A stretch of DNA of 64,000 nucleotides, from contig NZ_JAEPPI010000001.1 in the NCBI RefSeq assembly GCF_017641085.1, positions 1,240,001 to 1,304,000 of the forward strand. The letters are read 5' to 3'. Below the pieces are notes generated by a model. The model was given only the letters and a program-made list of their open reading frames with translations, was not told the DNA's origin and did not search any database. The stretch comes from Gracilimonas sp. GTDB taxonomy: Bacteria; Bacteroidota; Rhodothermia; Balneolales; Balneolaceae. The translations under genes were made by a program, and so were the position numbers. Below, in pieces: positions 1 through 64,000 of the stretch; the stretch's first letter is position 1; each line of letters begins with the position of its first letter.

Positions 1-1009
1 GCATATCCTGAATTACCGGGCGAAGAAAAACATTAGGAGAGAATTTTTCCGGGCTACTCTGGATTTTTTCGATGAGTTCTTCCTGGGTCCAGTTTTTCTC
101 ACCGGCCCTCCACCCTTTCCCTTCCCGGTTAAGCTTTTGTCTGCCTTCAGTCTCAGATAGGTAAAACAAGTTGGAATCACCATTCATCACCTGTCGATGA
201 AAATCATTCTCGAGTTCCGAACTTTTTTTCTCTATGGCTTCATAAATCGAATCCGCTTTCGATATGCTGGCAGAGAATTGGTCGACCAACAGGTTTTTAA
301 CAGGGGCAAAATTACTCCCCGCAATCAGCAGGCCTTCTTCAGCAAACCACTGGTTTATTAATCCGGCAAATGCCCGGGAGTGGGTTTTCCCTTCCCGATA
401 GTGTTCATCTATTTGGCTCCAAAGAGCTTCCGAAAAGTCTGTATCAAAAAGTTCTTCCTTAATTTTTGATTTCAATTCTTCAATCTGCCCGGTAACCAAT
501 TCATCAGAAACCGGCTTTCCGCTACCCTCTTCATTTAAATGAATTTTTGTAAAGTCTTTTCTGCCGGTTATGCCTGTCCACGCTATTTCTTCAAAATCAT
601 GATCTTCATCAGCCAGCCAAAATACAGGGACAACGGGCCGGCCTAATTTTTCCTGATAACTTCGGGCAAGCAGAATAGCCGCCATTGTTTTATAAATGGT
701 GAACATAGGTCCACCTAAAATGCCCAACTGCTGGCCGGTCACTACAACAAGTGCATCTTCTTTACCGAGTTTCTTCAGCTGATTGGTTTGAGAAGAGGAA
801 ATACCGAGTTCATCATGATATTCTCTCAGTGCCTCTATATAAGCGTCTTTATATCGTGCTCCAGAAAGGGCTTCTGCTCTTCTTTCAATGTCAGCTTCAT
901 CCAGAGGATTAAACTCATAAAATGAACTGAGCTTATCGTAATCGTTTAGGTAGGTTGTGAATAGCTTTGAGTAAGACAGTTCGGTAAACGAACATCCAGA
1001 TAGGTCCAA
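1..1009 (-). CDS. bshC: Bacillithiol biosynthesis cysteine-adding enzyme BshC (partial, C-terminus beyond window)
   Basis: Putative last enzyme of bacillithiol synthesis, adding cysteine to glucosaminyl-malate in the cytoplasm. The reverse strand is open from 1009 to the window edge, about 336 codons of a family normally near 530. Recognisable BshC signatures are VVVTGQQLGILGGP followed by FTIYKT, then VPVFWLADEDHDFEE, and near the edge FSPNVFLRP. The start is TTG at 1009-1007, giving MDLSGCSFTEL; no ATG lies in frame before the conserved part. An AAAGGA ribosome site sits in the last codons of the upstream nuclease gene, and the nuclease stop TAA is separated from this TTG by one codon (ATT), so the two genes are probably translationally coupled. 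The product identity is sure from motifs; the TTG start is likely. Confidence 0.9.
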   Translation of the reverse strand, partial: MDLSGCSFTELSYSKLFTTYLNDYDKLSSFYEFNPLDEADIERRAEALSGARYKDAYIEALREYHDELGISSSQTNQLKKLGKEDALVVVTGQQLGILGGPMFTIYKTMAAILLARSYQEKLGRPVVPVFWLADEDHDFEEIAWTGITGRKDFTKIHLNEEGSGKPVSDELVTGQIEELKSKIKEELFDTDFSEALWSQIDEHYREGKTHSRAFAGLINQWFAEEGLLIAGSNFAPVKNLLVDQFSASISKADSIYEAIEKKSSELENDFHRQVMNGDSNLFYLSETEGRQKLNREGKGWRAGEKNWTQEELIEKIQSSPEKFSPNVFLRPVIQDM

Positions 1010-1012
1010 AAT

Positions 1013-1591
1013 TTATCCTTTCATTTTAGAAATGCGGTCCCGAATCTTGGCCGCTTTCTCGTAATTTTCGGTTTCAATAGCTGTTTGAAGCTCTTTTTCC
1101 AACTTTTCGAGTTGGGTTAATTCTTTTTGCCCGGGTGCAGGATCATCGCTTTTGAGTGCTTCTTCGAGGGTTTGGCTTTCCGGTTCTGTACTGATCCCGG
1201 CTTCCTTCAACACCTCGTCATTCACATAGATAGGTGCGTTAAAGCGCACTGCTAATGCAATGGCATCACTCGGTCGGGCATCCAGCTCTACCAGCTGATT
1301 CTCACGCTCAAATATAATTTGCGCATAAAAGGTTCCTTCTGATAAATCATTAATGAAGACCTGCTTCACTTGCGTGTCGAAGCTTAAAAAGAAGTTCTTC
1401 AACAAGTCGTGAGTCATTGGTCGGGGTGGCTTAATGTTTTCGAGCTCAAGAGCAATAGCCTGAGCTTCGAACGAACCAATGATGATGGGGAGTCTTTGAT
1501 TTCCTTCCGCTTCTGTTAAGATTAAAGCGTACGCGCCTCCACTGCTCGGGCTTGTTGAGAGTCCCAGAATTTCCATTAATACTTTACTCAA
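1013..1591 (-). CDS. Bifunctional nuclease family protein (BFN/DUF151) with C-terminal UVR motif
   Basis: The first ~135 residues match the bifunctional nuclease domain (DUF151): LPIIIGSFEAQAIALELE, then RPMTHDLL, then the ELDARPSDAIALAVR signature. After a charged linker the last ~40 residues (LEKELQTAIETENYEKAAKIRDRIS) form a UVR motif, the UvrB/UvrC interaction helix hairpin also found in McsA and ClpC. This BFN-UVR pairing is common in Bacteroidota and relatives. The nuclease activity is known only for some family members and the cellular role here is unknown. The gene starts at ATG 1591 and heads a two-gene unit with bshC just downstream. It is divergent from the nuo operon, with which it shares a ~240-bp promoter region. 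Confidence 0.9.
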   Translation of the reverse strand: MSKVLMEILGLSTSPSSGGAYALILTEAEGNQRLPIIIGSFEAQAIALELENIKPPRPMTHDLLKNFFLSFDTQVKQVFINDLSEGTFYAQIIFERENQLVELDARPSDAIALAVRFNAPIYVNDEVLKEAGISTEPESQTLEEALKSDDPAPGQKELTQLEKLEKELQTAIETENYEKAAKIRDRISKMKG

Positions 1592-1768
1592 ATCTACACC
1601 TTTTATATGCTTTTGTAGGTTGGCTTTAGAAGGTAACGAATTTTAGTTAAGTCTTAAACCTGCTCATTTATTAATGCAACTTTAATCAATCTTGAAAAGT
1701 TTAGCCAAAATTCAATCTTTTTTCTTCCATAAAAATTCAAATAAAGCCTATATTCTCGCCCAATTTCG

Positions 1769-1797
1769 TTGACATTGCGAAACATTGAGGGTAACTT
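1769..1797 (+). promoter_or_regulatory. Candidate promoter of the nuo operon
   Basis: A perfect TTGACA (1769-1774) is followed after 17 bases by TAACTT (1792-1797), a weak -10 box. Transcription from it would begin near 1804, downstream of the TTG codon at 1785 and upstream of the ATG at 1830, which favours 1830 as the nuoA start. No other strong pair was seen between the nuclease gene and nuoA. Promoters in this bacterial group often differ from this consensus, so the call is tentative. Confidence 0.4.
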
Positions 1798-1829
1798 TTC
1801 AGCCCGTTAACCGAGAACATTTCAGATAT

Positions 1830-2204
1830 ATGCTCGAAAATTATTTTCCGATTTTAATTGTAGGTATCGTTGCCTTAATTCTGGCAGCTGCTTTTCTGAT
1901 CCTATCTAAAATATTAGGGCCATTTCGTCCTAATAAGAACAAGTTAGATCCTTACGAAAGTGGAATGGATCCGGTCGGGGAAGCCAAAGACCGCTATTCT
2001 ATCAGCTTCTACCTGGTAGCGATGGAATTTATTGTATTCGACCTTGAAGTCATTTTCATATATCCGTGGGCGGTTCGGTATTTAGAATTTGGCGTAGGAA
2101 CGTTCATGGCTATGATGCTATTTATTGTAATACTATTCGTCGGACTTCTCTATACCCTGAAGAAAGGCACCTTAGACTGGGACTTAAATCATTTTAAAGC
2201 TTAA
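1830..2204 (+). CDS. nuoA: NADH-quinone oxidoreductase subunit A
   Basis: Small membrane subunit of respiratory complex I, first gene of the operon. The 124-residue product has three predicted membrane helices (about residues 5-28, 64-86 and 90-112) and the NuoA signature [11 protein letters not shown] in the first loop, with the conserved acidic stretch [14 protein letters not shown] after it. I chose ATG 1830 because the protein then starts directly before helix 1 (MLENYFPIL), as usual for NuoA, and because the best promoter would start transcription downstream of the alternative TTG at 1785 (15 residues longer). nuoB begins 8 bases after the stop. Confidence 0.92.
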
Positions 2205-2212
2205 TAACTACC

Positions 2213-2695
2213 ATGGGAATCGAATCAGCACTTGGTGAAGGTTTTTTTACAACTAAAATTGATGCGCTCACAAACTGGGCCCGGGCCAATGCCGCCTGGC
2301 CGATGCCAATGGGTTTAGCCTGTTGCGCTATCGAAATGATGGCCTTTGCCGGCCCGCGTTATGACGCCTCCCGATTCGGTTCGGAGGTAATGCGCTTTTC
2401 TCCCCGGCAAAGTGATGTTATGATTGTGGCTGGATGGTCCACCTATAAAATGTCGCACGCTATTCGCCGTATCTGGGATCAAATGCCCGATCCAAAATGG
2501 TGTATCGCTATGGGTGCTTGTGCATCAACTGGTGGAATGCACCGCTGCTATGGTGTGGTTCAGGGAGTTGATAATTACCTTCCGGTTGACGCTTACGTTT
2601 CCGGTTGCCCTCCCCGCCCCGATGCCCTGCTTCATGCACTGATGAAGATACAGGACAAAATTAAAACTGAGCACTCTGTTTTATTAGACACTTAA
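2213..2695 (+). CDS. nuoB: NADH-quinone oxidoreductase subunit B
   Basis: Peripheral-arm subunit of complex I that holds the terminal iron-sulfur cluster N2 next to the quinone site. The four expected ligands are visible: the adjacent pair C37-C38 in [11 protein letters not shown]103 in GACASTGGM, and C132 in SGCPPRP. The length of 160 residues is typical. The start ATG 2213 gives [12 protein letters not shown], and the gene sits 8 bases after nuoA and 4 bases before nuoC, as expected for co-translation. Confidence 0.97.
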
Positions 2696-2699
2696 GATT

Positions 2700-3212
2700 A
2701 TGAGTTTAGACTTGAACAAAACGGAACAAGGCGTTGTAGATGGCCTTTCTTCTGATTTTTCCGAGGACTTGATTGAAGTTTATCAGTCCTGTGGTCATAC
2801 CTACATCCGGGTTGAAGAAGAAAACATTATAGACATTCTGAAATACCTGAAGGAAAAGCACCACTTTATTTTCTTGTGTGATATTATCGGAACCGACCGG
2901 TACACATCTGACGAGCGGTTTGAAGTTATTTACAACATCATGAATCTTCGAACTCAGGATCGAATGTTTGTGAAGATCAGAGTAGAAGAAGAAAATCCTC
3001 AGGTTCCAACCGCCACTTCTCTTTGGACCTCCGCCGGCTGGTTTGAACGTGAAATTTACGATATGTACGGTGTTCGTTTTGAAGGGCATCCTGATCACAG
3101 ACGTATGTATATGCCGGAAGATTTTGAATACTTCCCGCTTAGAAAAGAATTTCCGCTGTTGGGTATCCCCGGTTCTATCGAACTGCCTAACACAACCCCA
3201 GATACGGAGTAA
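2700..3212 (+). CDS. nuoC: NADH-quinone oxidoreductase subunit C
   Basis: 30-kDa-type hydrophilic subunit of complex I. The family signature EREIYDMYGVRFEGHPD is present near residues 116-132, followed by the usual RRMYMPEDFEYFPLRKEFP tail. At 170 residues it is a stand-alone NuoC, not fused to NuoD as in E. coli. It lies between nuoB and nuoD with 4- and 3-base gaps, so all three are probably made from one message. A long open frame on the opposite strand (2706-3464) is a coding shadow. Confidence 0.95.
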   Translation: MSLDLNKTEQGVVDGLSSDFSEDLIEVYQSCGHTYIRVEEENIIDILKYLKEKHHFIFLCDIIGTDRYTSDERFEVIYNIMNLRTQDRMFVKIRVEEENPQVPTATSLWTSAGWFEREIYDMYGVRFEGHPDHRRMYMPEDFEYFPLRKEFPLLGIPGSIELPNTTPDTE

Positions 3213-3215
3213 GGC

Positions 3216-4508
3216 ATGAAACTCAAAGACATTAACAGTAAGGTAGATCCTAAGTTTTTTAAGGAGCACCAGCGAGGCATATATAAAAGCCTTGAGGATA
3301 AGCACACTACCATTGAAGAGATTGACAGCGAAGACCCGCTGAATTCCAAAATGATTTTGAATATGGGTCCGCAGCATCCGGCTACACACGGGGTGTTGCG
3401 TCTTATCCTTCAGCTGAGGGGTGAATTGATTGAAAAAACCAAGATTGACATTGGGTACCTGCACCGTGGTGTAGAAAAGATTGCTGAGAATAAGACATAC
3501 CAGGAATTCATGCCTTACACCGACCGCATGGATTACCTATCTCCTTACAGCAATAACGTAGCTTTATGTACCGCTGTTGAGAAACTGGCTGATGTTGAAG
3601 TACCCGAACGTGCTCAATACATTCGCATGATTTGTTGTGAATTGGCTCGTATCTCCTCTCACCTGTTATGGTTAGGTACCATGGTGATGGATGCCGGTGC
3701 CATCTCATTTTTCATCTGGACCTTCCGTGAACGTGAAAAAATCTATGACATTTTTGATGAAGTAGCCGGGCACCGTTTTACGGTTTCTCACTCCAGAATT
3801 GGGGGTGTGGCGAACGATCTTACCGATGATGCCGTAGCACGTATTAAGGAGTTTGTAGAGAAATTCCCTCAGGAACTTAAAGACTGGCATGGACTTTTAG
3901 ACCGTAACCGAATTTTTATTGAAAGAAACCAGGATGTTGGGATCCTTCAAACCAAGAATGCTCTAGACCTTGGTGCTACCGGTCCGGTTCTAAGAGCTTC
4001 GGGGTATGCTGTTGACCAGCGAATTATTAATCCCTATCTGAAGTATGATGAGGTAGATTTTGAAGTACCAACCCGCCTTGAGGGTGATAATCTTGCCCGA
4101 TACTTTGTCAGAATGGAAGAGATGGGTGAAAGTATTAAGATTATTCAGCAGTGCTTTGATAAGATGCCAAAAGGCCCGGTTAGAACCAATAACGCCAAGC
4201 AGGCCTACCCTTCCAAAGACGAAGTTTACTATTCCATGGAGGGAATGATTCATGATTTCATGATGACGGACACCGGTATTTGTCCACCGGCTGGTAAAGA
4301 AGTTTACCATGCGGTAGAATCCCCTAAAGGAGAACTTGGCTACTTTATTCAAAGCGATGGAACCGGACATCCATGGAGATTAAAAGTTAATGCCCCTTCC
4401 CTCAGAAACCTTCAGGTGCTGGAGCATATTCTGGATGGCGAGATGGTGGCTGACACGGTTGTTATAATCGGAGGAATTGATCCTGTAATGGGAGAAGCAG
4501 ATAAATAA
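3216..4508 (+). CDS. nuoD: NADH-quinone oxidoreductase subunit D
   Basis: 49-kDa-type subunit of complex I, forming the quinone-binding pocket with NuoB; it descends from the NiFe-hydrogenase large subunit. Signatures include NMGPQHPATHGVLRLILQL (about residue 50), DIGYLHRGVEKIAE, MPYTDRMDYLSP, and the C-terminal IIGGIDPVMGEADK. The 430-residue length includes an N-terminal extension of ~45 residues before the conserved core. The stop TAA at 4506-4508 is followed immediately by the ATG of nuoE, with no spacer. Confidence 0.97.
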   Translation: MKLKDINSKVDPKFFKEHQRGIYKSLEDKHTTIEEIDSEDPLNSKMILNMGPQHPATHGVLRLILQLRGELIEKTKIDIGYLHRGVEKIAENKTYQEFMPYTDRMDYLSPYSNNVALCTAVEKLADVEVPERAQYIRMICCELARISSHLLWLGTMVMDAGAISFFIWTFREREKIYDIFDEVAGHRFTVSHSRIGGVANDLTDDAVARIKEFVEKFPQELKDWHGLLDRNRIFIERNQDVGILQTKNALDLGATGPVLRASGYAVDQRIINPYLKYDEVDFEVPTRLEGDNLARYFVRMEEMGESIKIIQQCFDKMPKGPVRTNNAKQAYPSKDEVYYSMEGMIHDFMMTDTGICPPAGKEVYHAVESPKGELGYFIQSDGTGHPWRLKVNAPSLRNLQVLEHILDGEMVADTVVIIGGIDPVMGEADK

Positions 4509-5051
4509 ATGGAAGAAACGTACGAATTTACAAAAGAAGACTTAGAGGAAATCGAAACCATAAAGGCGAAGTTTCCTACCGTGATGCCTGCTACCCTGCC
4601 TACACTTTGGGTAGCTCAACGTCGGTTTGGCCACGTTGAACCGCCGGTTCAACGCCTGGTTGCAGAGACTCTTGACTTGCCTGAATCGCATGTTCACGGA
4701 GTGGCAACTTTCTATACCCAATATTATAAAGAGCGCAAAGGTAAATACGTGCTGGACGTTTGTACAACAACCAGCTGTCAGCTTTGCGGCGGATATGAAA
4801 TGCTGCACTACCTGGAAGATAAACTGGGCATCAAAGCCGGTGAGACTACCGAAGACGGCATGTTCAGCATCCAATCGGTGGAGTGTCTGGGTGCCTGCGG
4901 TTACGCCCCTATGATGCAAATCACCAATGATGTATATGTAAATCATCTCACCGAAGATAAGCTGGATAAAGTCATTGAAAGCCTGAAAGATGGTAAAATG
5001 CCTGAATTTGAATCGGTAGGAATGCCTCTCCTCGAAAAAAGAAATATTTAA
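4509..5051 (+). CDS. nuoE: NADH-quinone oxidoreductase subunit E
   Basis: 24-kDa-type subunit of the NADH dehydrogenase module, with a thioredoxin-like fold binding a [2Fe-2S] cluster (N1a). All four ligands are visible: C85 and C90 in CTTTSC, C126 and C130 in ECLGACG. The helical N-terminal part contains FYTQYY, also typical. The length of 180 residues is normal. The gene directly abuts nuoD and is 6 bases before nuoF. Confidence 0.96.
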   Translation: MEETYEFTKEDLEEIETIKAKFPTVMPATLPTLWVAQRRFGHVEPPVQRLVAETLDLPESHVHGVATFYTQYYKERKGKYVLDVCTTTSCQLCGGYEMLHYLEDKLGIKAGETTEDGMFSIQSVECLGACGYAPMMQITNDVYVNHLTEDKLDKVIESLKDGKMPEFESVGMPLLEKRNI

Positions 5052-5057
5052 GTAATT

Positions 5058-6344
5058 ATGGCCTCAGACTGGAAATCATTTGAACCCGTTCTTATTCCCG
5101 ACATCCCAAATCTTGAAAAGATTGAGGTGTATGAGAAGAATGGCGGGTATGAATCTCTTAAGAATGTAGTTACAAGTAGCGACTGGACGCCTGAAGGGGT
5201 CGTAAATGAAGTGAAAGCTGCCAATATTCGAGGTCGTGGCGGTGCCGGATTTAATGCCGGCTTGAAATGGTCGTTTATGCCCAAACCTGATGGGGGGCCT
5301 CGTTACCTTGCCTGCAATGGTGATGAATCTGAACCCGGGACTTTTAAAGACCGTAAGATTTTTGAATATAATCCCCACCTATTTATTGAGGGGGCGCTGA
5401 TTGCCGCTTATGCTATGCAAATCACCACCATATATGTGTATGTGCGTGGAGAATATATTTCATGGGTTAACATGATGGAGAAAGCCCTTCAGGATGCCCG
5501 GGACAAAGGATATATCGGAAAGAACTTATTTGGAACCGATTATAGTGTTGAATTTGAAATAACCTACGGTGCCGGAGCTTACATTTGCGGCGAAGAAACT
5601 TCTATGCTTGAATCGCTGGAAGGAAAGCGAGGATATCCTCGTGTTAAGCCTCCCTTCCCTGCTCAAAAAGGACTTTGGGGGCGCCCAACAACCATTAACA
5701 ATATCGAAACCCTGGCGAATGTACCGCTGGTAATCAAGAACGGTGCGGACTGGTTTAAAGGCATTGGTGCTGAAAGTCATCCTGGACCGGTTTTATACGG
5801 AATTTCAGGTCATGTAAATCGCCCCGGAGTGTATGAATTGCCGACAGGTGTTCCTGTAATGGATTTAATTAATGATGTGGCTCAGGGAATTCGAGGCGGA
5901 AAGAAATTAAAAGCTCTGATTCCGGGCGGTTCTTCTACACCGGTTTTAAGAGCAGACCAGCTGGAAAATACTTCTATGGATTCCGATTCACTCCGTGAAG
6001 CCGGATCTATGATGGGAACAGCAGGCATGATTGTAATGGATGAAGACACAGACATGGTAGATGCTCTTTGGAGAATTTCCCATTTCTATCACCATGAATC
6101 ATGTGGACAATGTACTCCGTGCCGTGAAGGAACCGGTTGGGCTGAAAAGATTTTGTTGAAAATTAAGAACGGCGATGGTGAAATCAGAGATCTAGATCTA
6201 TTACTGGATTTAACTACTCAGATGGAAGGACGAACTATTTGTGCCCTGGCTGATGCAGCCGCATGGCCCATTCGCCACACTATTAACCGCTTTAGAGATG
6301 AATTCGAAGCTCGCTGTAAGAAATCAGTTCACGCAGTAGCCTAA
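5058..6344 (+). CDS. nuoF: NADH-quinone oxidoreductase subunit F
   Basis: 51-kDa-type subunit that oxidises NADH. The FMN/NADH-binding glycine loop IRGRGGAGFNAGLKW lies around residues 57-71, followed by CNGDESEPGTFKDR, and GAGAYICGEETSMLESLEGKR is the second conserved block. Near residue 347 SCGQCTPCREGT supplies three ligands of the [4Fe-4S] cluster N3; the fourth is the Cys in TICALADAAAWP near residue 394. The length of 428 residues is typical. A gap of 50 bases separates it from nuoG and holds a small GATGAT/ATCATC inverted repeat, perhaps an mRNA processing hairpin. Confidence 0.97.
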   Translation: MASDWKSFEPVLIPDIPNLEKIEVYEKNGGYESLKNVVTSSDWTPEGVVNEVKAANIRGRGGAGFNAGLKWSFMPKPDGGPRYLACNGDESEPGTFKDRKIFEYNPHLFIEGALIAAYAMQITTIYVYVRGEYISWVNMMEKALQDARDKGYIGKNLFGTDYSVEFEITYGAGAYICGEETSMLESLEGKRGYPRVKPPFPAQKGLWGRPTTINNIETLANVPLVIKNGADWFKGIGAESHPGPVLYGISGHVNRPGVYELPTGVPVMDLINDVAQGIRGGKKLKALIPGGSSTPVLRADQLENTSMDSDSLREAGSMMGTAGMIVMDEDTDMVDALWRISHFYHHESCGQCTPCREGTGWAEKILLKIKNGDGEIRDLDLLLDLTTQMEGRTICALADAAAWPIRHTINRFRDEFEARCKKSVHAVA

Positions 6345-6394
6345 AAGTGATGATCTTTTGATTGAATCATCGATCATAAATCAAAAATTGTGAG

Positions 6395-8131
6395 ATGCCA
6401 GAAATATTTATAGACGGACAACGATACGAATTTGAAGAAGGTACTGATAAAGGTCTGCTTCAGTTCATTTTAGATAATGGCAAAGAAGTCCCCTTCTTTT
6501 GCTACCACCCTTCTATGAGCGCACCGGCAAACTGCCGGCAGTGTTACGTGAAAGTGGGTACTCCTGTGAAAAACCAGGAAACCGGCGAGTATGAACTGGA
6601 TGAGAACGGGGACCGAGAAATCAGATGGTTTCCAAAGATGCAGACTTCCTGCACCATGCAGATGCAAGATGGTATGGTTGTTGAAACACAGGAAACAAGC
6701 GAAGAAGTAGCCCGGGCTCAGAAAGATACTATGGAACTGATCCTGGTAAATCATCCTCTTGACTGTCCTATTTGTGATCAGGCCGGTGAATGTCCGCTGC
6801 AAATTCAAACCTACAAATACGGTCCGGAAGGCAGCCGTTTTGAAGTTAAGAAAGTACATAAGCCTAAGCGTGTTGAGCTTGGCCCAAGAGTTACCCTCGA
6901 TGCTGAACGATGCATTAACTGTACGCGATGTGTTCGGTTTACGGAAGAAATCAGTGAAACACATCAACTCACCATTACTTCCCGTGGCGATAAAAATTAT
7001 CCGATTACGGCGCCCGGACGTGAGTTTGACGATCCCTATTCAATGAATACCATTGATATTTGTCCGGTTGGAGCACTAACCTCAACCGATTTCCGGTTTA
7101 AGGCACGTGTTTGGGAAATGAACCAGACCCCAAGTATTGATGTGACCAATGGTAAGGGAACCAACATAGATATCTGGACGCGTGATAACCTCGTGCTCCG
7201 AATCACGCCAAGATTTAATGGTGAAGTTAACGACCACTGGATGGCTGATGAAGGCCGGGAAGTTTACCGAAGATTTAACGAGAACCGTATCTCCCGCCCT
7301 GCCCTTAAGCTGGACGGAGACAACCAGTCAAAAACTTCCTGGAACAATGCTATTGAGACCTTTGCTGAAACGCTGGAAGCCGGAAAGCCGGAAGATGTTA
7401 TAGTGATCGGAAGTGCTCATGCCTCTGTAGAAGAGAATTACGCGCTGATGAAAGTGTTTAATCTTTGGGGCGTTAATAACTTTAAGTTTGCTCCTCATAT
7501 CATTGAAGGTGCAGGTGATGATTTCTTGCTCACCGACGATCAGGCTCCTAACACAAGTGGTGTGAAGCTGATTGGTTATGAAGAAAGCAACGACCTGAAA
7601 GCTGACGTAAATGACGCTAAGATCGTTATTATGCTTTCGGATGAACTTATTGATCGCGAAGTGCTTTCTGCTGAAGATCTGAAAGGTAAATTCAGCATAC
7701 TTCTTTCAACCAATGAATGCGATACCAGTAAATCAGCTGATCTTGTGATTCCGGTTACTTGTATTGCTGAGCATGCAGCCAGCTACGTAAATGTAGATGG
7801 GCGAATTCAGCGCTCCTTCCCTGCCAAAGAAACCAAGTACACACACCGAAGCCTGGATCTGGAAATGTCACAAGGCCGACTGGATCGCTACGGAACCAAT
7901 TTTGATAACTGGGTTACCGAAGACAATAAAGTTGATTGTGCTCCCGCCTGGGAAATCATGAACCGATTGGCCGATCGATTGGGATTAGATGTTGAATTCG
8001 GTGCATCTCGTGAAATTATGGATGAAATTGCATCTTCAAACCCATCCTTCGAGAACATTAGCTACGAGCGAATGGATAATGAAATGGGCGTGAACCTTAA
8101 CCCTTCAAACAAAAAAGAGGCAACTGCATAA
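6395..8131 (+). CDS. nuoG: NADH-quinone oxidoreductase subunit G (short form)
   Basis: Iron-sulfur subunit of the NADH dehydrogenase module. The N-terminal ferredoxin domain has C36, C47, C50 and C86 for a [2Fe-2S] cluster. H120-C124-C127-C133 (HPLDCPICDQAGEC) matches the N5 cluster, and C173-C176-C179 plus C223 (CINCTRC, DICPVGAL) matches N4. The rest is a reduced molybdopterin-oxidoreductase-like domain that binds no cofactor in complex I. At 578 residues it is much shorter than E. coli NuoG (~900) and lacks a visible ligand set for the extra cluster N7. nuoH starts at the base after its stop. Confidence 0.93.
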   Translation: MPEIFIDGQRYEFEEGTDKGLLQFILDNGKEVPFFCYHPSMSAPANCRQCYVKVGTPVKNQETGEYELDENGDREIRWFPKMQTSCTMQMQDGMVVETQETSEEVARAQKDTMELILVNHPLDCPICDQAGECPLQIQTYKYGPEGSRFEVKKVHKPKRVELGPRVTLDAERCINCTRCVRFTEEISETHQLTITSRGDKNYPITAPGREFDDPYSMNTIDICPVGALTSTDFRFKARVWEMNQTPSIDVTNGKGTNIDIWTRDNLVLRITPRFNGEVNDHWMADEGREVYRRFNENRISRPALKLDGDNQSKTSWNNAIETFAETLEAGKPEDVIVIGSAHASVEENYALMKVFNLWGVNNFKFAPHIIEGAGDDFLLTDDQAPNTSGVKLIGYEESNDLKADVNDAKIVIMLSDELIDREVLSAEDLKGKFSILLSTNECDTSKSADLVIPVTCIAEHAASYVNVDGRIQRSFPAKETKYTHRSLDLEMSQGRLDRYGTNFDNWVTEDNKVDCAPAWEIMNRLADRLGLDVEFGASREIMDEIASSNPSFENISYERMDNEMGVNLNPSNKKEATA

Positions 8132-9163
8132 ATGAGTACAGGTGGAATTGATATTTTAGGACTTTTTATCCCTACCTGGGTTGCCGTTCTTAGCTTAGGT
8201 ATTTTTACCTGGCTTAATTCAGCAGCTCTTTTGGTGTATGCTGAACGTCGTATTGCCGGGTTAATTCAGAATCGTGTGGGACCAAACCGTGTAGGTCCTG
8301 CAGGTTTGCTACAGCCCGTTGCAGATGTTGTAAAGCTTCTGCTTAAAGAAGACGTTACTCCGTCTCAAGGCTATAAAGTTATTCACCACATTGCCCCGGT
8401 TATACCGGTTTTTACCGCTTTTATGACGGTATCGGTAATTCCTTTTGGAGAAAACCTTTATGTCACTGATATCAATGCTGGTGTTCTTTTTATTTTAGCT
8501 ATTGCCTCACTGGGTGTATATGGTGTTACTTTAGCCGGGTGGTCCTCTAACAGTAAATACTCCCTTCTTGGTGGACTCAGAGCTGCTGCTCAGATGATCA
8601 GTTACGAACTTCCTATGGGTATGGCCTTGGCTTCCGTGGTTTTAGTAGCCGGGTCCCTGAGTATGGTAGAAATCGCTGCTTCACAGGAGCATTTGTGGAA
8701 TGTGTTTATAAATCCGATTGGTGCCATCATCTTTATAATTGCTGCATTTGCAGAGGCTAACCGAACTCCGTTTGATTTGGTTGAGGCTGAGCAGGAACTT
8801 GTGGGTGGTTTCCATACCGAATACAGTGGTATGCGTTTCGGAATGTTTTTCCTTGCCGAGTACATGCACGTATTCATTGGTAGTGTACTTATTACCACCT
8901 TCTTTTTTGGAAGTTACCACCTGCCATTTGCAGGATACTGGCTGCCCGAAATGAGCGCATTAGCGAAAGGCGTTCTGGACGTTTCCGTATTCATGGCTAA
9001 AGTAGTGTTCTGGTGCTTCGTATTCATTTGGGTACGCTGGACCATCCCGCGATTCAAGTACAATCAGGTTATGAAGCTTGGCTGGGCCCGACTACTTCCG
9101 CTGAGTATCCTTAATTTCATGCTGATTGCAGCCGGTATGTACGCATATACGCACTGGTTCTAA
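8132..9163 (+). CDS. nuoH: NADH-quinone oxidoreductase subunit H
   Basis: Membrane subunit that joins the peripheral and membrane arms of complex I and forms part of the quinone tunnel. Family signatures are AERRIAGLIQNRVGPNRVGP near residue 38, the loop EANRTPFDLVEAEQELVGG with its conserved acidic residues near 208-226, and FIWVRWTIPRFKYNQ near the end. About eight membrane helices fit the 343-residue length. It is the last gene of this nuo segment: a strong terminator follows within 30 bases. Confidence 0.96.
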   Translation: MSTGGIDILGLFIPTWVAVLSLGIFTWLNSAALLVYAERRIAGLIQNRVGPNRVGPAGLLQPVADVVKLLLKEDVTPSQGYKVIHHIAPVIPVFTAFMTVSVIPFGENLYVTDINAGVLFILAIASLGVYGVTLAGWSSNSKYSLLGGLRAAAQMISYELPMGMALASVVLVAGSLSMVEIAASQEHLWNVFINPIGAIIFIIAAFAEANRTPFDLVEAEQELVGGFHTEYSGMRFGMFFLAEYMHVFIGSVLITTFFFGSYHLPFAGYWLPEMSALAKGVLDVSVFMAKVVFWCFVFIWVRWTIPRFKYNQVMKLGWARLLPLSILNFMLIAAGMYAYTHWF

Positions 9164-9189
9164 GATTATTCAGCATATCTGATTTCTTT

Positions 9190-9218
9190 AAAGCCGGTTA
9201 TGCCGGCTTTTTTTTTAT
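9190..9218 (+). terminator. Intrinsic terminator after nuoH
   Basis: The stem AAAGCCGG pairs with CCGGCTTT around a short loop and is followed by a run of nine or so T. It sits 27 bases after the nuoH stop and closes the nuoA-H operon. Confidence 0.9.
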
Positions 9219-9340
9219 TGCCCATCATTTATCGCATGAATTGCCTAATCTAAAGATGTGATATAATCCCAGCTCTCTGCTTTCTATCCTTACTCCGTGT
9301 TCCGGAAGGAACGTTAAAACCCAAAAATACGGAGCAGGTT

Positions 9341-9835
9341 ATGAAAACAATTAAATTACTTTTGGTTGCGCTGATGCTAATTACACTCTCATCTTGCACT
9401 ATTTACGATAATGATGTGGAAGGCGAAGTTGATCTCGTTTATTCAAGTACCATCACAATTCGTGCCAACGATTTCGTTTCCCAGGACGAATATGTGTCTG
9501 TTGCTAATTATGGATGGGATAATCTGGATGTGGAAATGGTTGATTATGGCCTTGTATTAGGTTATATCCGGTTTGAAGGTACCACAGCCTGGCATGCCCT
9601 CCCTTATTCCATTCCTTTCGAAAATGACCTCGTAAATCTCCGGTATTCATTCGATGTTGATAATATCAGTTTGATATTGGAAGGCGAAGTAGCTGATAAT
9701 AATCAGGCAAATGAAGCTCTTTTTGATGGCGATGTACTGCGGGTAATCGCAATCCCTCCTTCAGAAATCATCCGATCCAAAGCAATTAATTATCGGAACT
9801 ATGATCAGATTAAAGAGTTATATAATATTGAATGA
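9341..9835 (+). CDS. Predicted lipoprotein of unknown function
   Basis: I do not recognise this family. The 164-residue product starts with a lipoprotein signal, MKTIKLLLVALMLITLSSC, with the lipobox Cys at residue 19, so it is probably exported and anchored by lipid. The mature part is acidic, has no Cys and alternates short hydrophobic strands, which suggests a small beta-rich domain. The gene stands alone between the nuo terminator and another exported protein. The upstream 120 bases contain a GTTCCGGAAGGAAC inverted repeat near 9300, which may be regulatory. Confidence 0.75.
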   Translation: MKTIKLLLVALMLITLSSCTIYDNDVEGEVDLVYSSTITIRANDFVSQDEYVSVANYGWDNLDVEMVDYGLVLGYIRFEGTTAWHALPYSIPFENDLVNLRYSFDVDNISLILEGEVADNNQANEALFDGDVLRVIAIPPSEIIRSKAINYRNYDQIKELYNIE

Positions 9836-9923
9836 TTACTATTAGAGTAACATTTTGTACATCTTTTACTCTTATAGAAAGAAAAATTAATACAAACGAA
9901 CCAACCAACTATTGGAGACACTA

Positions 9924-10406
9924 ATGAATTTCTCAAAAGTTTGTACCATCCTATTTGGAATTATACTGGGCTTATCATTTTCGGCTCAGGCACAATCCAT
10001 TCCCGAAACAGGGTCATTTGGAATTCGCGCTAACTTAACCGGACAGAATTCAATTGAAATGCCCTATATGCTCAATGAATCCCTTTCCCTGGCACCTTAC
10101 ATCGGATTCAGCACAACGCAGGATCAGTCAACTAATGTTTCGATTGGTATCCGGCCACGATACTATGCAAGTACCAGCAACGCATTAAGTACGTATTTTA
10201 CCGGCACTTTAGGATTTACAAATACTTCTTTCAGTAATACAAATAACTCCGTAACCGACTTTAATCTTGGAGTGGGATATGGTGCCGAGTACTTCTTTTC
10301 AAATCAATTCAGCGTAAGTGCCGATGCCAACCTGAACAGCCGGTTTGGAGATAGCGCTACAAACCTTTCAACCGGAGCCAGAGTGTCAGCCACTTTCTAT
10401 TTCTGA
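9924..10406 (+). CDS. Small outer-membrane beta-barrel-like protein
   Basis: A Sec signal peptide (MNFSKVCTILFGIILGLSFSAQAQ) is followed by ~135 residues of alternating polar/hydrophobic strands ending in ASATFYF, an aromatic C-terminus typical of outer-membrane barrels. It resembles OmpW/OmpA-type 8-strand barrels in general form, but no specific family is certain. ATG 9924 is chosen because GGAG at 9914-9917 is well placed before it; an in-frame TTG at 9912 would lie inside that ribosome site. A terminator follows 27 bases after the stop. Confidence 0.75.
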   Translation: MNFSKVCTILFGIILGLSFSAQAQSIPETGSFGIRANLTGQNSIEMPYMLNESLSLAPYIGFSTTQDQSTNVSIGIRPRYYASTSNALSTYFTGTLGFTNTSFSNTNNSVTDFNLGVGYGAEYFFSNQFSVSADANLNSRFGDSATNLSTGARVSATFYF

Positions 10407-10432
10407 TCCATCATAAATATGTATTATGTCGA

Positions 10433-10463
10433 AAAGCCGCCTTGCAACAGGGCGGCTTTTTTA
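10433..10463 (+). terminator. Intrinsic terminator after the barrel protein
   Basis: AAAAGCCGCC pairs with GGCGGCTTTT around a 9-11 base loop, followed by T residues. It closes the single-gene unit ending at 10406. Confidence 0.88.
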
Positions 10464-10539
10464 GTTTAATAGAGTTACACTCCCTTGGCTTGAATTAGCA
10501 AGCTCGGGATTTTGGTTTGATAAGTAGTTATCATTAAGT

Positions 10540-13500
10540 ATGATAGAAAAAGAAAAAAACGTTGAGATCTTTAGGGCACTGCCTGTTCCCACGGCCCTTA
10601 TAAACATTGATGATCCGGCTTTTACCATTGTGGCTGTAAACGATGCCTTTAAAAAAGTTTCGAGCCGGCAAGGGAAAGATATCGTTGGAAAATCTTTTTC
10701 TGATGCTTATCAAAATAGTTGTGAGAATCATAAGTTTTCCGATTTTCAAGTGGTCTTGTCATCATTTCGAAAAGCCCTTGAAACTGAACAAATACATAAA
10801 ATCCCAAAAATCCGGTACGATATTACCACTGATAAGGGTAAGCCTCAGCTTACATACTGGGAATTTACTGTAGCTCCCTATTATAATAACGAAGATTGTT
10901 TAGCCTACCTGCTTTGTACAGCCTCTGACATTACCGAGAATGTGTTAATTGAGGAACAGAAAGATATCATCCTTAATCACACCGAAGGAAGCTTTATTTT
11001 AACCAATGAGAATTTAGAAATACTGCTATGTAATGATCAGTTTGTGCAAAATTATAAAGAAATTTTCGGTATAGAGGTTCAAAAAGGGATTTCAATACTT
11101 GAATACGCGCTACCTGAAAGAAGAAAAGAGATTGAAAAGATATATGAACATGTGCTTAGTGGAGAAACCATTGAAATAGAACTCCCTGTTCCAATTCCGG
11201 GCGGTGATTACAGGTATTTCAATGTTTTATACAAACCAGCAAAACGTTCCAATGGTGACATTTTTGGGGCATTTATATCACTGCGAGAAATTACTTCTGA
11301 AAAAGAGGCCAAACAGAGTTTAGAAGAAAAGGAAGCTCGTTTTCGATCCCTTGTTGAACAAGGAGGTGATGTTGTAGTTATCCTTGACAGTAAAGGAGAC
11401 CCTAAATATATAACCCCTTCTGTAGAACCCGTTTTTGGCTACAAGCCGGAAGAGGCGCAAAATTTAAATGTAACCGATGTTACCCATCCTGAAGATTTTC
11501 ATCTGGTTGAAAAGGCTCTCCGGGAAGCAATGGAAAACCCCGGAAAGGATGTGAAAGTGCCCCCTGTTCGGATGCAGCAAAGAGACCGAACATGGAGGTG
11601 GTACGAAACGTCTATTACCGACTTGAGACATGAACCCTCAGTTGCCGGAATTGTCGATAATATCAGAGACGTTCATGAGCAGGTATTGACAGAAAAACTA
11701 CTCGAACGATCCAAAGAGAAGTATGAATCGCTGGTGAGAAGTGTTGAAGGTGTTATTTGGGAAGCTAAAGCCGACACCTATGAGTTTACCTACATCAGTC
11801 CGCAGTCGGAATATTTGTTTGGATATAGTGCTGAAGAGTGGATCAATAATTCTGATTTCTGGGAGAATAATATTCACCCCGAAGATCGCCAGGAATCCGT
11901 AGCATACTGCCAGAACCAGACAAAAAAAGGACTCAATCACGACTTTGAATACCGGTTTAAAAAAGCCTCGGGGGAATATATATGGGTTCGGGATGTAGTT
12001 ACTGTAATCACCAAAAACGGTAAGCCGGATTTACTGCGGGGACTAATGATCGATATTAATGAGCAAAAAAGGCTCATCAATCTGATGGAGGAAACTTATC
12101 AGATTGCCAAAATCGGAAATTGGGAGCTTGATCTTAAGCAGGAAAAATTGTTTTGGTCTCCGTTTATCAAAGAACTTCACGATGTACCGCCAGACTATGA
12201 ACCGGACCTGAACACTGCGATTGAGTTTTATGAGAAAGGCAAAAGCAGGAAGGAAATTGAAAAAGCAGTAGAAAATGCCATCGAACATAATGAATCCTTC
12301 GATGTTGAACTGACCATAATTACAGCCAAGGGAAATAAAAAGTGGATCCGTGCTGTAGGAACTCCTGAACAAGCCAATGGCGAATGTATCCGGATTTTTG
12401 GGAGTACCCAGGACATCACAGACCGGAAAATAGCCGAGGAAAAACTTAAGAAAGCAGAACAAAAATACCGAAATGTTGTTGAGCACAGCACCAATATGTT
12501 TTACACCCATGGTGTTGATGGAGTTCTGAACTACGTGAGTCCTCAATCGAACTACTTTCTGGGGTATGAACCGGAAGAAGCCAAAAAACGATGGACGGAA
12601 TTCATTACCGATCACCCCATCAATCAAAAAGGAGTGGCAATAACACAGAAAGCAATTGAAACAGGTGAAACCCAACCGCCTTATGAGCTTCAGTTACGAA
12701 CAGGTAAAGACGAGATTATTTGGGTTGAAGTAAACGAAGCTCCCCTGGTAGTTAATGGTGAAACGGTTTCTATTGTTGGCTCTCTTACAGATATTACCGA
12801 ACGTAAAAAGTATGAGGAAAAACTCCAGAATAGCCTGGAGCGCTACCACTATGTTTCCAAAGCCACTCGTGATGCCATTTATGACTGGGATGCTGAAAAA
12901 AATACCATCCACTGGGGAGATGGCTTGTACTCGCTGTTTGGGTACAAACCTTCGGATATCGATGCCTCTGTTAACCGATGGATCGACCTGATTCACCCCG
13001 ACGATGTAGAAGAAGTTCGGGAGGCTTTAAAGTTTACCCTTAAGGATGCTTCAATGAATCATTGGGCGTATGAGTATCGGCTGAAGAAAGCGAATGGAGA
13101 CTATGCGCATGTGAGGGAAAACGGATACATCAAAAGAAATGAAGACGGATGGGCTACCCGGATGATTGGGGCTATTCAGGACATTACCGAAGAAGTCTTC
13201 TCAAAACAAGAAATTCAGGCCTCCCTATCTGAAAAAGAAACACTGCTTTCAGAAATCCATCACCGCGTAAAAAATAATCTGGCCGTTGTTTCCGGGATGA
13301 TTCAACTGCAGGCCTATGATACCGAAAACGCTGATTTACAAGCTAAACTGTTTGACAGCGTGGTTCGCATCAAAACCATGGCCACAGTACATGAACTGCT
13401 GTACCAGTCTCAAAGCTTTTCAAAGCTTGAATTCTCTGATACCCTCCAAAAACTTGTGGAGAATATATCCGACACCCTGCGTTCCAACACCTATATAGAT

Positions 13501-13866
13501 ACAACCATTGACTGTGAACCAATTAAATTAAACATAAATCAGGCCATACCCGCTTCATTGATCGTAAATGAAGTGATCACAAATATTTATAAACACGCTT
13601 TTAAAGGACGTGAAAAAGGGAATGTGGCGTTCAAGCTGGATAAAAAGAACGAGCTTATAAATATTCAGATAAAAGATGACGGTGTAGGATTTCCCGAAGG
13701 TTTTGACGTAGATGTAAACACCTCTTTAGGCTTTCATTTAATTCGGGTTTTAAGTGATCAAATCGATGCCACGTACAAGTATGAGAATGGAACTTCAGGA
13801 ACTCTTTTTGAATTATCATTCCGAAAACATAACAACAAAGGCATAGGAAACAGGCATCTTAAATAA
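10540..13866 (+). CDS. Soluble multi-PAS sensor histidine kinase (HisKA_2 type, seven PAS domains)
   Basis: A 1108-residue sensor kinase without signal peptide or membrane helices, so it senses cytoplasmic cues. Seven PAS/PAC units end at DITENV (~130), REITSEK (~249), IRDVHEQ (~376), DINEQK (~506), QDITDRK (~625), LTDITERK (~750) and QDITEE (~880). The transmitter has the HisKA_2 motif SEIHHRVKNNLAVVSGM with the likely phosphorylated His near 907, then an HATPase domain with NEVITNIYKHAF (~1010) and DDGVGFP (~1046). No response regulator is adjacent. Its transmitter is almost the same as that of the next gene. The ligands are unknown. ATG 10540 follows a 130-base spacer after the preceding gene. 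Confidence 0.9.
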   Translation: MIEKEKNVEIFRALPVPTALINIDDPAFTIVAVNDAFKKVSSRQGKDIVGKSFSDAYQNSCENHKFSDFQVVLSSFRKALETEQIHKIPKIRYDITTDKGKPQLTYWEFTVAPYYNNEDCLAYLLCTASDITENVLIEEQKDIILNHTEGSFILTNENLEILLCNDQFVQNYKEIFGIEVQKGISILEYALPERRKEIEKIYEHVLSGETIEIELPVPIPGGDYRYFNVLYKPAKRSNGDIFGAFISLREITSEKEAKQSLEEKEARFRSLVEQGGDVVVILDSKGDPKYITPSVEPVFGYKPEEAQNLNVTDVTHPEDFHLVEKALREAMENPGKDVKVPPVRMQQRDRTWRWYETSITDLRHEPSVAGIVDNIRDVHEQVLTEKLLERSKEKYESLVRSVEGVIWEAKADTYEFTYISPQSEYLFGYSAEEWINNSDFWENNIHPEDRQESVAYCQNQTKKGLNHDFEYRFKKASGEYIWVRDVVTVITKNGKPDLLRGLMIDINEQKRLINLMEETYQIAKIGNWELDLKQEKLFWSPFIKELHDVPPDYEPDLNTAIEFYEKGKSRKEIEKAVENAIEHNESFDVELTIITAKGNKKWIRAVGTPEQANGECIRIFGSTQDITDRKIAEEKLKKAEQKYRNVVEHSTNMFYTHGVDGVLNYVSPQSNYFLGYEPEEAKKRWTEFITDHPINQKGVAITQKAIETGETQPPYELQLRTGKDEIIWVEVNEAPLVVNGETVSIVGSLTDITERKKYEEKLQNSLERYHYVSKATRDAIYDWDAEKNTIHWGDGLYSLFGYKPSDIDASVNRWIDLIHPDDVEEVREALKFTLKDASMNHWAYEYRLKKANGDYAHVRENGYIKRNEDGWATRMIGAIQDITEEVFSKQEIQASLSEKETLLSEIHHRVKNNLAVVSGMIQLQAYDTENADLQAKLFDSVVRIKTMATVHELLYQSQSFSKLEFSDTLQKLVENISDTLRSNTYIDTTIDCEPIKLNINQAIPASLIVNEVITNIYKHAFKGREKGNVAFKLDKKNELINIQIKDDGVGFPEGFDVDVNTSLGFHLIRVLSDQIDATYKYENGTSGTLFELSFRKHNNKGIGNRHLK

Positions 13867-13986
13867 ATGTAATTTTTTCCTAAAGAAAACTCGTTTACCT
13901 TCGATAAGTACTAAAACAGGTACGCACTGCAACGCTCTTTGTTAAATAACATATTACTATTCCAAGCTTTTAAGAGTTAGTACTTC

Positions 13987-15468
13987 ATGGTTTCAACCTC
14001 ATACAGTCGTCAGATACTGGATAACATCCCCAACAGTGTTTTTGTTGTCAATGTACACGACACCGGATTATTCAGCATCAAAGATGTAAACAAAGCTCAA
14101 CTGGCCTTTATCAATAAAGAGAGAGATGAAATTGTAGGCAAATACACCCATGAGATATTCCCGGCTGAAGTCGCAAATCACCTTAAGAACGTGTACCAAC
14201 GATGCGTGAACGAAGGTGAAAGAATCTCTTACGAAGAGAAGATAAACTTGCCGGATAAAGGTGAACGATATTATTTGACCACACTGACTCCACTGAAAGA
14301 TGAGGACGGTGCCGTAACAAGTCTTGTGGGCACATCCATAGATATTACCGAACAAAAGCTTACTGAACAGTCGTTACGAAAAAGCGAGGAACAATATCGT
14401 GGCTTTGTACAAAACAGTACGGAGGGCATTTATTTGTTCGAGTTTAGAGATCCTATTGATACTACCCTGCCTCCTCTTGAGCAGATACCACTATTCTTCA
14501 AAAAAGGTTATATGGCAGCTTGTAACGAAGTAATGGCAGAAATGTACGGATATAATGATAGCAATATAATCATCGGTAAAAATCTTGAGTTCTTTTTTGG
14601 CAATGAAAAGAGCGACCACATTATTGAGTATTTTAAAGGAATAATTGAAGCAAATTATAAAATCAAAGATGCCCTGAGTATTGAGTTAGATAAGGATGGT
14701 AACCCTAAATACTTTCTAAACAGTATTACCGGAATTATAAAGGATGGTTATCTGACACGCGTGTGGGGAACCCAGAAAGATGTAACAACAGAAAAGGCGG
14801 CTGAAAAACAGCTGCAGGAGTCATTGGCAGAGAAAAATACGTTGCTCTCTGAAATTCATCACCGGGTGAAAAACAATCTCGCTGTTGTTTCCGGAATGAT
14901 GCAGCTACAGGCTTACGAAGCTGAAAATGATAGCCTGAAGGAGAAATTGTACGACAGCGTAGTTCGGATAAAAACCATGGCAACGGTTCATGAATTGTTG
15001 TACCAGTCGCAGAGCTTTTCAAAGCTGGAGTTTTCGGATACGCTGACCAGACTTGTAGAGAACATTTCAGAAACCCTGCAAACAAGAACGAATGTAGAGG
15101 TTGATATCGATTGTGAACTCATTCACCTGAACATTAATCAGGCTATTCCCGCCTCTCTCATTGTAAATGAGGTATTGACGAATACTTACAAACACGCTTT
15201 CCCAAACAAAGAAGAAGGTAAAATCAATTTTACCCTATCAGAAAAGGATAAACTTATCCGGATTGAAATAACTGACAATGGCATTGGCTTCCCTTCCGAA
15301 AAGAATACAGAACAGGGCTCTTTGGGTGTACACTTGATCGATGTGCTCAGCCAGCAAATTGAAGCCAACTACGAATACACCAACAATAAAGATGGAAAAG
15401 GAACCTACTTCTCCATGTCATTTAAACGAACTGACTCATCAGAAATAGCTGATCACCAGCTTTCGTAG
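13987..15468 (+). CDS. Soluble PAS sensor histidine kinase (HisKA_2 type, two PAS domains)
   Basis: A 493-residue cytoplasmic kinase. PAS 1 (about 1-118) ends in SIDITEQK and PAS 2 (about 130-265) ends in TQKDVTTEK. The transmitter carries SEIHHRVKNNLAVVSGMMQLQAYE with the candidate His near 290, then NEVLTNTYKHAF (~393) and DNGIGFP (~429). Around 230 residues of the transmitter match the upstream kinase closely in protein, while many codons differ at third positions, so the duplication is old and kept by selection. The 120-base gap between the two genes suggests its own promoter. The stop is 8 bases from the convergent phosphatase gene. Confidence 0.9.
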   Translation: MVSTSYSRQILDNIPNSVFVVNVHDTGLFSIKDVNKAQLAFINKERDEIVGKYTHEIFPAEVANHLKNVYQRCVNEGERISYEEKINLPDKGERYYLTTLTPLKDEDGAVTSLVGTSIDITEQKLTEQSLRKSEEQYRGFVQNSTEGIYLFEFRDPIDTTLPPLEQIPLFFKKGYMAACNEVMAEMYGYNDSNIIIGKNLEFFFGNEKSDHIIEYFKGIIEANYKIKDALSIELDKDGNPKYFLNSITGIIKDGYLTRVWGTQKDVTTEKAAEKQLQESLAEKNTLLSEIHHRVKNNLAVVSGMMQLQAYEAENDSLKEKLYDSVVRIKTMATVHELLYQSQSFSKLEFSDTLTRLVENISETLQTRTNVEVDIDCELIHLNINQAIPASLIVNEVLTNTYKHAFPNKEEGKINFTLSEKDKLIRIEITDNGIGFPSEKNTEQGSLGVHLIDVLSQQIEANYEYTNNKDGKGTYFSMSFKRTDSSEIADHQLS

Positions 15469-15476
15469 TTTTTTCT

Positions 15477-16643
15477 TTACTTCATTTGAGGGAGAGAACC
15501 GAGCTTCAGCAATTCGGCCATTCTTTTACCCACATAGGTATTGTCTCTCCATCCCATAAACTCGGTAGCCTGCGGACCATAAGCCATCAGTGGAACGGGT
15601 GTTCCGGTGTGATAGCCGGTAGTCCAGTAAATCTCTAAAGAATCTCCTTCAGCACGCTGCCGCTGTAATGTCATCCCGCCGGTTTCGTGATCAGCAGTCA
15701 ATACAACTAACGTCTCTCCATCCTCACGTGCAAAGTCGAGGGCTGTTTTTACAGCTGCATCAAAATCTTCCACTTCATTGAGTACATAATCGGTGTCGTT
15801 TCCATGACCGCCCCAATCAATCTGACTTCCTTCAATCATGAGGAAAAAACCGGCTTCATTACGGCTTAATATATTCAGAGCTTTTGAGGTCATAGCTGCT
15901 GTCGATGGCTCTCCTTCTGCTCTTTCAAGGCCATCATTTGCAAATAAACCCAAAAGCATTTCAGCTTCACTGTTATCAAGCTCTTCTTCATTGCGAAGTA
16001 ACTGATACCCAGCTTCCTCTGCTTGTGAGATCAGGTCTAAGGAGTCGCTGCGGTATTGTGAGGAAAAGAATTCGAACCCTCCGCCCAGCATAACTTCAGT
16101 TCCGGAACTCAGCAACTGAACCGCTATTTCTTCCTCCATACTCCGGCTTTCTACATGAGAGGCAAAACTGGCCGGCGTAGCATGGGTTATAGAGGAAGTG
16201 GCTATTAATCCGGTGCTCAAGCCCATCTCTTCAGCTAATTCTAAAATAGTCTTACAAGCTTGCTTATCCGGGTTTACGGCGATAGCTCCGTTATAAGTTT
16301 TCAGTCCGCATGAATAGGCCGTTGCCCCTGAAGCGGAATCGGTAATTAGATTATCCGAAGAGTGCGTTTTCACAAACCCGGTTACCGGCATTGTTTGCAT
16401 GTGCAGCAAGCCGTCCGGGCCAACCAAAGCATATTGCCCGGATGTGATTTGTGCCAATCCGGTACCGTCTCCTATTAAAAAGATGATGTTCTTAACCGTC
16501 TTTCCTTCTACAAGCGGTAAGAGTTCCGGTGTTTCTGAGTCTGAAGTTGCAACCGGCATGACTTCGGTGTTCTCAGAATTATCCGGGTTCTGGCAGGAAG
16601 TTGAAATGATTAACAGTACGGATAGAAATAAAAACTTTTTCAT
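15477..16643 (-). CDS. Alkaline phosphatase, lipoprotein form
   Basis: Alkaline phosphatase superfamily enzyme (PhoA-type, Zn/Mg-dependent phosphomonoesterase), probably releasing phosphate from organic esters outside the inner membrane. The lipoprotein signal ends at C17 (LLIISTSC). Active-site parts are visible: IIFLIGDGTG with metal ligand D59, TDSASGATAY with nucleophile S103, ITHATPASFASHVESR, GGHGNDTDYVLNE, LTADHETGG, and YHTGTPVPLMAYG. The length of 388 residues is slightly shorter than E. coli PhoA. No Pho box was identified. ATG 16643 is the only reasonable start. Confidence 0.92.
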   Translation of the reverse strand: MKKFLFLSVLLIISTSCQNPDNSENTEVMPVATSDSETPELLPLVEGKTVKNIIFLIGDGTGLAQITSGQYALVGPDGLLHMQTMPVTGFVKTHSSDNLITDSASGATAYSCGLKTYNGAIAVNPDKQACKTILELAEEMGLSTGLIATSSITHATPASFASHVESRSMEEEIAVQLLSSGTEVMLGGGFEFFSSQYRSDSLDLISQAEEAGYQLLRNEEELDNSEAEMLLGLFANDGLERAEGEPSTAAMTSKALNILSRNEAGFFLMIEGSQIDWGGHGNDTDYVLNEVEDFDAAVKTALDFAREDGETLVVLTADHETGGMTLQRQRAEGDSLEIYWTTGYHTGTPVPLMAYGPQATEFMGWRDNTYVGKRMAELLKLGSLPQMK

Positions 16644-16717
16644 AGCTAATTTTTTTCTGAAAGTAACGGTTCTGCTTAGGCTTTGAATTAAGAGAATGTA
16701 AAAGTATGGCTATCCTT

Positions 16718-18241
16718 TTATGAAAAGAACGCCTTGATCAGTCCCCACAAACCTTTTGCAGGCTTTAGTGAATTCTGATTCCTTTTGGTAGCCTTGGTAA
16801 TGCGTTCGGCTGGAATAACCGGCTCCTGGGGGGCCTTGTTATTATCAGACCGCTTGGGTTTCTCCGACGATTGTTTCTTTGCTTTCGGTTTCGAATCCTT
16901 GGCAGCACTTCCTTTCAAGACAACGTCAACAGAATCCAGGTTTTGAACTTTTTTGTTGGCTTCAGCTATCTCTTTTTGAGTCAACTTTTTGGTCTTTTTC
17001 TTTTCCGGTTTCGGTTTATCTGATTTTTCTTTTTCGCTATCTGATTCAGACTTCTTCTTCGATTCGGATGGCCGTCTCTTTTTCTCTGATGTACTTTTTG
17101 ATGATTTTTTGTCCTGGGAAGCAGGTTTACCTGAAGATGGTAGGTCCAAAATCTCCAGCTGGTCCCCTACTTTATCCTGAATGGCTTTAAAAGCACGTTT
17201 GTCCTTTTTGTTTACAAAGGTGACGGCAACACCGGTCTTATCATAACGACCGGTCCGGCCAATACGGTGCACATAATCATCCACGGCGCGGGGTACATCA
17301 TAATTAATAATTAAAGAAACATCTGCGATATCAATACCGCGAGCCAATACATCCGTGGCTACAATAACGGGTACCTGTCCGCTTTTAAATTCATGTAAAG
17401 CTTTATTTCTTTCATCCTGATCGCGGTCGCCGTGAATACTGCCGGCCTTAATCCCCTTCTTAACCAGTAAGCGTTCCAGCTCGTCTGTTCCTCTTTTGGT
17501 AGCACAGAAGATAATACAAGAATCCCACTTCAGATCATCCAGCACACTCTGAACCAGGCTTAGCTTCTGTTTTTGATCCACAAAATAAGCCTGCTGTTCA
17601 ATACTGCCCGATGGCTTTTCAATAGCGAGCTCCACTTTCTCAGGATCATTCATAAACTGATTGGCCAAATCCTTGATCTCATTTGGCATCGTGGCGGAGA
17701 ACAACATTGTTTGGCGCTCTTTAGGAAGCTTTTTTATGATTTTAGTCACATCCGGTAAAAAGCCCATATCGAGCATACGATCGGCCTCATCCAACACCAA
17801 AAACTTGATGTGACTGAAGTCAATGTCCAGCACCTTGGTCTGATCAATCAGCCTTCCCGGCGTGGCAACAATAATATCTACACCGGAGCGGATGGCTTTG
17901 GCTTGCTGAGAAAAATCTTCACCCCCAATAATATTAGCAGAGGAAATCCCGGTGTGGTATCCGAGTGCAAAAATCTGTTCGTCTATTTGTTGCGCCAGTT
18001 CCCGGGTTGGGGATAAGATTAACGCCTGAGTATGTTCGGATGGATTTTCTAAAATCTGTTGTAGTACAGGAATAACAAATGCCCCTGTTTTCCCTGTACC
18101 AGTTTGTGCGGCTCCAATAATATCCTTTTTCTGAAGGATGATGGGTATGGTCTGTTCTTGTATGGGAGTCGGTTCCGTGTAGCCAATGTCTCTCAAGCCG
18201 GCTTTAAGCTCGTCTTTGAAGTCAAAATCGTTAAATGTCAA
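16718..18241 (-). CDS. DEAD-box ATP-dependent RNA helicase (RhlE-like) with basic C-terminal tail
   Basis: RNA helicase of the RhlE/CsdA group, involved in ribosome assembly or RNA turnover. Helicase motifs in order are the Q motif TEPTPIQEQ (Q28), AAQTGTGKT (44-52), PTRELAQQ, VLDEADRML, SAT, FCATKRGTDEL, ATDVLARGIDI and HRIGRTGRYD. The last ~130 residues are a low-complexity Lys/Ser/Glu/Pro tail, likely disordered and RNA-binding. The start is TTG at 18241 (MTFNDFDF); no in-frame ATG lies before the Q motif. A 142-base divergent spacer separates it from the FKBP gene. A gene symbol is not assigned because RhlE, CsdA and DbpA-like paralogues are hard to separate by eye. Confidence 0.92.
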   Translation of the reverse strand: MTFNDFDFKDELKAGLRDIGYTEPTPIQEQTIPIILQKKDIIGAAQTGTGKTGAFVIPVLQQILENPSEHTQALILSPTRELAQQIDEQIFALGYHTGISSANIIGGEDFSQQAKAIRSGVDIIVATPGRLIDQTKVLDIDFSHIKFLVLDEADRMLDMGFLPDVTKIIKKLPKERQTMLFSATMPNEIKDLANQFMNDPEKVELAIEKPSGSIEQQAYFVDQKQKLSLVQSVLDDLKWDSCIIFCATKRGTDELERLLVKKGIKAGSIHGDRDQDERNKALHEFKSGQVPVIVATDVLARGIDIADVSLIINYDVPRAVDDYVHRIGRTGRYDKTGVAVTFVNKKDKRAFKAIQDKVGDQLEILDLPSSGKPASQDKKSSKSTSEKKRRPSESKKKSESDSEKEKSDKPKPEKKKTKKLTQKEIAEANKKVQNLDSVDVVLKGSAAKDSKPKAKKQSSEKPKRSDNNKAPQEPVIPAERITKATKRNQNSLKPAKGLWGLIKAFFS

Positions 18242-18383
18242 TGGTCTCGTCTGTATTGAAATTTCTTATGATGCTACAATATACACAGATGACGGATTAT
18301 TTATTCCACTTTGCTATGATTTGCCCTATTTTATAATGATTAACGAAATTGAACTTTATAATTCTAATCATCAAAACTTTACT

Positions 18384-19103
18384 ATGAGATTTAATAAACT
18401 ATTCTTCAGTTCTCTACTGAGCGCTATGCTGTTAGTTTCAGCATGCAATCAACAAAAAATGGGAGCAAGCTCTTCCGAAGCTGACCTCAGCACCAAACTC
18501 GACAGCGTCAGCTATGCCCTTGGTTTCCAAAATGGAATGTTTTTGAGCCGTGAAGGCATCGATGAACTGGAAATGAATAACTACAATGCCGGAATTAATG
18601 CCGGACTATCATCAGAAGACGGTCTACTTACCCAGGAACAAATTCGTTCGGTTACCAGCAGCTACCTGCAGGAATTAACCGAAATGAGAAGCCAGGAAAA
18701 CCTGGAAGCCGGTCAGGCGTTTCTTGAAGAAAACATCAACAAAGAAGGCGTTCAGGAAACCGAATCCGGCCTTCAATATAAAGTGATTGAAGAAGGTGAT
18801 GGAGCGTCTCCTTCGGCTGAAAGTACCGTTCGCGTGCACTATGAAGGAAAGCTGCTGGACGGAGAAGTATTCGACAGTTCTTACGACAGAGGTCAGCCAG
18901 CTGAATTTCCTCTTAACCGTGTAATTCCGGGTTGGACGGAAGGCGTACAGCTCATGAAAGAAGGCGCAACTTACGAGTTCTATATTCCGGCCGAGCTTGC
19001 TTATGGCAGCAGAGCTCCACAGGGCAGTCCGATTGGGCCTAATGAGACATTGGTATTTAAAGTAGAGTTGCTCGAAGTGAAAGAAGCGGGCAGTTCGAAT
19101 TAA
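18384..19103 (+). CDS. FKBP-type peptidyl-prolyl cis-trans isomerase, lipoprotein
   Basis: Exported folding helper. The lipoprotein signal MRFNKLFFSSLLSAMLLVSAC has its lipobox Cys at residue 21. An N-terminal helical region (about 40-115; DSVSYALGFQNGM, QEQIRSV) resembles the FkpA/Mip dimerisation domain. The C-terminal FKBP domain (about 125-235) shows VRVHYEGKLLDGEVFDSS, VIPGWTEGVQLM and LAYGSRAPQGSPIGPNETL. I use ATG 18384 because the signal peptide starts exactly there; the frame stays open back to 18186, into the divergent helicase gene. The length of 239 residues fits the family. A terminator follows. Confidence 0.92.
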   Translation: MRFNKLFFSSLLSAMLLVSACNQQKMGASSSEADLSTKLDSVSYALGFQNGMFLSREGIDELEMNNYNAGINAGLSSEDGLLTQEQIRSVTSSYLQELTEMRSQENLEAGQAFLEENINKEGVQETESGLQYKVIEEGDGASPSAESTVRVHYEGKLLDGEVFDSSYDRGQPAEFPLNRVIPGWTEGVQLMKEGATYEFYIPAELAYGSRAPQGSPIGPNETLVFKVELLEVKEAGSSN

Positions 19104-19125
19104 CGGAATTGCTATTTCAAAAAGA

Positions 19126-19161
19126 AAACCCCGACACAAGTTAATGTGCCGGGGTTTTTTA
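19126..19161 (+). terminator. Intrinsic terminator after the FKBP gene
   Basis: AAAACCCCG(A)CACA pairs with TGTG(C)CGGGGTTTT and is followed by T residues. The symmetric A/T flanks mean it could also serve the convergent gene that ends at 19181. Confidence 0.9.
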
Positions 19162-19180
19162 TTTCTTATCGTTGTTACGT

Positions 19181-20503
19181 TTAAGACGCAAGATTGATGA
19201 GAATCATGATTTGGCTGACAGCTTCAATTTCAGATTCACTGCTGCCTGACAGGTTACTCTCTACTGTTCCCTGAATACTTGTAAAGAATGATTCATACAC
19301 ATCAAATACAGCACTTGCTTTCAGGATTCCTGAAATAGAGCTACTGAAATTTGATTTGGCACCATTATCTGAATTAATCTCATTGTCAATATTCAGAATA
19401 ACGGTTGCTTCAAATGCCGTATCGCTTTCCATGGTGTTTCTTACTTTGTCATGGTATGCTTCAAATGCAGCTTCTACTTCGCTGGCTACACCGGCACTTG
19501 CTTCAATGTCGGATCGCAGTTCTACGCCAGCATCTATAATTGCCTGCTTAGAACTTTCAGACATTTCCGTTGCTTCAGCTTCTGCCTGCACGGCTAAGTC
19601 AACAGCAGTTGCAGCGATTAAAGAAGCTTGAGCTCTTGCATCATTTTTGATTTCAGAGGAAACGGCTGTCATACTATTAACAGTAACACGGCTCCACATT
19701 TCGAGAGCTTTGGCTGTTGCAGATGCATCCAGTCCGGCATTAACGTATGCGTTAACGGTTGATTCTATAAATACGTCGTACGCTTCTGATCGTGCTTCAG
19801 CACTTGAAGAAGCAGCAAGTTCAGATTCTAACTGGAACTGAGCTTCCGCTAATAGTTCGTAGGTTTCTTCAAGGGCTTCTTCGGAATTGTCCTGCATCAT
19901 TTCGCTATAGAACTCTACTCTTGCTTCCGCAGAATTTTTAAGAGCGGCTGCAATTTGAGCAGAAGAAGTAAGTCCGGATTCTACCTCTGATGCCACGTTA
20001 TTGGTCACCACAGCTTCGATATCAGACTTCTGAACGATATCAGCGTTGCCTGAGGCAACAACTTCAGCAAACACCGAAGACTCTGCCGTAGATTCTGTGT
20101 TGATGGGTTTTAGTGAAACGGAACTACCGTTTTCAACTTCACCGGAAAGAAAACCTCTCCATTCGTTACCCTCTTTCTTCGCAACAATAACAATGTTTTC
20201 AGCTGCTTCCACATCTACTTCAAGCATAAAACTGCCTGACGCATTCGTTTCTGTTTCGGTACCTTCCATGGTTTCTAAAGAACCATCAGAGGTAACTCTG
20301 GCAGCAGTTACAACGGCTCCTTCTACAGAAGAAGTTGCAACTTTTTGTTTGGAAGATTCGGGCTGTACTGAACCTTCTATGGTAGCACTTCCATTATTGG
20401 ATGAGCTTGTTGAACAACCCATAGCTACCAACGCCGTTATTAAAATTACAATTGATAGTTTTATATGATTTGTTGTAAACATTTCGATTTTTCTTGGATT
20501 CAT
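19181..20503 (-). CDS. Ser/Ala/Glu-rich lipoprotein with a carboxypeptidase-regulatory-like domain
   Basis: I do not recognise the whole protein. The lipoprotein signal (HIKLSIVILITALVAMGC) gives a lipidated Cys followed by a Ser/Asn-rich tether. Residues ~35-125 look like a Gly/Thr-rich beta-sandwich (ATIEGSV, VEGAVVTAARV, NASGSFMLEVDV, NIVIVAKKEG), like carboxypeptidase regulatory-like domains. From ~135 to the end the sequence is dominated by A, S, E, V and D with heptad-like helices (ASEVESGLTSSAQIAAALK, QAEAEATEMSESSKQ) and no Cys. ATG 20503 is preferred because AAGG precedes it; GTG 20509 and ATG 20482 are alternatives. It is monocistronic. Confidence 0.7.
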   Translation of the reverse strand: MNPRKIEMFTTNHIKLSIVILITALVAMGCSTSSSNNGSATIEGSVQPESSKQKVATSSVEGAVVTAARVTSDGSLETMEGTETETNASGSFMLEVDVEAAENIVIVAKKEGNEWRGFLSGEVENGSSVSLKPINTESTAESSVFAEVVASGNADIVQKSDIEAVVTNNVASEVESGLTSSAQIAAALKNSAEARVEFYSEMMQDNSEEALEETYELLAEAQFQLESELAASSSAEARSEAYDVFIESTVNAYVNAGLDASATAKALEMWSRVTVNSMTAVSSEIKNDARAQASLIAATAVDLAVQAEAEATEMSESSKQAIIDAGVELRSDIEASAGVASEVEAAFEAYHDKVRNTMESDTAFEATVILNIDNEINSDNGAKSNFSSSISGILKASAVFDVYESFFTSIQGTVESNLSGSSESEIEAVSQIMILINLAS

Positions 20504-20664
20504 GTTCACAGCCTTAAACCGGTAGTAAAAAACTTTGTTCCGAGTGGCATTTCACGATATCCCTGCTAAAATTGCTTATGGAAATGTTAAAAATTCTCTA
20601 ATACGAATTAGGAATCTCTAAGGGCATTTAAATAAATCTATTCGCATATTAGGGAAAGAAATAA

Positions 20665-20695
20665 GGGGAAACGGCTATCAACCGCTCCCCCCTGA
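20665..20695 (-). terminator. Candidate terminator downstream of recD
   Basis: Read on the minus strand, GGGGAGCGG and CCGTTTCCCC form an interrupted stem around TTGATAG, followed by TTATTTCTTT. It lies about 110 bases beyond the recD stop, in the ~300-base gap before the lipoprotein gene. The imperfect stem and mixed tail make this tentative. Confidence 0.35.
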
Positions 20696-20729
20696 TACGT
20701 TGGCTTTTTGGGGTACAAAAATATAGAAG

Positions 20730-20762
20730 GCTACTATGCTTAATTGCATTGTAGCTTTTTTT
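20730..20762. terminator. Candidate bidirectional hairpin beyond recD
   Basis: GCTACTATGC and GCATTGTAGC form a 10-base stem with one mismatch around TTAATT. A T-run follows on the plus strand and an AT-rich stretch on the minus strand. It is 40-70 bases beyond the recD stop and may end the rec transcript; no plus-strand gene reads into it. The remainder of the 20504-20802 gap shows no open frame or other clear signal. Confidence 0.45.
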
Positions 20763-20802
20763 GAATGGGTTTGTTCCGAGATTTAATGAAGTTCTTCTTC
20801 AG

Positions 20803-22605
20803 CTATTCCCACAACTTTTGTTTTACACCACTTTTTCTTGATACAGTTCGTTCGATTATTCTCCTTAAAATTTCTTCCTTAACAATGATAAGAGTGCTCA
20901 GCCTTGCTCTTGTTACAGCTGTATAAAGAATCTCTTTCGAAAGTACTGTATTTACTTGATTTGGCAATATGATGGCTACTTCATCAAATTCAGAGCCCTG
21001 ACTTTTGTGGATAGTAAGCGCAAATGCGGGTTCATAGTCTTTTAAACGGGCGGCTGAGACCCTGACAGGACGATCTCCTTCAAACTCGATGACCTCCCCT
21101 TTTCTCTGATAAATCCCAATTTCGCCATTCTTTACTTTTAATAATGAGTCATTCCGTGTAGCCATTACAATCCGGCCATCATACCATTCACGGTTATCTA
21201 TCCTGCTTTCATTTCTTCGTATTATCCGTTCCGCTCGTTCATTTATGTACTCCACACCAAATGGTCCTCTCCTGAGGGCACAGAGAATCTTTTTATTATG
21301 TGAAGCGGCCAGTCTCTGTTCTTCCGGAAGCCGACTGTAATCCTTATAATGATCCTGCACATAGCTTTTAAAAACTGCTTCTATTGCTTTACTGTCCGGT
21401 TCAATCCAGGACAAACCTTCCAATTTGTGATCTTTGAGTATAGCAATTGCTTTGTCAGCATCAGATTCATTCACGGCTTCGGCAAATTTTTGGATACCGC
21501 TGTTCTTTCCAAAACGATAGCTTTTTGTCAGAAATAAGATACAGTCGTTGATTGGTGATGTTGAGTCCCCAACGGGAATATCAATCCCCTGTAGTTCTCT
21601 TAAAGAACTTGCCACTCCTTCAGAAAAGGTATTCTCTCTTCCGCATATATCTCCGAGAATAGAGCCCGCTTCCACAGAGGCCAACTGATCCTTATCTCCC
21701 AGTACAATCAGTTTGGTATTTGGCCCAATAGACCTGATCAGCCTTACCCACATGTTGATATCAAGCATGGAAGCCTCATCTACCACTACAAGATCATATG
21801 GAAGATGATTTTCTTCATTGAATTTAAACGTACTTCCTCTGAAATCAGACCCGAGAAGTTTGTGGACAGTCAGGGCCGAATCCGGAATTTCAATTCCTGC
21901 TAAAACTTCGGGGTTTAAATTCTTCTTTCCACTTTCTATTGATTCAGAAAGCCGCCGGGCTGCCTTTCCGGTTGGTGCTGCCAGCGCAATTCGAAAATCT
22001 TGTTGTGAATACGCCTGTGCCTGAGCAGCAATAATATTCAAAACTGTAAACGTTTTGCCTGTTCCCGGTCCGCCGGAAATAACGAGCAGGTCTTTCAAAA
22101 AGCTAAGCTGCACGGCTACATGCTGCCAGTTTACTTCAAACAAGTCGTTAGCGGGAGGCAAAACAGATTGAATAGCCTTCTTATGTTTTTCCTTTAACTC
22201 CAACCGGGGGGCAGCTTTCTGTTTCAGCCATGCACATAACTCCTCTTCATACTTCCAATAACGGTGCAGGTACAGTCGAGAGCCTTCCAGAACCAGCGGG
22301 TGCAGTTCAGTACCGTTACTCACCAGGTTGCTTTCTTTCAGTGCCCTGGACCAGTCCTTTTTTAGGGAATCAGTTAACTTAATCTCAGATTTGGCGTCTT
22401 CGAATAAGTATTCATCCTTCCAGTCTCCGAAATCAAGGCAAACATGGCCTTTTTGCTGGGCAAAAATACAGGCAGCTGCTGCTAATAATACTTCCGGTTT
22501 TACGTCCGGCTCTATTTGCTTAAGAAAGCGTACAAATTCCAGTTCAAGTAAAGAGATCACTTCTTCAGATAACAGCTTTTCCAGGTAAGGCAGGACTTCC
22601 ATCAT
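20803..22605 (-). CDS. recD: Exodeoxyribonuclease V subunit alpha (RecD)
   Basis: Superfamily 1B 5'-3' helicase subunit of RecBCD, which processes double-strand DNA ends for recombination. Walker A ISGGPGTGKT is at residues 177-185, followed by AAPTGKAARRLSE, the Walker B VVDEASMLDI, GDKDQLASVEAG, LTKSYRF, and the C-terminal UvrD_C_2 block FALTIHKSQGSEFDEV with YTAVTRAR. At 600 residues it matches E. coli RecD (608). Its ATG overlaps the recB stop in ATGA, with GGAGGG 5 bases upstream, so it is co-translated with recB. Confidence 0.95.
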   Translation of the reverse strand: MMEVLPYLEKLLSEEVISLLELEFVRFLKQIEPDVKPEVLLAAAACIFAQQKGHVCLDFGDWKDEYLFEDAKSEIKLTDSLKKDWSRALKESNLVSNGTELHPLVLEGSRLYLHRYWKYEEELCAWLKQKAAPRLELKEKHKKAIQSVLPPANDLFEVNWQHVAVQLSFLKDLLVISGGPGTGKTFTVLNIIAAQAQAYSQQDFRIALAAPTGKAARRLSESIESGKKNLNPEVLAGIEIPDSALTVHKLLGSDFRGSTFKFNEENHLPYDLVVVDEASMLDINMWVRLIRSIGPNTKLIVLGDKDQLASVEAGSILGDICGRENTFSEGVASSLRELQGIDIPVGDSTSPINDCILFLTKSYRFGKNSGIQKFAEAVNESDADKAIAILKDHKLEGLSWIEPDSKAIEAVFKSYVQDHYKDYSRLPEEQRLAASHNKKILCALRRGPFGVEYINERAERIIRRNESRIDNREWYDGRIVMATRNDSLLKVKNGEIGIYQRKGEVIEFEGDRPVRVSAARLKDYEPAFALTIHKSQGSEFDEVAIILPNQVNTVLSKEILYTAVTRARLSTLIIVKEEILRRIIERTVSRKSGVKQKLWE

Positions 22606-25600
22606 TGATGCCCTCCCTGCTCAAAATAGTGACCCAATTGGCTGATCAACTCAGAATCTGGTCTATGGAAAAACACTCCGCTGCCGGGCTTGTCCTTATC
22701 AACACCTCGCAAAAAGAGATAGAGAACTCCACCAAAATGTTGCTCATAATCATAGTGTACTACTCTTTTTCTAAGAAAACGATGAAGAGCCAGAGAATAT
22801 ATGTGATACTGTAAATCGTAGCCTGAATCTATGATTGCCTGAGAAAGGTTTTCAGAAGAATAGTCGGCCGGAGTATCTCCAAGATGGTTGGACTTATAAT
22901 CCAGGATATAATACCTGTCTCCGGACCGAAAAATAAGATCGATAAACCCTTTTATAAACCCGGAAGCCTGATCGATATCTGCCGAGCCGGGTTTCTCTCC
23001 CCTGATCATCTCCCAAATTTCAATTACCTGCAGGTTTTGGACAGGAAAATAGAACTCCATCTCTTTTAGCACATCAGTATCGTTGAGGGTTGAAAGACTG
23101 ACCGGCGGATTTCCCAGTTCCATAGCCAGGGTATCCTCTACCCATTGTTGAACGGGGGTTTTCCATATCTCCTCAAACCCATAGTAATTCAAATTATCAA
23201 TGATTACCTGCTCAAGGTTCTTGGGAGAATTGAACGATATATCCTCGAAAATTTTGTGCAGAAAAGTACCCGCATTCGCCCCTCTCGGGAAGCCAAATTT
23301 ATCGTGTGTAAGCGGGGCTTTGTTTTCGAATTGGTAGAATAACTCATCGTAATCATGAGCTGAGTCTGTATGACTCTTTCCCTCCATCAGGGATGAATAA
23401 CTCAACATTTTCGGGTATCGATACATATCCTTTCTTCGGAACTGGGCCGACTTAAGAGTTGAAACAGTCTCAGATTTCTGATCTCGTTTAGCAGACTTAC
23501 CACCTACCGGATCACGTACTTCAATATGATCGCACTTGTTAAGAATGGACAATAAAGAATCAAAACTACGTGAATCTGATTCATTCTTGCCGTTTAGTAT
23601 TGATGATAATGGGGATTGATCAATCTTCTTGTAATTGGGAATAAACACAAAGCTCGAAGCTACCGACCGTGTTAAGGCCACGTATGTAAGCCTGACTTCC
23701 TCTGCCATTTGCTGCTCAACTGTTAGCGCTTCATATTGCTCCCGCTCCGAATGAGAAATCCCCTGACTGATATCAATATAATTGACTCCATCCCGGTGAA
23801 ATTTCAATATGTCAGTCGATTTTACATCCGCCCCGGAATCCCACAAAAAAGGACATAGTACGATTGGGTACTGAAGTCCTTTGGAGGAGTGTATGGTTGA
23901 AATCTGAATGAGGTCTTCATCACTTTCCAGCCGCAATTGTTCATCGTCAGAGTCGGCGCTGCTTTTCTGCTGCTTTTGATGATACCATTTCAAAAGGGCT
24001 TTTCCCTGCACCCGCTGTTCTCTTTGAGCCTGGCCTAATAACTCGGACAGATGCATGAGGTTTGTAATTCTCCTCTCTGCGTCCTTAAATACCGATAGTC
24101 GCCCTAACACACCAAACTCCTGCAACAATCGCTCTAATGCCGCCTCAATGCCCTGATTATCCCATATTTCTTTTAGTTGAACAAACTGTTGAATAATTTT
24201 TGCCCATTTCTGCTCATCTTGAAGTAAAGAGTAAATATCCCCGGCGGTATAGCCCAACAACTCGGTCGATAGTGCAGCCCGAATTCCCTGCTCATTACTG
24301 ATTTCTTGGGTGGATTTGAGCACAAGCAGTAATTCATCAGCTTCCCGGGTTAGAAATACACTGGTTCGGGATTTTAACACACTTTTCAGCCCCTTTTCCC
24401 GCAGCATTTGTTGAATTTTCTCCCCCTGGAATCCCTTCCTGATTAAAATGGCGATGTCTTTCTCTTCTACTTCACGGCCATTCAAGGTGTATTCTCCGGA
24501 TAACAACTCCTTCACTTCGTTACAAACAGCTGTATAAATGTCCTCCTCAAGTGTACCTTTAGAGGAATATTCATCTCCATCCAAGGTAATAGCCTGAAGT
24601 GGAGTTACTGCTCCTGCGGATTTTCTTTTTAAATATGGGCTATCTTCTTTTTGAGAAGGAAAATGGGCCGGTTTAAAGGAAAAACCATCTATCAAAAAAG
24701 GAGAAGCTGATTGCCCGAATAATTCGTTAACCCCTTCAATCATTCTGCTGTTAGACCTGTGATTCTCACTCAAAGTATAGGATTGTGCATCATCGGAATC
24801 TTTCTTGGCCTCCAGGTAGGTAAATATATCCGCCCCTCTGAACCCATAGATGGCCTGCTTGGGATCGCCAATCATAAACAATGCAGCATCCACCCGTTTG
24901 TAGTAAATCTGCTTGAAAATACTGTACTGTATAGGATCCGTATCCTGAAATTCATCCACCAATGCCAGCGGATATTTTATACTTAACCGTTTAGCCAATT
25001 TACCGGAGGAATCAGCACTCAATCCTTTTTCAGCTAATTCGAGTAAGTCACTGTAGGTTAGCAGGTTGCTATTTTCTTTCTGTTTCTCAAAATCTGCTTT
25101 TATCTGACCTATTGACTCCTGTATAAATGCAATCTTCAGCATCTTTAACCGGTCCGCTATTTCCATATACTCGTCTATGGCCCTGGATATATTGAGCTCC
25201 GGAATATCGGGGGCAGACTTTTTCCCTGAACGACTTATCTTTCTCCCAAATTTTTCAAGCCTGTCCGAATACCAAATCTTTGCATTGTCATTATTCAGCC
25301 ATTCCCGGAGAATAAGCCAGTCACTTTCCTCTGTGCTTTTCCGGTAAATACCGCGGTTTAAATCATCTCCCCTGTAAATCTCCTCAAGAGCTTTCCCTTC
25401 GTCTTCCCAGAGTACTTGTACCTCTTCAAATTTCTCCCGTAGTCGGTCAACTAAACTATATAATCTTTCTAAGTTATAATTAGCCGGTATAACCTCCGAA
25501 TTTGGCTGATTCATAATTTCATCCACCACCGACTTCAGCTCATCCGGGCCGAAACCCTCATCTGTAAGGTAATCAAGCAGTAGCAAGTCATTAGAATCGG

Positions 25601-26093
25601 TTTCAGCCCCCCTGATAAATGACCTCCAGTAATCGTCCACGCAATCCTGGAGCACTTCTGATTGATCCGTTAGCAGCTCAAGGTTGGGGGGAACTCCAAA
25701 CTGAAGGCTGTATTCTGTCAGTAAGCGGCTACAAAAGCCATGAATAGTAAAAACCGCTGCTTCATCAAACCTATCTATAGCTGATTTTAGCTTAGCTTCC
25801 GCATCATCATAGCCCTGGCTAATAAGATTTTCCAAAAACCCGTCATTACCGGCTTCATTACTTTTAATTGCCTGTAGCGATTCCTTAAGACGACTTCTAA
25901 GCCTGAACTTCAATTCTGCGGTAGCAGCCTCTGTATAAGTCATAACCAGGATTTGGGAAGGCTCAAGTCCTTTCTCCAAAATAGCCCGCACGTACAATGA
26001 GGTAATGTTATAGGTCTTACCGGTACCCGCACTGGCCTCCACCAGGCTTATGCCTTTCAGAGGAGCTTCGAAAACAGCTAAAGGCTTACTCAT
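22602..26093 (-). CDS. recB: Exodeoxyribonuclease V subunit beta (RecB)
   Basis: 3'-5' helicase and nuclease subunit of RecBCD. Helicase motifs run from Walker A SLVEASAGTGKTYN (residues ~16-29) through YSDLLELAEKG, LVDEFQDTDPIQY, IGDPKQAIYGFRGADIF, TIHSSKGLQYPIV and EEVRLTYVALTRS. The C-terminal RecB nuclease is intact: AGTFLHKIFEDI (His), GFIDLIF (Asp), ILDYKSNHLG (Asp-Tyr-Lys) and LQYHIYSLALHRFL. The length is 1163 residues from ATG 26093, chosen because AGGAGG lies just upstream and MSKPLAVFEAP precedes the core; the frame is open 13 codons further to a TTG. The ATG overlaps the recC stop (ATGA). Confidence 0.95.
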   Translation of the reverse strand: MSKPLAVFEAPLKGISLVEASAGTGKTYNITSLYVRAILEKGLEPSQILVMTYTEAATAELKFRLRSRLKESLQAIKSNEAGNDGFLENLISQGYDDAEAKLKSAIDRFDEAAVFTIHGFCSRLLTEYSLQFGVPPNLELLTDQSEVLQDCVDDYWRSFIRGAETDSNDLLLLDYLTDEGFGPDELKSVVDEIMNQPNSEVIPANYNLERLYSLVDRLREKFEEVQVLWEDEGKALEEIYRGDDLNRGIYRKSTEESDWLILREWLNNDNAKIWYSDRLEKFGRKISRSGKKSAPDIPELNISRAIDEYMEIADRLKMLKIAFIQESIGQIKADFEKQKENSNLLTYSDLLELAEKGLSADSSGKLAKRLSIKYPLALVDEFQDTDPIQYSIFKQIYYKRVDAALFMIGDPKQAIYGFRGADIFTYLEAKKDSDDAQSYTLSENHRSNSRMIEGVNELFGQSASPFLIDGFSFKPAHFPSQKEDSPYLKRKSAGAVTPLQAITLDGDEYSSKGTLEEDIYTAVCNEVKELLSGEYTLNGREVEEKDIAILIRKGFQGEKIQQMLREKGLKSVLKSRTSVFLTREADELLLVLKSTQEISNEQGIRAALSTELLGYTAGDIYSLLQDEQKWAKIIQQFVQLKEIWDNQGIEAALERLLQEFGVLGRLSVFKDAERRITNLMHLSELLGQAQREQRVQGKALLKWYHQKQQKSSADSDDEQLRLESDEDLIQISTIHSSKGLQYPIVLCPFLWDSGADVKSTDILKFHRDGVNYIDISQGISHSEREQYEALTVEQQMAEEVRLTYVALTRSVASSFVFIPNYKKIDQSPLSSILNGKNESDSRSFDSLLSILNKCDHIEVRDPVGGKSAKRDQKSETVSTLKSAQFRRKDMYRYPKMLSYSSLMEGKSHTDSAHDYDELFYQFENKAPLTHDKFGFPRGANAGTFLHKIFEDISFNSPKNLEQVIIDNLNYYGFEEIWKTPVQQWVEDTLAMELGNPPVSLSTLNDTDVLKEMEFYFPVQNLQVIEIWEMIRGEKPGSADIDQASGFIKGFIDLIFRSGDRYYILDYKSNHLGDTPADYSSENLSQAIIDSGYDLQYHIYSLALHRFLRKRVVHYDYEQHFGGVLYLFLRGVDKDKPGSGVFFHRPDSELISQLGHYFEQGGHQ

Positions 26094-29000
26094 ACCTCCT
26101 CCTCTCGTTGGGCTTGCAAGAATGGCTCCCAAAACTTTAGGGCGTTCTCTTTAAAAATACCCAATGCCATTGGATCATATCCCCGCCAAAGCAAAGCGTT
26201 GTAATAATCAGCTTCCTCGGCATATAATTTATGGGGGTTAACCTCCCATTTTGCCCGGGCTTTTTTAACAGCCTCCTCCGGATCTTTCCCATCTAAAACA
26301 GCATCTGCATAAGCTTTTGAGGATTGCGGAAAGAAAGCAGCTTTATGCAGAACCGGGTTGTTGGCAAAAAAGAACTCTACATACTCAGAAAGCGGGTTCG
26401 ATTGAATATCAGATGACCGGATTTCAAGTACTTCTATATCCGCTCCATCCTTTGATAAGTAAAGGCTTCTATTCAGGTTGTAACCACTTTGAAGCAGCAC
26501 AAGATGCTTCAGCCAGTGTTCCACCTCATGTTCGGCCCTGCGTTGCCCCACTCGATAGGAAACTAACAAATCGCCATACAATCCATGAATAGGGCCATAT
26601 AATTGAATTCCGGCTACTTCAATAGAGATTTCTTCCGTGTGTTCACCCGCCTCTGTATAGGATTTCAGATGCTTCAACAAATCTGCAACACTTTCCTTTT
26701 CACGATTAAAGACTTTATCTCCTTCCAAAGCCTCCGGAATCATTGCTGCAGCACTTGCGTACTTTCTAACCATGCCAACCGTCTCGTTCTTTTGCAGCAT
26801 TTCAAAGAGTAAATGATCAAGCTTGTAGCGATCTAAGCTGTTTAACTTAAAAGACTCACGGTCTGAAATTTCTTTGAATTTATTATAAGATGAAAGACTT
26901 AATTGATTCTGCAATATATATTTAGAGGGACTAATAAAAAAAGATATCAAGTCGGAAAGGTGTGTTTGTTCCTGCGGGTCTTTTTCTATTGAAGTAAGTT
27001 TTGGATCGATAAAAACCGGTTGACCTTCTCGCTTCCCCTTTTGCATTCGCTCAGAAAGCTGTCGATTTATATCCGAGTATGAATTCGGATTGTCTCCAAC
27101 AAAGTATTGTTTGTTGAATGGGTGTAAACTATGCCTGATAATGCCTTCTTTCTGAGACTCAAAGAATACATCCAGCAGCTGCTGCACCAAAATAGACGGA
27201 AGCCGGGTGGACTCAGAGTGTTGGTCTTGCCCCCGGTAACTAATATGAAGATGTTCCCGGGCAGCCTGAATGGTCTCAAGAAATAAATAAGTGTCATCCT
27301 CTTTCAGAATACGATCTGCGGGCTTGGGATCAGCATAAATAAGGTCAAATTCGGGACGAATGGCTTTTCTCGGAAATACACTTTCATTCATCCCCAATAA
27401 AGCTATAAAGCGGAAAGGCACGGAGCGGTATGGAATGTAAGAGCTGACGGTAACCCCCTGCCCAAATCGGCCCGAGGACGAATCATGATTCGACAGTTGA
27501 CCAACCAGCCAATCTTTCAATAAGGTAAATGGAACTTCTTGGCTAAAGGTTGTAAAAGATGCCTGTTCTTTCAGTTTATCAAGCATCTTCCGCAAGGTAC
27601 CAGCCTGAAAGTTTTGGGTGTTTTCATCCCCGATAAAATCATCAATAAGCCGACGGGTAAATACAATCCATTCAACCGGAGTCTTCTGATTAGCTATTTT
27701 ATCTGCGGCTGATCTCAATAAATGTATAAAGTGAGCAAGCCGGGCCGAAAGCATTGCATCATCCGATGAGGAAATACGATCATATGGAACCATTTGCTGA
27801 TATACATTCAAAGTTTCCGGCTCCATACTAAACCCTGATAATAGCTGATTTACTCCCTTCTTCCAGCTATACCGGGTATTAAAGTCATTCCCTACTCCCT
27901 GGTAAATACGATTCTCCAGCACCCAACCTTCTATCAGTTCCAAATCTGCATCAGAAAAAGAAAATTTAGCTTTAACAGGTTCGTTATTTAGCAGCTGGAG
28001 TACGGCACTGGCTTTAAATGGAGACGACAAAAGCTCCAGCACTTCACTAAGCGTGTGCTCTGAAGAATGATAATTCCGGCCCGATAATTTCGAAACAGGA
28101 ACTGCAGGTTCTCCCACATCACTGGTAAAAACCGTCTCTATCATACCGGAATAAGCCTCCACATCCGGAATCATGACTAATACATCGCTAAGCCTGCTTT
28201 GAGGGTTATTATCCAGATACCGAAGCACCTCATCTTTAAGCACCTGTACTTCGCGACGTATGTTATGACAAGAATGTACTTTGAACGACGGAAAGGAGAC
28301 TTCCTCACCGTTTTCCGGACCATTAGTCTCTGTGGGAACTTCATTTTTATCCAATATTTCATGTAGCAGCTGTAGTTGTTCTTGAGTGGATCTCCCCCAA
28401 TCATCCAGCAAAAGTTTCAGATCCTCATTTGAATGATCATCAGCCTTTTCCGAAGAGAAAAAATGAACGTCGTGCTTTTTCCCAATACGGCTTATGATCT
28501 CCATAAACGGCTTTGACAAGTGGGATAAACCAAATACGTACACATTCCCGGGTATTCCACTCCAAAGCTCATGATTGGCATCATCCAGCCATTCTACCAG
28601 TTCTGAATAGGCTTGAGACCTGCTCGGTAAATGCTCAATATTTTCGGTTGAGGTCCACTGTTCATTTAATGCATTCCAAATAGATAGCTGCCAGCGCTCA
28701 TTCGGATCTTTCGTAACCAATTGCCGTTGTAGCCAGCTTTCCATCATTTCCGGTCGATACACCTGATACTGATCAAATATATCGGCGAGCTGTCCGCACA
28801 GTTGAAATCTCTTTTTTGAAGTGTCAGAGCCAGAATCGTAAAAAGGTATTTGATCCAAAAGGTTTTTGTTGGATGAAAGCAGTTCAAAGAGAGCCCAATG
28901 CATTGAATTTAAGTCGGCAGGTAAAACCTGGGGAATTTCGTCCTTTTGTAGCCGGTAAAGCATCCACAAAAACTCAGAAGGAAAAATGAACCGAATGTTT

Positions 29001-29170
29001 CCGGCTATACCCTGCTCTTCCGCTATTTTAAGCGACAGCCACTCCTTAATTTCATTGTTTTGAACAATAACCCAGGGCTTAGAGAAAGGATTTTGGCTAT
29101 CCGGTTTTATGATCCCGGAAAAATGACGTGCAAGCGTTTGTTGTGATTGTGAATGATAAGTTTTGAACAT
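26090..29170 (-). CDS. recC: Exodeoxyribonuclease V subunit gamma (RecC)
   Basis: RecC scaffolds the RecBCD complex and in E. coli reads the Chi sequence with its helicase-like but inactive domains. Identity rests on MFKTYHSQSQQTLARHFS at the N-terminus (compare MLRVYHSN in E. coli), WVIVQNNEIKEWLSLKIAEEQGIAGNIRF, FGLSHLSKPFMEII, the SFRVHSCHN-like block SFKVHSCHNIRREVQVL, VTVSSYIPYRSVPFRFIALLGMNE, and position ahead of recB and recD. The length is 1026 residues from ATG 29170; a GTG at 29191 is also in frame. The leader just before the ATG holds a GTGCC/GGCAC inverted repeat. It is rather shorter than E. coli RecC (1122). Confidence 0.93.
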   Translation of the reverse strand: MFKTYHSQSQQTLARHFSGIIKPDSQNPFSKPWVIVQNNEIKEWLSLKIAEEQGIAGNIRFIFPSEFLWMLYRLQKDEIPQVLPADLNSMHWALFELLSSNKNLLDQIPFYDSGSDTSKKRFQLCGQLADIFDQYQVYRPEMMESWLQRQLVTKDPNERWQLSIWNALNEQWTSTENIEHLPSRSQAYSELVEWLDDANHELWSGIPGNVYVFGLSHLSKPFMEIISRIGKKHDVHFFSSEKADDHSNEDLKLLLDDWGRSTQEQLQLLHEILDKNEVPTETNGPENGEEVSFPSFKVHSCHNIRREVQVLKDEVLRYLDNNPQSRLSDVLVMIPDVEAYSGMIETVFTSDVGEPAVPVSKLSGRNYHSSEHTLSEVLELLSSPFKASAVLQLLNNEPVKAKFSFSDADLELIEGWVLENRIYQGVGNDFNTRYSWKKGVNQLLSGFSMEPETLNVYQQMVPYDRISSSDDAMLSARLAHFIHLLRSAADKIANQKTPVEWIVFTRRLIDDFIGDENTQNFQAGTLRKMLDKLKEQASFTTFSQEVPFTLLKDWLVGQLSNHDSSSGRFGQGVTVSSYIPYRSVPFRFIALLGMNESVFPRKAIRPEFDLIYADPKPADRILKEDDTYLFLETIQAAREHLHISYRGQDQHSESTRLPSILVQQLLDVFFESQKEGIIRHSLHPFNKQYFVGDNPNSYSDINRQLSERMQKGKREGQPVFIDPKLTSIEKDPQEQTHLSDLISFFISPSKYILQNQLSLSSYNKFKEISDRESFKLNSLDRYKLDHLLFEMLQKNETVGMVRKYASAAAMIPEALEGDKVFNREKESVADLLKHLKSYTEAGEHTEEISIEVAGIQLYGPIHGLYGDLLVSYRVGQRRAEHEVEHWLKHLVLLQSGYNLNRSLYLSKDGADIEVLEIRSSDIQSNPLSEYVEFFFANNPVLHKAAFFPQSSKAYADAVLDGKDPEEAVKKARAKWEVNPHKLYAEEADYYNALLWRGYDPMALGIFKENALKFWEPFLQAQREEEV

Positions 29171-29226
29171 AGTGCCTTGTATCTGGGGCACATAATAAGA
29201 AAACCCCCGGGGATATAAAGCCGAAA

Positions 29227-29514
29227 TTATCTATTGATGAGATCTCTTATTGAACTTTTCAGAATGGCATTAACTACGGCTGAGTAAGAAGTTTCTTTCT
29301 TATCCGCTATCATTTTTACGCTTTCTACAACAGGCTCTTCCAGGTAATAACTGGCTGTAATTTTGTTCACCCTGGAACCAGAAGATTGCTCTTCATTAGA
29401 TACTTCCTGATTGTTCTCACCCTGAGAATCAGAAGGAGTAATAAAGTCAAAAGAAGCATGTCTCCGCGTGCTGTATGCCAGCGGATTATGCCCAAGGCTC
29501 TTTTTCTTACTCAT
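29227..29514 (-). CDS. Small ribbon-helix-helix-like protein, probable ParA partner
   Basis: A 95-residue basic protein. The first ~50 residues are polar and likely disordered. The last ~45 (KITASYYLEEPVVESVKMIA, then TSYSAVVNAILKSSIRDLI) read as one beta strand and two helices, the layout of ribbon-helix-helix DNA-binding proteins that act as centromere-binding partners of ParA (as ParG or Omega do). It starts 3 bases after parA, which strengthens the partner idea. The fold call is my inference from pattern, not a match I could test. The recC gene begins 56 bases downstream with no terminator between. Confidence 0.65.
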   Translation of the reverse strand: MSKKKSLGHNPLAYSTRRHASFDFITPSDSQGENNQEVSNEEQSSGSRVNKITASYYLEEPVVESVKMIADKKETSYSAVVNAILKSSIRDLINR

Positions 29515-29517
29515 TGT

Positions 29518-30276
29518 TTATTGGCCGTTTTTTATTTCTTTGGCTAATGCAAAGTAATCTTGTGCCCCTGCACTGTTACCATCGTATTCAAATATCGTTT
29601 TGTGGTGACTTGGCGCCTCTGCCAGGGCCACATTGTCACGGATGATAGTCTTAAACACTTTTGGACCAAAATAGTCCTTAATGTGTCCAACAACCTCTTT
29701 ATTCAGGTTCTTTCGACTATCATACAGGGTGCAGATTATACCCCCTACCTCAAGCTGATTGTTCAATCTCTGCTGAACCACTTTCACCAAATCTAGCAAC
29801 TTGGATAAGCCGTGCAATGCCAGATATTCTGACTGTAGCACAATAAAAATATCTTTAACTGCGGTAAAAGCATTCAGGGTAAGCAACCCTAAGTTTGGCG
29901 GGCAGTCAATCAATACATAGTCGTAATCATAATCTTCCTCAAGCTGTTTCATCACATCCTTAAGTAAACTTTCCCTGGCCGGTTCACTGGCTAATTCCAG
30001 CTCTGCACCGGAAAGCTCAAGAGATGATGGGATGAAATCAAAGCCATTATGCTCAATGATGATATCGTCAACATTGGCCCCCCCACGTAAAGCATGGTAT
30101 ATGGTTTTTTCGAGCCGGTGTGAATGGGTTCTTAAGGAATAGGTTAAATTTGCCTGAGGGTCGAGATCTATGAGAAGTACTTTTTTGCCAAGTTTTGCGA
30201 GTCCTGCCCCAAGATTAATCGTTGTGGTTGTTTTACCAACTCCGCCCTTCTGATTTGTTAATGCGATTGTTTTCAT
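29518..30276 (-). CDS. ParA/Soj-family partition ATPase
   Basis: Deviant Walker A ATPase of 252 residues: KGGVGKTTTTINLGAGLA near residue 10, LLIDLDPQANLTYSL (~35-49), VLIDCPPNLGLLTLNA (~121-136), and IRDNVALAEAPSHHKTIFEYD (~207). There is no N-terminal helix-turn-helix extension, so it is the short, Soj-like chromosomal type. Such proteins bind DNA when ATP-bound and move a partner-DNA complex. The partner gene here is the small RHH-like one 3 bases downstream, not ParB. It heads the run leading into recCBD. No canonical parS was seen nearby. ATG 30276. Confidence 0.92.
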   Translation of the reverse strand: MKTIALTNQKGGVGKTTTTINLGAGLAKLGKKVLLIDLDPQANLTYSLRTHSHRLEKTIYHALRGGANVDDIIIEHNGFDFIPSSLELSGAELELASEPARESLLKDVMKQLEEDYDYDYVLIDCPPNLGLLTLNAFTAVKDIFIVLQSEYLALHGLSKLLDLVKVVQQRLNNQLEVGGIICTLYDSRKNLNKEVVGHIKDYFGPKVFKTIIRDNVALAEAPSHHKTIFEYDGNSAGAQDYFALAKEIKNGQ

Positions 30277-30458
30277 GGTGATTCTAAGCCGTAATCAATT
30301 CTTTTTACTTAGAGAGTAATCTTGTGCCCTTTTGTTACAATAATATTAGTTCTTCGGATTGTCCAATAGAACTTTTTAATTCTTGATGACCAAAAGAGAT
30401 TATTTCATTTCTTCAATATGCTGTATCTTCAAATGTAGCAATAAAGAACGAAGATATA

Positions 30459-30830
30459 ATGAGATTTTTTAGCCGAAAGTTGATCAAGCCCCAGGACCTG
30501 AACGCACATGGAACCCTTTTTGGAGGTTCTGTTTTAAGTTGGGTTGATGAAGAAGCCGCCATATATGTACTGTGCCAGCTGGGTAAAAGTAACATTGTGA
30601 CCAAATATATGTCTGAAATCAACTTTGTCAATTCCGCAAAGTTGGGCGAAGTTATTGAGATTGGCATGGAAACTGTTAAATTCGGACGTACTTCCATTAC
30701 CGTTAAGTGTGTGGTACGAAATAAATTCAGCAAAGAAACCATTATCAGCATTGATAAAATTGTATTTGTTCATCTTGATGAATTTGGGAAACCATCGCCC
30801 CATCATATCGAAGAACCTGTTAACGAATAA
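30459..30830 (+). CDS. Acyl-CoA thioesterase, hotdog fold (YciA/BACH-like)
   Basis: A 123-residue single-hotdog enzyme that likely hydrolyses acyl-CoA in the cytoplasm. The signature near the N-terminus, NAHGTLFGGSVLSWVDEEAA, matches the YciA/cytosolic acyl-CoA hydrolase group, including the conserved Asp in WVDE. SEINFVNSAKLGEVIEI is the second conserved strand pair. ATG 30459 is directly before the RKLIKPQDLN strand. The gene is divergent from parA across 180 bases and the HPt gene starts 8 bases after its stop. Confidence 0.87.
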   Translation: MRFFSRKLIKPQDLNAHGTLFGGSVLSWVDEEAAIYVLCQLGKSNIVTKYMSEINFVNSAKLGEVIEIGMETVKFGRTSITVKCVVRNKFSKETIISIDKIVFVHLDEFGKPSPHHIEEPVNE

Positions 30831-30838
30831 CTCCGACC

Positions 30839-31186
30839 TTGAGTAGCAATAATAAATTAGTTGATTTTTCGGGCCTGTCTGATATGCTCTATGGAGAGGA
30901 AAAGTATATCAAGGAATTTGCAGAAGCCGCCATTTCTTCCTTCAGCGAGTTCTCAGAGAACTATAAAAAGTTTTTACTGGCACGGGATGAAACTAATTTT
31001 AGAAAAGCGGGACACAAAATTAAGCCGGTAACTCAAATGCTTGGTCTCGAACAAATACTTGAGGAATATGAGCATGCAAAAACACTCATCTGGGATGAAA
31101 AACCCCAGAACGAATTAGAAACTTCAGCTGATAAAGTTCAGCACATCTGCTCGGAAGTCATTAAAGAATTAGAAGAAGAAACTTAG
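30839..31186 (+). CDS. Orphan HPt (histidine phosphotransfer) domain protein
   Basis: A 115-residue, all-helical acidic protein. FRKAGHKIKPVTQMLGLEQILEEYE fits the HPt consensus with H59 as the candidate phospho-acceptor and the conserved Lys and Leu-Gly around it. The N-terminal VDFSGLSDMLYGEEKYIKEF matches the first helices of HPt domains, so the TTG start at 30839 (MSSNNKLVDF) is preferred to the later ATG, which would cut the domain. HPt proteins relay phosphate between receiver domains. No kinase or receiver gene is adjacent, although kinases and a receiver exist elsewhere in the window. Confidence 0.72.
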   Translation: MSSNNKLVDFSGLSDMLYGEEKYIKEFAEAAISSFSEFSENYKKFLLARDETNFRKAGHKIKPVTQMLGLEQILEEYEHAKTLIWDEKPQNELETSADKVQHICSEVIKELEEET

Positions 31187-31195
31187 GCTATTTTC

Positions 31196-32206
31196 ATGAA
31201 TGTATTGGTAACAGGGGGAGCCGGCTATATTGGAAGTCATACGGTTCTGGAATTGTTAAATGAGGGACACCAGGTCATCGTGGTTGACAATCTTTCAAAC
31301 AGCAGCGAAGAAGCGCTTAAAAGAGTTAAAGACATTACAGGGAAACAACTCACGTTCTATAAAGAAGATCTTCTAAACAAAAACGCTCTGGATAAGATTT
31401 TCTCGGACCATGAGATAGACTCAGTGATTCACTTTGCAGGATATAAAGCTGTTGGTGAATCTGTAGAGAAGCCGCTGATGTATTATGACAATAACATTAC
31501 CAGCACTCTCTATTTGTGCGAATTGATGAATAAGCATGGGGTCAAAAACATTGTTTTCTCTTCTTCTGCTACGGTTTACGGGGATCCACATGAAGTCCCT
31601 ATTACTGAAGACTTCCCCCTTTCGGCAACCAACCCCTATGGGCGTACCAAATTATTTATTGAATACATTCTCAAAGACCTTCACCTTGCTGATGAGTCAT
31701 GGAACATTGCTCTGCTTCGTTATTTTAACCCGGTAGGAGCGCACAAAAGCGGTTTAATCGGTGAAGACCCCAATGATATTCCCAACAACCTGATGCCTTT
31801 TGTGTCTCAGGTTGCGGTAGGCAAATTAGAGCAGCTTTCTGTTTTCGGTGATGATTACCCTACTCCGGACGGAACGGGTGTTCGGGATTACATCCACGTA
31901 GTAGATTTAGCCATCGGTCATTTAAAAGCCCTGGAAAAACTGACTTCTGATCCCGGCCTGGTTATTTATAACCTGGGCACCGGGAAAGGAACCAGTGTTT
32001 TAGAAATGGTAAAAGCCTTTGAAAAAGCATCCGGCAAGGAAGTTCCCTATAAAATCACCCCACGCCGGCCCGGCGATATCGCTGCTTGCTATGCTGATCC
32101 TTCCAAAGCCGAAGATGAACTTGGCTGGACAGCTGAACGAGGAATTGAAGAAATGTGCAGAGATGCCTGGAAATGGCAATCAGAGAATCCTAACGGCTAC
32201 AAATAA
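31196..32206 (+). CDS. galE: UDP-glucose 4-epimerase
   Basis: Extended short-chain dehydrogenase that interconverts UDP-glucose and UDP-galactose, feeding polysaccharide and sugar metabolism. The NAD motif [12 protein letters not shown] is at residues 5-16, [11 protein letters not shown] carries the catalytic Ser/Thr region, and the YxxxK pair lies in [32 protein letters not shown] and the C-terminal [20 protein letters not shown] are also GalE-typical. The length of 336 residues is standard. It starts 9 bases after the HPt gene, so the three genes from 30459 may share a message. Confidence 0.95.
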
Positions 32207-32266
32207 AAAGTAAAACTGCTTTGTTATTTAGTAGTTACTACCCTTATCTTTGAAGTCTTCAAAAAA

Positions 32267-32351
32267 GCCAAAGTGGCGGAATTGGTAGACGCGCGCGACT
32301 CAAAATCGCGTTCCTCCGGGAGTGAGGGTTCGAGTCCCTCCTTTGGTACCA
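32267..32351 (+). tRNA. tRNA-Leu (anticodon CAA)
   Basis: A complete 85-base class II tRNA. The acceptor strands GCCAAAG and CTTTGGT pair (with a G-U at the first position), followed by A and an encoded CCA. The anticodon stem CGCGA/TCGCG encloses the loop CTCAAAA with CAA at 32301-32303. The long variable arm and the T arm (GAGGG, TTCGAGT, CCCTC at 32324-32340) are intact. A short open frame on the opposite strand here is not a gene. The 3' part of this tRNA is repeated 361 bases downstream. Confidence 0.96.
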
Positions 32352-32382
32352 TCAAAGCCTTGCAGATTTCTGTAAGGCTTTT
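32327..32382 (+). repeat. Direct repeat, copy 1 (tRNA-Leu 3' part plus terminator)
   Basis: Fifty-six bases that recur exactly at 32688-32743. The copy begins inside the 5' strand of the T stem (GGTTCGAGT...) and runs through the acceptor end, CCA and the tRNA terminator hairpin into the T-run. This copy is part of the functional tRNA gene. Confidence 0.97.
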
Positions 32383-32385
32383 TTT
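32354..32385 (+). terminator. Intrinsic terminator of tRNA-Leu
   Basis: AAAGCCTTGCAG pairs with CTGTAAGGCTTT around ATTT (12 base pairs, one G-U) and is followed by T residues. The next gene's ATG is only 8 bases beyond the T-run. Confidence 0.93.
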
Positions 32386-32393
32386 ATTGCCAG

Positions 32394-32639
32394 ATGTTTT
32401 ACGTTTACGCCATATCAAGTGTTGATCGGAATTATATCTATGTCGGCTTAACAGATAATCTAAACCGGAGAGTTAGCCAACATCAAAAGGGGTACGAGAA
32501 AACTACCAAGCCCTATGCACCATTTCGACTTATTCACTCCGAAGTTTTTGATACCAGAGAAGAAGCGCGAAAAAGGGAAAAGTATTTAAAATCCGGTTCC
32601 GGGAAAGAATTTCTGCGGTCAGTAAGAGATAACCTTTAG
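32394..32639 (+). CDS. Small GIY-YIG nuclease
   Basis: An 81-residue stand-alone GIY-YIG domain (UvrC N-terminal/YhbQ-like). The motif reads FYVYAI (VYA at 4-6) and YIYVGL (YVG at 16-18), followed by the conserved Arg in NRRVSQH (25-26), PFRLIHSEVF, and the metal-binding Glu in TREEARKREKYLKSGSG (~57). The length is the bare catalytic fold, without a DNA-recognition domain. There are only 8 bases between the tRNA terminator and the ATG, with no Shine-Dalgarno sequence and no room for a promoter, so expression would need readthrough from tRNA-Leu or a promoter inside the tRNA gene. Its own 3' end is followed by the second tRNA fragment and terminator. Confidence 0.88.
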   Translation: MFYVYAISSVDRNYIYVGLTDNLNRRVSQHQKGYEKTTKPYAPFRLIHSEVFDTREEARKREKYLKSGSGKEFLRSVRDNL

Positions 32640-32648
32640 TTATAGCAT

Positions 32649-32712
32649 GTTCCTTCGGGAGTTCGGGCCTGCCTGCCGGCTGAGGCAGGTTCGAGTCCCT
32701 CCTTTGGTACCA
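32649..32712 (+). pseudogene. tRNA-Leu 3' remnant
   Basis: The stretch matches the tRNA-Leu variable arm (GTTCCTTCGGGAGT against GTTCCTCCGGGAGT) and then, after a 25-base interruption, its T loop, acceptor 3' strand and CCA. The D and anticodon arms and the 5' acceptor strand are absent and the T stem is broken, so it cannot form a tRNA. Confidence 0.85.
32668..32689 (+). repeat. Short palindrome at the module junction
   Basis: CCTGCCT and AGGCAGG form a 7-base stem around GCCGGCTG, itself partly self-complementary. It interrupts the tRNA remnant in the T stem; its right arm supplies the first two G of the 56-base repeat. GC content is well above the surroundings. I saw it only once in the window. 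Confidence 0.75.
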
Positions 32713-32743
32713 TCAAAGCCTTGCAGATTTCTGTAAGGCTTTT
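32688..32743 (+). repeat. Direct repeat, copy 2 (tRNA 3' part plus terminator)
   Basis: Exact copy of 32327-32382, offset by 361 bases. It lies 48 bases after the GIY-YIG stop and ends in the T-run of the duplicated terminator. Confidence 0.97.
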
Positions 32744-32751
32744 CTTTTTTT
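32715..32751 (+). terminator. Duplicated terminator after the GIY-YIG gene
   Basis: The same 12-base-pair stem as the tRNA-Leu terminator, followed by TTTTCTTTTTTT. It now ends any transcript that crosses the nuclease gene. From here to 32996 no gene is seen; the last part is AT-rich and ends in a strong AAGGAAGGAG ribosome site for the next gene. Confidence 0.9.
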
Positions 32752-32996
32752 CGGAAACCCATCACTTTCTCCCCACCGAAAGTGCAATCATCTTGGGTGA
32801 TAATTTATTCCGGATGTTATTGAAAAGAACCTCTAACCGGGAACAAATATCTATTTCTGAAGTACATCCGGCTTAGCAAATACGCGATACACCCTATTTC
32901 TGAATCTGTTTAAATATTAATTATTTATAACAAATCTGTAACACCAATGGGTTGTGTACACTCTTGTAACAAAAAGAAATCAAGGAAGGAGCAAAC

Positions 32997-33581
32997 ATGG
33001 TCAAGTATTTAGTTTTCTGTGTTTTTGTAGCGGCTGGTTACATTGTCTATACCAATTTTCCGGTAAATCACGGCCCGGGCATTACTGCAAAAGAAGGACC
33101 TGAGATAAAGCGATTAACATGGCAGGAACCCTTTTCCTTTAAAGGAGCTACACTGACCCCAAAAAAAACCATTGAAGCCGAAGTCCGGATTATCAAAAGA
33201 AAGCGTTATTTCTTTGACAGTTTTTCCCGATACTCCCCGGTGGATGCTGTGGTAGGCTGGAATCAGCTTTCGGATGAACGCAACCTGGATTACATCTTCT
33301 TTACGCTTGATGACCGAACTCACGATGTGGACCTTACCCGTCCTCCAGTAGAAGTTTCTACCATCTACCAGGAAAGTGATTTATGGCATTTCATTCCCTC
33401 TTCAGCATCTGTAGAAGAACAGCTTAAACAACTCCGGGATGGACATATTGTAAAGCTGGAAGGACTCTTGGTTGATATTGACCATGACGAAGGATTCGGT
33501 TACCAAACGGCTACTGAAGTTTCAGGCAGATACAATGATAGCGGATTCGCCATCTGGGTAGAGAAATTTCACATCCGATAA
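32997..33581 (+). CDS. Uncharacterised protein with N-terminal membrane anchor
   Basis: I do not recognise this 194-residue family. The N-terminus (MVKYLVFCVFVAAGYIVYTNF) is an uncleaved anchor or signal; the rest is soluble and probably outside the inner membrane. The body is beta-rich with basic patches (RIIKRKRYFFDSFSRYSPVDAVVGWN) and ends in HIVKLEGLLVDIDHDEGF and AIWVEKFHIR, a strand order that could be an OB-like or lipocalin-like fold, but this is only a guess. The start ATG 32997 is set by the ribosome site AAGGAAGGAG 7 bases upstream. Confidence 0.72.
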   Translation: MVKYLVFCVFVAAGYIVYTNFPVNHGPGITAKEGPEIKRLTWQEPFSFKGATLTPKKTIEAEVRIIKRKRYFFDSFSRYSPVDAVVGWNQLSDERNLDYIFFTLDDRTHDVDLTRPPVEVSTIYQESDLWHFIPSSASVEEQLKQLRDGHIVKLEGLLVDIDHDEGFGYQTATEVSGRYNDSGFAIWVEKFHIR

Positions 33582-33689
33582 CTTAATTCAACTTCCTATT
33601 GATTGTATTATCCTCAAAAATTATTTTCAGGTTCAATCATAGGGAGCATAACTCCTTGTGAGTTAAATATTAAAGTTAATCGGGTAGTT
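33582..33689 (+). promoter_or_regulatory. Candidate 5' leader of the cold-shock gene
   Basis: About 108 AT-rich bases precede the cold-shock ATG. They include AACTC-CTTGT-GAGTT (33650-33664), a small hairpin, and AGGGAG upstream of it. Long structured leaders are known to give temperature control in cspA-type genes; here only the length and one hairpin can be seen. Confidence 0.3.
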
Positions 33690-33923
33690 ATGTCAGAAAA
33701 ACAAAAGGGTACGGTAAAGTGGTTCCACAATACCAAAGGTTATGGGTTCATAAGTACGGAAACGGGGGAAGATGCCTTTGTTCACTATTCAGAAATTCAA
33801 GCTGATGGGTTTAAGAAATTACGCCGTGGTGAAGAAGTGGAATTTGTTTTAGATGAAGGCGATAAAGGATTGCACGCCAAAGAAGTAGTATCCTTAACTC
33901 CTGTTGAAGATCAGGTGGAATAA
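33690..33923 (+). CDS. Cold-shock domain protein
   Basis: A 77-residue single-stranded nucleic-acid-binding protein, acting as RNA chaperone. Motif RNP1 is in KGYGFIS (normally KGFGFI) and RNP2 in DAFVHYSEI; the start [18 protein letters not shown] and end LHAKEVVSL are family-typical. ATG 33690 gives the standard length; the frame is open 29 codons upstream, but that stretch is not Csp-like. The membrane protein gene begins 5 bases after the stop. Confidence 0.93.
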
Positions 33924-33928
33924 TTTAT

Positions 33929-34255
33929 ATGGCCTGGCTAAAAGATGCCTACTTAGATGTTATCGTTTTATTGTTGATTGCTGTATTTGCGGTATATACC
34001 AATAACATTCTGGAAGTAGTTTTATGGGTATATACCGGTCTCTTACTTTTAAGTAAAGTAATCGCTTTTTTCATGCCCGCCCTCCAGAAAAAGGCCGACC
34101 AAACGGAAGCACCTCCTCTATTCTATCATTTAATTTACGCGCTCACAATTGCGATATTTCTTTATATTGCGAAATATTATCTGGCTATTGCCTGGGCTTT
34201 AATTTGGTTAGCTTCATTTATTAGTTCGGCAAAAAAGTCAAAAAAGAAATCATAA
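33929..34255 (+). CDS. Small integral membrane protein of unknown function
   Basis: A 108-residue protein with three or four hydrophobic helices (about 8-30, 32-50, 64-80, 82-98) and a basic tail AKKSKKKS, which would stay in the cytoplasm. A short polar loop (KKADQTEAPP) lies between the helix pairs. No family is recognised. It starts 5 bases after the cold-shock gene and the next gene starts 18 bases after its stop, so it may be co-transcribed with both. Confidence 0.75.
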   Translation: MAWLKDAYLDVIVLLLIAVFAVYTNNILEVVLWVYTGLLLLSKVIAFFMPALQKKADQTEAPPLFYHLIYALTIAIFLYIAKYYLAIAWALIWLASFISSAKKSKKKS

Positions 34256-34273
34256 CTTTAGGTATCGCCATTT

Positions 34274-34885
34274 TTGAAGTTCGCGATTAAATTACTTTTT
34301 CCTGCCTTATTTTTATTCTTTAGTTCTGCAGCACAAACCAGTGTTGCACAAACCACAAATTCCGAATACAAAAGAGCAAGCTTTACCCTTTGGGCGGGCT
34401 ATTCATTTAATTCTGTTCGTTTTTTGGGAAAAACAGAAAACTCGCAAACTCAGATTTTTGGTATTGGCCTTCAAAGACCTGTTAAAGAATATCCCCAAAA
34501 CAAAGCCATTTGGTACACGGCTGACCTGATTCCATACATTCACTTCAATTACCCCAAAAGAGATGAAAATAACAGAATGGTCTCTCGAAGTGGGTTTGGG
34601 TTATCCCCAGTAGGCTTTACCCTTATGGACAATACTCAAAAACGCCTTACTCCTTATATCCGAACCACCGGTGGCATGATATTTATGGAACGTAATTTCC
34701 CAACTGATGGTGCAAGAAAGCTAAATTACACCTTCGATATTACACTGGGTGCAAATTTAAGATTCAATACTTTTGCAATGATATCCTTTGGTTATAAATT
34801 TCATCATATTTCGAACGCCGAAACAGGCAACGAAAATCCGGGGCTGGACTCTAACTTTTTGTTTTTAAAATTTTCAATTCAATAG
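34274..34885 (+). CDS. PagL-like outer-membrane acyloxyacyl hydrolase
   Basis: A signal peptide ([26 protein letters not shown]) and beta-strand-rich body of 203 residues fit the lipid A 3-O-deacylase/acyloxyacyl hydrolase barrel family. The C-terminal motif [20 protein letters not shown] has the catalytic His (H178) and Ser (S180) in HxS spacing. The acidic residue 12 positions after the Ser is D192, where PagL has Glu. If active it would trim acyl chains of lipid A in the outer membrane. The TTG start at 34274 is set by the signal peptide. The final [11 protein letters not shown] is a typical barrel end. Confidence 0.75.
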
Positions 34886-34892
34886 AATCAAC

Positions 34893-35423
34893 ATGTCGCT
34901 GAAAGCAATCATCAAAACTAGCAAAGGAACTATAAACGTTAATCTATTTTCGGAGAGGGCTCCAAGAACGGTGGCTAATTTCGTGAATCTTGCCTCCCGT
35001 GGTTTTTATGACAACCTGAAATTTCATCGGGTGATTAATGACTTTATGATTCAAGGTGGATGCCCCAACGGTGATGGTCGTGGTGGACCGGGATACCGTT
35101 TTGAGGATGAGTTTCATGAAGAGCTGATCCATGATGAACCAGGTAAACTCTCCATGGCTAATGCCGGCCCAGATACCAATGGAAGCCAGTTCTTCATCAC
35201 TCATGTCGCTACCCCTTGGCTGGATGGCAAACATGCTGTTTTTGGTGAAGTTGAATCAGAAGGTGATCAGGATGTAGTTGATGCTATTTCATCCGGAGAT
35301 AAGATTGAATCGATTGATATTGAGGGCGAATTTGAAGAGTTGCTCAGAAAAATCGATGAAGTGCAGTATTGGAATGAAAGCCTGGACGAACAATTTGAGA
35401 ATCTGAGGCCGGCCGCCGTTTAA
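34893..35423 (+). CDS. Cyclophilin-type peptidyl-prolyl cis-trans isomerase
   Basis: A 176-residue cytoplasmic cyclophilin without signal peptide. The catalytic Arg is in [15 protein letters not shown], followed by [16 protein letters not shown] and [12 protein letters not shown], all family signatures. The C-terminus carries ~25 extra acidic residues ([17 protein letters not shown]). It begins 7 bases after the PagL-like gene. It would speed proline isomerisation in folding proteins. Confidence 0.94.
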
Positions 35424-35495
35424 TTTCAAAATGCTGTAAACTTTTCGAAAGTCTATTCGTAGTGGTTGCAAAATAATCGCATCAACCTTATCACT

Positions 35496-36974
35496 ATGCA
35501 ACGACTGTTACTATTTTCCATTTTTTCGTTAGGACTTCTATTCTCTCCAAACTATTCCTCAGCTCAGGATAGCGGTGAATATGACGAGCTCAAATACCGG
35601 AAATGGCGAGTCACCCTCTTCCCTCCTTTAAGTACAAACTGGACTAACGCACCGGATTATACGGCTCGTTATTCCATTAATATATTAGGTGGTTATCATG
35701 GAGGTTTAGATGGTGGTGAAATCGGCGGGCTCATTAATTACAATAAGTACTATGCCCATGGTTTTCAGGTTGCCGGTTTAGTTAATGCCACAGGAGGTGA
35801 TATGGCCGGGGTAAACATTGCAGGAGCCTTGAACCTTTCGAGCGATGAAATGTCGGGGATACAGTTTTCAGGCCTTGCCAACATAGCCGGGGAAGATCTT
35901 GAAGGTATTCAGGGAGCCGGCGGCTTTAATATAGCCGGTGGCAATTCCAGTGGATTGCAGTTTGCCGGTTTAGGGAATATTGCCAAAGGTGATATTGAAG
36001 GCTTGCAAGGCGCAGGAGGCATAAATGCAGCCTGGGGTGATATTTCCGGGTTACAGGCAGCAGGAATTGCCAATATAGCCCGGGAAGATGTGGAAGGACT
36101 TCAGGCAGCCGGGTTTATGAACTTTGCCGGATCCGATATTTCCGGCTTGCAAGCATCAGGAGCAGCCAATATTGCTCTGGGTGATATTGAAGGGCTTATG
36201 GCTACCGGAGGGGTTAACATTGCCAAAGAAAATGCCAGTGGTTTATTCGCCGCCGGGTTGCTCAACGTAGCCAATAATGTTGAAGGACTTGTTTTCTCAG
36301 GTGGAGCCAATATTGCCAAAAACTTAGAAGGGATACAGTTCGCAAGCTTATTGAACTTTTCGGAAACCGCTACCGGAGTTCAAATCGGACTTATAAATCT
36401 GGCTAAAGATTTTGAAGGTGTTCCGGTTGGTCTGATCAGCTTGTACGGTAATGGCCGAAAGAATGTGGATGTTCGCTTTTCTGATGGTGGATTCACTGAT
36501 ATCGGATTAACCCTTGGCACCTATCGTGTGTACAACTCCGCCATTTTCGGCTACAATACCCTTTTAGACAGAGATGCTTACCGAGTTGGGCTCGCCATAG
36601 GCCTTGAAAAGAACATCAACGATTCCTTCCAAAACTGGAAAGATGAATCCATGTATGTGAATCAAGAATTTGCTTTTACTCATCAGTTTGAGGATGAATG
36701 GTCCCGAAAATTAAATATGATCTATTCCTATAAATTTCTGGTAGGCAAGCGATTTGGAAATGGCTTCTCACTCTATGGCGGACCTACTTTCAACGCCCAA
36801 ATCACCCGTGTAAATGCAGCTGAAGATTATACGTGGTACAGTTTATGGTCACCAGAGTGGAAAGGAAGAGATTACCGGTTCTGGGTTGGATTTACGGCCG
36901 GAGTACGTCTATTCAAACAAAAAGCAGTACCCCGCTTCAAAGATGAATTCAATAACTGGGACATTGACTGGTAA
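35496..36974 (+). CDS. Exported repeat protein with 16-residue solenoid repeats and barrel-like C-terminus
   Basis: After a signal peptide (MQRLLLFSIFSLGLLFSPNYSSAQ) the 492-residue protein has a strand-rich start, then about 12-14 copies of a 16-residue repeat with pattern G-[LI]-Q-x-[AS]-G-x-x-N-[IF]-A-x-x-[DN]-x-[ES], roughly residues 75-305. The repeats look like the surface-repeat family sometimes called LA_2272. The remaining ~180 residues (FSDGGFTDIGLTLGTYRVY onward) are beta strands, perhaps a small barrel or cap, ending NNWDIDW. ATG 35496 is chosen since the signal peptide begins there; TTG 35466 is also in frame. The role is unknown; surface or outer-membrane location is inferred. 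Confidence 0.75.
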   Translation: MQRLLLFSIFSLGLLFSPNYSSAQDSGEYDELKYRKWRVTLFPPLSTNWTNAPDYTARYSINILGGYHGGLDGGEIGGLINYNKYYAHGFQVAGLVNATGGDMAGVNIAGALNLSSDEMSGIQFSGLANIAGEDLEGIQGAGGFNIAGGNSSGLQFAGLGNIAKGDIEGLQGAGGINAAWGDISGLQAAGIANIAREDVEGLQAAGFMNFAGSDISGLQASGAANIALGDIEGLMATGGVNIAKENASGLFAAGLLNVANNVEGLVFSGGANIAKNLEGIQFASLLNFSETATGVQIGLINLAKDFEGVPVGLISLYGNGRKNVDVRFSDGGFTDIGLTLGTYRVYNSAIFGYNTLLDRDAYRVGLAIGLEKNINDSFQNWKDESMYVNQEFAFTHQFEDEWSRKLNMIYSYKFLVGKRFGNGFSLYGGPTFNAQITRVNAAEDYTWYSLWSPEWKGRDYRFWVGFTAGVRLFKQKAVPRFKDEFNNWDIDW

Positions 36975-37092
36975 CTGATTATGGCCGTGAATTTAATTCC
37001 GTAAGATTATCCGCTTTCATCAAATCTAAACTAAAAATACGTTCGTACTGTTAAGCAGCTCTAAACAGACAAACTAATTAACTTTGGATTTT

Positions 37093-37665
37093 ATGAAATA
37101 CGCAGTCTTAATTATAGCGTTCATGGCCATTATCGCTACCGCTCTCCTGTCAATAAATGCTGAAGAACCCCCGGCTAATATTCATCAACATGATTTAGAA
37201 CAAGCAGGTATTGAGATGGTAGCAGCACGCCAAGACACCATGCCTGAAGAGGATTATCCGTTCAAAAAATCGGAAGCAGAATGGAAAGAAATTTTGACCT
37301 CCAAAGAATATCGCATTCTGCGTGAACGCGGCACGGAACTCCCCTATGTAAACGAATATGATGACAACAAAAGGGAAGGAATTTATGTGTGTGGAGGTTG
37401 CGGACAAAAGCTGTATAGCTCTGAACATAAGTACGACAGCGGAACAGGCTGGCCAAGTTTTTGGAAACCTCTGGCAGATTCCCTTGTAGGTGAACGAGAA
37501 GATAACAGCTTTTTCATGACCCGCACTGAGATTGTATGCTCAAACTGTGGCGGTCATCTTGGTCATGTTTTCGATGACGGGCCACAACCTACCGGTTTAA
37601 GGTACTGTATGAATTCTGCGGCTATGGATTTCATCCCAAAAGACGAAATTTCAGCTGATGAATAA
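37093..37665 (+). CDS. msrB: Peptide methionine (R)-S-oxide reductase, membrane-anchored or exported
   Basis: Repairs oxidised methionine. An N-terminal hydrophobic segment (YAVLIIAFMAIIATALLSINA) suggests export with an anchor, so it acts on envelope proteins. The MsrB domain (about residues 60-185) shows the two zinc CxxC pairs (CGGCG and CSNCGG), SGTGWPSFWKP, GHLGHVFDDGP and the catalytic Cys in GLRYCMNSAAM (near residue 172). ATG 37093 is preferred to TTG 37084. A terminator follows 45 bases after the stop. Confidence 0.93.
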   Translation: MKYAVLIIAFMAIIATALLSINAEEPPANIHQHDLEQAGIEMVAARQDTMPEEDYPFKKSEAEWKEILTSKEYRILRERGTELPYVNEYDDNKREGIYVCGGCGQKLYSSEHKYDSGTGWPSFWKPLADSLVGEREDNSFFMTRTEIVCSNCGGHLGHVFDDGPQPTGLRYCMNSAAMDFIPKDEISADE

Positions 37666-37710
37666 AAAGCCGGCTGCGTTGTTGGAAATCTTTGCAACTA
37701 TTTAGATTAT

Positions 37711-37738
37711 AAGGCGTCTTGAACAGGATGCCTTTTTT
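37711..37738 (+). terminator. Intrinsic terminator after msrB
   Basis: AAGGCGTCTT pairs with AGGATGCCTT around GAAC (10 pairs, two G-U), followed by TTTT. It argues against any start of the next gene upstream of 37740. Confidence 0.85.
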
Positions 37739-37760
37739 ATTGGAAAACAAATTTTACAGC

Positions 37761-38294
37761 ATGACATCTAAAGCCACTATTCTACACGAAGCCAGTTTCA
37801 GCCCAAAAATCAAAAATTATATTTTGTGGTACGGGGTATTAATTTGCTTCCTTACCGTTGTTATGATCCCCCTTATCCCCATTTGGCTGATTGTCGCATC
37901 ATTCTATCTGAGTAAGTACTTTGAGCGCCTTGAGTGTGAGCTAACCACCCGCTCCCTCCGATTTAAGAAAGGATATATTTTTCATACCGAGCGAACCATC
38001 CCGCTTGATAAAATTCAGGATCTGACCTTCAAAGAAGGTCCTTTGTTGAAATATTTCGGGCTTAGCATTTTGAGGATTGAAACTGCCGGTAGTTCAGCTC
38101 AAGCCGGACCGGACCTTTCCCTGATTGGCATAGTTGATGCCTTCGATTTTCGAAGCATGGTTTTGGATCAGCGAGATAAAGTAACGGACACCCAGGGTTC
38201 GGGTTCTGCGAATGAAAGCGCCGATTCATCCATCGAGATCCTTAAAGAAATCAGAGATTCTCTGAAACGCATTGAAGGTAAACTACCGCAATAA
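37761..38294 (+). CDS. Bacterial PH-domain membrane protein (YdbS/YdbT-like)
   Basis: A 177-residue protein with two adjacent membrane helices (about 18-55: ILWYGVLICFLTVVMIPL and LIVASFYLSKYF) and a following bacterial PH (bPH2/DUF304) domain: LTTRSLRFKKGYIFHTERTIPLDKIQDLTF, ending ILRIETAGS. The tail is Ser/Asp-rich and closes with a short amphipathic helix (IEILKEIRDSLKRIEGKLP). ATG 37761 lies after the terminator; an in-frame TTG 37719 lies inside its stem. The role of the family is not defined; membrane association is clear. Confidence 0.82.
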   Translation: MTSKATILHEASFSPKIKNYILWYGVLICFLTVVMIPLIPIWLIVASFYLSKYFERLECELTTRSLRFKKGYIFHTERTIPLDKIQDLTFKEGPLLKYFGLSILRIETAGSSAQAGPDLSLIGIVDAFDFRSMVLDQRDKVTDTQGSGSANESADSSIEILKEIRDSLKRIEGKLPQ

Positions 38295-38420
38295 GTTTTA
38301 GGAAGTTGGAATTTTGGTTACCCGCACGTGGTTTTACTTCCAAATAAAACAACACATTCCATTTCGTTTCTATAAGTCTATTTTCAGTGCCATGAATCTC
38401 CCCAAAAAGCTCTTTAAAGC

Positions 38421-39899
38421 ATGAAGATATCTGTTATTGGTGCCGGTTTAGGGGGATTGTCAGCCGCTTGTTTACTTGCTGCAAAGGGACATCAGGTCAC
38501 TATTTTTGAAAAGAATGAGAATACCGGGGGGAAGATGAATATTATCGAGGTTGATGGATATCGGTTTGATACGGGCCCCAGTCTTTTAACCATGCCATTC
38601 ATCCTTGAGAAGTTGTTTGAAGAGTGCGGAACCGACCTGCATGATTATCTCTCGTTAGAACCCTTAGATCCCATCTGCAGGTATTTTTATCCGGATGGAA
38701 CTGTTTTCAACAATTATGAAGACAAAGAAGCAACAAAGGATGAAATCATGGCTTTTGCTCCCCAAGATGCAGACTCATATCCGAAGTTCTTAGAATATGC
38801 CCGGTCACTTTACCAAAAAACAGCGGATGCATTCATATTCAACCCTTTGTTTGGCTTTAGCGACCTGAAAGAGTTAGACCTCCTGAGTTTCTTTGGCATT
38901 GATGCCTTTACAACAGTTAGCAAGCGAGTGGATAGTACCTTTGAATCGCCATACCTAAGAAAATTCTTTAAGCGCTTTACCACATACAATGGTTCTTCCC
39001 CTTTCCTTGCTCCGGCAACCCTGAATGTAATTCCACACGTGGAAATAAATCAGGGTGGGTATTATGTGAAGGACGGATTATACAAAGTGGCCGAGGCGTT
39101 GACCACATTGGCTGAGGCGCTGGGTGTTGAATTCTTGTTTAATGCTGAAATTACTTCCATTGAAGTTGATCAATCCAAAGCAAAAGGCATTAAGCTACGT
39201 ACCGGTAAAAATGTTGAGTCTGATTTAGTGATATCAAACAGTGATGCTACAGAAACCATGGCTCACCTTTTGCCGGGTGACTCGATTTCCAATCGAAAGA
39301 AAGAAAAAGCAAAATCTATAGAACCCTCCTGCTCCGGTTTTGTGCTGATGCTGGGTACCGACAAAAAATTCGAGCAGCTGGTTCATCATAATATTTTCTT
39401 TTCGGAGGACTATAAAAAAGAGTTCAAACAGATTTTTGAAGAGAAAGTGATGCCCGATGATCCAACTATCTATATCGCAAACACATCGTACTCCGATCCA
39501 CATCACGCCCCCGAGCATGGATCCAACCTCTTTATTCTGATAAATGCTCCGTATCTGTCAGACCACTACAACTGGGATGAACAGGCAATGTCTTATGGAG
39601 ATAAAGTGATTCGGGAACTAGAGCAGCGAGGACTTGAGCATCTTTCTGAACATATTCAATTCAAAAAAACCATTACCCCGAATGACTTCTACGAAATATA
39701 CCGGTCAAATAAAGGAAGCATTTACGGGACTTCATCCAACAGTAAGTTCTCTGCCTTTCTTCGCCCCAGAAATAAGTCCCGTGAAATAGAAAAGCTTTAT
39801 TTTGTGGGCGGCTCCACACACCCCGGTGGCGGGATCCCTTTGGTGGTGCAGTCTGCGTTTAATGCTGTGGAGTTGATTGAACGTTATGAAACTACCTAA
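38421..39899 (+). CDS. Phytoene desaturase-family FAD oxidoreductase (CrtI/CrtD type)
   Basis: Carotenoid-pathway oxidoreductase of 492 residues. The N-terminal dinucleotide motif ISVIGAGLGGLSAACLLAAKGHQVTIFEK with GGKMN, then FDTGPSLLTMP and the C-terminal FAD block FVGGSTHPGGGIPLVVQSAF are characteristic. FNPLFGFSDLKELDLLSFF lies mid-protein. It could be the phytoene desaturase itself or a later desaturase (CrtD-like); the sequence alone does not settle this. No other crt gene (crtB, crtY, crtZ) is adjacent, so the pathway is dispersed. The stop is 7 bases from the convergent phosphoesterase gene. Confidence 0.87.
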   Translation: MKISVIGAGLGGLSAACLLAAKGHQVTIFEKNENTGGKMNIIEVDGYRFDTGPSLLTMPFILEKLFEECGTDLHDYLSLEPLDPICRYFYPDGTVFNNYEDKEATKDEIMAFAPQDADSYPKFLEYARSLYQKTADAFIFNPLFGFSDLKELDLLSFFGIDAFTTVSKRVDSTFESPYLRKFFKRFTTYNGSSPFLAPATLNVIPHVEINQGGYYVKDGLYKVAEALTTLAEALGVEFLFNAEITSIEVDQSKAKGIKLRTGKNVESDLVISNSDATETMAHLLPGDSISNRKKEKAKSIEPSCSGFVLMLGTDKKFEQLVHHNIFFSEDYKKEFKQIFEEKVMPDDPTIYIANTSYSDPHHAPEHGSNLFILINAPYLSDHYNWDEQAMSYGDKVIRELEQRGLEHLSEHIQFKKTITPNDFYEIYRSNKGSIYGTSSNSKFSAFLRPRNKSREIEKLYFVGGSTHPGGGIPLVVQSAFNAVELIERYETT

Positions 39900-39906
39900 G
39901 TAAAAG

Positions 39907-40419
39907 TTACTCTGCCGCTTCCTGTTCAACATCCAGGTTAATCACTTCTACGTTGTGCAGTTTCCCTTCTATAATCTGGAAGCGAATTACGGTTCGTTGT
40001 GATTGAAAGCCTTGTTTGCCGGCAGCTCCCGGATTCATGTACAACATTTTATTTAAATCCTGATCGCGGGAAATGCGAAGAATGTGAGAGTGGCCGCACA
40101 CAAAAAGTTCAGGAGGATTGGTTTCCATTTCCTGACGGATAGGAAGGCAATAACGTCCGGGAATTCCCCCGATGTGCGTCATCCATACTTTCAGTCCCTC
40201 CCTCTCAAAACGCTGATGCAATGGATAAACCTGACGAATGTCTTCCCCATCAATGTTTCCATAAACACCAACAACAGGGGCGATTTTTTGAAGTTCCTGA
40301 GCTATAGACAGGGTTCCAAAATCTCCGGCGTGCCAGATTTCGTCGCAGTCCTCGAAATACTCGAATACCTGAGGATCGAGGTAATTATGCGTATCTGAAA
40401 TTAGCCCTATTTTGATCAT
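39907..40419 (-). CDS. YfcE/MJ0936-type metallophosphoesterase
   Basis: A 170-residue calcineurin-like phosphodiesterase of the small YfcE group. Metal-ligand motifs are LISDTHNYL (Asp/His, residues 6-14), DEIWHAGDFG (~31), VVGVYGNID (Asn, ~52), WMTHIGG and FVCGHSHILR (~108). It ends in a polar tail. Substrates of this family are cyclic or small phosphodiesters; which one is unknown here. ATG 40419, in a ~100-base divergent spacer with the glycosyltransferase gene. Confidence 0.9.
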   Translation of the reverse strand: MIKIGLISDTHNYLDPQVFEYFEDCDEIWHAGDFGTLSIAQELQKIAPVVGVYGNIDGEDIRQVYPLHQRFEREGLKVWMTHIGGIPGRYCLPIRQEMETNPPELFVCGHSHILRISRDQDLNKMLYMNPGAAGKQGFQSQRTVIRFQIIEGKLHNVEVINLDVEQEAAE

Positions 40420-40522
40420 ACTTTTTGTATCATCTTAGTACTCCAACAAAGCGGAACAAGAAACTACATTTTTCAATCTCGTTCCACCAATTTCGAAACA
40501 ATAGCAAAATTTTATTCATTCA

Positions 40523-41539
40523 TTGAAGAGTTTCAGCATTATTATCGTTACCTGGAATGCCCTTGAGCACCTCAAGAATTATCTGCCATCGGTAACCGAA
40601 ACAGACTATCCTGAATTTGAAATCATCATTGCCGATAATGCCTCAACCGATGGTTCCAAGGAATGGATTAAGTCAACGTATCCTGAAATTAAAATTACCA
40701 GCTTCGACCAAAACTACGGCTATTGCGGAGGAAATAACAGAGCTGTTCCCTTTGCTGAAAAAGATCTTCTACTATTCCTGAATAACGACGTTAAAGTTGA
40801 GAAAAACTGGCTGCAAGGAATCAATGATATATTTGAGAAAGACGAGAAAATGGCGGCCGTTCAACCCAAGATGAGAGCAGTCGAACAACCGGAACATTTT
40901 GAGTACGCCGGGGCTGCCGGGGGATTCATGGATAAATACGGATACACCTTTTGCCGGGGACGAATTTTTAATGAAGTAGAACGGGATGAAGGTCAGTATG
41001 ATGATTCCCCCAACCTATTCTGGGCTTCGGGTGCTGCACTCGCCATCCGAAAGGATCTTTTTATAGAATCCGGTGGATTTGATGAGGATTTTGAGTTCCA
41101 TATGGAAGAGATTGATTTATGCTGGCGACTTCAGAACCAGGGGTATAGAATCGGTTACGCTCCCGAGAGTTTAGTCTATCATCTGGGGGGCGGTTCATTG
41201 CCAATGGGATCTCCACGTAAAGTGTACTACAACTTCCGCAACAGCCTCTTTATGCTATGGAAGAATTATAGTTCGGCCAGCTTACGAAAGAGGTTTTTAC
41301 TTCGGTTGATATTGGATGTTATCGCCGCTTACAAAGCGCTCCTGTCCGGAAAACCCAAAGAATGGTGGGCCGTAGCTAAAGCCCATCTGCATTTTGTAAA
41401 GGACTTTTTCAGGGTGAACCGGAAGCGAAAAAAACTTCAATCCCAACGAACTATCTCGCATGATCCGGATACCATGCTGGATATCAGTCTCATTTGGCAG
41501 CATTTTGCCAAAGGTGTTAAACGCTTTCGTGATCTATAG
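40523..41539 (+). CDS. Family 2 glycosyltransferase
   Basis: A GT-A fold glycosyltransferase of 338 residues: SIIIVTWNALEHLKNYLPS at the start, IIADNASTDGSKEW, the DXD-like LFLNNDVKV, and ASGAALAIRKDLF followed by GGFDEDFEFHMEEIDLCWRL with the likely base in EEIDLCWR. The last ~100 residues are basic and amphipathic (YYNFRNSLFMLWKNY, RLILDVIAAYKALLSGK), suggesting membrane contact. This is the rhamnosyltransferase-like group that builds cell-surface polysaccharide. TTG 40523 is the start, as SFSIIIVTWN directly follows. No polysaccharide cluster is adjacent. Confidence 0.88.
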   Translation: MKSFSIIIVTWNALEHLKNYLPSVTETDYPEFEIIIADNASTDGSKEWIKSTYPEIKITSFDQNYGYCGGNNRAVPFAEKDLLLFLNNDVKVEKNWLQGINDIFEKDEKMAAVQPKMRAVEQPEHFEYAGAAGGFMDKYGYTFCRGRIFNEVERDEGQYDDSPNLFWASGAALAIRKDLFIESGGFDEDFEFHMEEIDLCWRLQNQGYRIGYAPESLVYHLGGGSLPMGSPRKVYYNFRNSLFMLWKNYSSASLRKRFLLRLILDVIAAYKALLSGKPKEWWAVAKAHLHFVKDFFRVNRKRKKLQSQRTISHDPDTMLDISLIWQHFAKGVKRFRDL

Positions 41540-41580
41540 TTTTAAGGGAGATTTTCGCTAAGGCTATTCCGTTGCTACCG

Positions 41581-41607
41581 AAAAAAGTGATCCTTAGATC
41601 ACCTTTT
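41581..41607 (-). terminator. Intrinsic terminator of the aconitase gene
   Basis: Read on the minus strand, AAGGTGATC pairs with GATCACTTT around TAAG and is followed by TTT. It is about 120 bases beyond the aconitase stop. The remaining 41540-41725 shows nothing further. Confidence 0.65.
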
Positions 41608-41725
41608 CCTACCTCTTCTGTCTTCTCCTTCAACATTGAGAAGATTTAGGTGAGGCCGGAGTACAGGCTTGGACTTTTGAGCTAAACACCTGCACACTAT
41701 CAAATAAATCACCTTTATTTTACCA

Positions 41726-43687
41726 TTAAGAAGCTTTTCTCTTCTTGAATGAATTGATCACTCCTCCATCCAGAACTGCCTGTCGCTGTCGGTCACTTAG
41801 CGTATGTTTCACTTCGTATTCGGTTCCTTTGGTCACGTTGACCAATTTGGCCGTATTCCCACTTTCTATGCTTGCACGGATGTTTTCAACTTTAAGCACA
41901 TCTCCCTGCTCAATGTCATTGTAATCTTCTTCGCTTGTGAACTCAAAAGGCGGAATACCGAAATTCACCAGGTTCTGCCAGCCTATTCGAGCATAACTTT
42001 TTGCAATCACAGCTCTTTGGCCAAGATAACGGGGAGCAATAGCTGCGTGTTCACGACTGGAGCCCTGTGCGTAATTTTCACCAGCGATAACCACGTGCCC
42101 ACCATGTTCCTCTTTGGCTTTCATCGCCCGGTCGTGAAAGTTTTTATCGACAACATCGAGCGTGAACTTACTGATCTCGGGGATATTGCTTCTGAATGGC
42201 AGCACTTCGGTTCCTGCACGCAGTATTTCATCGGTTGAAATATCATCCCCCATTTTCAGCAGTACCGGAACTTCAAAGTCTTCCAGTTCACCAAAATTTG
42301 GCATGCTTGAAATGTTTGGCCCTTTCTTAATTTCACCCCGCTCCTCTTTGGGCTTTGGCGGAGTCAGCATGTCGGTATTTACAATAACTTCTTTGAGCGG
42401 AGTGTATTTTGGATACTCCATATTAAACAGCTTCTCAAGATCTCTCGGATCGGTGATTTTGCCTGTTAAAGCCGAAGCTGCGGCCGTTTCCGGGCTCACA
42501 AGAAATACAGAATCTTCTGGGGTACCTGAACGATCCGGAAAGTTGCGAGGCACCGTTCTCAGACTATTTTGACCGGTGGCCGGGGCTTGTCCCATTCCAA
42601 TACATCCGTTACAACCGGCCTGGTGAATTCGGGCCCCGGATTGCACCAGGTTAAACATCACATCATTCTTAACCATGTTCTCGATAATCTGCCTGGATGT
42701 CGGGTTGATATCAAATGAGACGTTATCATTCACTGTTTTACCTTTAACGATTTCAGAAGAGATCCAAAAGTCGCGATATCCGGGATTTGCCGATGAGCCA
42801 ATGTAGGATTGATAAATATCTTTACCCTCTACTTCTCGCACTGGCACCACATTACCCGGAGAACTTGGCAGGGCAATCAGCGGTTCTACATCATCCAGAA
42901 TGAGTTCTTCATACTTATCGTATTCTGCTCCTTCATCGGCGAGGAGTTCAACGTATTCATCACCCCGTTTTTGGGTCTCCATAAAGCGACGGATTTCCCC
43001 ATCGGCCGGAAAGACCGTTGTTGTAGCACCCATTTCGGTGCCCATATTGGCAATCACGTGACGGTCCATGGTATCAAGATTCTTCAACCCTTCCCCGAAA
43101 TATTCTATTACATAGCCGGAAGCGCCATCTACATCGTAGCGGCGGAGCATTTCCAGAACCACGTCTTTGGCACTGACCCAATCTTTTAATTCACCTTTCA
43201 ACTCAACCCCCAGCACTTTGGGCATTTTTATAAAAAGTGGTTCGCCTGCAATCGCAAAGGCCACATCCAATCCTCCCGAACCGATGGCCAACATGCCCAT
43301 ACATCCTGATGCCGGTGTGTGGCTATCAGAACCTGCCAGGGTTTTGCCGGGGATTGCAAAGCGCTCGGTCTCTATAGGATGACTCACTCCGTTTCCCGGG
43401 CGGCTAAACCACATTCCAAATCGTTCAGCTGCTGATTTCAGAAATACATGATCATCAGGATTCTTAAAATCAGACTGTATCAAATTGTGATCTACGTATT
43501 GACAGGAAATCTCAGTTTTGGCTTCGTCCAGTTCCATGGCCTCCAATTCCAACATAACCATGGTGCCGGTTGCATCCTGCGTCAGGGTTTGATCGATTTT
43601 AAGCCCAATTTCTTGTCCGGGCACCATCTCCCCTTCCACCAAATGACTTTGAATTAATTTCTGAGTTACGTTAAGTGGCTTGCTCAT
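41726..43687 (-). CDS. Aconitate hydratase (short, ~650-residue type)
   Basis: Citrate-cycle enzyme converting citrate to isocitrate. At 653 residues it belongs to the shorter aconitase group (sometimes called Aquifex type) rather than AcnA (~890) or AcnB (~860). Visible are LAGSDSHTPASGCMGMLAIGSGG, the cluster cysteine at DSHT..C and the pair in QAGCNGCIGMG, and the swivel-domain block YAQGSSREHAAIAPRYLG with GIPPFEF after it. The cluster therefore has its cysteine ligands. ATG 43687; single-gene unit ended by a terminator at 41581-41607. Confidence 0.92.
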   Translation of the reverse strand: MSKPLNVTQKLIQSHLVEGEMVPGQEIGLKIDQTLTQDATGTMVMLELEAMELDEAKTEISCQYVDHNLIQSDFKNPDDHVFLKSAAERFGMWFSRPGNGVSHPIETERFAIPGKTLAGSDSHTPASGCMGMLAIGSGGLDVAFAIAGEPLFIKMPKVLGVELKGELKDWVSAKDVVLEMLRRYDVDGASGYVIEYFGEGLKNLDTMDRHVIANMGTEMGATTTVFPADGEIRRFMETQKRGDEYVELLADEGAEYDKYEELILDDVEPLIALPSSPGNVVPVREVEGKDIYQSYIGSSANPGYRDFWISSEIVKGKTVNDNVSFDINPTSRQIIENMVKNDVMFNLVQSGARIHQAGCNGCIGMGQAPATGQNSLRTVPRNFPDRSGTPEDSVFLVSPETAAASALTGKITDPRDLEKLFNMEYPKYTPLKEVIVNTDMLTPPKPKEERGEIKKGPNISSMPNFGELEDFEVPVLLKMGDDISTDEILRAGTEVLPFRSNIPEISKFTLDVVDKNFHDRAMKAKEEHGGHVVIAGENYAQGSSREHAAIAPRYLGQRAVIAKSYARIGWQNLVNFGIPPFEFTSEEDYNDIEQGDVLKVENIRASIESGNTAKLVNVTKGTEYEVKHTLSDRQRQAVLDGGVINSFKKRKAS

Positions 43688-43763
43688 ATCTATTTACCGA
43701 TTGTTGAAATTGTGAATTATCGCTACTATCACAACTTCATGAGACGCAAAAAGATTCAGATTC

Positions 43764-44381
43764 GTGAACATTGATTTTGAACTTTACTTTGAGAAAGCCT
43801 TACCGGTCATAAAAAAATGGTGGTTTTCGGTGGTTTGTATTCCATTTTGTTGGGTATTGGCCGAACAGTTTTGGATGGCTCTGAAGTGGGAAATCTCCTT
43901 TTCCTGGAACTATCCCTATCCTTTCTTTCTGTCACCCTTTTTCTTTTTTATAGATAATTTTCTGTTGATTGTCCACGAGGCCGGCCATACCTTATTTGGT
44001 TTTATCGGCGGCAGGTTTATCACCATTCTTGGGGGAACACTTTTTGAAATACTGCTTCCCTTCGCCATATTCGCCTTTGGGTGGTACAATCAAAAACGAT
44101 ATGTAGCTCAAACCGGGTTACTTCTCACCGCTTTTGCCTGGATTGAGTCGGCAGCTTATGCAGCCGATGCCATGGATCGACGAATGCCGCTGATCGGAAA
44201 TCTTCCAAAATCTTCTCATGACTTTTATAACCTCTTCTCGATGAAAGGAGTACTGACAGAACACATGACTTACGCCTGGGTTATGTATTGGATAGGAATC
44301 CTGACGCTGCTCCTTTTTTTTATTTGGCCGCTTATTGAACGAAAGCAATATGAGTATGTGGATATAGAAATGGATGTATGA
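43764..44381 (+). CDS. Membrane protein with HEAGH (HExxH) motif
   Basis: A 205-residue protein with four or five hydrophobic segments and the motif LLIVHEAGHTLFGFIGG near residue 73, the zinc-binding HExxH pattern found in membrane metalloproteases such as the M50 group. A second site-2-type motif (NxxPxxPLDGG) is not seen, so it is not a normal site-2 protease. The long loop between helices carries MDRRMPLIGNLPKSSHDFYNL. The start is GTG 43764. It is divergent from the aconitase gene. The function is unknown; a membrane zinc protease is plausible from the motif. Confidence 0.7.
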   Translation: MNIDFELYFEKALPVIKKWWFSVVCIPFCWVLAEQFWMALKWEISFSWNYPYPFFLSPFFFFIDNFLLIVHEAGHTLFGFIGGRFITILGGTLFEILLPFAIFAFGWYNQKRYVAQTGLLLTAFAWIESAAYAADAMDRRMPLIGNLPKSSHDFYNLFSMKGVLTEHMTYAWVMYWIGILTLLLFFIWPLIERKQYEYVDIEMDV

Positions 44382-44423
44382 TTATTCTCATACATATTAA
44401 AATTAAACCATTAGTTAAAGGAT

Positions 44424-44506
44424 AATCCTGAAAGGATTGAACATGAATAACTCCGGGTAAAACCCGGAGCAAAGGGTACACGCATAACAAAAACCCCAAC
44501 GGGGTT
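44424..44506 (+). repeat. REP-like hairpin block upstream of the transposase
   Basis: Three perfect hairpins with 3-base loops (GAA, AAA, AAC) within 83 bases, at 44424-44438, 44451-44469 and 44492-44506. The last ends 15 bases before the transposase ATG. Confidence 0.8.
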
Positions 44507-44521
44507 AAATGGACCAGGAAA

Positions 44522-44968
44522 ATGAGCACTTATACACAATTACTATATCAAATTGTTTTCAGTACCAAAAATAGGCAACCGGTGTTGACCAAAAAAAACA
44601 GAAAAGAGCTTTATAAATACATTTGGGGCATACTCAAGAATAAGCAATGTCATTTATATCAGATTAATGGGGTTGAAAACCATCTTCATATAATTACTCA
44701 TATTCATCCGACTGTAGCTATTTCTACTTTAGTTAAAGACATAAAATTGGCTAGTAGTAAGTTTATAAAGCAGAATCAATTGTTTACTGATTTTCAAGGT
44801 TGGCAGTCAGGCTACGGCGCCTTTACATATTCAATAAAGGCCAAAGATCAATTAATTGAGTATGTGAAAAACCAAGAAGAGCATCACAAACATTGTACCT
44901 TTTTAGAAGAATATAAAGCTCTTCTCAGTTACCATGGTATTTCTTTTGATGATCGTTATTTCCCCTAA
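44522..44968 (+). CDS. REP-associated tyrosine transposase (Y1, HUH superfamily)
   Basis: A 148-residue single-strand transposase of the IS200/TnpA-REP group. LYQIVFSTKNRQPVL near the start, the HUH pair in ENHLHIITHIHP (H54, H56) and the catalytic Tyr in IEYVKNQEEHH (Y114) are all present, so the active site is complete. ATG 44522 has AGGAAA just upstream. Such proteins nick hairpin-forming DNA; RAYTs are usually single-copy and spread small palindromes rather than themselves. Nothing shows it is degenerate. Confidence 0.92.
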   Translation: MSTYTQLLYQIVFSTKNRQPVLTKKNRKELYKYIWGILKNKQCHLYQINGVENHLHIITHIHPTVAISTLVKDIKLASSKFIKQNQLFTDFQGWQSGYGAFTYSIKAKDQLIEYVKNQEEHHKHCTFLEEYKALLSYHGISFDDRYFP

Positions 44969-44973
44969 TCATT

Positions 44974-45066
44974 AAACCCTTTTAGGGTTTATATATCCTT
45001 TCACTTTAGTTCCACAGGTTACGTTTCACTTTACCTGTGGCTATTTACATTTAATCCCTTCGGGAT
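44974..45066 (+). repeat. REP-like hairpin block downstream of the transposase
   Basis: AAACCCT/AGGGTTT with TTT loop (44974-44990, starting 5 bases after the transposase stop), CCACAGGT/ACCTGTGG (45012-45040, 13-base loop) and ATCCC/GGGAT with TTC loop (45054-45066). The left and right hairpins share the C3-4/G3-4 core. Confidence 0.78.
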
Positions 45067-45191
45067 AAATAAAGTGTTGGCTTGATTCAAAATATTGATG
45101 TTACCTTGAAAGGGTTTAAATACAAATTTCTCCCTATTACATTAACCGCCTCAATTATTATCTTCAAACAGAGTAATCAAATTATTTGCCC

Positions 45192-46067
45192 ATGATCCCA
45201 AAGGAAATCCTCAAAAAGATTCGTAAGCTTGAAATCCAGACTAAAGGTATCGTGAATACTTTATTTGGCGGGGAATATCAGTCTGCCTTTAAAGGCCGTG
45301 GAATGGAGTTCTCGGAAGTCCGGGCTTACACCTACGGGGATGATATCCGGCAAATCGACTGGAATGTTACGGCACGTACCGGGGACCCGTTCATTAAAGT
45401 ATTTGAGGAAGAGCGTGAGCAAACGCTCATGCTCTGTATAGATATCTCTCAAAGCGGAACCTTTGGAAGCCAAAGCCAAAGTAAAATGGATCTGGCCATT
45501 GAATTAGCCGCCGTGTTGGCTTTCAGTGCCATAAAAAACAGCGACAAAGTCGGTTTGGTTTTATTCAGCGACCATATCGAGAAAGTGGTTCCTCCCAAAA
45601 AAGGCCGGACGCACGTACTTCGTCTGATTCGGGAACTCTACACGACAAATCCTACCGGAACCGGCACAGACATTGCAGATGCACTCTCTTACATCAACAG
45701 GCTACTGGACCGCAGAGCTATTGTAGTATTAACCTCTGATTTTCAGGATAAGGATTTCGAAAAGCAGCTGCGCATTACCAATCAAAAACATGACCTGGTT
45801 AGCATTATTATTAACGATCATTTGGAGGATGAGCTTCCTGATGTAGGATTGGTAAAGATCAGGGATGCCGAAACCGGAGCTGAAAAAATGATTGATACCT
45901 CAAGCCGGAAAGTTCGTGAGGCTTACAAAATCCGCCGTATGGAACAGAAAGCCTACATACACGATAAGATGCTTAAAATGAAGATCGACGCCGTTGAGGT
46001 TCAAACCAACGAATCGTATGTGCAGCCCTTGATGAACTTCTTTAAGCGTCGGGGCAGCCGCTACTGA
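45192..46067 (+). CDS. DUF58 protein (Bat-cluster, VWA-like)
   Basis: A 291-residue protein with the DUF58 signature QSAFKGRGMEFSEVRAYTYGDDIRQIDWNVTARTGDPFIK in two conserved runs (residues ~32-70), then a degenerate von Willebrand A fold (LCIDISQSGTFGSQ, FSDHIEKVVPP, LTSDFQD). In Bacteroidota this gene normally follows a MoxR ATPase and precedes BatA/BatB VWA proteins involved in stress tolerance. Here the neighbour upstream is the RAYT element. ATG 45192 is preferred to the in-frame TTG at 45186. The stop abuts the convergent peptidase stop at TGATCA. Confidence 0.9.
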   Translation: MIPKEILKKIRKLEIQTKGIVNTLFGGEYQSAFKGRGMEFSEVRAYTYGDDIRQIDWNVTARTGDPFIKVFEEEREQTLMLCIDISQSGTFGSQSQSKMDLAIELAAVLAFSAIKNSDKVGLVLFSDHIEKVVPPKKGRTHVLRLIRELYTTNPTGTGTDIADALSYINRLLDRRAIVVLTSDFQDKDFEKQLRITNQKHDLVSIIINDHLEDELPDVGLVKIRDAETGAEKMIDTSSRKVREAYKIRRMEQKAYIHDKMLKMKIDAVEVQTNESYVQPLMNFFKRRGSRY

Positions 46068-47363
46068 TCAAGGTGCGGTAAATGAAGCTACCGTTGACTC
46101 CCCTGCCTCATCAATTTGGCTGAGCTGAAATTTCAGGTCTTCGATATGATTGAAAAATTGCTCCATTTGAGCACCCTCAATTGCTTTTGAAGGTGGCAGC
46201 TTAACTTTAAGCGGGTTTACAGGCTGGCCGTTTTTATAAATGCGGTAATCTAAATGCACGCCCGTTACCCTTCCGGTTTTTCCGACAAATCCTATTACCT
46301 GCCCTTGTTTTACTCGTTGTCCTGCACGTATTCCTTTAGCAAAACCATTCAAGTGTAAATATGCGGTTGTGTAGGTTCCGTTATGGCGGATTTTGACAAT
46401 ATTACCATTAGCCCCTCGATACTGGGCTTCAACCACTTCTCCATCCCCAACAGAAAGCACGGGTGTACCAAGCGGTGCTGCATAATCAACCCCATAATGA
46501 GGCATTCTCCTCTTAAGAACGGGATGGAAACGACTGTGTGAGAAGTTTGAACTTACTCTTTGTGAATACTTGAATGGTGCTTTCATCAGGGCTTTTTGTA
46601 CGCCGTTTCCTTCACTGTCGTAGTAGCCGGCCCGGTCGTCCGTTTCAAAAAAGAACGCATCGAAGGTTTCATTTTTATTGGTAAACTCTGCCGCCAGGAT
46701 TTTTCCAATTCCAAATGGTTCACCATCTACAAATTCTTCTTCATAAATCACCTTGAAACTGTCACCCGGGTATAAACGGAAGAAATCTATCTGCCAGGCA
46801 AAAATCTCGCTTAATCGGTATCCAAGAAGAGCACTTACATCCTGATCAACCAGCGTTTCATATAAAGAAGATTCAATGACACCGCTCGCCTCAGCAATAC
46901 GGGTGGTAACCTCTTTTTGGCCGGTTTTCACCGCTATCTCATTTCCCCACTCAAATACAACATAGTCGAGCGCATTGGTATGTAATATCAGTCGTTGGGC
47001 GTCTTTAGATTCCTTATCAAGATAGGTGATGTACTTCTGCCCGGGCTTTATTCTGTTGCTTTGAAAGACGCCCTTCGACTTTTGATTGATCTCATATATT
47101 GTTTGAGGTGAAACATCTAAATCCCTTAGAATCAGGTATAAACTCTCATTCCGCTTTACCCGGCCTTCCTCAACTTCAAGGTTGATGCGGTTGAACCCAT
47201 ATGGATCAAGCTGCACCCCTTCCGAAATCTCGACCATATTATCCGGTGAAATTACCAGCTCAGGCAATTCTGCATTTTTGTTTGAATAGAGTGTCAGGGA
47301 AAGTGTCGCAATCAGACAAAACACACCAATTCCCAAACCCAACTTCATACCACTATTAACCAT
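46068..47363 (-). CDS. M23-family peptidoglycan peptidase
   Basis: A 431-residue LytM-type endopeptidase with an N-terminal anchor (KLGLGIGVFCLIATLSLTLY). Residues ~60-110 form an SH3b/LysM-like region with an OapA-type feel (SLYLILRDLDVSPQTIYEI). The M23 domain (~290-400) has HSRFHPVLKRRMPHYGVDYAAPLGTPV, the metal ligands H and D in RMPHYGVDYA, and TTAYLHLNGFAKG followed by GKTGRVTGVHLDYRIY with HLD/H as the second ligand set. It would cleave peptidoglycan cross-links in the periplasm. ATG 47363; a second Met follows 5 codons later. The gene is opposite to its Bat-cluster neighbours. Confidence 0.9.
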   Translation of the reverse strand: MVNSGMKLGLGIGVFCLIATLSLTLYSNKNAELPELVISPDNMVEISEGVQLDPYGFNRINLEVEEGRVKRNESLYLILRDLDVSPQTIYEINQKSKGVFQSNRIKPGQKYITYLDKESKDAQRLILHTNALDYVVFEWGNEIAVKTGQKEVTTRIAEASGVIESSLYETLVDQDVSALLGYRLSEIFAWQIDFFRLYPGDSFKVIYEEEFVDGEPFGIGKILAAEFTNKNETFDAFFFETDDRAGYYDSEGNGVQKALMKAPFKYSQRVSSNFSHSRFHPVLKRRMPHYGVDYAAPLGTPVLSVGDGEVVEAQYRGANGNIVKIRHNGTYTTAYLHLNGFAKGIRAGQRVKQGQVIGFVGKTGRVTGVHLDYRIYKNGQPVNPLKVKLPPSKAIEGAQMEQFFNHIEDLKFQLSQIDEAGESTVASFTAP

Positions 47364-47516
47364 GTATCAACTGTAGATTAAATATTTCGGAAAATAATAA
47401 GGATTAATACCCTACTTTCATAAAAATGAGATGCACCTTACTTTTGCAAAATATTTACAACTCATTGTTATATTTTCAGGCTGTTAAGTTCAATTAAGAT
47501 ATTATTTTCAATTTTA

Positions 47517-48515
47517 ATGAAAATCACCCTGTTGAGGCTCCGCGCTTTACGACTATCCTTTTTGTTGGTTACATGTTTATGCTCGGCGCAGGTTTTCGCT
47601 CAAAGTGTGAATACCCGGGTCACTGCCGATTCCCTTACCATCGGTGAAGTATTTGAATACTCCATTGCCATTCAATTTGACCGGGAGTACCAAAACGTCC
47701 AGTACCCGGACACAAATTCCTTCCCTTCCTCTCTTGAGCTATTAGGCCGGCAACAATTTCGTACATCTGATTTTTCAGACAGCCTGGTTTATACACTACA
47801 GTACTTTAATAATGAGGATGTGCAAATTTCTTCGATGCCCATTACCCTTTACGGGACGAATGACTCTTCCACGGTGTTTACTGATCCGGTTTCCCTCTAT
47901 TTTAAAACGGTAGTAGCTGCAGGAGATACTACCTTAAAGCCCATGAAACCTAATTTTGCTTTTCCTCGTCCATGGTGGCCATGGGTACTGGCGGGCTTAG
48001 CTCTTGCCGGATTTTTGCTCTGGTGGTTTAAATTCAGAGATCAGGAGAAAACAGAAAGCGTTGATCCTGAACCTCAGATTGAGCCATTTTACAATCCACT
48101 GGAAGAATTGGAAAAGCAATTGCTGGTAATCAAGAATGAATCAAAAGTGGCTGATACCAAGAACTTCAAACTCTTTTACAGTGAAGTGGGTGATGCCATC
48201 CGTGCCTATTTTGAAGATTTGTACAACATACCTGCCCTTGAGTGTACTTCCAGTGAGTTACTGCGCTACCTGGATGCCTATGGTGTAGATGATACCCTCA
48301 CCGAGAAAACCCGGCTTATTTTGAGAAAAGCGGATCTGGTAAAATTCGCTAAATACACCCCAACTCTTGAAGATGCCTGGCAGACCTATGATAACGCCCT
48401 TGAATTCCTTGAGCGGGCAAAACTGGCTGATTCAGCGCGCATTGGAAGGCTTAAAGCAAAATACAATCAGCAATTCATGATCACACCAACCCAAAAAGAT
48501 CAGGGTGAAGACTGA
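47517..48515 (+). CDS. Membrane protein of the Bat cluster (DUF4381-like)
   Basis: A 332-residue protein with a signal sequence (LLVTCLCSAQVFAQ), an exported beta domain of ~125 residues, one membrane helix near 155-170 (WWPWVLAGLALAGFLLWWF) and a cytoplasmic helical tail with KLFYSEVGDAIRAYFEDLYN and CTSSELLRYLDAYGVDD. This layout is that of the small membrane protein found between DUF58 and BatA genes. No enzyme motif is seen. Its stop overlaps the VWA gene start by one base, so translation is coupled. ATG 47517. Confidence 0.8.
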   Translation: MKITLLRLRALRLSFLLVTCLCSAQVFAQSVNTRVTADSLTIGEVFEYSIAIQFDREYQNVQYPDTNSFPSSLELLGRQQFRTSDFSDSLVYTLQYFNNEDVQISSMPITLYGTNDSSTVFTDPVSLYFKTVVAAGDTTLKPMKPNFAFPRPWWPWVLAGLALAGFLLWWFKFRDQEKTESVDPEPQIEPFYNPLEELEKQLLVIKNESKVADTKNFKLFYSEVGDAIRAYFEDLYNIPALECTSSELLRYLDAYGVDDTLTEKTRLILRKADLVKFAKYTPTLEDAWQTYDNALEFLERAKLADSARIGRLKAKYNQQFMITPTQKDQGED

Positions 48516-49510
48516 TGGAATTTGCGAACCCTCAATGGTTTTGGGCGTTACTGGTTCTGCCGGTTATCATTGGGTTGTACCTGTATCGGTACTTTGCCCA
48601 TAAACAGGCTACCCTCTCCTTTTCATCGCTTGAACTGCTGGAGGATTTACCCGGAAACTGGAAATCACACCTCCATTGGGTTCAGGCATTCTTCCTTTGG
48701 GCAGGAATCGGCTTTTTGATTATTGCGCTTGCGCGACCTCAGGAACGGCTGACCACCGTTGAACGCAATGCCGAAGGAATTGATATCGTGCTCGTATTGG
48801 ATATGTCCACCTCAATGCGGGCTGAAGATTTAAAACCCAACCGCTTTGAAGCGGCCCGGAATGTGGCCAAGAGCTTTGTTGACAAGCGTAATTCTGACCG
48901 AATCGGGCTGGTTACTTTTGCCATGAAAAGTTTCACTGTAGTTCCACCTACTCTCGATTACCGATTGCTCAAAAGCTTACTCGATGATCTGGAAATGGGC
49001 GTTATTGAGGACGGCACGGCCATTGGGATGGGAATTGCTACCGCTATAAACCGGTTGAAAGAAAGTGAAGCTGAAAGTAAGGTTATCATCTTACTTACTG
49101 ATGGCCAGAATAATGCCGGTGAGATTGATCCTGTTACCGCAGCCGATCTGGCTGTGACGTACGGCATTAAGATATACACTATTGGTGCCGGAACCCGGGG
49201 AACAGCTCCTTATCCTATTCAGGACCCGATTTTCGGACGAAGATATCAAAACATTCAGGTGAATATTGACGAGGAGATGCTTACACAGGTGGCAAACTTA
49301 ACAGATGGCAAATACTTTCGGGCAACCGATTCTGAACAGCTTGAAAACATTTATGCTGAAATTGACGAGCTCGAAAAATCAGAGGTGGAAGAACTCATCT
49401 ATACCGATTATGAAGATTTATACGCCCGTTACCTGGGGCTTTCCCTTGGATTTCTGTTTCTCAGCTTCCTGCTCAGCAAAACCATTTTAAACGGGATTGA
49501 AAACTCCTGA
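48515..49510 (+). CDS. VWA-domain protein BatA
   Basis: A 331-residue protein with membrane helices at the N-terminus (FWALLVLPVIIGLYLY; WVQAFFLWAGIGFLIIALA) and C-terminus (YLGLSLGFLFLSFLLSKTIL) and a von Willebrand A domain between. The MIDAS residues are visible: IVLVLDMSTSM (DxSxS), the Thr in EDGTAIGMGIA and the Asp in ILLTDGQNNAG. It fits BatA of aerotolerance/stress clusters. BatB and further genes do not follow; the next gene is mfd after 113 bases. The start overlaps the previous stop. Confidence 0.9.
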   Translation: MEFANPQWFWALLVLPVIIGLYLYRYFAHKQATLSFSSLELLEDLPGNWKSHLHWVQAFFLWAGIGFLIIALARPQERLTTVERNAEGIDIVLVLDMSTSMRAEDLKPNRFEAARNVAKSFVDKRNSDRIGLVTFAMKSFTVVPPTLDYRLLKSLLDDLEMGVIEDGTAIGMGIATAINRLKESEAESKVIILLTDGQNNAGEIDPVTAADLAVTYGIKIYTIGAGTRGTAPYPIQDPIFGRRYQNIQVNIDEEMLTQVANLTDGKYFRATDSEQLENIYAEIDELEKSEVEELIYTDYEDLYARYLGLSLGFLFLSFLLSKTILNGIENS

Positions 49511-49623
49511 ACGTTTTATCGGTTACTTCCCTTTCCATGAATCCAAATATTCTATTTCGATTGCCAATCGGGCCGGAATCAGCGTATCTTTAATCACAAA
49601 TTTTCAGGCACCAAAAGCTATTC

Positions 49624-52600
49624 ATGAGTATATCTTCAATTAAAGGTCAACTTCAGAAAAACGGGATTTTTGATCGTGTATATGAGGAGATTTCCAATCA
49701 GAAAAAACTCACCCTTAAGAAAAGCATTGGTGCACTCAACAGCTTTTTACTAAATGCACTTTCTTCCCGAAAAAAGAATGTGTTGGTGATTTCCGAAACA
49801 GATGAAGGAGCCCGGTTTCTTAAAGCCGACCTGGATGTAATCAGTAATGAAAACCCGGTCATCTTATTCCCCTCCTCCAATAAGAAACCATATGACCGAC
49901 AACAACTTAAAGACACCAGCTTATTAGTTCAGCGGTCTGAGGCCCTTCAAGCTATTTCTGATCATGAGTCGAAGGTTGTTATTACTTCGGTGGAAGCTAT
50001 CGGAGAGAAAATCGCTCCGCCCTCCACCTTAAATGAAGTTAGTCTGGTACTGGAAAAAGGTCAGGAAGTGGACCTGGAAAAGTTTAGGGAGCAGCTTGTG
50101 GATCAGGGATATAGCCCCGTTAAGTTTGTGGACGAGCCCGGTGAGTTTGCCGTTCGCGGAGGTATCCTGGATGTATTTCCCTATTCCGGAGAATATCCTT
50201 TGCGGCTTGAGTTCTTTGGGGATGAATTGGATACCATTCGTGAATTTGATGCCGATTCTCAGCGATCGATTGCTTTTCTGAATCAGGCTCGCATCATACC
50301 GGATCTTACCAACCTCCCGGAAACAGAGAAATCAAGCTTTCTCTCCTATTTCGATGAAGAAACACTGCTGGTTACCTCTAACAAGGACTTGATTGTATCA
50401 GAGATTGGGAAAAACTACGAAACGGCCGTTGAAGCTTTTGACGAACATGAAGCCGATGATGATTTATCGCTTCCTGAGGAGCTTTATCTTTCAGAAGATG
50501 TATTTGAGGGTGAATTGGGTAAATTTACCCATCAGCTGTTTGTAGCTAATGTTGGCGCATCAGAAAAAGCGGACAAAACCCTTACGCTGGAAACCAAGCC
50601 CCAGCCTGACTTTCACGGTAATTTTAAACTATTACGTGAGAATATCACTAAGAACTCTTCAAATGGTCTGAATACCATTATTCTTTGTGATAACGAAGGC
50701 CAAAGAGTCCGTTTTGAAGAACTTCTTGGAGAGGCCAGCCAGGAGTTTAAATATCTGCTGGTGGTAGAAACGCTTCACGAGGGTTTTATCTATGAACCCG
50801 CTAAATTAGCCGTTTATACGGATCACCAGATCTTTAACCGATACCATCGCCCAAAAACCAAGAGAAGACGCTTCCATGGCGGAATTTCCTTTAAAGAACT
50901 GAAGGATTTGAGTCTCGGTGACTTCGTGGTCCATGTAGATTATGGAATCGGCAAGTTTATGGGGTTCAAAAAGATCAACGTAAAAAATACGGAACAGGAA
51001 GTTGTAGTTCTTCAATACAAGGATGATTCCACCCTTTACGTAAACGTAACCAGCCTTCATAAACTGCAAAAATACTCCGGCAAAGAAGGAACTGCTCCCC
51101 GTATTACCAAACTGGGTTCGGGTGCCTGGGCTCGCAAAAAAGCGCAGACCAAGAAGAAAGTTAAAGACATTGCCCGCGAGCTTATCCAATTGTACGCCAA
51201 GAGAAAAGCGGAAACAGCTCACGACTTTTCACCGGATAATGAATGGCAAACAGAACTTGAAGCCAATTTTGAATTTGAGGAAACTCCGGATCAGTACGAT
51301 GCCATTGAAGCCGTTAAGAATGATATGGAAAGTAAGCATCCAATGGACCGGCTTGTTTGTGGAGATGTTGGATTTGGAAAAACAGAAGTCGCCGTTCGCG
51401 CTGCCTTTAAAGCTGTACTCGATCATAAGCAGGTGGCCGTGCTTGTCCCCACTACCATCCTGGCTGAGCAGCATGCCAAAACGTTTATGCGGCGAATGGA
51501 GAAGTTTCCCGTACGGATAGAAGCCCTCTCCCGCTTCAGAACTTCCAAAGAGCAAAAGGAATCCATTAAAAAGCTCAAGAAAGGCGAACTGGATATTGTG
51601 ATTGGCACACACCGATTACTGTCGAAAGATGTTGAATTTAAAGACCTGGGACTCATCATTGTGGATGAAGAGCAACGGTTCGGGGTTTCAGCTAAAGAAA
51701 AACTCAAAAACTTCCGGGCCTCTGTGGATGTCCTCACCCTTACCGCCACGCCCATCCCCAGAACACTGCAATTCTCACTGATGGGTGCTCGTGACCTCAG
51801 CGTCATCAATACCCCACCGCCAAACCGACAACCTGTTTACACAGAAATACACAGCTTTGACGAAGAGCTGATCCGGGATGCAATTTTGCAGGAAATATCC
51901 CGGGGCGGACAAGTGTTCTTCATTCATAATCGGGTCAAGAATATTGAAGAGATAGCAGAGATGGTAAGACGGCTTGCCCCCGATATAAGGGTGCGGTACG
52001 GTCATGGACAAATGACTGGCTCCCAATTAGATAAGATAATCACCGATTTCTATCAGCATAAGTTTGATGTGCTGGTTTCCACCAACATTGTGGAGAATGG
52101 AATTGACATTGCCAATGCAAATACCATCATCATCAACCAGGCCAATAATTTCGGATTGGCTGAGCTTCACCAGTTACGGGGAAGAGTCGGGCGATCGAAC
52201 CGAAAAGCCTTCTGTTATCTTATAACCAACCCCATCCAAACCCTAAGTACGGAAGCCAGGAAACGACTTTTAGCCCTGGAAGAGTTTTCTGATCTCGGAT
52301 CCGGTTTCAATATTGCCATGCGTGATCTTGATATCCGCGGAGCGGGTGATATATTGGGGGCCGAACAAAGTGGCTTTATTAACGACATCGGCTTTGATCT
52401 GTACACCAAGATTCTGAATGATGCCGTCAAAGAGCTAAAACAGTCCGAATTCAGTGATATGTTCGATGATGTGGAAATTGAAGTTGAATTACCTGAAACT
52501 ACAGTAGAATTTGATGAAACCGCCCTCCTGCCTCAAAATTACGTGTCGGACAATGTTGAGCGCCTGAATCTGTACCGCAAACTCTCGCAGGCTAATACCG

Positions 52601-52968
52601 AGAAAGAGATTGAAGAATGGAAAGATGAAATTGTTGACCGCTTTGGTCCTGCCCCCAAAGAAGCCAAATATCTTATCCTGGCAAGCAAAATTCGGTTATT
52701 TGCCTCCCGGAACTTCTTCACAAAAGTTACTATCCGGGCTGATCGTATGTGGCTGGTTTGTCCAAAACAGGAAACAGAAATGGGAGCAAACTTCTTTGAT
52801 TCCGGTAAATTTCAGGATATTCTTGAGAAACTGGAAGTTACCAAGAAAGACAAGTTTCAAGTGGTTCAAAAGAAAGATACTGTACGCTTCGTAGTACAGG
52901 ATATCCCAGACATTGAATCCGCATATGAATACCTTAAAGAATTGGCTATGAGTGAGTTGCATGCCTGA
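49624..52968 (+). CDS. mfd: Transcription-repair coupling factor
   Basis: Removes stalled RNA polymerase at lesions and recruits UvrA. The 1114-residue product has the UvrB-like N-terminal module (EPGEFAVRGGILDVFPYSGE), the RNA-polymerase-interacting domain (LGDFVVHVDYGIGKFMGF, VVVLQYKDDSTLYVNV), superfamily 2 helicase motifs (MDRLVCGDVGFGKTEVAVRAA, VPTTILAEQH, IIVDEEQRFGV, TLTATPIPRTLQ), the translocation block VSTNIVENGIDIANANT with QLRGRVGRS, and a C-terminal domain. All core motifs are intact. The start ATG 49624 gives MSISSIKGQL. Its end overlaps the next gene by 8 bases. Confidence 0.96.
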   Translation: MSISSIKGQLQKNGIFDRVYEEISNQKKLTLKKSIGALNSFLLNALSSRKKNVLVISETDEGARFLKADLDVISNENPVILFPSSNKKPYDRQQLKDTSLLVQRSEALQAISDHESKVVITSVEAIGEKIAPPSTLNEVSLVLEKGQEVDLEKFREQLVDQGYSPVKFVDEPGEFAVRGGILDVFPYSGEYPLRLEFFGDELDTIREFDADSQRSIAFLNQARIIPDLTNLPETEKSSFLSYFDEETLLVTSNKDLIVSEIGKNYETAVEAFDEHEADDDLSLPEELYLSEDVFEGELGKFTHQLFVANVGASEKADKTLTLETKPQPDFHGNFKLLRENITKNSSNGLNTIILCDNEGQRVRFEELLGEASQEFKYLLVVETLHEGFIYEPAKLAVYTDHQIFNRYHRPKTKRRRFHGGISFKELKDLSLGDFVVHVDYGIGKFMGFKKINVKNTEQEVVVLQYKDDSTLYVNVTSLHKLQKYSGKEGTAPRITKLGSGAWARKKAQTKKKVKDIARELIQLYAKRKAETAHDFSPDNEWQTELEANFEFEETPDQYDAIEAVKNDMESKHPMDRLVCGDVGFGKTEVAVRAAFKAVLDHKQVAVLVPTTILAEQHAKTFMRRMEKFPVRIEALSRFRTSKEQKESIKKLKKGELDIVIGTHRLLSKDVEFKDLGLIIVDEEQRFGVSAKEKLKNFRASVDVLTLTATPIPRTLQFSLMGARDLSVINTPPPNRQPVYTEIHSFDEELIRDAILQEISRGGQVFFIHNRVKNIEEIAEMVRRLAPDIRVRYGHGQMTGSQLDKIITDFYQHKFDVLVSTNIVENGIDIANANTIIINQANNFGLAELHQLRGRVGRSNRKAFCYLITNPIQTLSTEARKRLLALEEFSDLGSGFNIAMRDLDIRGAGDILGAEQSGFINDIGFDLYTKILNDAVKELKQSEFSDMFDDVEIEVELPETTVEFDETALLPQNYVSDNVERLNLYRKLSQANTEKEIEEWKDEIVDRFGPAPKEAKYLILASKIRLFASRNFFTKVTIRADRMWLVCPKQETEMGANFFDSGKFQDILEKLEVTKKDKFQVVQKKDTVRFVVQDIPDIESAYEYLKELAMSELHA

Positions 52969-53887
52969 CCTTAGTACATATATAGATCTTATTAAACAAG
53001 GTAATGTCGTAGCATTTCCAACCGAAACGGTGTACGGTCTTGGAGCGGATGCCTGGAATCCCACGGCCATCCAGAAGATATTTTCCATTAAAGGCCGTCC
53101 TTCTGACAACCCGTTGATTGTTCATGTTTCTGAGGAAGAGCAAGTGCATGAATTTTCTGATCAAATTCCGGATTCAGCACATGTTTTGATCGAAGAGTTC
53201 TGGCCCGGACCTCTTTCCCTGGTGTTACCCAAAAAGCCTGAAGTTTTGGATGCCGTCACCGCCGGTTTGGATACCGTAGCCATTCGAATGCCTGATCACG
53301 ACATTGCGCTGGAATTTATTTCCGAAACCGGGCCGTTGGTCGCACCCAGTGCGAATAAATCTGGCAGACCCAGCCCTACTAAAGCAGAGCACGTGAAGGC
53401 TGATTTTGGAGATGATTTTCCGGTTATCGATGGAAAAGCAACGAAAGTAGGGTTGGAATCAACGGTTCTGGATTTGACGGGCGATCAGCCTGAAATCCTT
53501 CGTCCGGGAAGCATCAGCCGCAAACAGATTGAAGACGTATTGGGTTTTACTGTCCATGAATCCTTCTTTGCGCATATGGAACGACCTAAGAGTCCGGGAC
53601 AGAAGTATTCCCATTATAAACCAAAGGCAGAGGTACGCTGGCTGGAAGTTCTGGAAAAAACTGATGATCCAGAGTGCCTCTATCTGCTTTTAAGCTCTGA
53701 TGTTTACGATTCGGTCAACATCATCGATTTCAACAACGATTTAGACCGCTTAGCCCGGCAGATATACGACCGATTCCGTCAGGCTGATATTGAAGGATAC
53801 TCGGCAGTAGCCATTGAGAACTTTCAGGATATGGATCATCCTATTATACCGGCTCTGTTAAATAGAGTACAGAAAGCTATCGGTTAG
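52961..53887 (+). CDS. Threonylcarbamoyl-AMP synthase, Sua5 type
   Basis: Makes threonylcarbamoyl-AMP, the precursor of t6A37 in tRNAs that read ANN codons. The YrdC domain (about residues 1-200) shows VVAFPTETVYGLGADAW, IKGRPSDNPLIVHV, FWPGPLSLVLPKK, VAIRMPDH and APSANKSGRPSPT. The extra C-terminal domain with SPGQKYSHYKPKAEV makes it the longer Sua5 form (308 residues), not the short TsaC. ATG 52961 lies inside the last codons of mfd, so the genes are coupled; a GTG 9 bases upstream is an alternative. It converges with the M42 peptidase, overlapping by 4 bases. Confidence 0.93.
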   Translation: MPDLSTYIDLIKQGNVVAFPTETVYGLGADAWNPTAIQKIFSIKGRPSDNPLIVHVSEEEQVHEFSDQIPDSAHVLIEEFWPGPLSLVLPKKPEVLDAVTAGLDTVAIRMPDHDIALEFISETGPLVAPSANKSGRPSPTKAEHVKADFGDDFPVIDGKATKVGLESTVLDLTGDQPEILRPGSISRKQIEDVLGFTVHESFFAHMERPKSPGQKYSHYKPKAEVRWLEVLEKTDDPECLYLLLSSDVYDSVNIIDFNNDLDRLARQIYDRFRQADIEGYSAVAIENFQDMDHPIIPALLNRVQKAIG

Positions 53888-54966
53888 TCTTCAAAAACCC
53901 CAAACGTTTGATCTGGGCGCATCGAGAGTACAGCTTTGACCATCACGTCAACTAAAGCATCCACGTCCTTCATAGAGCAAATTTCGACCGGAGAATGCAT
54001 ATATCTGAGCGGTAACGAAATCAATGCGCTTGGAATACCGGTCTGCTGGTAGAAAATACTGTCTGTATCCGTTCCGGTTCTCACGCTGGTAGCCTCATGC
54101 TGTATGTCGATATCGTTCTTCTCACAAACATCTTCCAGGAATTCAACCACTTTTGGGTGATTAGCTCCACCATGCTGAATAGTTGGTCCCTTGCCCAATT
54201 CTACTGTTCCATGTTCTTTCTGATCTATTCCAGGTGTATCCGTTGCGTGAGTTACATCGGTCACTAAAGCCACATCCGGCATAAAACGGTAACTCATCAT
54301 CCGTGCTCCGAATCCTCCTACCTCCTCTTGTATGGAGTTCAGGGCAATTACATTCACTTTAAGATCTTTCTTCTGCTTACTGATTTTCCGCATGGCTTCA
54401 GCAATGATGTACCCGCCAATACGATTATCCAGTGCACGAGCAGTCAAGCGATCATCGCTTAAAAATTCTGTGTCGGATGCATAGGTAATTGGATCTCCGA
54501 TTTGCACCAGCTCAAGCGCCTCTTCTTTGGAAGAAACTCCAATATCCACATAAATATCTTTCCAGGCGGGCTGCTTACCTCCGCCGTTTTTATTGTCCTG
54601 CAGATGAATGGCTGTATTTCCTGTAACGCCAACTACCCGTCCTCTTTTATTGTGAATAAATACTTTCTTAGCACGCGCAATGGTCGAATCACTTCCACCC
54701 AATTTGTTCACATAAACATAGCCCTGATCGGTGATATGCTGCACCACCATGCCGATTTCGTCACAATGGGCTTCCAGCATAACGGTAGCTACATCCCCAC
54801 TCATATTGATTTTACCGGCTGCTGAACCGTATGCATCCGTCACCACCTCATCTGCAAACTGTTCCACATACTCCTTCCAGACTTTTACCCCTTCTTTTTC
54901 ATATCCGGTTGGGCTTGGTGTGATGAGTAGTTCTTCTAAAAAATCGCGTTCATTCTGCTTGGCCAT
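53884..54966 (-). CDS. M42-family aminopeptidase
   Basis: A 360-residue cytosolic metallo-aminopeptidase (FrvX/TET-type), which clips peptides as a dodecamer in known members. Metal and catalytic motifs: EAHCDEIGMVV (His, ~65), LDNRIGGYI (Asp, ~182), IQEEVGGFGARM (Glu pair, ~214), ALVTDVTHATDTPG (Asp, ~236) and LPLRYMHSPVE (His, ~324). All are in family positions. The nearest recognised products of this family are glutamyl or general aminopeptidases; the substrate here is unknown. ATG 54966. Confidence 0.92.
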   Translation of the reverse strand: MAKQNERDFLEELLITPSPTGYEKEGVKVWKEYVEQFADEVVTDAYGSAAGKINMSGDVATVMLEAHCDEIGMVVQHITDQGYVYVNKLGGSDSTIARAKKVFIHNKRGRVVGVTGNTAIHLQDNKNGGGKQPAWKDIYVDIGVSSKEEALELVQIGDPITYASDTEFLSDDRLTARALDNRIGGYIIAEAMRKISKQKKDLKVNVIALNSIQEEVGGFGARMMSYRFMPDVALVTDVTHATDTPGIDQKEHGTVELGKGPTIQHGGANHPKVVEFLEDVCEKNDIDIQHEATSVRTGTDTDSIFYQQTGIPSALISLPLRYMHSPVEICSMKDVDALVDVMVKAVLSMRPDQTFGVFED

Positions 54967-55091
54967 TCGTGTACTGAATTTGGTTTAAATTTAGTCGGGT
55001 TGAATATAATAAATATAGCTTCCAGAATAAGCCTTTTAGCATTTGTCATTTCGCCTGATCACCCGCATCTTCAGAACAAAAAAAAGCACCC

Positions 55092-55526
55092 ATGTTTAGA
55101 CCTGAATATAACCCTGACACTTTTTATCACTGGACCGAAATCCCTGTTCGTTTTCGGGACCTGGATCCACTGAATCATGTAAATAATGCCCTGTTTAACA
55201 CTTATCTGGAGGAAGCCCGGATACAGTTTTTGGGTGAAGTTGGGCAGATGCAAAATGAATTCACAGAAGGCAAAACCTTTGTACTGGTGAAGATTACCAT
55301 AGAATACCTCAAACAGATTACTTTTCCCTCCACCTTACTGGTTGGCACAGGCGTGGGTGAAGTAGGAAACTCCAGTATTGAAGCGGTTCAGGGAATCTAC
55401 GATAAGAAATCGAAAGACCTGATGGGGGTAGCGAAATCAACCGGTGTTTGGTATGATATCAATAAAAAGCGCCCTACCCGCCTCCCGGAAATTGAAAATT
55501 TAGACGATATGGTTGTTGGGGAGTGA
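55092..55526 (+). CDS. 4HBT-family acyl-CoA thioesterase
   Basis: A 144-residue hotdog thioesterase. The signature VRFRDLDPLNHVNNALFNTYLEEAR (residues ~17-41) holds the conserved Asp and the helix of the 4-hydroxybenzoyl-CoA/YbgC/FcoT-like group. LVKITIEYLKQITFPS and the C-terminal region fit the rest of the fold. The substrate is unknown. ATG 55092 lies after a ~125-base intergenic stretch in which I saw no gene. Confidence 0.87.
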   Translation: MFRPEYNPDTFYHWTEIPVRFRDLDPLNHVNNALFNTYLEEARIQFLGEVGQMQNEFTEGKTFVLVKITIEYLKQITFPSTLLVGTGVGEVGNSSIEAVQGIYDKKSKDLMGVAKSTGVWYDINKKRPTRLPEIENLDDMVVGE

Positions 55527-55529
55527 TAA

Positions 55530-55588
55530 AGTGATGAAGTAATAAGAACTTTAGAAACCTCGCTGTCTCACCATATCACTTCATCACT
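55530..55588. repeat. Long-arm inverted repeat after the thioesterase gene
   Basis: AGTGATGAAGTAATA (55530-55544) and its near complement TATCACTTCATCACT (55574-55588) match over 15 bases with one mismatch, around a 29-base loop. The arm itself repeats GTGAT/GATGAAG. No T-run follows directly, so it is more a structured element than a normal terminator, though it could end the upstream transcript. Confidence 0.6.
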
Positions 55589-55644
55589 CTTTACCTCATT
55601 TCTACATATCTTCAACGGCTCAAACATAATTCTCCTTAAAGCAC

Positions 55645-56895
55645 ATGGATAAAAGCACACGGTATAAAATTTTCAATGATCCGATTCATGGGTTTATCAC
55701 CGTTCCAAAAGGTCCGATTCTTAGACTCATCGACCACCCTTATGTGCAGCGATTGAGGAGAATCCGTCAGCTGGGGCTTGGTTACCTTGTTTTCCCGGCC
55801 GCCGAACATTCCCGGTTTTCACATGCTTTAGGCGCCCTTGAGTTAGGTCAGCGCGTGCTAAACAACCTTCGTGAAAAGGATACCACCATTAGTCAGCCCG
55901 AATACGAAGGGACATTGATGGCGATTTTACTTCACGATGTAGGCCACGGCCCCCTTTCTCACACTCTGGAGCATACTTTGATAAAGGACTTCAACCATGA
56001 GATGATGAGCTTGTCCATCATGAAAGAGCTCAATAAGGAGTTTCATGGAGCGCTGGACACCGCCATCGATATTTTCACCAATCAGCACAAGAAGAAGTTT
56101 CTGCATCAGTTGATTTCTTCCCAGCTCGATTTAGATCGCCTCGACTACCTGAGAAGGGACAGTTTTTTTACCGGTGTTTCCGAAGGTACGGTGGGGATTA
56201 ACCGGATTTTGAAGACCATGCGGGTTTTCAAAGGGAACATTGTGATTGAAAAGAAAGGAATATATGCCGTTGAGAATTACATTATCGCCCGCCGTTTGAT
56301 GTACATGCAGGTGTACCAACACAAAACTGTTTTAAGTGCAGATTTTTTACTTCGAAGCATATTTAAGCGGGTACATCATCTAATTGCTGACGGAAAGGAA
56401 CTGGATTTTGCCTCACCGGCCCTTCAGTATTTCCTGACCGAACAGCCTTCAGCCAAGAAAACAATCACTAAACAAATGATTGACCGTTACGCTGAAATGG
56501 ATGACCACGATGTGTACTTAAGTATAAAAATCTGGAAGAAATGCGGAGATAAAATTCTGTCGAATCTCTGCCACCGGTTTCTAAATCGGGATTTATTCCG
56601 AACCACCTTTCTGGATAAGAAACCCACCAAAGCCCAGCTGAATGAAATCACCCAGAAAACTCAAAAAGCGCTAAAAAGACTTCGGTTGCCTACAGATGAA
56701 ACAGCTGTGGAACATTATCTGGGTTTTGAAAACAGCTATTCAGAAGCCTACAAATATAAGAATGAGAGCATCTGGATTTTGGAGGACGAGAAGGCTATTG
56801 AGTTCTCTAAAGCTGCAGAAACAAAAAATATTATAGCTTTAACAGAACCCGTTGTAAAACACTACTGCGTGCACCTAAAAGATATCAGCATTTAA
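55645..56895 (+). CDS. HD-domain phosphohydrolase (dGTPase-like)
   Basis: A 416-residue HD-superfamily protein. The metal-binding set is complete: AAEHSRFSHALGALELG (His), LLHDVGHGPLSHTLEHT (His-Asp) and the later Asp in QLDLDRLDYLRRDSFFTG. IFNDPIHGFITVPKGPILRLID at the N-terminus and RLRRIRQLGLGYLVFPAAEH are family-typical for the SAMHD1/dGTPase-like YwfO group. It may hydrolyse dNTPs or other nucleotides. ATG 55645. Its stop overlaps the convergent receiver gene by 4 bases. Confidence 0.9.
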   Translation: MDKSTRYKIFNDPIHGFITVPKGPILRLIDHPYVQRLRRIRQLGLGYLVFPAAEHSRFSHALGALELGQRVLNNLREKDTTISQPEYEGTLMAILLHDVGHGPLSHTLEHTLIKDFNHEMMSLSIMKELNKEFHGALDTAIDIFTNQHKKKFLHQLISSQLDLDRLDYLRRDSFFTGVSEGTVGINRILKTMRVFKGNIVIEKKGIYAVENYIIARRLMYMQVYQHKTVLSADFLLRSIFKRVHHLIADGKELDFASPALQYFLTEQPSAKKTITKQMIDRYAEMDDHDVYLSIKIWKKCGDKILSNLCHRFLNRDLFRTTFLDKKPTKAQLNEITQKTQKALKRLRLPTDETAVEHYLGFENSYSEAYKYKNESIWILEDEKAIEFSKAAETKNIIALTEPVVKHYCVHLKDISI

Positions 56896-57368
56896 GAAGC
56901 CGATTTTTTAACGGGTAGGAATTGGGAGAGTTTGTCAAACAGATCTTCTTCATTAAAAGGTTTTTTCAGGTATTCCGAAAATCCTTGATTCATTAAGTCT
57001 GATCTCGATTCCTTATGTTCCCCGGAAGTAAAAGCGATGATAGGGATGCTGTTTACTTTATTACCCCGGTTTAACTTTCTGATTTTTCTCATAGCTTCTA
57101 CACCGCCCATCACAGGCATACAAATATCCATTAGAATTACATCGGGCTTTTGTCCCTCAAAGTGTAGCAGCGCTTCTACCCCGTTTTCGGCTTCTTGTGT
57201 CTCGAAATTATTTCGCTCGAGTATAATCCTGGCCAGGCTTCTGTTAAACTTAAGATCATCTACGATCAAAGCCTTCAGTGCCTTCGTATCTTTTTTTGTT
57301 GGATTATGTTTTATAGCCCGGCTCATTCTATAATTTATAAGATGATTTCCGCCATTCACGTAACTCAT
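56892..57368 (-). CDS. Stand-alone response-regulator receiver protein
   Basis: A single receiver domain of ~120 residues without an output domain, so it works by protein contact or as a relay partner. The acidic pocket is LIVDDLKFNRSLARII (D37, D38), the phospho-acceptor Asp lies in VILMDICMPVMGG (D81), the Thr/Ser position in IIAFTSGEHKE, and the conserved Lys in SEYLKKPF. The start is uncertain: ATG 57368 adds a 25-residue basic lead-in, while ATG 57326 begins just before it. No kinase is adjacent. It could pair with the HPt protein at 30839 or the kinases at 10540-15468. Confidence 0.87.
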   Translation of the reverse strand: MSYVNGGNHLINYRMSRAIKHNPTKKDTKALKALIVDDLKFNRSLARIILERNNFETQEAENGVEALLHFEGQKPDVILMDICMPVMGGVEAMRKIRKLNRGNKVNSIPIIAFTSGEHKESRSDLMNQGFSEYLKKPFNEEDLFDKLSQFLPVKKSAS

Positions 57369-57435
57369 CAAAATTATTAAAAGAGACTTCGGATTACAGG
57401 TTAATCTTTCTTAATTAATACTTGTAAATCGGGTA

Positions 57436-57903
57436 TCAGACACGCTTATAGGTTACGTAGCTAAGCTCGTCATGATCCTCTCTCGATTCTTCCTTCCAGG
57501 TTGTTCCTATTTCATCTCTGTATTCAGGAAAATAGGTATCTCCTTCATATTCCTGATGGATTTCAGTAATGATGAGCTTGTCGGCTATATCTATGGTTTG
57601 CCTGTATAATACGCCTCCACCGATGATGAAAACTTCCTCCTCGTTAGACGATTTTAATGCATCTTCGAGAGAGGAATAAGTATCAACGTTCTTGTAATTT
57701 TGGGTTGTGGAGAGTACAATATTCTTTCGTTCAGGAAGCGGAATTTCATTTAACTCCTCAAAAACACCCCGGCCCATTATGATAGTTTTACCTATGGTGG
57801 TTCTTTTGAAATGCTTTAAATCTTCCGGATATCGCCAGGGCAGCCCCCCTTCTTTACCGATTACAAGGTTGGGATCATGCGCTGCAACAAGAGTGATGGT
57901 CAT
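57436..57903 (-). CDS. folA: Dihydrofolate reductase
   Basis: Reduces dihydrofolate to tetrahydrofolate, regenerating the cofactor used by the neighbouring thymidylate synthase. The 155-residue product shows LVAAHDPNLVIGKEGGLPWRYPEDLKHFKRTT in its first third, including the conserved W-R-Y-P and acidic residue, then TIIMGRGVFEEL, NIVLSTT, VFIIGGGVLYRQTI and the C-terminal EGDTYFPE. The ATG overlaps the thyA stop by 4 bases (ATGA), coupling the two genes. Confidence 0.95.
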   Translation of the reverse strand: MTITLVAAHDPNLVIGKEGGLPWRYPEDLKHFKRTTIGKTIIMGRGVFEELNEIPLPERKNIVLSTTQNYKNVDTYSSLEDALKSSNEEEVFIIGGGVLYRQTIDIADKLIITEIHQEYEGDTYFPEYRDEIGTTWKEESREDHDELSYVTYKRV

Positions 57904-58748
57904 ACTGCAACCTCAAATTTAATAACCGGATCGGGATCATAGTTCTCCAGTGTGAAATCATCAAAAGTGAGTTCATCTACCGGTTTGTTGGCTATTTTCA
58001 AGGTTGGAAGTGGTTTAGGCTTTCGGGTGAGCTGCTCCTTCAAACCATCAACGTGATTTACGTAGATATGAGCGTCCACTATGGAGTGCGCGAAGGTTCC
58101 CGGTTCAAGCCCCACTTCCTGAGCAATGGCCAGCGTTAAGGCAGAATAGCATGCCAGGTTAAACGGAATACCCAGTGCAATGTCTCCTGAGCGTTGCGTT
58201 AAATGGCAGTTTAACTTACCGTCAGCCACATTGAAAATATACATGAGGTGGCAAGGTGGAAGACCCATTTCATCCAGTAAACCCGGGTGCCAGGCACTAA
58301 CCACAATCCTTCTGCTGTTCGGATTATTCTTCAGCATATCAATAGCTCGCTGAACCTGGTCAAACTCTTTACGAACCCAAACTTCTTTATCAAGGGCTGA
58401 GCCATTTCCTTCAAACCGAACGGATTCTTTTTCAAAATATGGAAACCTTCGCCAGAGCACTGGATAAATCGGGCCAACATGTCCGTCTTCATCTGCCCAG
58501 GCGTCCCAGATATGACAGTCGTTTTCATCCCGTAACCAGCGGATGTGATCCTCTCCCCTCAGGTACCAGAGCATTTCTAAAATCACCGATCTGAAATATA
58601 CTTTCTTGGTGGTAAGCAAAGGAAAACCTTCCGATAAATCTACTTTATAAAATTCAGCAAAATTTGAAATCGTGTCGGTGCCGGTCCGGTTTTCTTTCCT
58701 GACCCCATTTTCAAGTACGCTTTTTACAAGATCGTGGTATGCTTTCAT
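57900..58748 (-). CDS. thyA: Thymidylate synthase
   Basis: Methylates dUMP to dTMP using methylene-tetrahydrofolate. The 282-residue protein starts MKAYHDLVKSVLENG, has RTGTDTISNFAEFYKVDLSEGFPLLTTKK, the catalytic Cys in DEMGLPPCHLMYIFNVADGK, the HLTQRSGDIALGIPFNLACYSALT block and VDAHIYVNHVDGLKEQL. It is thus the folate-dependent ThyA type, not the flavin-dependent ThyX. The folA gene overlaps its stop. ATG 58748. Confidence 0.96.
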   Translation of the reverse strand: MKAYHDLVKSVLENGVRKENRTGTDTISNFAEFYKVDLSEGFPLLTTKKVYFRSVILEMLWYLRGEDHIRWLRDENDCHIWDAWADEDGHVGPIYPVLWRRFPYFEKESVRFEGNGSALDKEVWVRKEFDQVQRAIDMLKNNPNSRRIVVSAWHPGLLDEMGLPPCHLMYIFNVADGKLNCHLTQRSGDIALGIPFNLACYSALTLAIAQEVGLEPGTFAHSIVDAHIYVNHVDGLKEQLTRKPKPLPTLKIANKPVDELTFDDFTLENYDPDPVIKFEVAV

Positions 58749-58764
58749 CGAAGTATGTTGGGCT

Positions 58765-60147
58765 TTAAAGTAAGGTTCCGCTTAAAAGTACAATTGCTAT
58801 GGTAAAATAAATAATGATTCCGCTCACATCTACTATGGTTGCAACAAAAGGAGCTGAAGATACGGCCGGATCCAAATTCATTTTTGAGAGGAAGAAAGGA
58901 AGCATTGCCCCGGTAAAATTCCCGAACAAAACGATGGAAAAAAGGCTCAAGCCAATCACTCCTGCTGTAAGGAATACAGTTTTGGAAAGCTCAGCTCCTC
59001 CAAGTAAATCCCAGCCAATTAATGTGAAAAAGCCTAACAGACCTATCAATCCTCCCAGCATGAGACCGGAAGTAAATTCACGTCTGAATACTTTCTTCCA
59101 GTCTTCCGGTTTAAGGTCGTCGGTGGCAAGGGCTCGTATTACCAATGTAGCTGCCTGAGAGCCGGAGTTACCCCCACTGGAGATAATCAGCGGTACAAAG
59201 AACGACAAAGCTACTACTTTCTGGAGCACTTCTTCATATCCACCCATAGCGATGGCTGTTAAAATCTGTCCGACAAAAAGCACAATCAGCCACCAAAGCC
59301 GTTTTTTAACAATATCGAAAATGGAGGATTGAGAATAATAGTCATCCAGAGCATCCATACCAGCCATTTTCTGCATATCCTCGGTAGTCTCTTCCTCGGC
59401 CACGTCAATCACGTCATCTGCAGTCACGATGCCTACAAGCACCCCATCCGAATCAACAACCGGCAAAGCTACGCGGTCATATTTGGATAGCATTTTAACG
59501 GCCTCTTCCTGATCATCATAAACAGACAGAGCTTCAAAAGAGCGGTCCATCAACACATCAATCTGGTCTTCCTGATTAGCCAGGATCAGATGGGTAATCC
59601 GAAGATCATCAATCAGGTGCTCTTTGTCATCAACCACGTAAATTACGTTGATGGTTTCTGCAGTTTCCCCATACTTGCGGATGTGGGCCATGCTACGCTC
59701 TATCGACCAATCCGATTTCACCCGAACATAGCGTGGAGTCATCAATCGGCCAACGCTTTCTTCAGGATATCCCAACAGTTTCTTAAGCTGTTTCTGGTCT
59801 TCCCGGTTGATGGAGTTCATCACCCGCTGTGTCAGGTGGCCGGGAAGCTCTTCTAAGATCGAAACCTGCTCATCCGGTTCCAGGTTTATCATCACGTCGC
59901 TAAGCTGCTGTTTGCTGAACAGCTCCAGTAGCTCCACTCCTTTAGAAGAAGGGAGTTCCGCAAAAACATCGGCTGCCACCGGTTTCTTCAATAGCCGGAA
60001 AACAACCACGGCAATATCACCCGGTAATTCAAGTAACAGATCGGCGATATCAACGGCGGGCACATCGTTCAAAACCTCTTTTAAGGCAACCCAATCTTTG
60101 GAAGCGATAAGCTCTTCGAATTCCGGTTTAATGAGTTGAACAAACAT
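58765..60147 (-). CDS. mgtE: Magnesium transporter MgtE
   Basis: A 460-residue MgtE channel. It has the N-domain of helical repeats (about residues 1-130: EFEELIASKDWVALKEVLND, LLLELPGDIAVVVFRLL), two CBS domains (about 130-260), a connecting helix, and the five-helix pore (from ~285) with LIISSGGNSGSQAATLVIRAL, the signature of the family. The cytosolic domains close the channel when magnesium is sufficient. ATG 60147. The upstream ~110 bases show no recognisable magnesium riboswitch. thyA starts 16 bases downstream of its stop. Confidence 0.94.
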   Translation of the reverse strand: MFVQLIKPEFEELIASKDWVALKEVLNDVPAVDIADLLLELPGDIAVVVFRLLKKPVAADVFAELPSSKGVELLELFSKQQLSDVMINLEPDEQVSILEELPGHLTQRVMNSINREDQKQLKKLLGYPEESVGRLMTPRYVRVKSDWSIERSMAHIRKYGETAETINVIYVVDDKEHLIDDLRITHLILANQEDQIDVLMDRSFEALSVYDDQEEAVKMLSKYDRVALPVVDSDGVLVGIVTADDVIDVAEEETTEDMQKMAGMDALDDYYSQSSIFDIVKKRLWWLIVLFVGQILTAIAMGGYEEVLQKVVALSFFVPLIISSGGNSGSQAATLVIRALATDDLKPEDWKKVFRREFTSGLMLGGLIGLLGFFTLIGWDLLGGAELSKTVFLTAGVIGLSLFSIVLFGNFTGAMLPFFLSKMNLDPAVSSAPFVATIVDVSGIIIYFTIAIVLLSGTLL

Positions 60148-60260
60148 GGATTTTCCTTTTGAATGGGCCTGTGGTGGACGGGCTAAGAATCGGGGTTAAT
60201 CCATCAAAAAACAAGTTTTGTGACGCTTATTTCTCTACAATTACCTGAGAAAACAGGTAA

Positions 60261-61007
60261 TCAGTCTTTGATACTCTTTAGTGCTTCACGGGCTGCTTTT
60301 TGCTCGGCCTTTTTCTTGCTTTTCCCAACACCGGTTCCCAGTTGTTCCTCTCCTATCAACACTTTTACCTCGAAGGTACGATTGTGCCCCGGCCCGCTTT
60401 CATTGATTAGCTCATACCTGGGAATGGGCATTTTTTCAGCCTGCGCATATTCAAGCAAGGCACTTTTATAATTGTCCAGCGTATTTATGAGTTCTTTTAT
60501 AATCAGGTTTTCTTCAATCACCTTATCCACAAAATCATAAGCATGCTGATAACCTTTTGTGATGTAAATGGCAGCAATGATGGATTCAAAAGCGTCTGCC
60601 AAAATACTCTTAGCAACCTTTGTACTCCCGTTTCTCTCTCCCAACTCCATTAAATCTTCTATGCCCAGCTTCTTGGAGAAATCGGACAGTGTTTCTCCCC
60701 TTACCAGTTTGGCCCGGACTTTTGTGAGAAATCCTTCGTCTTTCTCAGGGTATTGATTGAACAAAATTTCTGCGGCAATCAGATCCAGGACGGCATCTCC
60801 TAAAAATTCGAGGCGTTCGTAAGAGTCGTAGGTTTCGTACTGCTCCTGGGAAAGCGTGGAGCGGTGACGCAGAGCCTTTAGAAAAAGAGAAGGATCGTCG
60901 ATTTGGAAACCAACGATCCTTTCTAATTTCTCAATTCTGCTTTTAAGTTCAGGGCTAAGATCTGATTTCTTCTTCTTTGTAAAAAGAGACCTGAACCAAT
61001 CGGGCAT
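60261..61007 (-). CDS. rnc: Ribonuclease III
   Basis: Cuts double-stranded RNA in rRNA and mRNA processing. The catalytic domain has the signature YERLEFLGDAVLDLIAAEILF (about residues 81-101), with the second acidic site in KSILADAFESIIAAIYITKGY. The C-terminal double-strand-binding domain spans SALLEYAQAEKMPIPRYELIN to KKKAEQKAAREALKSI. The 248-residue length includes ~25 extra N-terminal residues (LFTKKKKSDLSPELKSRIEK). It is last in the fab operon, 6 bases after fabF. Confidence 0.95.
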   Translation of the reverse strand: MPDWFRSLFTKKKKSDLSPELKSRIEKLERIVGFQIDDPSLFLKALRHRSTLSQEQYETYDSYERLEFLGDAVLDLIAAEILFNQYPEKDEGFLTKVRAKLVRGETLSDFSKKLGIEDLMELGERNGSTKVAKSILADAFESIIAAIYITKGYQHAYDFVDKVIEENLIIKELINTLDNYKSALLEYAQAEKMPIPRYELINESGPGHNRTFEVKVLIGEEQLGTGVGKSKKKAEQKAAREALKSIKD

Positions 61008-61013
61008 GAATGC

Positions 61014-62258
61014 TTAGTCCTTGTACTTTTTAAATACGAGGGTTGAATTATGGCCGCCAAAACCGAATGCATTGTTAAGTGCGTATTCAACATCGCGTAC
61101 CACCGCTTCATTAGCGGTGTAGTTCAGATCACATTCCGGATCCTGATTTTCGATGTTAACGGTTGGAGGCACCATACCGTGATATATAGCCAGCAGTGAT
61201 GCGATAGATTCAATAGCACCTGCTGCTCCCAAAGTATGACCATGCATACTCTTGGTAGAGTTCAGGTTGATTTTCTTCGCATGATCGCCAAAAACCTTTT
61301 TAATGGTATTGGTTTCAGCTATATCACCTAACGGTGTGGATGTACCGTGCATGTTGATGTGATCTACATCTTCCGGCTTAATGCCCGCTGCCTTCATGGC
61401 TTTGGTCATCGCCAGAATCACTCCATTTCCATCCGGATCGGGAGCGGTGATGTGATATGCATCGGCAGAAAAGCCATACCCTTTGATTTCACCGTAAATA
61501 CGGGCACCACGATCGAGAGCAGATTCCAGGCTTTCAAGAATGAAAATACCTGCACCTTCACCCAATACAAATCCATCACGATCTTTATCGAATGGACGTG
61601 ATGCTGTTTCCGGAGAATCGTTTCGGGTTGACATTGCCTTCATGCTGTTGAAACCGGAAATCCCGATTTTGGTTATCGGAGCTTCAGTTCCACCGGCAAC
61701 GGCATAGTCTGCCTGTCCGTACCGAATGGTATCGTAGGCAAGCCCGATGTTATGAGAACCCGTAGCGCAAGCAGAAACCGCGCAGTAATTAGGACCTCTG
61801 AATCCATATCGTATGGAAATCTGGCCCGATACGATATCGGGAATAAGCATGGGTATAAAGAATGGGGAAACCCCTCTTGGCCCGTGCTCATGAAATGATA
61901 TCGATTGCTCATAGAATGTTTCCATGCCACCAATACCGGTTCCCACCAATACAGCAACCTCGTCCTTATTTATCTTTTCCAGATCAAGCTTACTGTCTTC
62001 GAGCGCTTCTCCGGAAGCGATAAGGGCATATTGTGCCACTTTATCTAACCGCCGGGCTTCTTTACGATCGAAATAATTGGAGTAATCGTAGTCCTCAATC
62101 TGAGCAGCAAATTTTGTGGCGAAGTCGGTTGTGTCAAAATGTTCGACAGGCCGGACTCCGTTTTTACCTGAAACTAAACCGTTCCAGAAGTCCGGTGCAC
62201 TTTTCCCGATTGGGGTGAAGGCACCGATACCTGTTACTACAACTCTGCGAGTGCTCAT
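61014..62258 (-). CDS. fabF: Beta-ketoacyl-ACP synthase II (FabF)
   Basis: Elongates acyl-ACP chains with malonyl-ACP. The 414-residue product has VVVTGIGAFTPIGKSAPDFW at the N-terminus, the active-site Cys in CAVSACATGSHNIG (near residue 163), and the two catalytic His in INMHGTSTPLGD (~303) and STKSMHGHTLGAAGAIES (~340). It ends NNAFGFGGHNSTLVFK. The gene sits directly between acpP and rnc. ATG 62258. Confidence 0.96.
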   Translation of the reverse strand: MSTRRVVVTGIGAFTPIGKSAPDFWNGLVSGKNGVRPVEHFDTTDFATKFAAQIEDYDYSNYFDRKEARRLDKVAQYALIASGEALEDSKLDLEKINKDEVAVLVGTGIGGMETFYEQSISFHEHGPRGVSPFFIPMLIPDIVSGQISIRYGFRGPNYCAVSACATGSHNIGLAYDTIRYGQADYAVAGGTEAPITKIGISGFNSMKAMSTRNDSPETASRPFDKDRDGFVLGEGAGIFILESLESALDRGARIYGEIKGYGFSADAYHITAPDPDGNGVILAMTKAMKAAGIKPEDVDHINMHGTSTPLGDIAETNTIKKVFGDHAKKINLNSTKSMHGHTLGAAGAIESIASLLAIYHGMVPPTVNIENQDPECDLNYTANEAVVRDVEYALNNAFGFGGHNSTLVFKKYKD

Positions 62259-62295
62259 AGGAATGTGTTATTAAATGTAGTACGTATTAAACTAA

Positions 62296-62535
62296 TTAAG
62301 ACAGTTTTCCTGAAAGATAACTTACAGCATCACCTACAGTGGCGATGTTTTCGGCGTCTTCGTCAGGAATACTGAGATCGAATTCCTTTTCGAACTCCAT
62401 GATCAATTCTACTGTATCCAGAGAATCGGCTCCGAGATCGTTAGTGAAGTTTGCATCACCTGCAACTTCTGATTCGTCTACACCAAGTTTATCTACAATG
62501 ATAGCTTTTACTTTTGATTCTACGTCTTGTGACAT
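62296..62535 (-). CDS. acpP: Acyl carrier protein
   Basis: A 79-residue acidic helical carrier of growing acyl chains. The phosphopantetheine-bearing Ser is in [20 protein letters not shown] (about Ser36), and the N-terminus [20 protein letters not shown] is typical. Its position between fabG and fabF is the usual one in bacterial fatty-acid operons. The ~100-base gap to fabG holds an AAAGGACAC ribosome site. Confidence 0.96.
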
Positions 62536-62634
62536 ATTGTGTCCTTTTCAGTGATTAGTTGGTAATTATAATTTTTATAAAATAAGTGTTTTCAACTTAA
62601 AAATTCAGTCTGGTATCTGCAATTCATAACCGCA

Positions 62635-63384
62635 TTACATTGCCATGCCGCCATCAACCCGAATTACTTCTCCGGTAATGTACGAACTCATATCCGAGGC
62701 AAGGAATACAACGGCATCTGCTACTTCATCGGCTTCTCCTGCTCTTCCAAGAGGAGTTTCCGCTTTGATACCTTCCAATACTTTCTCGTCAAGCTCACCG
62801 GTCATGTCGGTCAGAATATATCCCGGAGCAATTACATTTGCACGAATATTTCTGGACGAAAGTTCTTTGGCATATGATTTGGTGAACCCAATAATACCGG
62901 CTTTAGAGGCTGCGTAATTACTTTGGCCTGCGTTGCCGGTAATACCCACGACGGAGCTGATATTTATGATAGATCCGCCTCGATTTCTCATCATGGGTTT
63001 AGCGGCCGCTTTAGAATAATTGAAAATACTTTTCAGGTTCGTGGTGATCACATCATCCCATTGCTCTTCGCTCATGCGAAGGATAAGATTGTCTTTAGTG
63101 ATGCCGGCGTTGTTTACAATCACATCCAGCTTTTCCCAGTCATTTACAATCTCATTGATTACTTCTTCTGCACGCTCATAATTAACTGCATCGGCCTGGA
63201 GTGCTTTTGCTTTGCGCCCTTTTGCTTCAATCTCGGCCTTTACTTCTTCTGCGGCGTCAGCCGAGCGGGCATAAGTGATGGCAACATCGGCGCCAAAATC
63301 AGCCAGCTTAAGCGCAATAGCTCTTCCTATACCCCGGCTGCCTCCGGTTACCAAACACGTTTTTCCTTCAAGTGTTAAACTCAT
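62635..63384 (-). CDS. fabG: 3-oxoacyl-ACP reductase FabG
   Basis: NADPH-dependent reductase for the first reduction in each elongation cycle. The Rossmann motif CLVTGGSRGIGRAIALKLADFG is at residues 9-31 (split here by one residue after the G-G pair), VNNAGITKDNLILRM, the catalytic Ser in IINISSVVGITGN, and the YxxxK pair in SNYAASKAGIIGFTKS. The end YITGEVIRVDGGMAM is the family hallmark. The length is 249 residues. It starts 9 bases after fabD. Confidence 0.96.
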   Translation of the reverse strand: MSLTLEGKTCLVTGGSRGIGRAIALKLADFGADVAITYARSADAAEEVKAEIEAKGRKAKALQADAVNYERAEEVINEIVNDWEKLDVIVNNAGITKDNLILRMSEEQWDDVITTNLKSIFNYSKAAAKPMMRNRGGSIINISSVVGITGNAGQSNYAASKAGIIGFTKSYAKELSSRNIRANVIAPGYILTDMTGELDEKVLEGIKAETPLGRAGEADEVADAVVFLASDMSSYITGEVIRVDGGMAM

Positions 63385-63393
63385 AGTCTGTTC

Positions 63394-64000
63394 TTATTGA
63401 TGTCCTGAAATTTCTACGTCTTTCAATGTTCTTTTAACCAAGCCCTGAAGCACTTTACCGGGACCAACTTCCACAAAGGCATTCGCTCCATCCGAGCTCA
63501 TGTTGTTCAAGGTTTGCGTCCAGCGTACCGGATTCAATAACTGATTTAACAAATTTGATCTGATCTCTTCAGGATCAGTGGTCGCCTCGGCGGTGTAGTT
63601 ACTGTAAATCGGGCAGTTTGTTTCGCTGATGTCCAATTTCTGCAGTTGATCTTTTAAACCATCGTAAGCCGGCTGCATTAAAGAGGAATGAAACGCTCCA
63701 CTTACCGGAAGTAATTTTGCCATTCGGGCTCCATTCTCTTTGGCAAGCTCAACAGCTTTCTCTACCGCTTCCTGATATCCGGAAATCACAAGCTGACCCG
63801 GACAGTTATAATTAGCTGCGATAACTTCTTTGCCGGTTTCTTCAGTAGCCTGAGCACAAACTTTTTCTACAGCCTCATCCTCCATTCCAATAACAGCAGC
63901 CATGGTTCCGGGATTATCCGTACCGGCTTTCTGCATCAATTCACCCCGGCGGCGAACAATTTTTAGCGCATCTTTAAAAGAAACAGCCCCAGATGCTACC
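63394..64000 (-). CDS. fabD: Malonyl-CoA:ACP transacylase (partial, N-terminus beyond window)
   Basis: Transfers malonyl from CoA to ACP. About 202 codons are inside the window, the C-terminal two thirds of a ~300-residue enzyme. Visible parts are ASGAVSFKDALKIVRRRGELM, GTMAAVIGMEDEAVEKVC, IAANYNCPGQLVISGYQEAV, the catalytic His in LPVSGAFHSSLMQPA and the C-terminal NPVRWTQTL with FVEVGPGKVLQGLVKRT. The active-site Ser (GHSLGE) is upstream of the window. It heads the cluster fabD-fabG-acpP-fabF-rnc as seen here. Confidence 0.95.
   Translation of the reverse strand, partial: VASGAVSFKDALKIVRRRGELMQKAGTDNPGTMAAVIGMEDEAVEKVCAQATEETGKEVIAANYNCPGQLVISGYQEAVEKAVELAKENGARMAKLLPVSGAFHSSLMQPAYDGLKDQLQKLDISETNCPIYSNYTAEATTDPEEIRSNLLNQLLNPVRWTQTLNNMSSDGANAFVEVGPGKVLQGLVKRTLKDVEISGHQ

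Follow-up and report, generated by a model that had tools for sequence, protein, structure and literature searches.

A stand-alone GIY-YIG nuclease gene at tRNA-Leu in Gracilimonas: a candidate minimal mobile element of tRNA genes

Introduction

Integrative elements that target tRNA genes, including tyrosine integrase islands and tycheposons, enter the tRNA gene, restore its 3′ end and leave a direct repeat. A free-standing homing endonuclease of the GIY-YIG type, SegB of phage T6, is reported to cleave within tRNA genes at the motif RAWTSGAAC; segB lies close to tRNAs in many phages, and SegB drives tandem amplification of the tRNA–segB unit (PMC13096335). The reverse complement of this motif, GTTCSAWTY, resembles the tRNA T loop, a reading of our own that was not found stated in the accessible text of that report (PMC13096335).

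Here, a locus is described in a 64-kb stretch of Gracilimonas DNA (the window, meaning the whole stretch analysed). It has the restored tRNA and the 3′-end direct repeat of a tRNA-targeting integrative element, but no encoded integrase. It is proposed, as the probable reading, that the locus carries an integrase-free, homing-like minimal mobile element of ~361 bp that targets tRNA genes.

Architecture of the tRNA-Leu(CAA) locus

ARAGORN finds one tRNA in the 64-kb window, tRNA-Leu(CAA) at 32267–32351 on the forward strand. Its 3′ end recurs downstream as a direct repeat of 62 nt with 2 mismatches (32327–32388 and 32688–32749; spacing 361). A first-pass annotation of the same DNA had reported an exact repeat of 56 nt, and the first 56 of the 62 nt are indeed identical. 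The single 81-residue GIY-YIG gene that it placed between the repeats corresponds to the ORF at 32394–32639, which matches PF01541, and the weaker similarity that it noted between the right remnant and the variable arm is visible in the sequence. No integrase is encoded between the repeats, where the GIY-YIG gene is the only gene-sized ORF, in agreement with the integrase-free module described earlier. Absent from that annotation was a palindrome, CCTGCCTGCCGGCTGAGGCAGG, which breaks the right-hand tRNA remnant just 5′ of the T loop. The features of the locus, with the basis for each, are as follows.

32267–32351, + strand: intact tRNA-Leu(CAA) (ARAGORN; empty-site comparison with the sister genome G001)
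32327–32388, + strand: left direct-repeat copy B′, with T loop, acceptor 3′ strand and terminator (repeat comparison; same left terminator at locus L010 of genome G004)
32354–32387, + strand: intrinsic-terminator-like hairpin and T run between tRNA and ORF (read from the sequence)
32394–32639, + strand: stand-alone GIY-YIG nuclease ORF, 81 aa (PF01541, AlphaFold2, Foldseek, conserved catalytic residues)
32648–32667, + strand: tRNA-derived remnant A″ (anticodon/variable-arm part), element-borne (common to the G004 element, unlike either host tRNA)
32668–32689, + strand: 22-nt palindrome CCTGCCTGCCGGCTGAGGCAGG at the right junction (same palindrome type in other Leu-type elements)
32688–32749, + strand: right direct-repeat copy B, the original tRNA 3′ end and terminator (downstream flank continues as in the G001 empty site)

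Occupied and empty sites in related genomes

In the sister genome G001, the GIY-YIG gene is missing from the corresponding locus, which has a single tRNA-Leu and a single terminator and is exactly 361 bp shorter than in the window genome (G000). Both genomes have galE upstream and the same gene downstream, and the flanks are 96% and 95% identical. By this comparison, the unit of tRNA-Leu, GIY-YIG ORF and tRNA-end copy is a 361-bp insertion. A GIY-YIG-free tRNA-Leu is also found in G005 and G006 with both flanking genes kept, in G003 with synteny kept on the downstream side, and in G002 and G008 in the same neighbourhood in opposite orientation. The empty orthologous loci that the first-pass annotation had predicted are thus present in related genomes, and G000 alone among the genus genomes examined carries a GIY-YIG gene at this locus. 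As with free-standing homing endonucleases, some genomes carry the stand-alone nuclease gene at the target locus and others lack it. At the Leu site of G007, the tRNA-Leu 3′ end stands alone beside the conserved downstream genes (L019, around 1500), with no intact tRNA within the stretch fetched.

Beyond the right repeat copy, the sequence continues as it does after the tRNA at the empty G001 site, which is not the case for the left copy. The two terminator copies of the window match each other but differ slightly from the G001 terminator, which suggests sequence exchange between them. No ancestral tandem tRNA-Leu pair was found: in G001, G005 and G006, the syntenic loci contain no tRNA besides tRNA-Leu(CAA).

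A relative of the nuclease, 80% identical in protein sequence, lies behind a tRNA-Leu(CAA) at a different chromosomal place in G004. The left terminator of the G004 element is nearly that of the window element, whereas the right terminator differs, and the A″ segment GTTCCTTCGGGAGTTCGGG + CCTGCCTGCCGGC is common to both elements but fits neither host tRNA. At an initiator-type tRNA-Met locus, the sequence to the right of an element from another genus (G079) matches the downstream flank of the empty G001 site for 55 nt; the left terminator of that element shows no such match. Since the left terminator and the A″-palindrome are common to both Leu elements and the host parts differ, these pieces travel with the gene. 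From the G004 and Met-site comparisons, the element consists of B′, ORF, A″ and palindrome, with an insertion point inside the tRNA. The same two comparisons suggest that the 5′ part of the window tRNA-Leu(CAA) is host DNA and that its 3′ part was supplied by the element, and they support the earlier notion of an element-borne tRNA end.

Locus L010 of G004 (1043–1526) contains a further exact copy of the tRNA-Leu end, of 55 nt, ~344 nt downstream of the intact tRNA. This extra copy precedes the GIY-YIG gene and looks like the trace of a different integrative element at the same tRNA.

A minimal, conserved GIY-YIG nuclease

The 81-aa protein matches the Pfam GIY-YIG family PF01541 (E 6e-19; 68.5 bits against a cut-off of 22.6). 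Its AlphaFold2 model has a pLDDT of 96, and the Foldseek matches of the model include UPF0213, Slx1 and the catalytic domain of I-TevI. As in the GIY-YIG superfamily, a domain above cut-off with the expected fold is combined with conserved catalytic Tyr, Arg and Glu residues: Y5, Y16, H30 and E62 are invariant in 52 of 52 proteins, and G18 and R26 are each present in 51. The R26 exception is the tRNA-Met copy of G000 (L002, 1501–1755), which is probably inactive because its catalytic Arg is changed to Gly. With dN/dS values of 0.07–0.1 for close pairs, the nuclease is conserved in sequence and under strong purifying selection.

The catalytic fold takes up almost all of the 81 residues, and the protein has no separate DNA-binding region of the kind found in SegB-like free-standing homing endonucleases. 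SegB is larger and includes a DNA-binding part; as the present protein lacks the separate DNA-binding region of SegB-type enzymes, membership in that group is not claimed.

Occurrence behind other tRNA genes

Ten genomes of the genus together contain about 60 small GIY-YIG genes and two long kinds, of ~620 aa (presumably UvrC, by size) and ~285 aa. A direct repeat (E<1e-10) straddles 45 of the 59 testable small genes in these genomes. Such a repeat surrounds 0 of 291 random blocks of the window and neither of 2 long GIY-YIG genes. Repeat flanking of the small genes exceeds chance.

On a weakly resolved tree of 113 proteins (82 columns), the tRNA-associated and repeat-associated genes separate. 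Within the tRNA clade, an intact same-strand tRNA ends at most 250 nt upstream of 53 of the 77 genes (median 63), and opposite-strand upstream tRNAs number 0 among the 77; the 24 genes that have no nearby upstream tRNA include some in tandem arrays or near contig ends. The corresponding count in the sister clade is 0 of 42 genes with a tRNA within 250 nt upstream. Members of this clade sit instead between direct copies of GTCAT..ATGAC-type intergenic palindromic repeats (L003, L005–L008 and most non-tRNA loci), which also occur as solo copies, with 27 matches in G000 for one family.

The host tRNAs upstream of such genes include those for Leu, Met, Gly, Pro, Val, Ser, Ala, Lys, Asp and Asn; at some Arg and Pro loci, the intact tRNA lies on the right instead. 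Copies at other tRNAs, a further prediction of the first-pass annotation, are therefore found just downstream of many tRNA genes. The isotype survey combined named relatives, class-wide matches and four Pedobacter/Roseivirga genomes, and the profile scan of genome contigs used the Gly type, an alignment of all types being too diverse. Named relatives come from Gracilimonas, Balneola, Marinilabilia, Chitinophaga, Roseivirga, Pedobacter, Mariniphaga, Chlorobi and Ignavibacteriales. A Met-type gene is present in 5 of the 10 genus genomes. No relative was found among phage or viral contigs, and the only plasmid match was a weak one in Azospirillum.

The tRNA isotype is strongly clustered on the tree, requiring 19 changes against a mean of 49.6 after shuffling of the isotype labels, with 0 of 200 shuffles as low. 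By this measure, nuclease lineage tracks tRNA identity, although the clustering would also fit vertical inheritance combined with repeat-mediated loss. Leu-type nucleases are found behind both Leu(CAA) and Leu(GAG), and two kinds of tRNA-Met with different tRNA sequences carry different nuclease clades.

Tandem copies occur in G002, G026 and G027. At L078 (G002:C37:203700-207600), three tandem GIY-YIG genes spaced ~398 bp apart lie behind one tRNA-Met, and tandem pairs resembling this array are seen in L124 and L136.

Hairpins at the right junction

Compact hairpins with a perfect stem of 6 bp or more and a loop no longer than 10 are present in 23 of 30 alignable downstream remnants versus 8 of the 30 intact tRNAs. 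The stems change with compensation in Gly (TCCCGA/TCGGGA and TCCCGT/ACGGGA), Met (TCCGCC/GGCGGA and TCCGTC/GACGGA) and Val remnants (TCCCGAT/ATCGGGA and TTCCGAT/ATCGGAA). Exactly 22 nt are inserted directly after the T-loop TTC in four cases: Ser(TGA) twice, Ser(GCT) and a Chlorobi Gly(TCC). The type of palindrome tends to follow the type of nuclease, with CCTGCC in Leu, TCCGCC in Met and TCCCGA in Gly elements.

Two stricter readings of the palindrome were rejected. The CCTGCC..GGCAGG palindrome is not specific to the Leu nuclease: 28 exact copies lie in 5 of 10 genomes, including genomes that have no Leu-type gene, and they are often inside other repeats. Nor does the palindrome always destroy the T loop; as 17 of 30 remnants retain an unbroken T-loop motif, destruction of the site is not a general rule.

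Dispersed copies of the 22-nt CCTGCCTGCCGGC..AGGCAGG palindrome were observed in G000 (G000:C1:868765, 871042, 1137556 and 257476) and in G001, G002, G004 and G009 (L171–L190), often lodged within another palindromic repeat, in its loop or arm; the loop variant is mostly uniform within one genome. A different, TCAACTACGCTAAAGCTTCGTTGA-like palindrome lies directly 3′ of the tRNA in Ser(GCT)-type elements and one Met type (L110, L111, L114, L116 and L107, L124).

Proposed mechanism and alternative explanations

The proposed element would read, in order, tRNA 3′ end and terminator (B′), GIY-YIG ORF, partial tRNA (A″) and palindrome. On insertion inside a tRNA gene, an intact tRNA would form from the 5′ part of the host gene and B′, with the original 3′ end (B) left on the right of the element. 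The nuclease may cut or nick an unoccupied tRNA gene in or near the T arm, and cellular recombination would then copy the element in, as for free-standing homing endonucleases. The direct repeats could afterwards permit both loss and tandem amplification. The cutting of tRNA genes and the copying-in are suggested by knowledge of the GIY-YIG family and by the precedent of SegB, while comparison between genomes shows the insertion, its size, the empty sites, the parts that travel together, the conservation of the nuclease and its tie to tRNA identity. A homing-like process that starts in the tRNA gene explains the architecture, the tie to isotype and the tandem arrays. Several points run counter to homing: a target made up of the tRNA alone would expose the intact left tRNA to cutting as well, the protein has no DNA-binding domain beyond its catalytic fold, more than half of the remnants keep the T-loop motif, isotype clustering would also fit vertical inheritance with loss, 24 of the 77 tRNA-clade genes lack a nearby upstream tRNA, and no phage carrier was found.

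Alternatively, a tyrosine integrase specific for tRNA 3′ ends could act in trans and mobilise the units as cargo-poor mini-islands in which the nuclease is a passenger. Such an integrase would leave the same product, a restored tRNA 3′ end and a direct repeat, and both the second tRNA-Leu end copy of G004 (L010) and the G007 Leu site with a tRNA end only are as expected for ordinary islands in the same gene. We nevertheless consider this unlikely, given that the same kind of gene lies at more than 50 tRNA loci, that its lineage follows tRNA isotype and that the remnant hairpins are unlike plain att repeats.

The insertions might also be ancient and vertically inherited, with a nuclease that has some host function and a patchiness that reflects loss between direct repeats. 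Precise loss is permitted by such repeats, and isotype clustering, strong purifying selection and the Met-type gene in half of the genus genomes all fit. Against this, which is likewise improbable, stand the window Leu locus, occupied in only one of the genus genomes examined, the different chromosomal place of the G004 relative and the left terminators that travel with the gene. The first-pass annotation had named a uniform arrangement, with no empty sites and no copies at other tRNAs, as evidence against mobility; both empty sites and such copies exist. Decay of a tandem tRNA pair whose members enclosed an unrelated gene, also raised there, can be dismissed as extremely improbable: tandem arrays of tRNA genes are known and the right copy is indeed a remnant, but such decay explains neither the net insertion of exactly 361 bp relative to the empty site, nor the same architecture at many isotypes, nor travelling parts such as the A″-palindrome, which is common to two genomes and fits neither host tRNA.

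Relationship to known systems

Because related pieces sit behind tRNAs for ten amino acids across several phyla, the homing-like element of the window looks like one member of an overlooked class of miniature mobile element. No description of the tRNA–GIY-YIG arrangement was found in the open-access literature, and within that scope this real and recurrent kind of element is undescribed. A broader generalization is plausible but falls somewhat short of probable: integrase-free elements may be widespread in Balneolota, Bacteroidota and Chlorobi-related bacteria. Their nucleases of 80–90 residues would be specialised, lineage by lineage, for a single tRNA family, and would insert themselves with a tRNA 3′ end of their own and a hairpin at the junction. 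The sister clade would behave likewise with dispersed intergenic palindromes, and small GIY-YIG enzymes would be a general driver of repeat-targeted mobility.

If true, these would be among the smallest autonomous-looking mobile elements known, overlooked so far, and many stand-alone genes annotated as 'GIY-YIG nuclease family', with their adjoining broken tRNA copies, would represent one kind of element. They would form a bacterial chromosomal counterpart of phage SegB and provide very small nucleases that are apparently grouped according to the tRNA they target; the spread of palindromic intergenic repeats would become a directly testable question.

Insertion at a tRNA is shared with tyrosine integrase islands and tycheposons, but the present unit has neither an integrase nor other cargo, and its ~361 bp encode just an 81-aa nuclease. 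The closest solved relatives by sequence and fold are the stand-alone GIY-YIG proteins of the UPF0213 group (PDB 1zg2 and 1ywl), which to our knowledge have not been described as tRNA-linked or repeat-flanked mobile units. The sister clade recalls the REP-associated tyrosine transposases (RAYT–REP), in that a nuclease gene is flanked by palindromic repeats that also occur alone; it differs in having a GIY-YIG rather than an HUH enzyme and direct flanking copies. The closest analogue is SegB of phages T4/T6, likewise a GIY-YIG nuclease whose stand-alone gene neighbours tRNA genes. It is, however, phage-borne, and the accessible part of its description reports no isotype preference and describes no element-borne tRNA end or hairpin remnant (PMC13096335). 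By apparent mode of action, the present element seems best filed with free-standing homing endonuclease genes.
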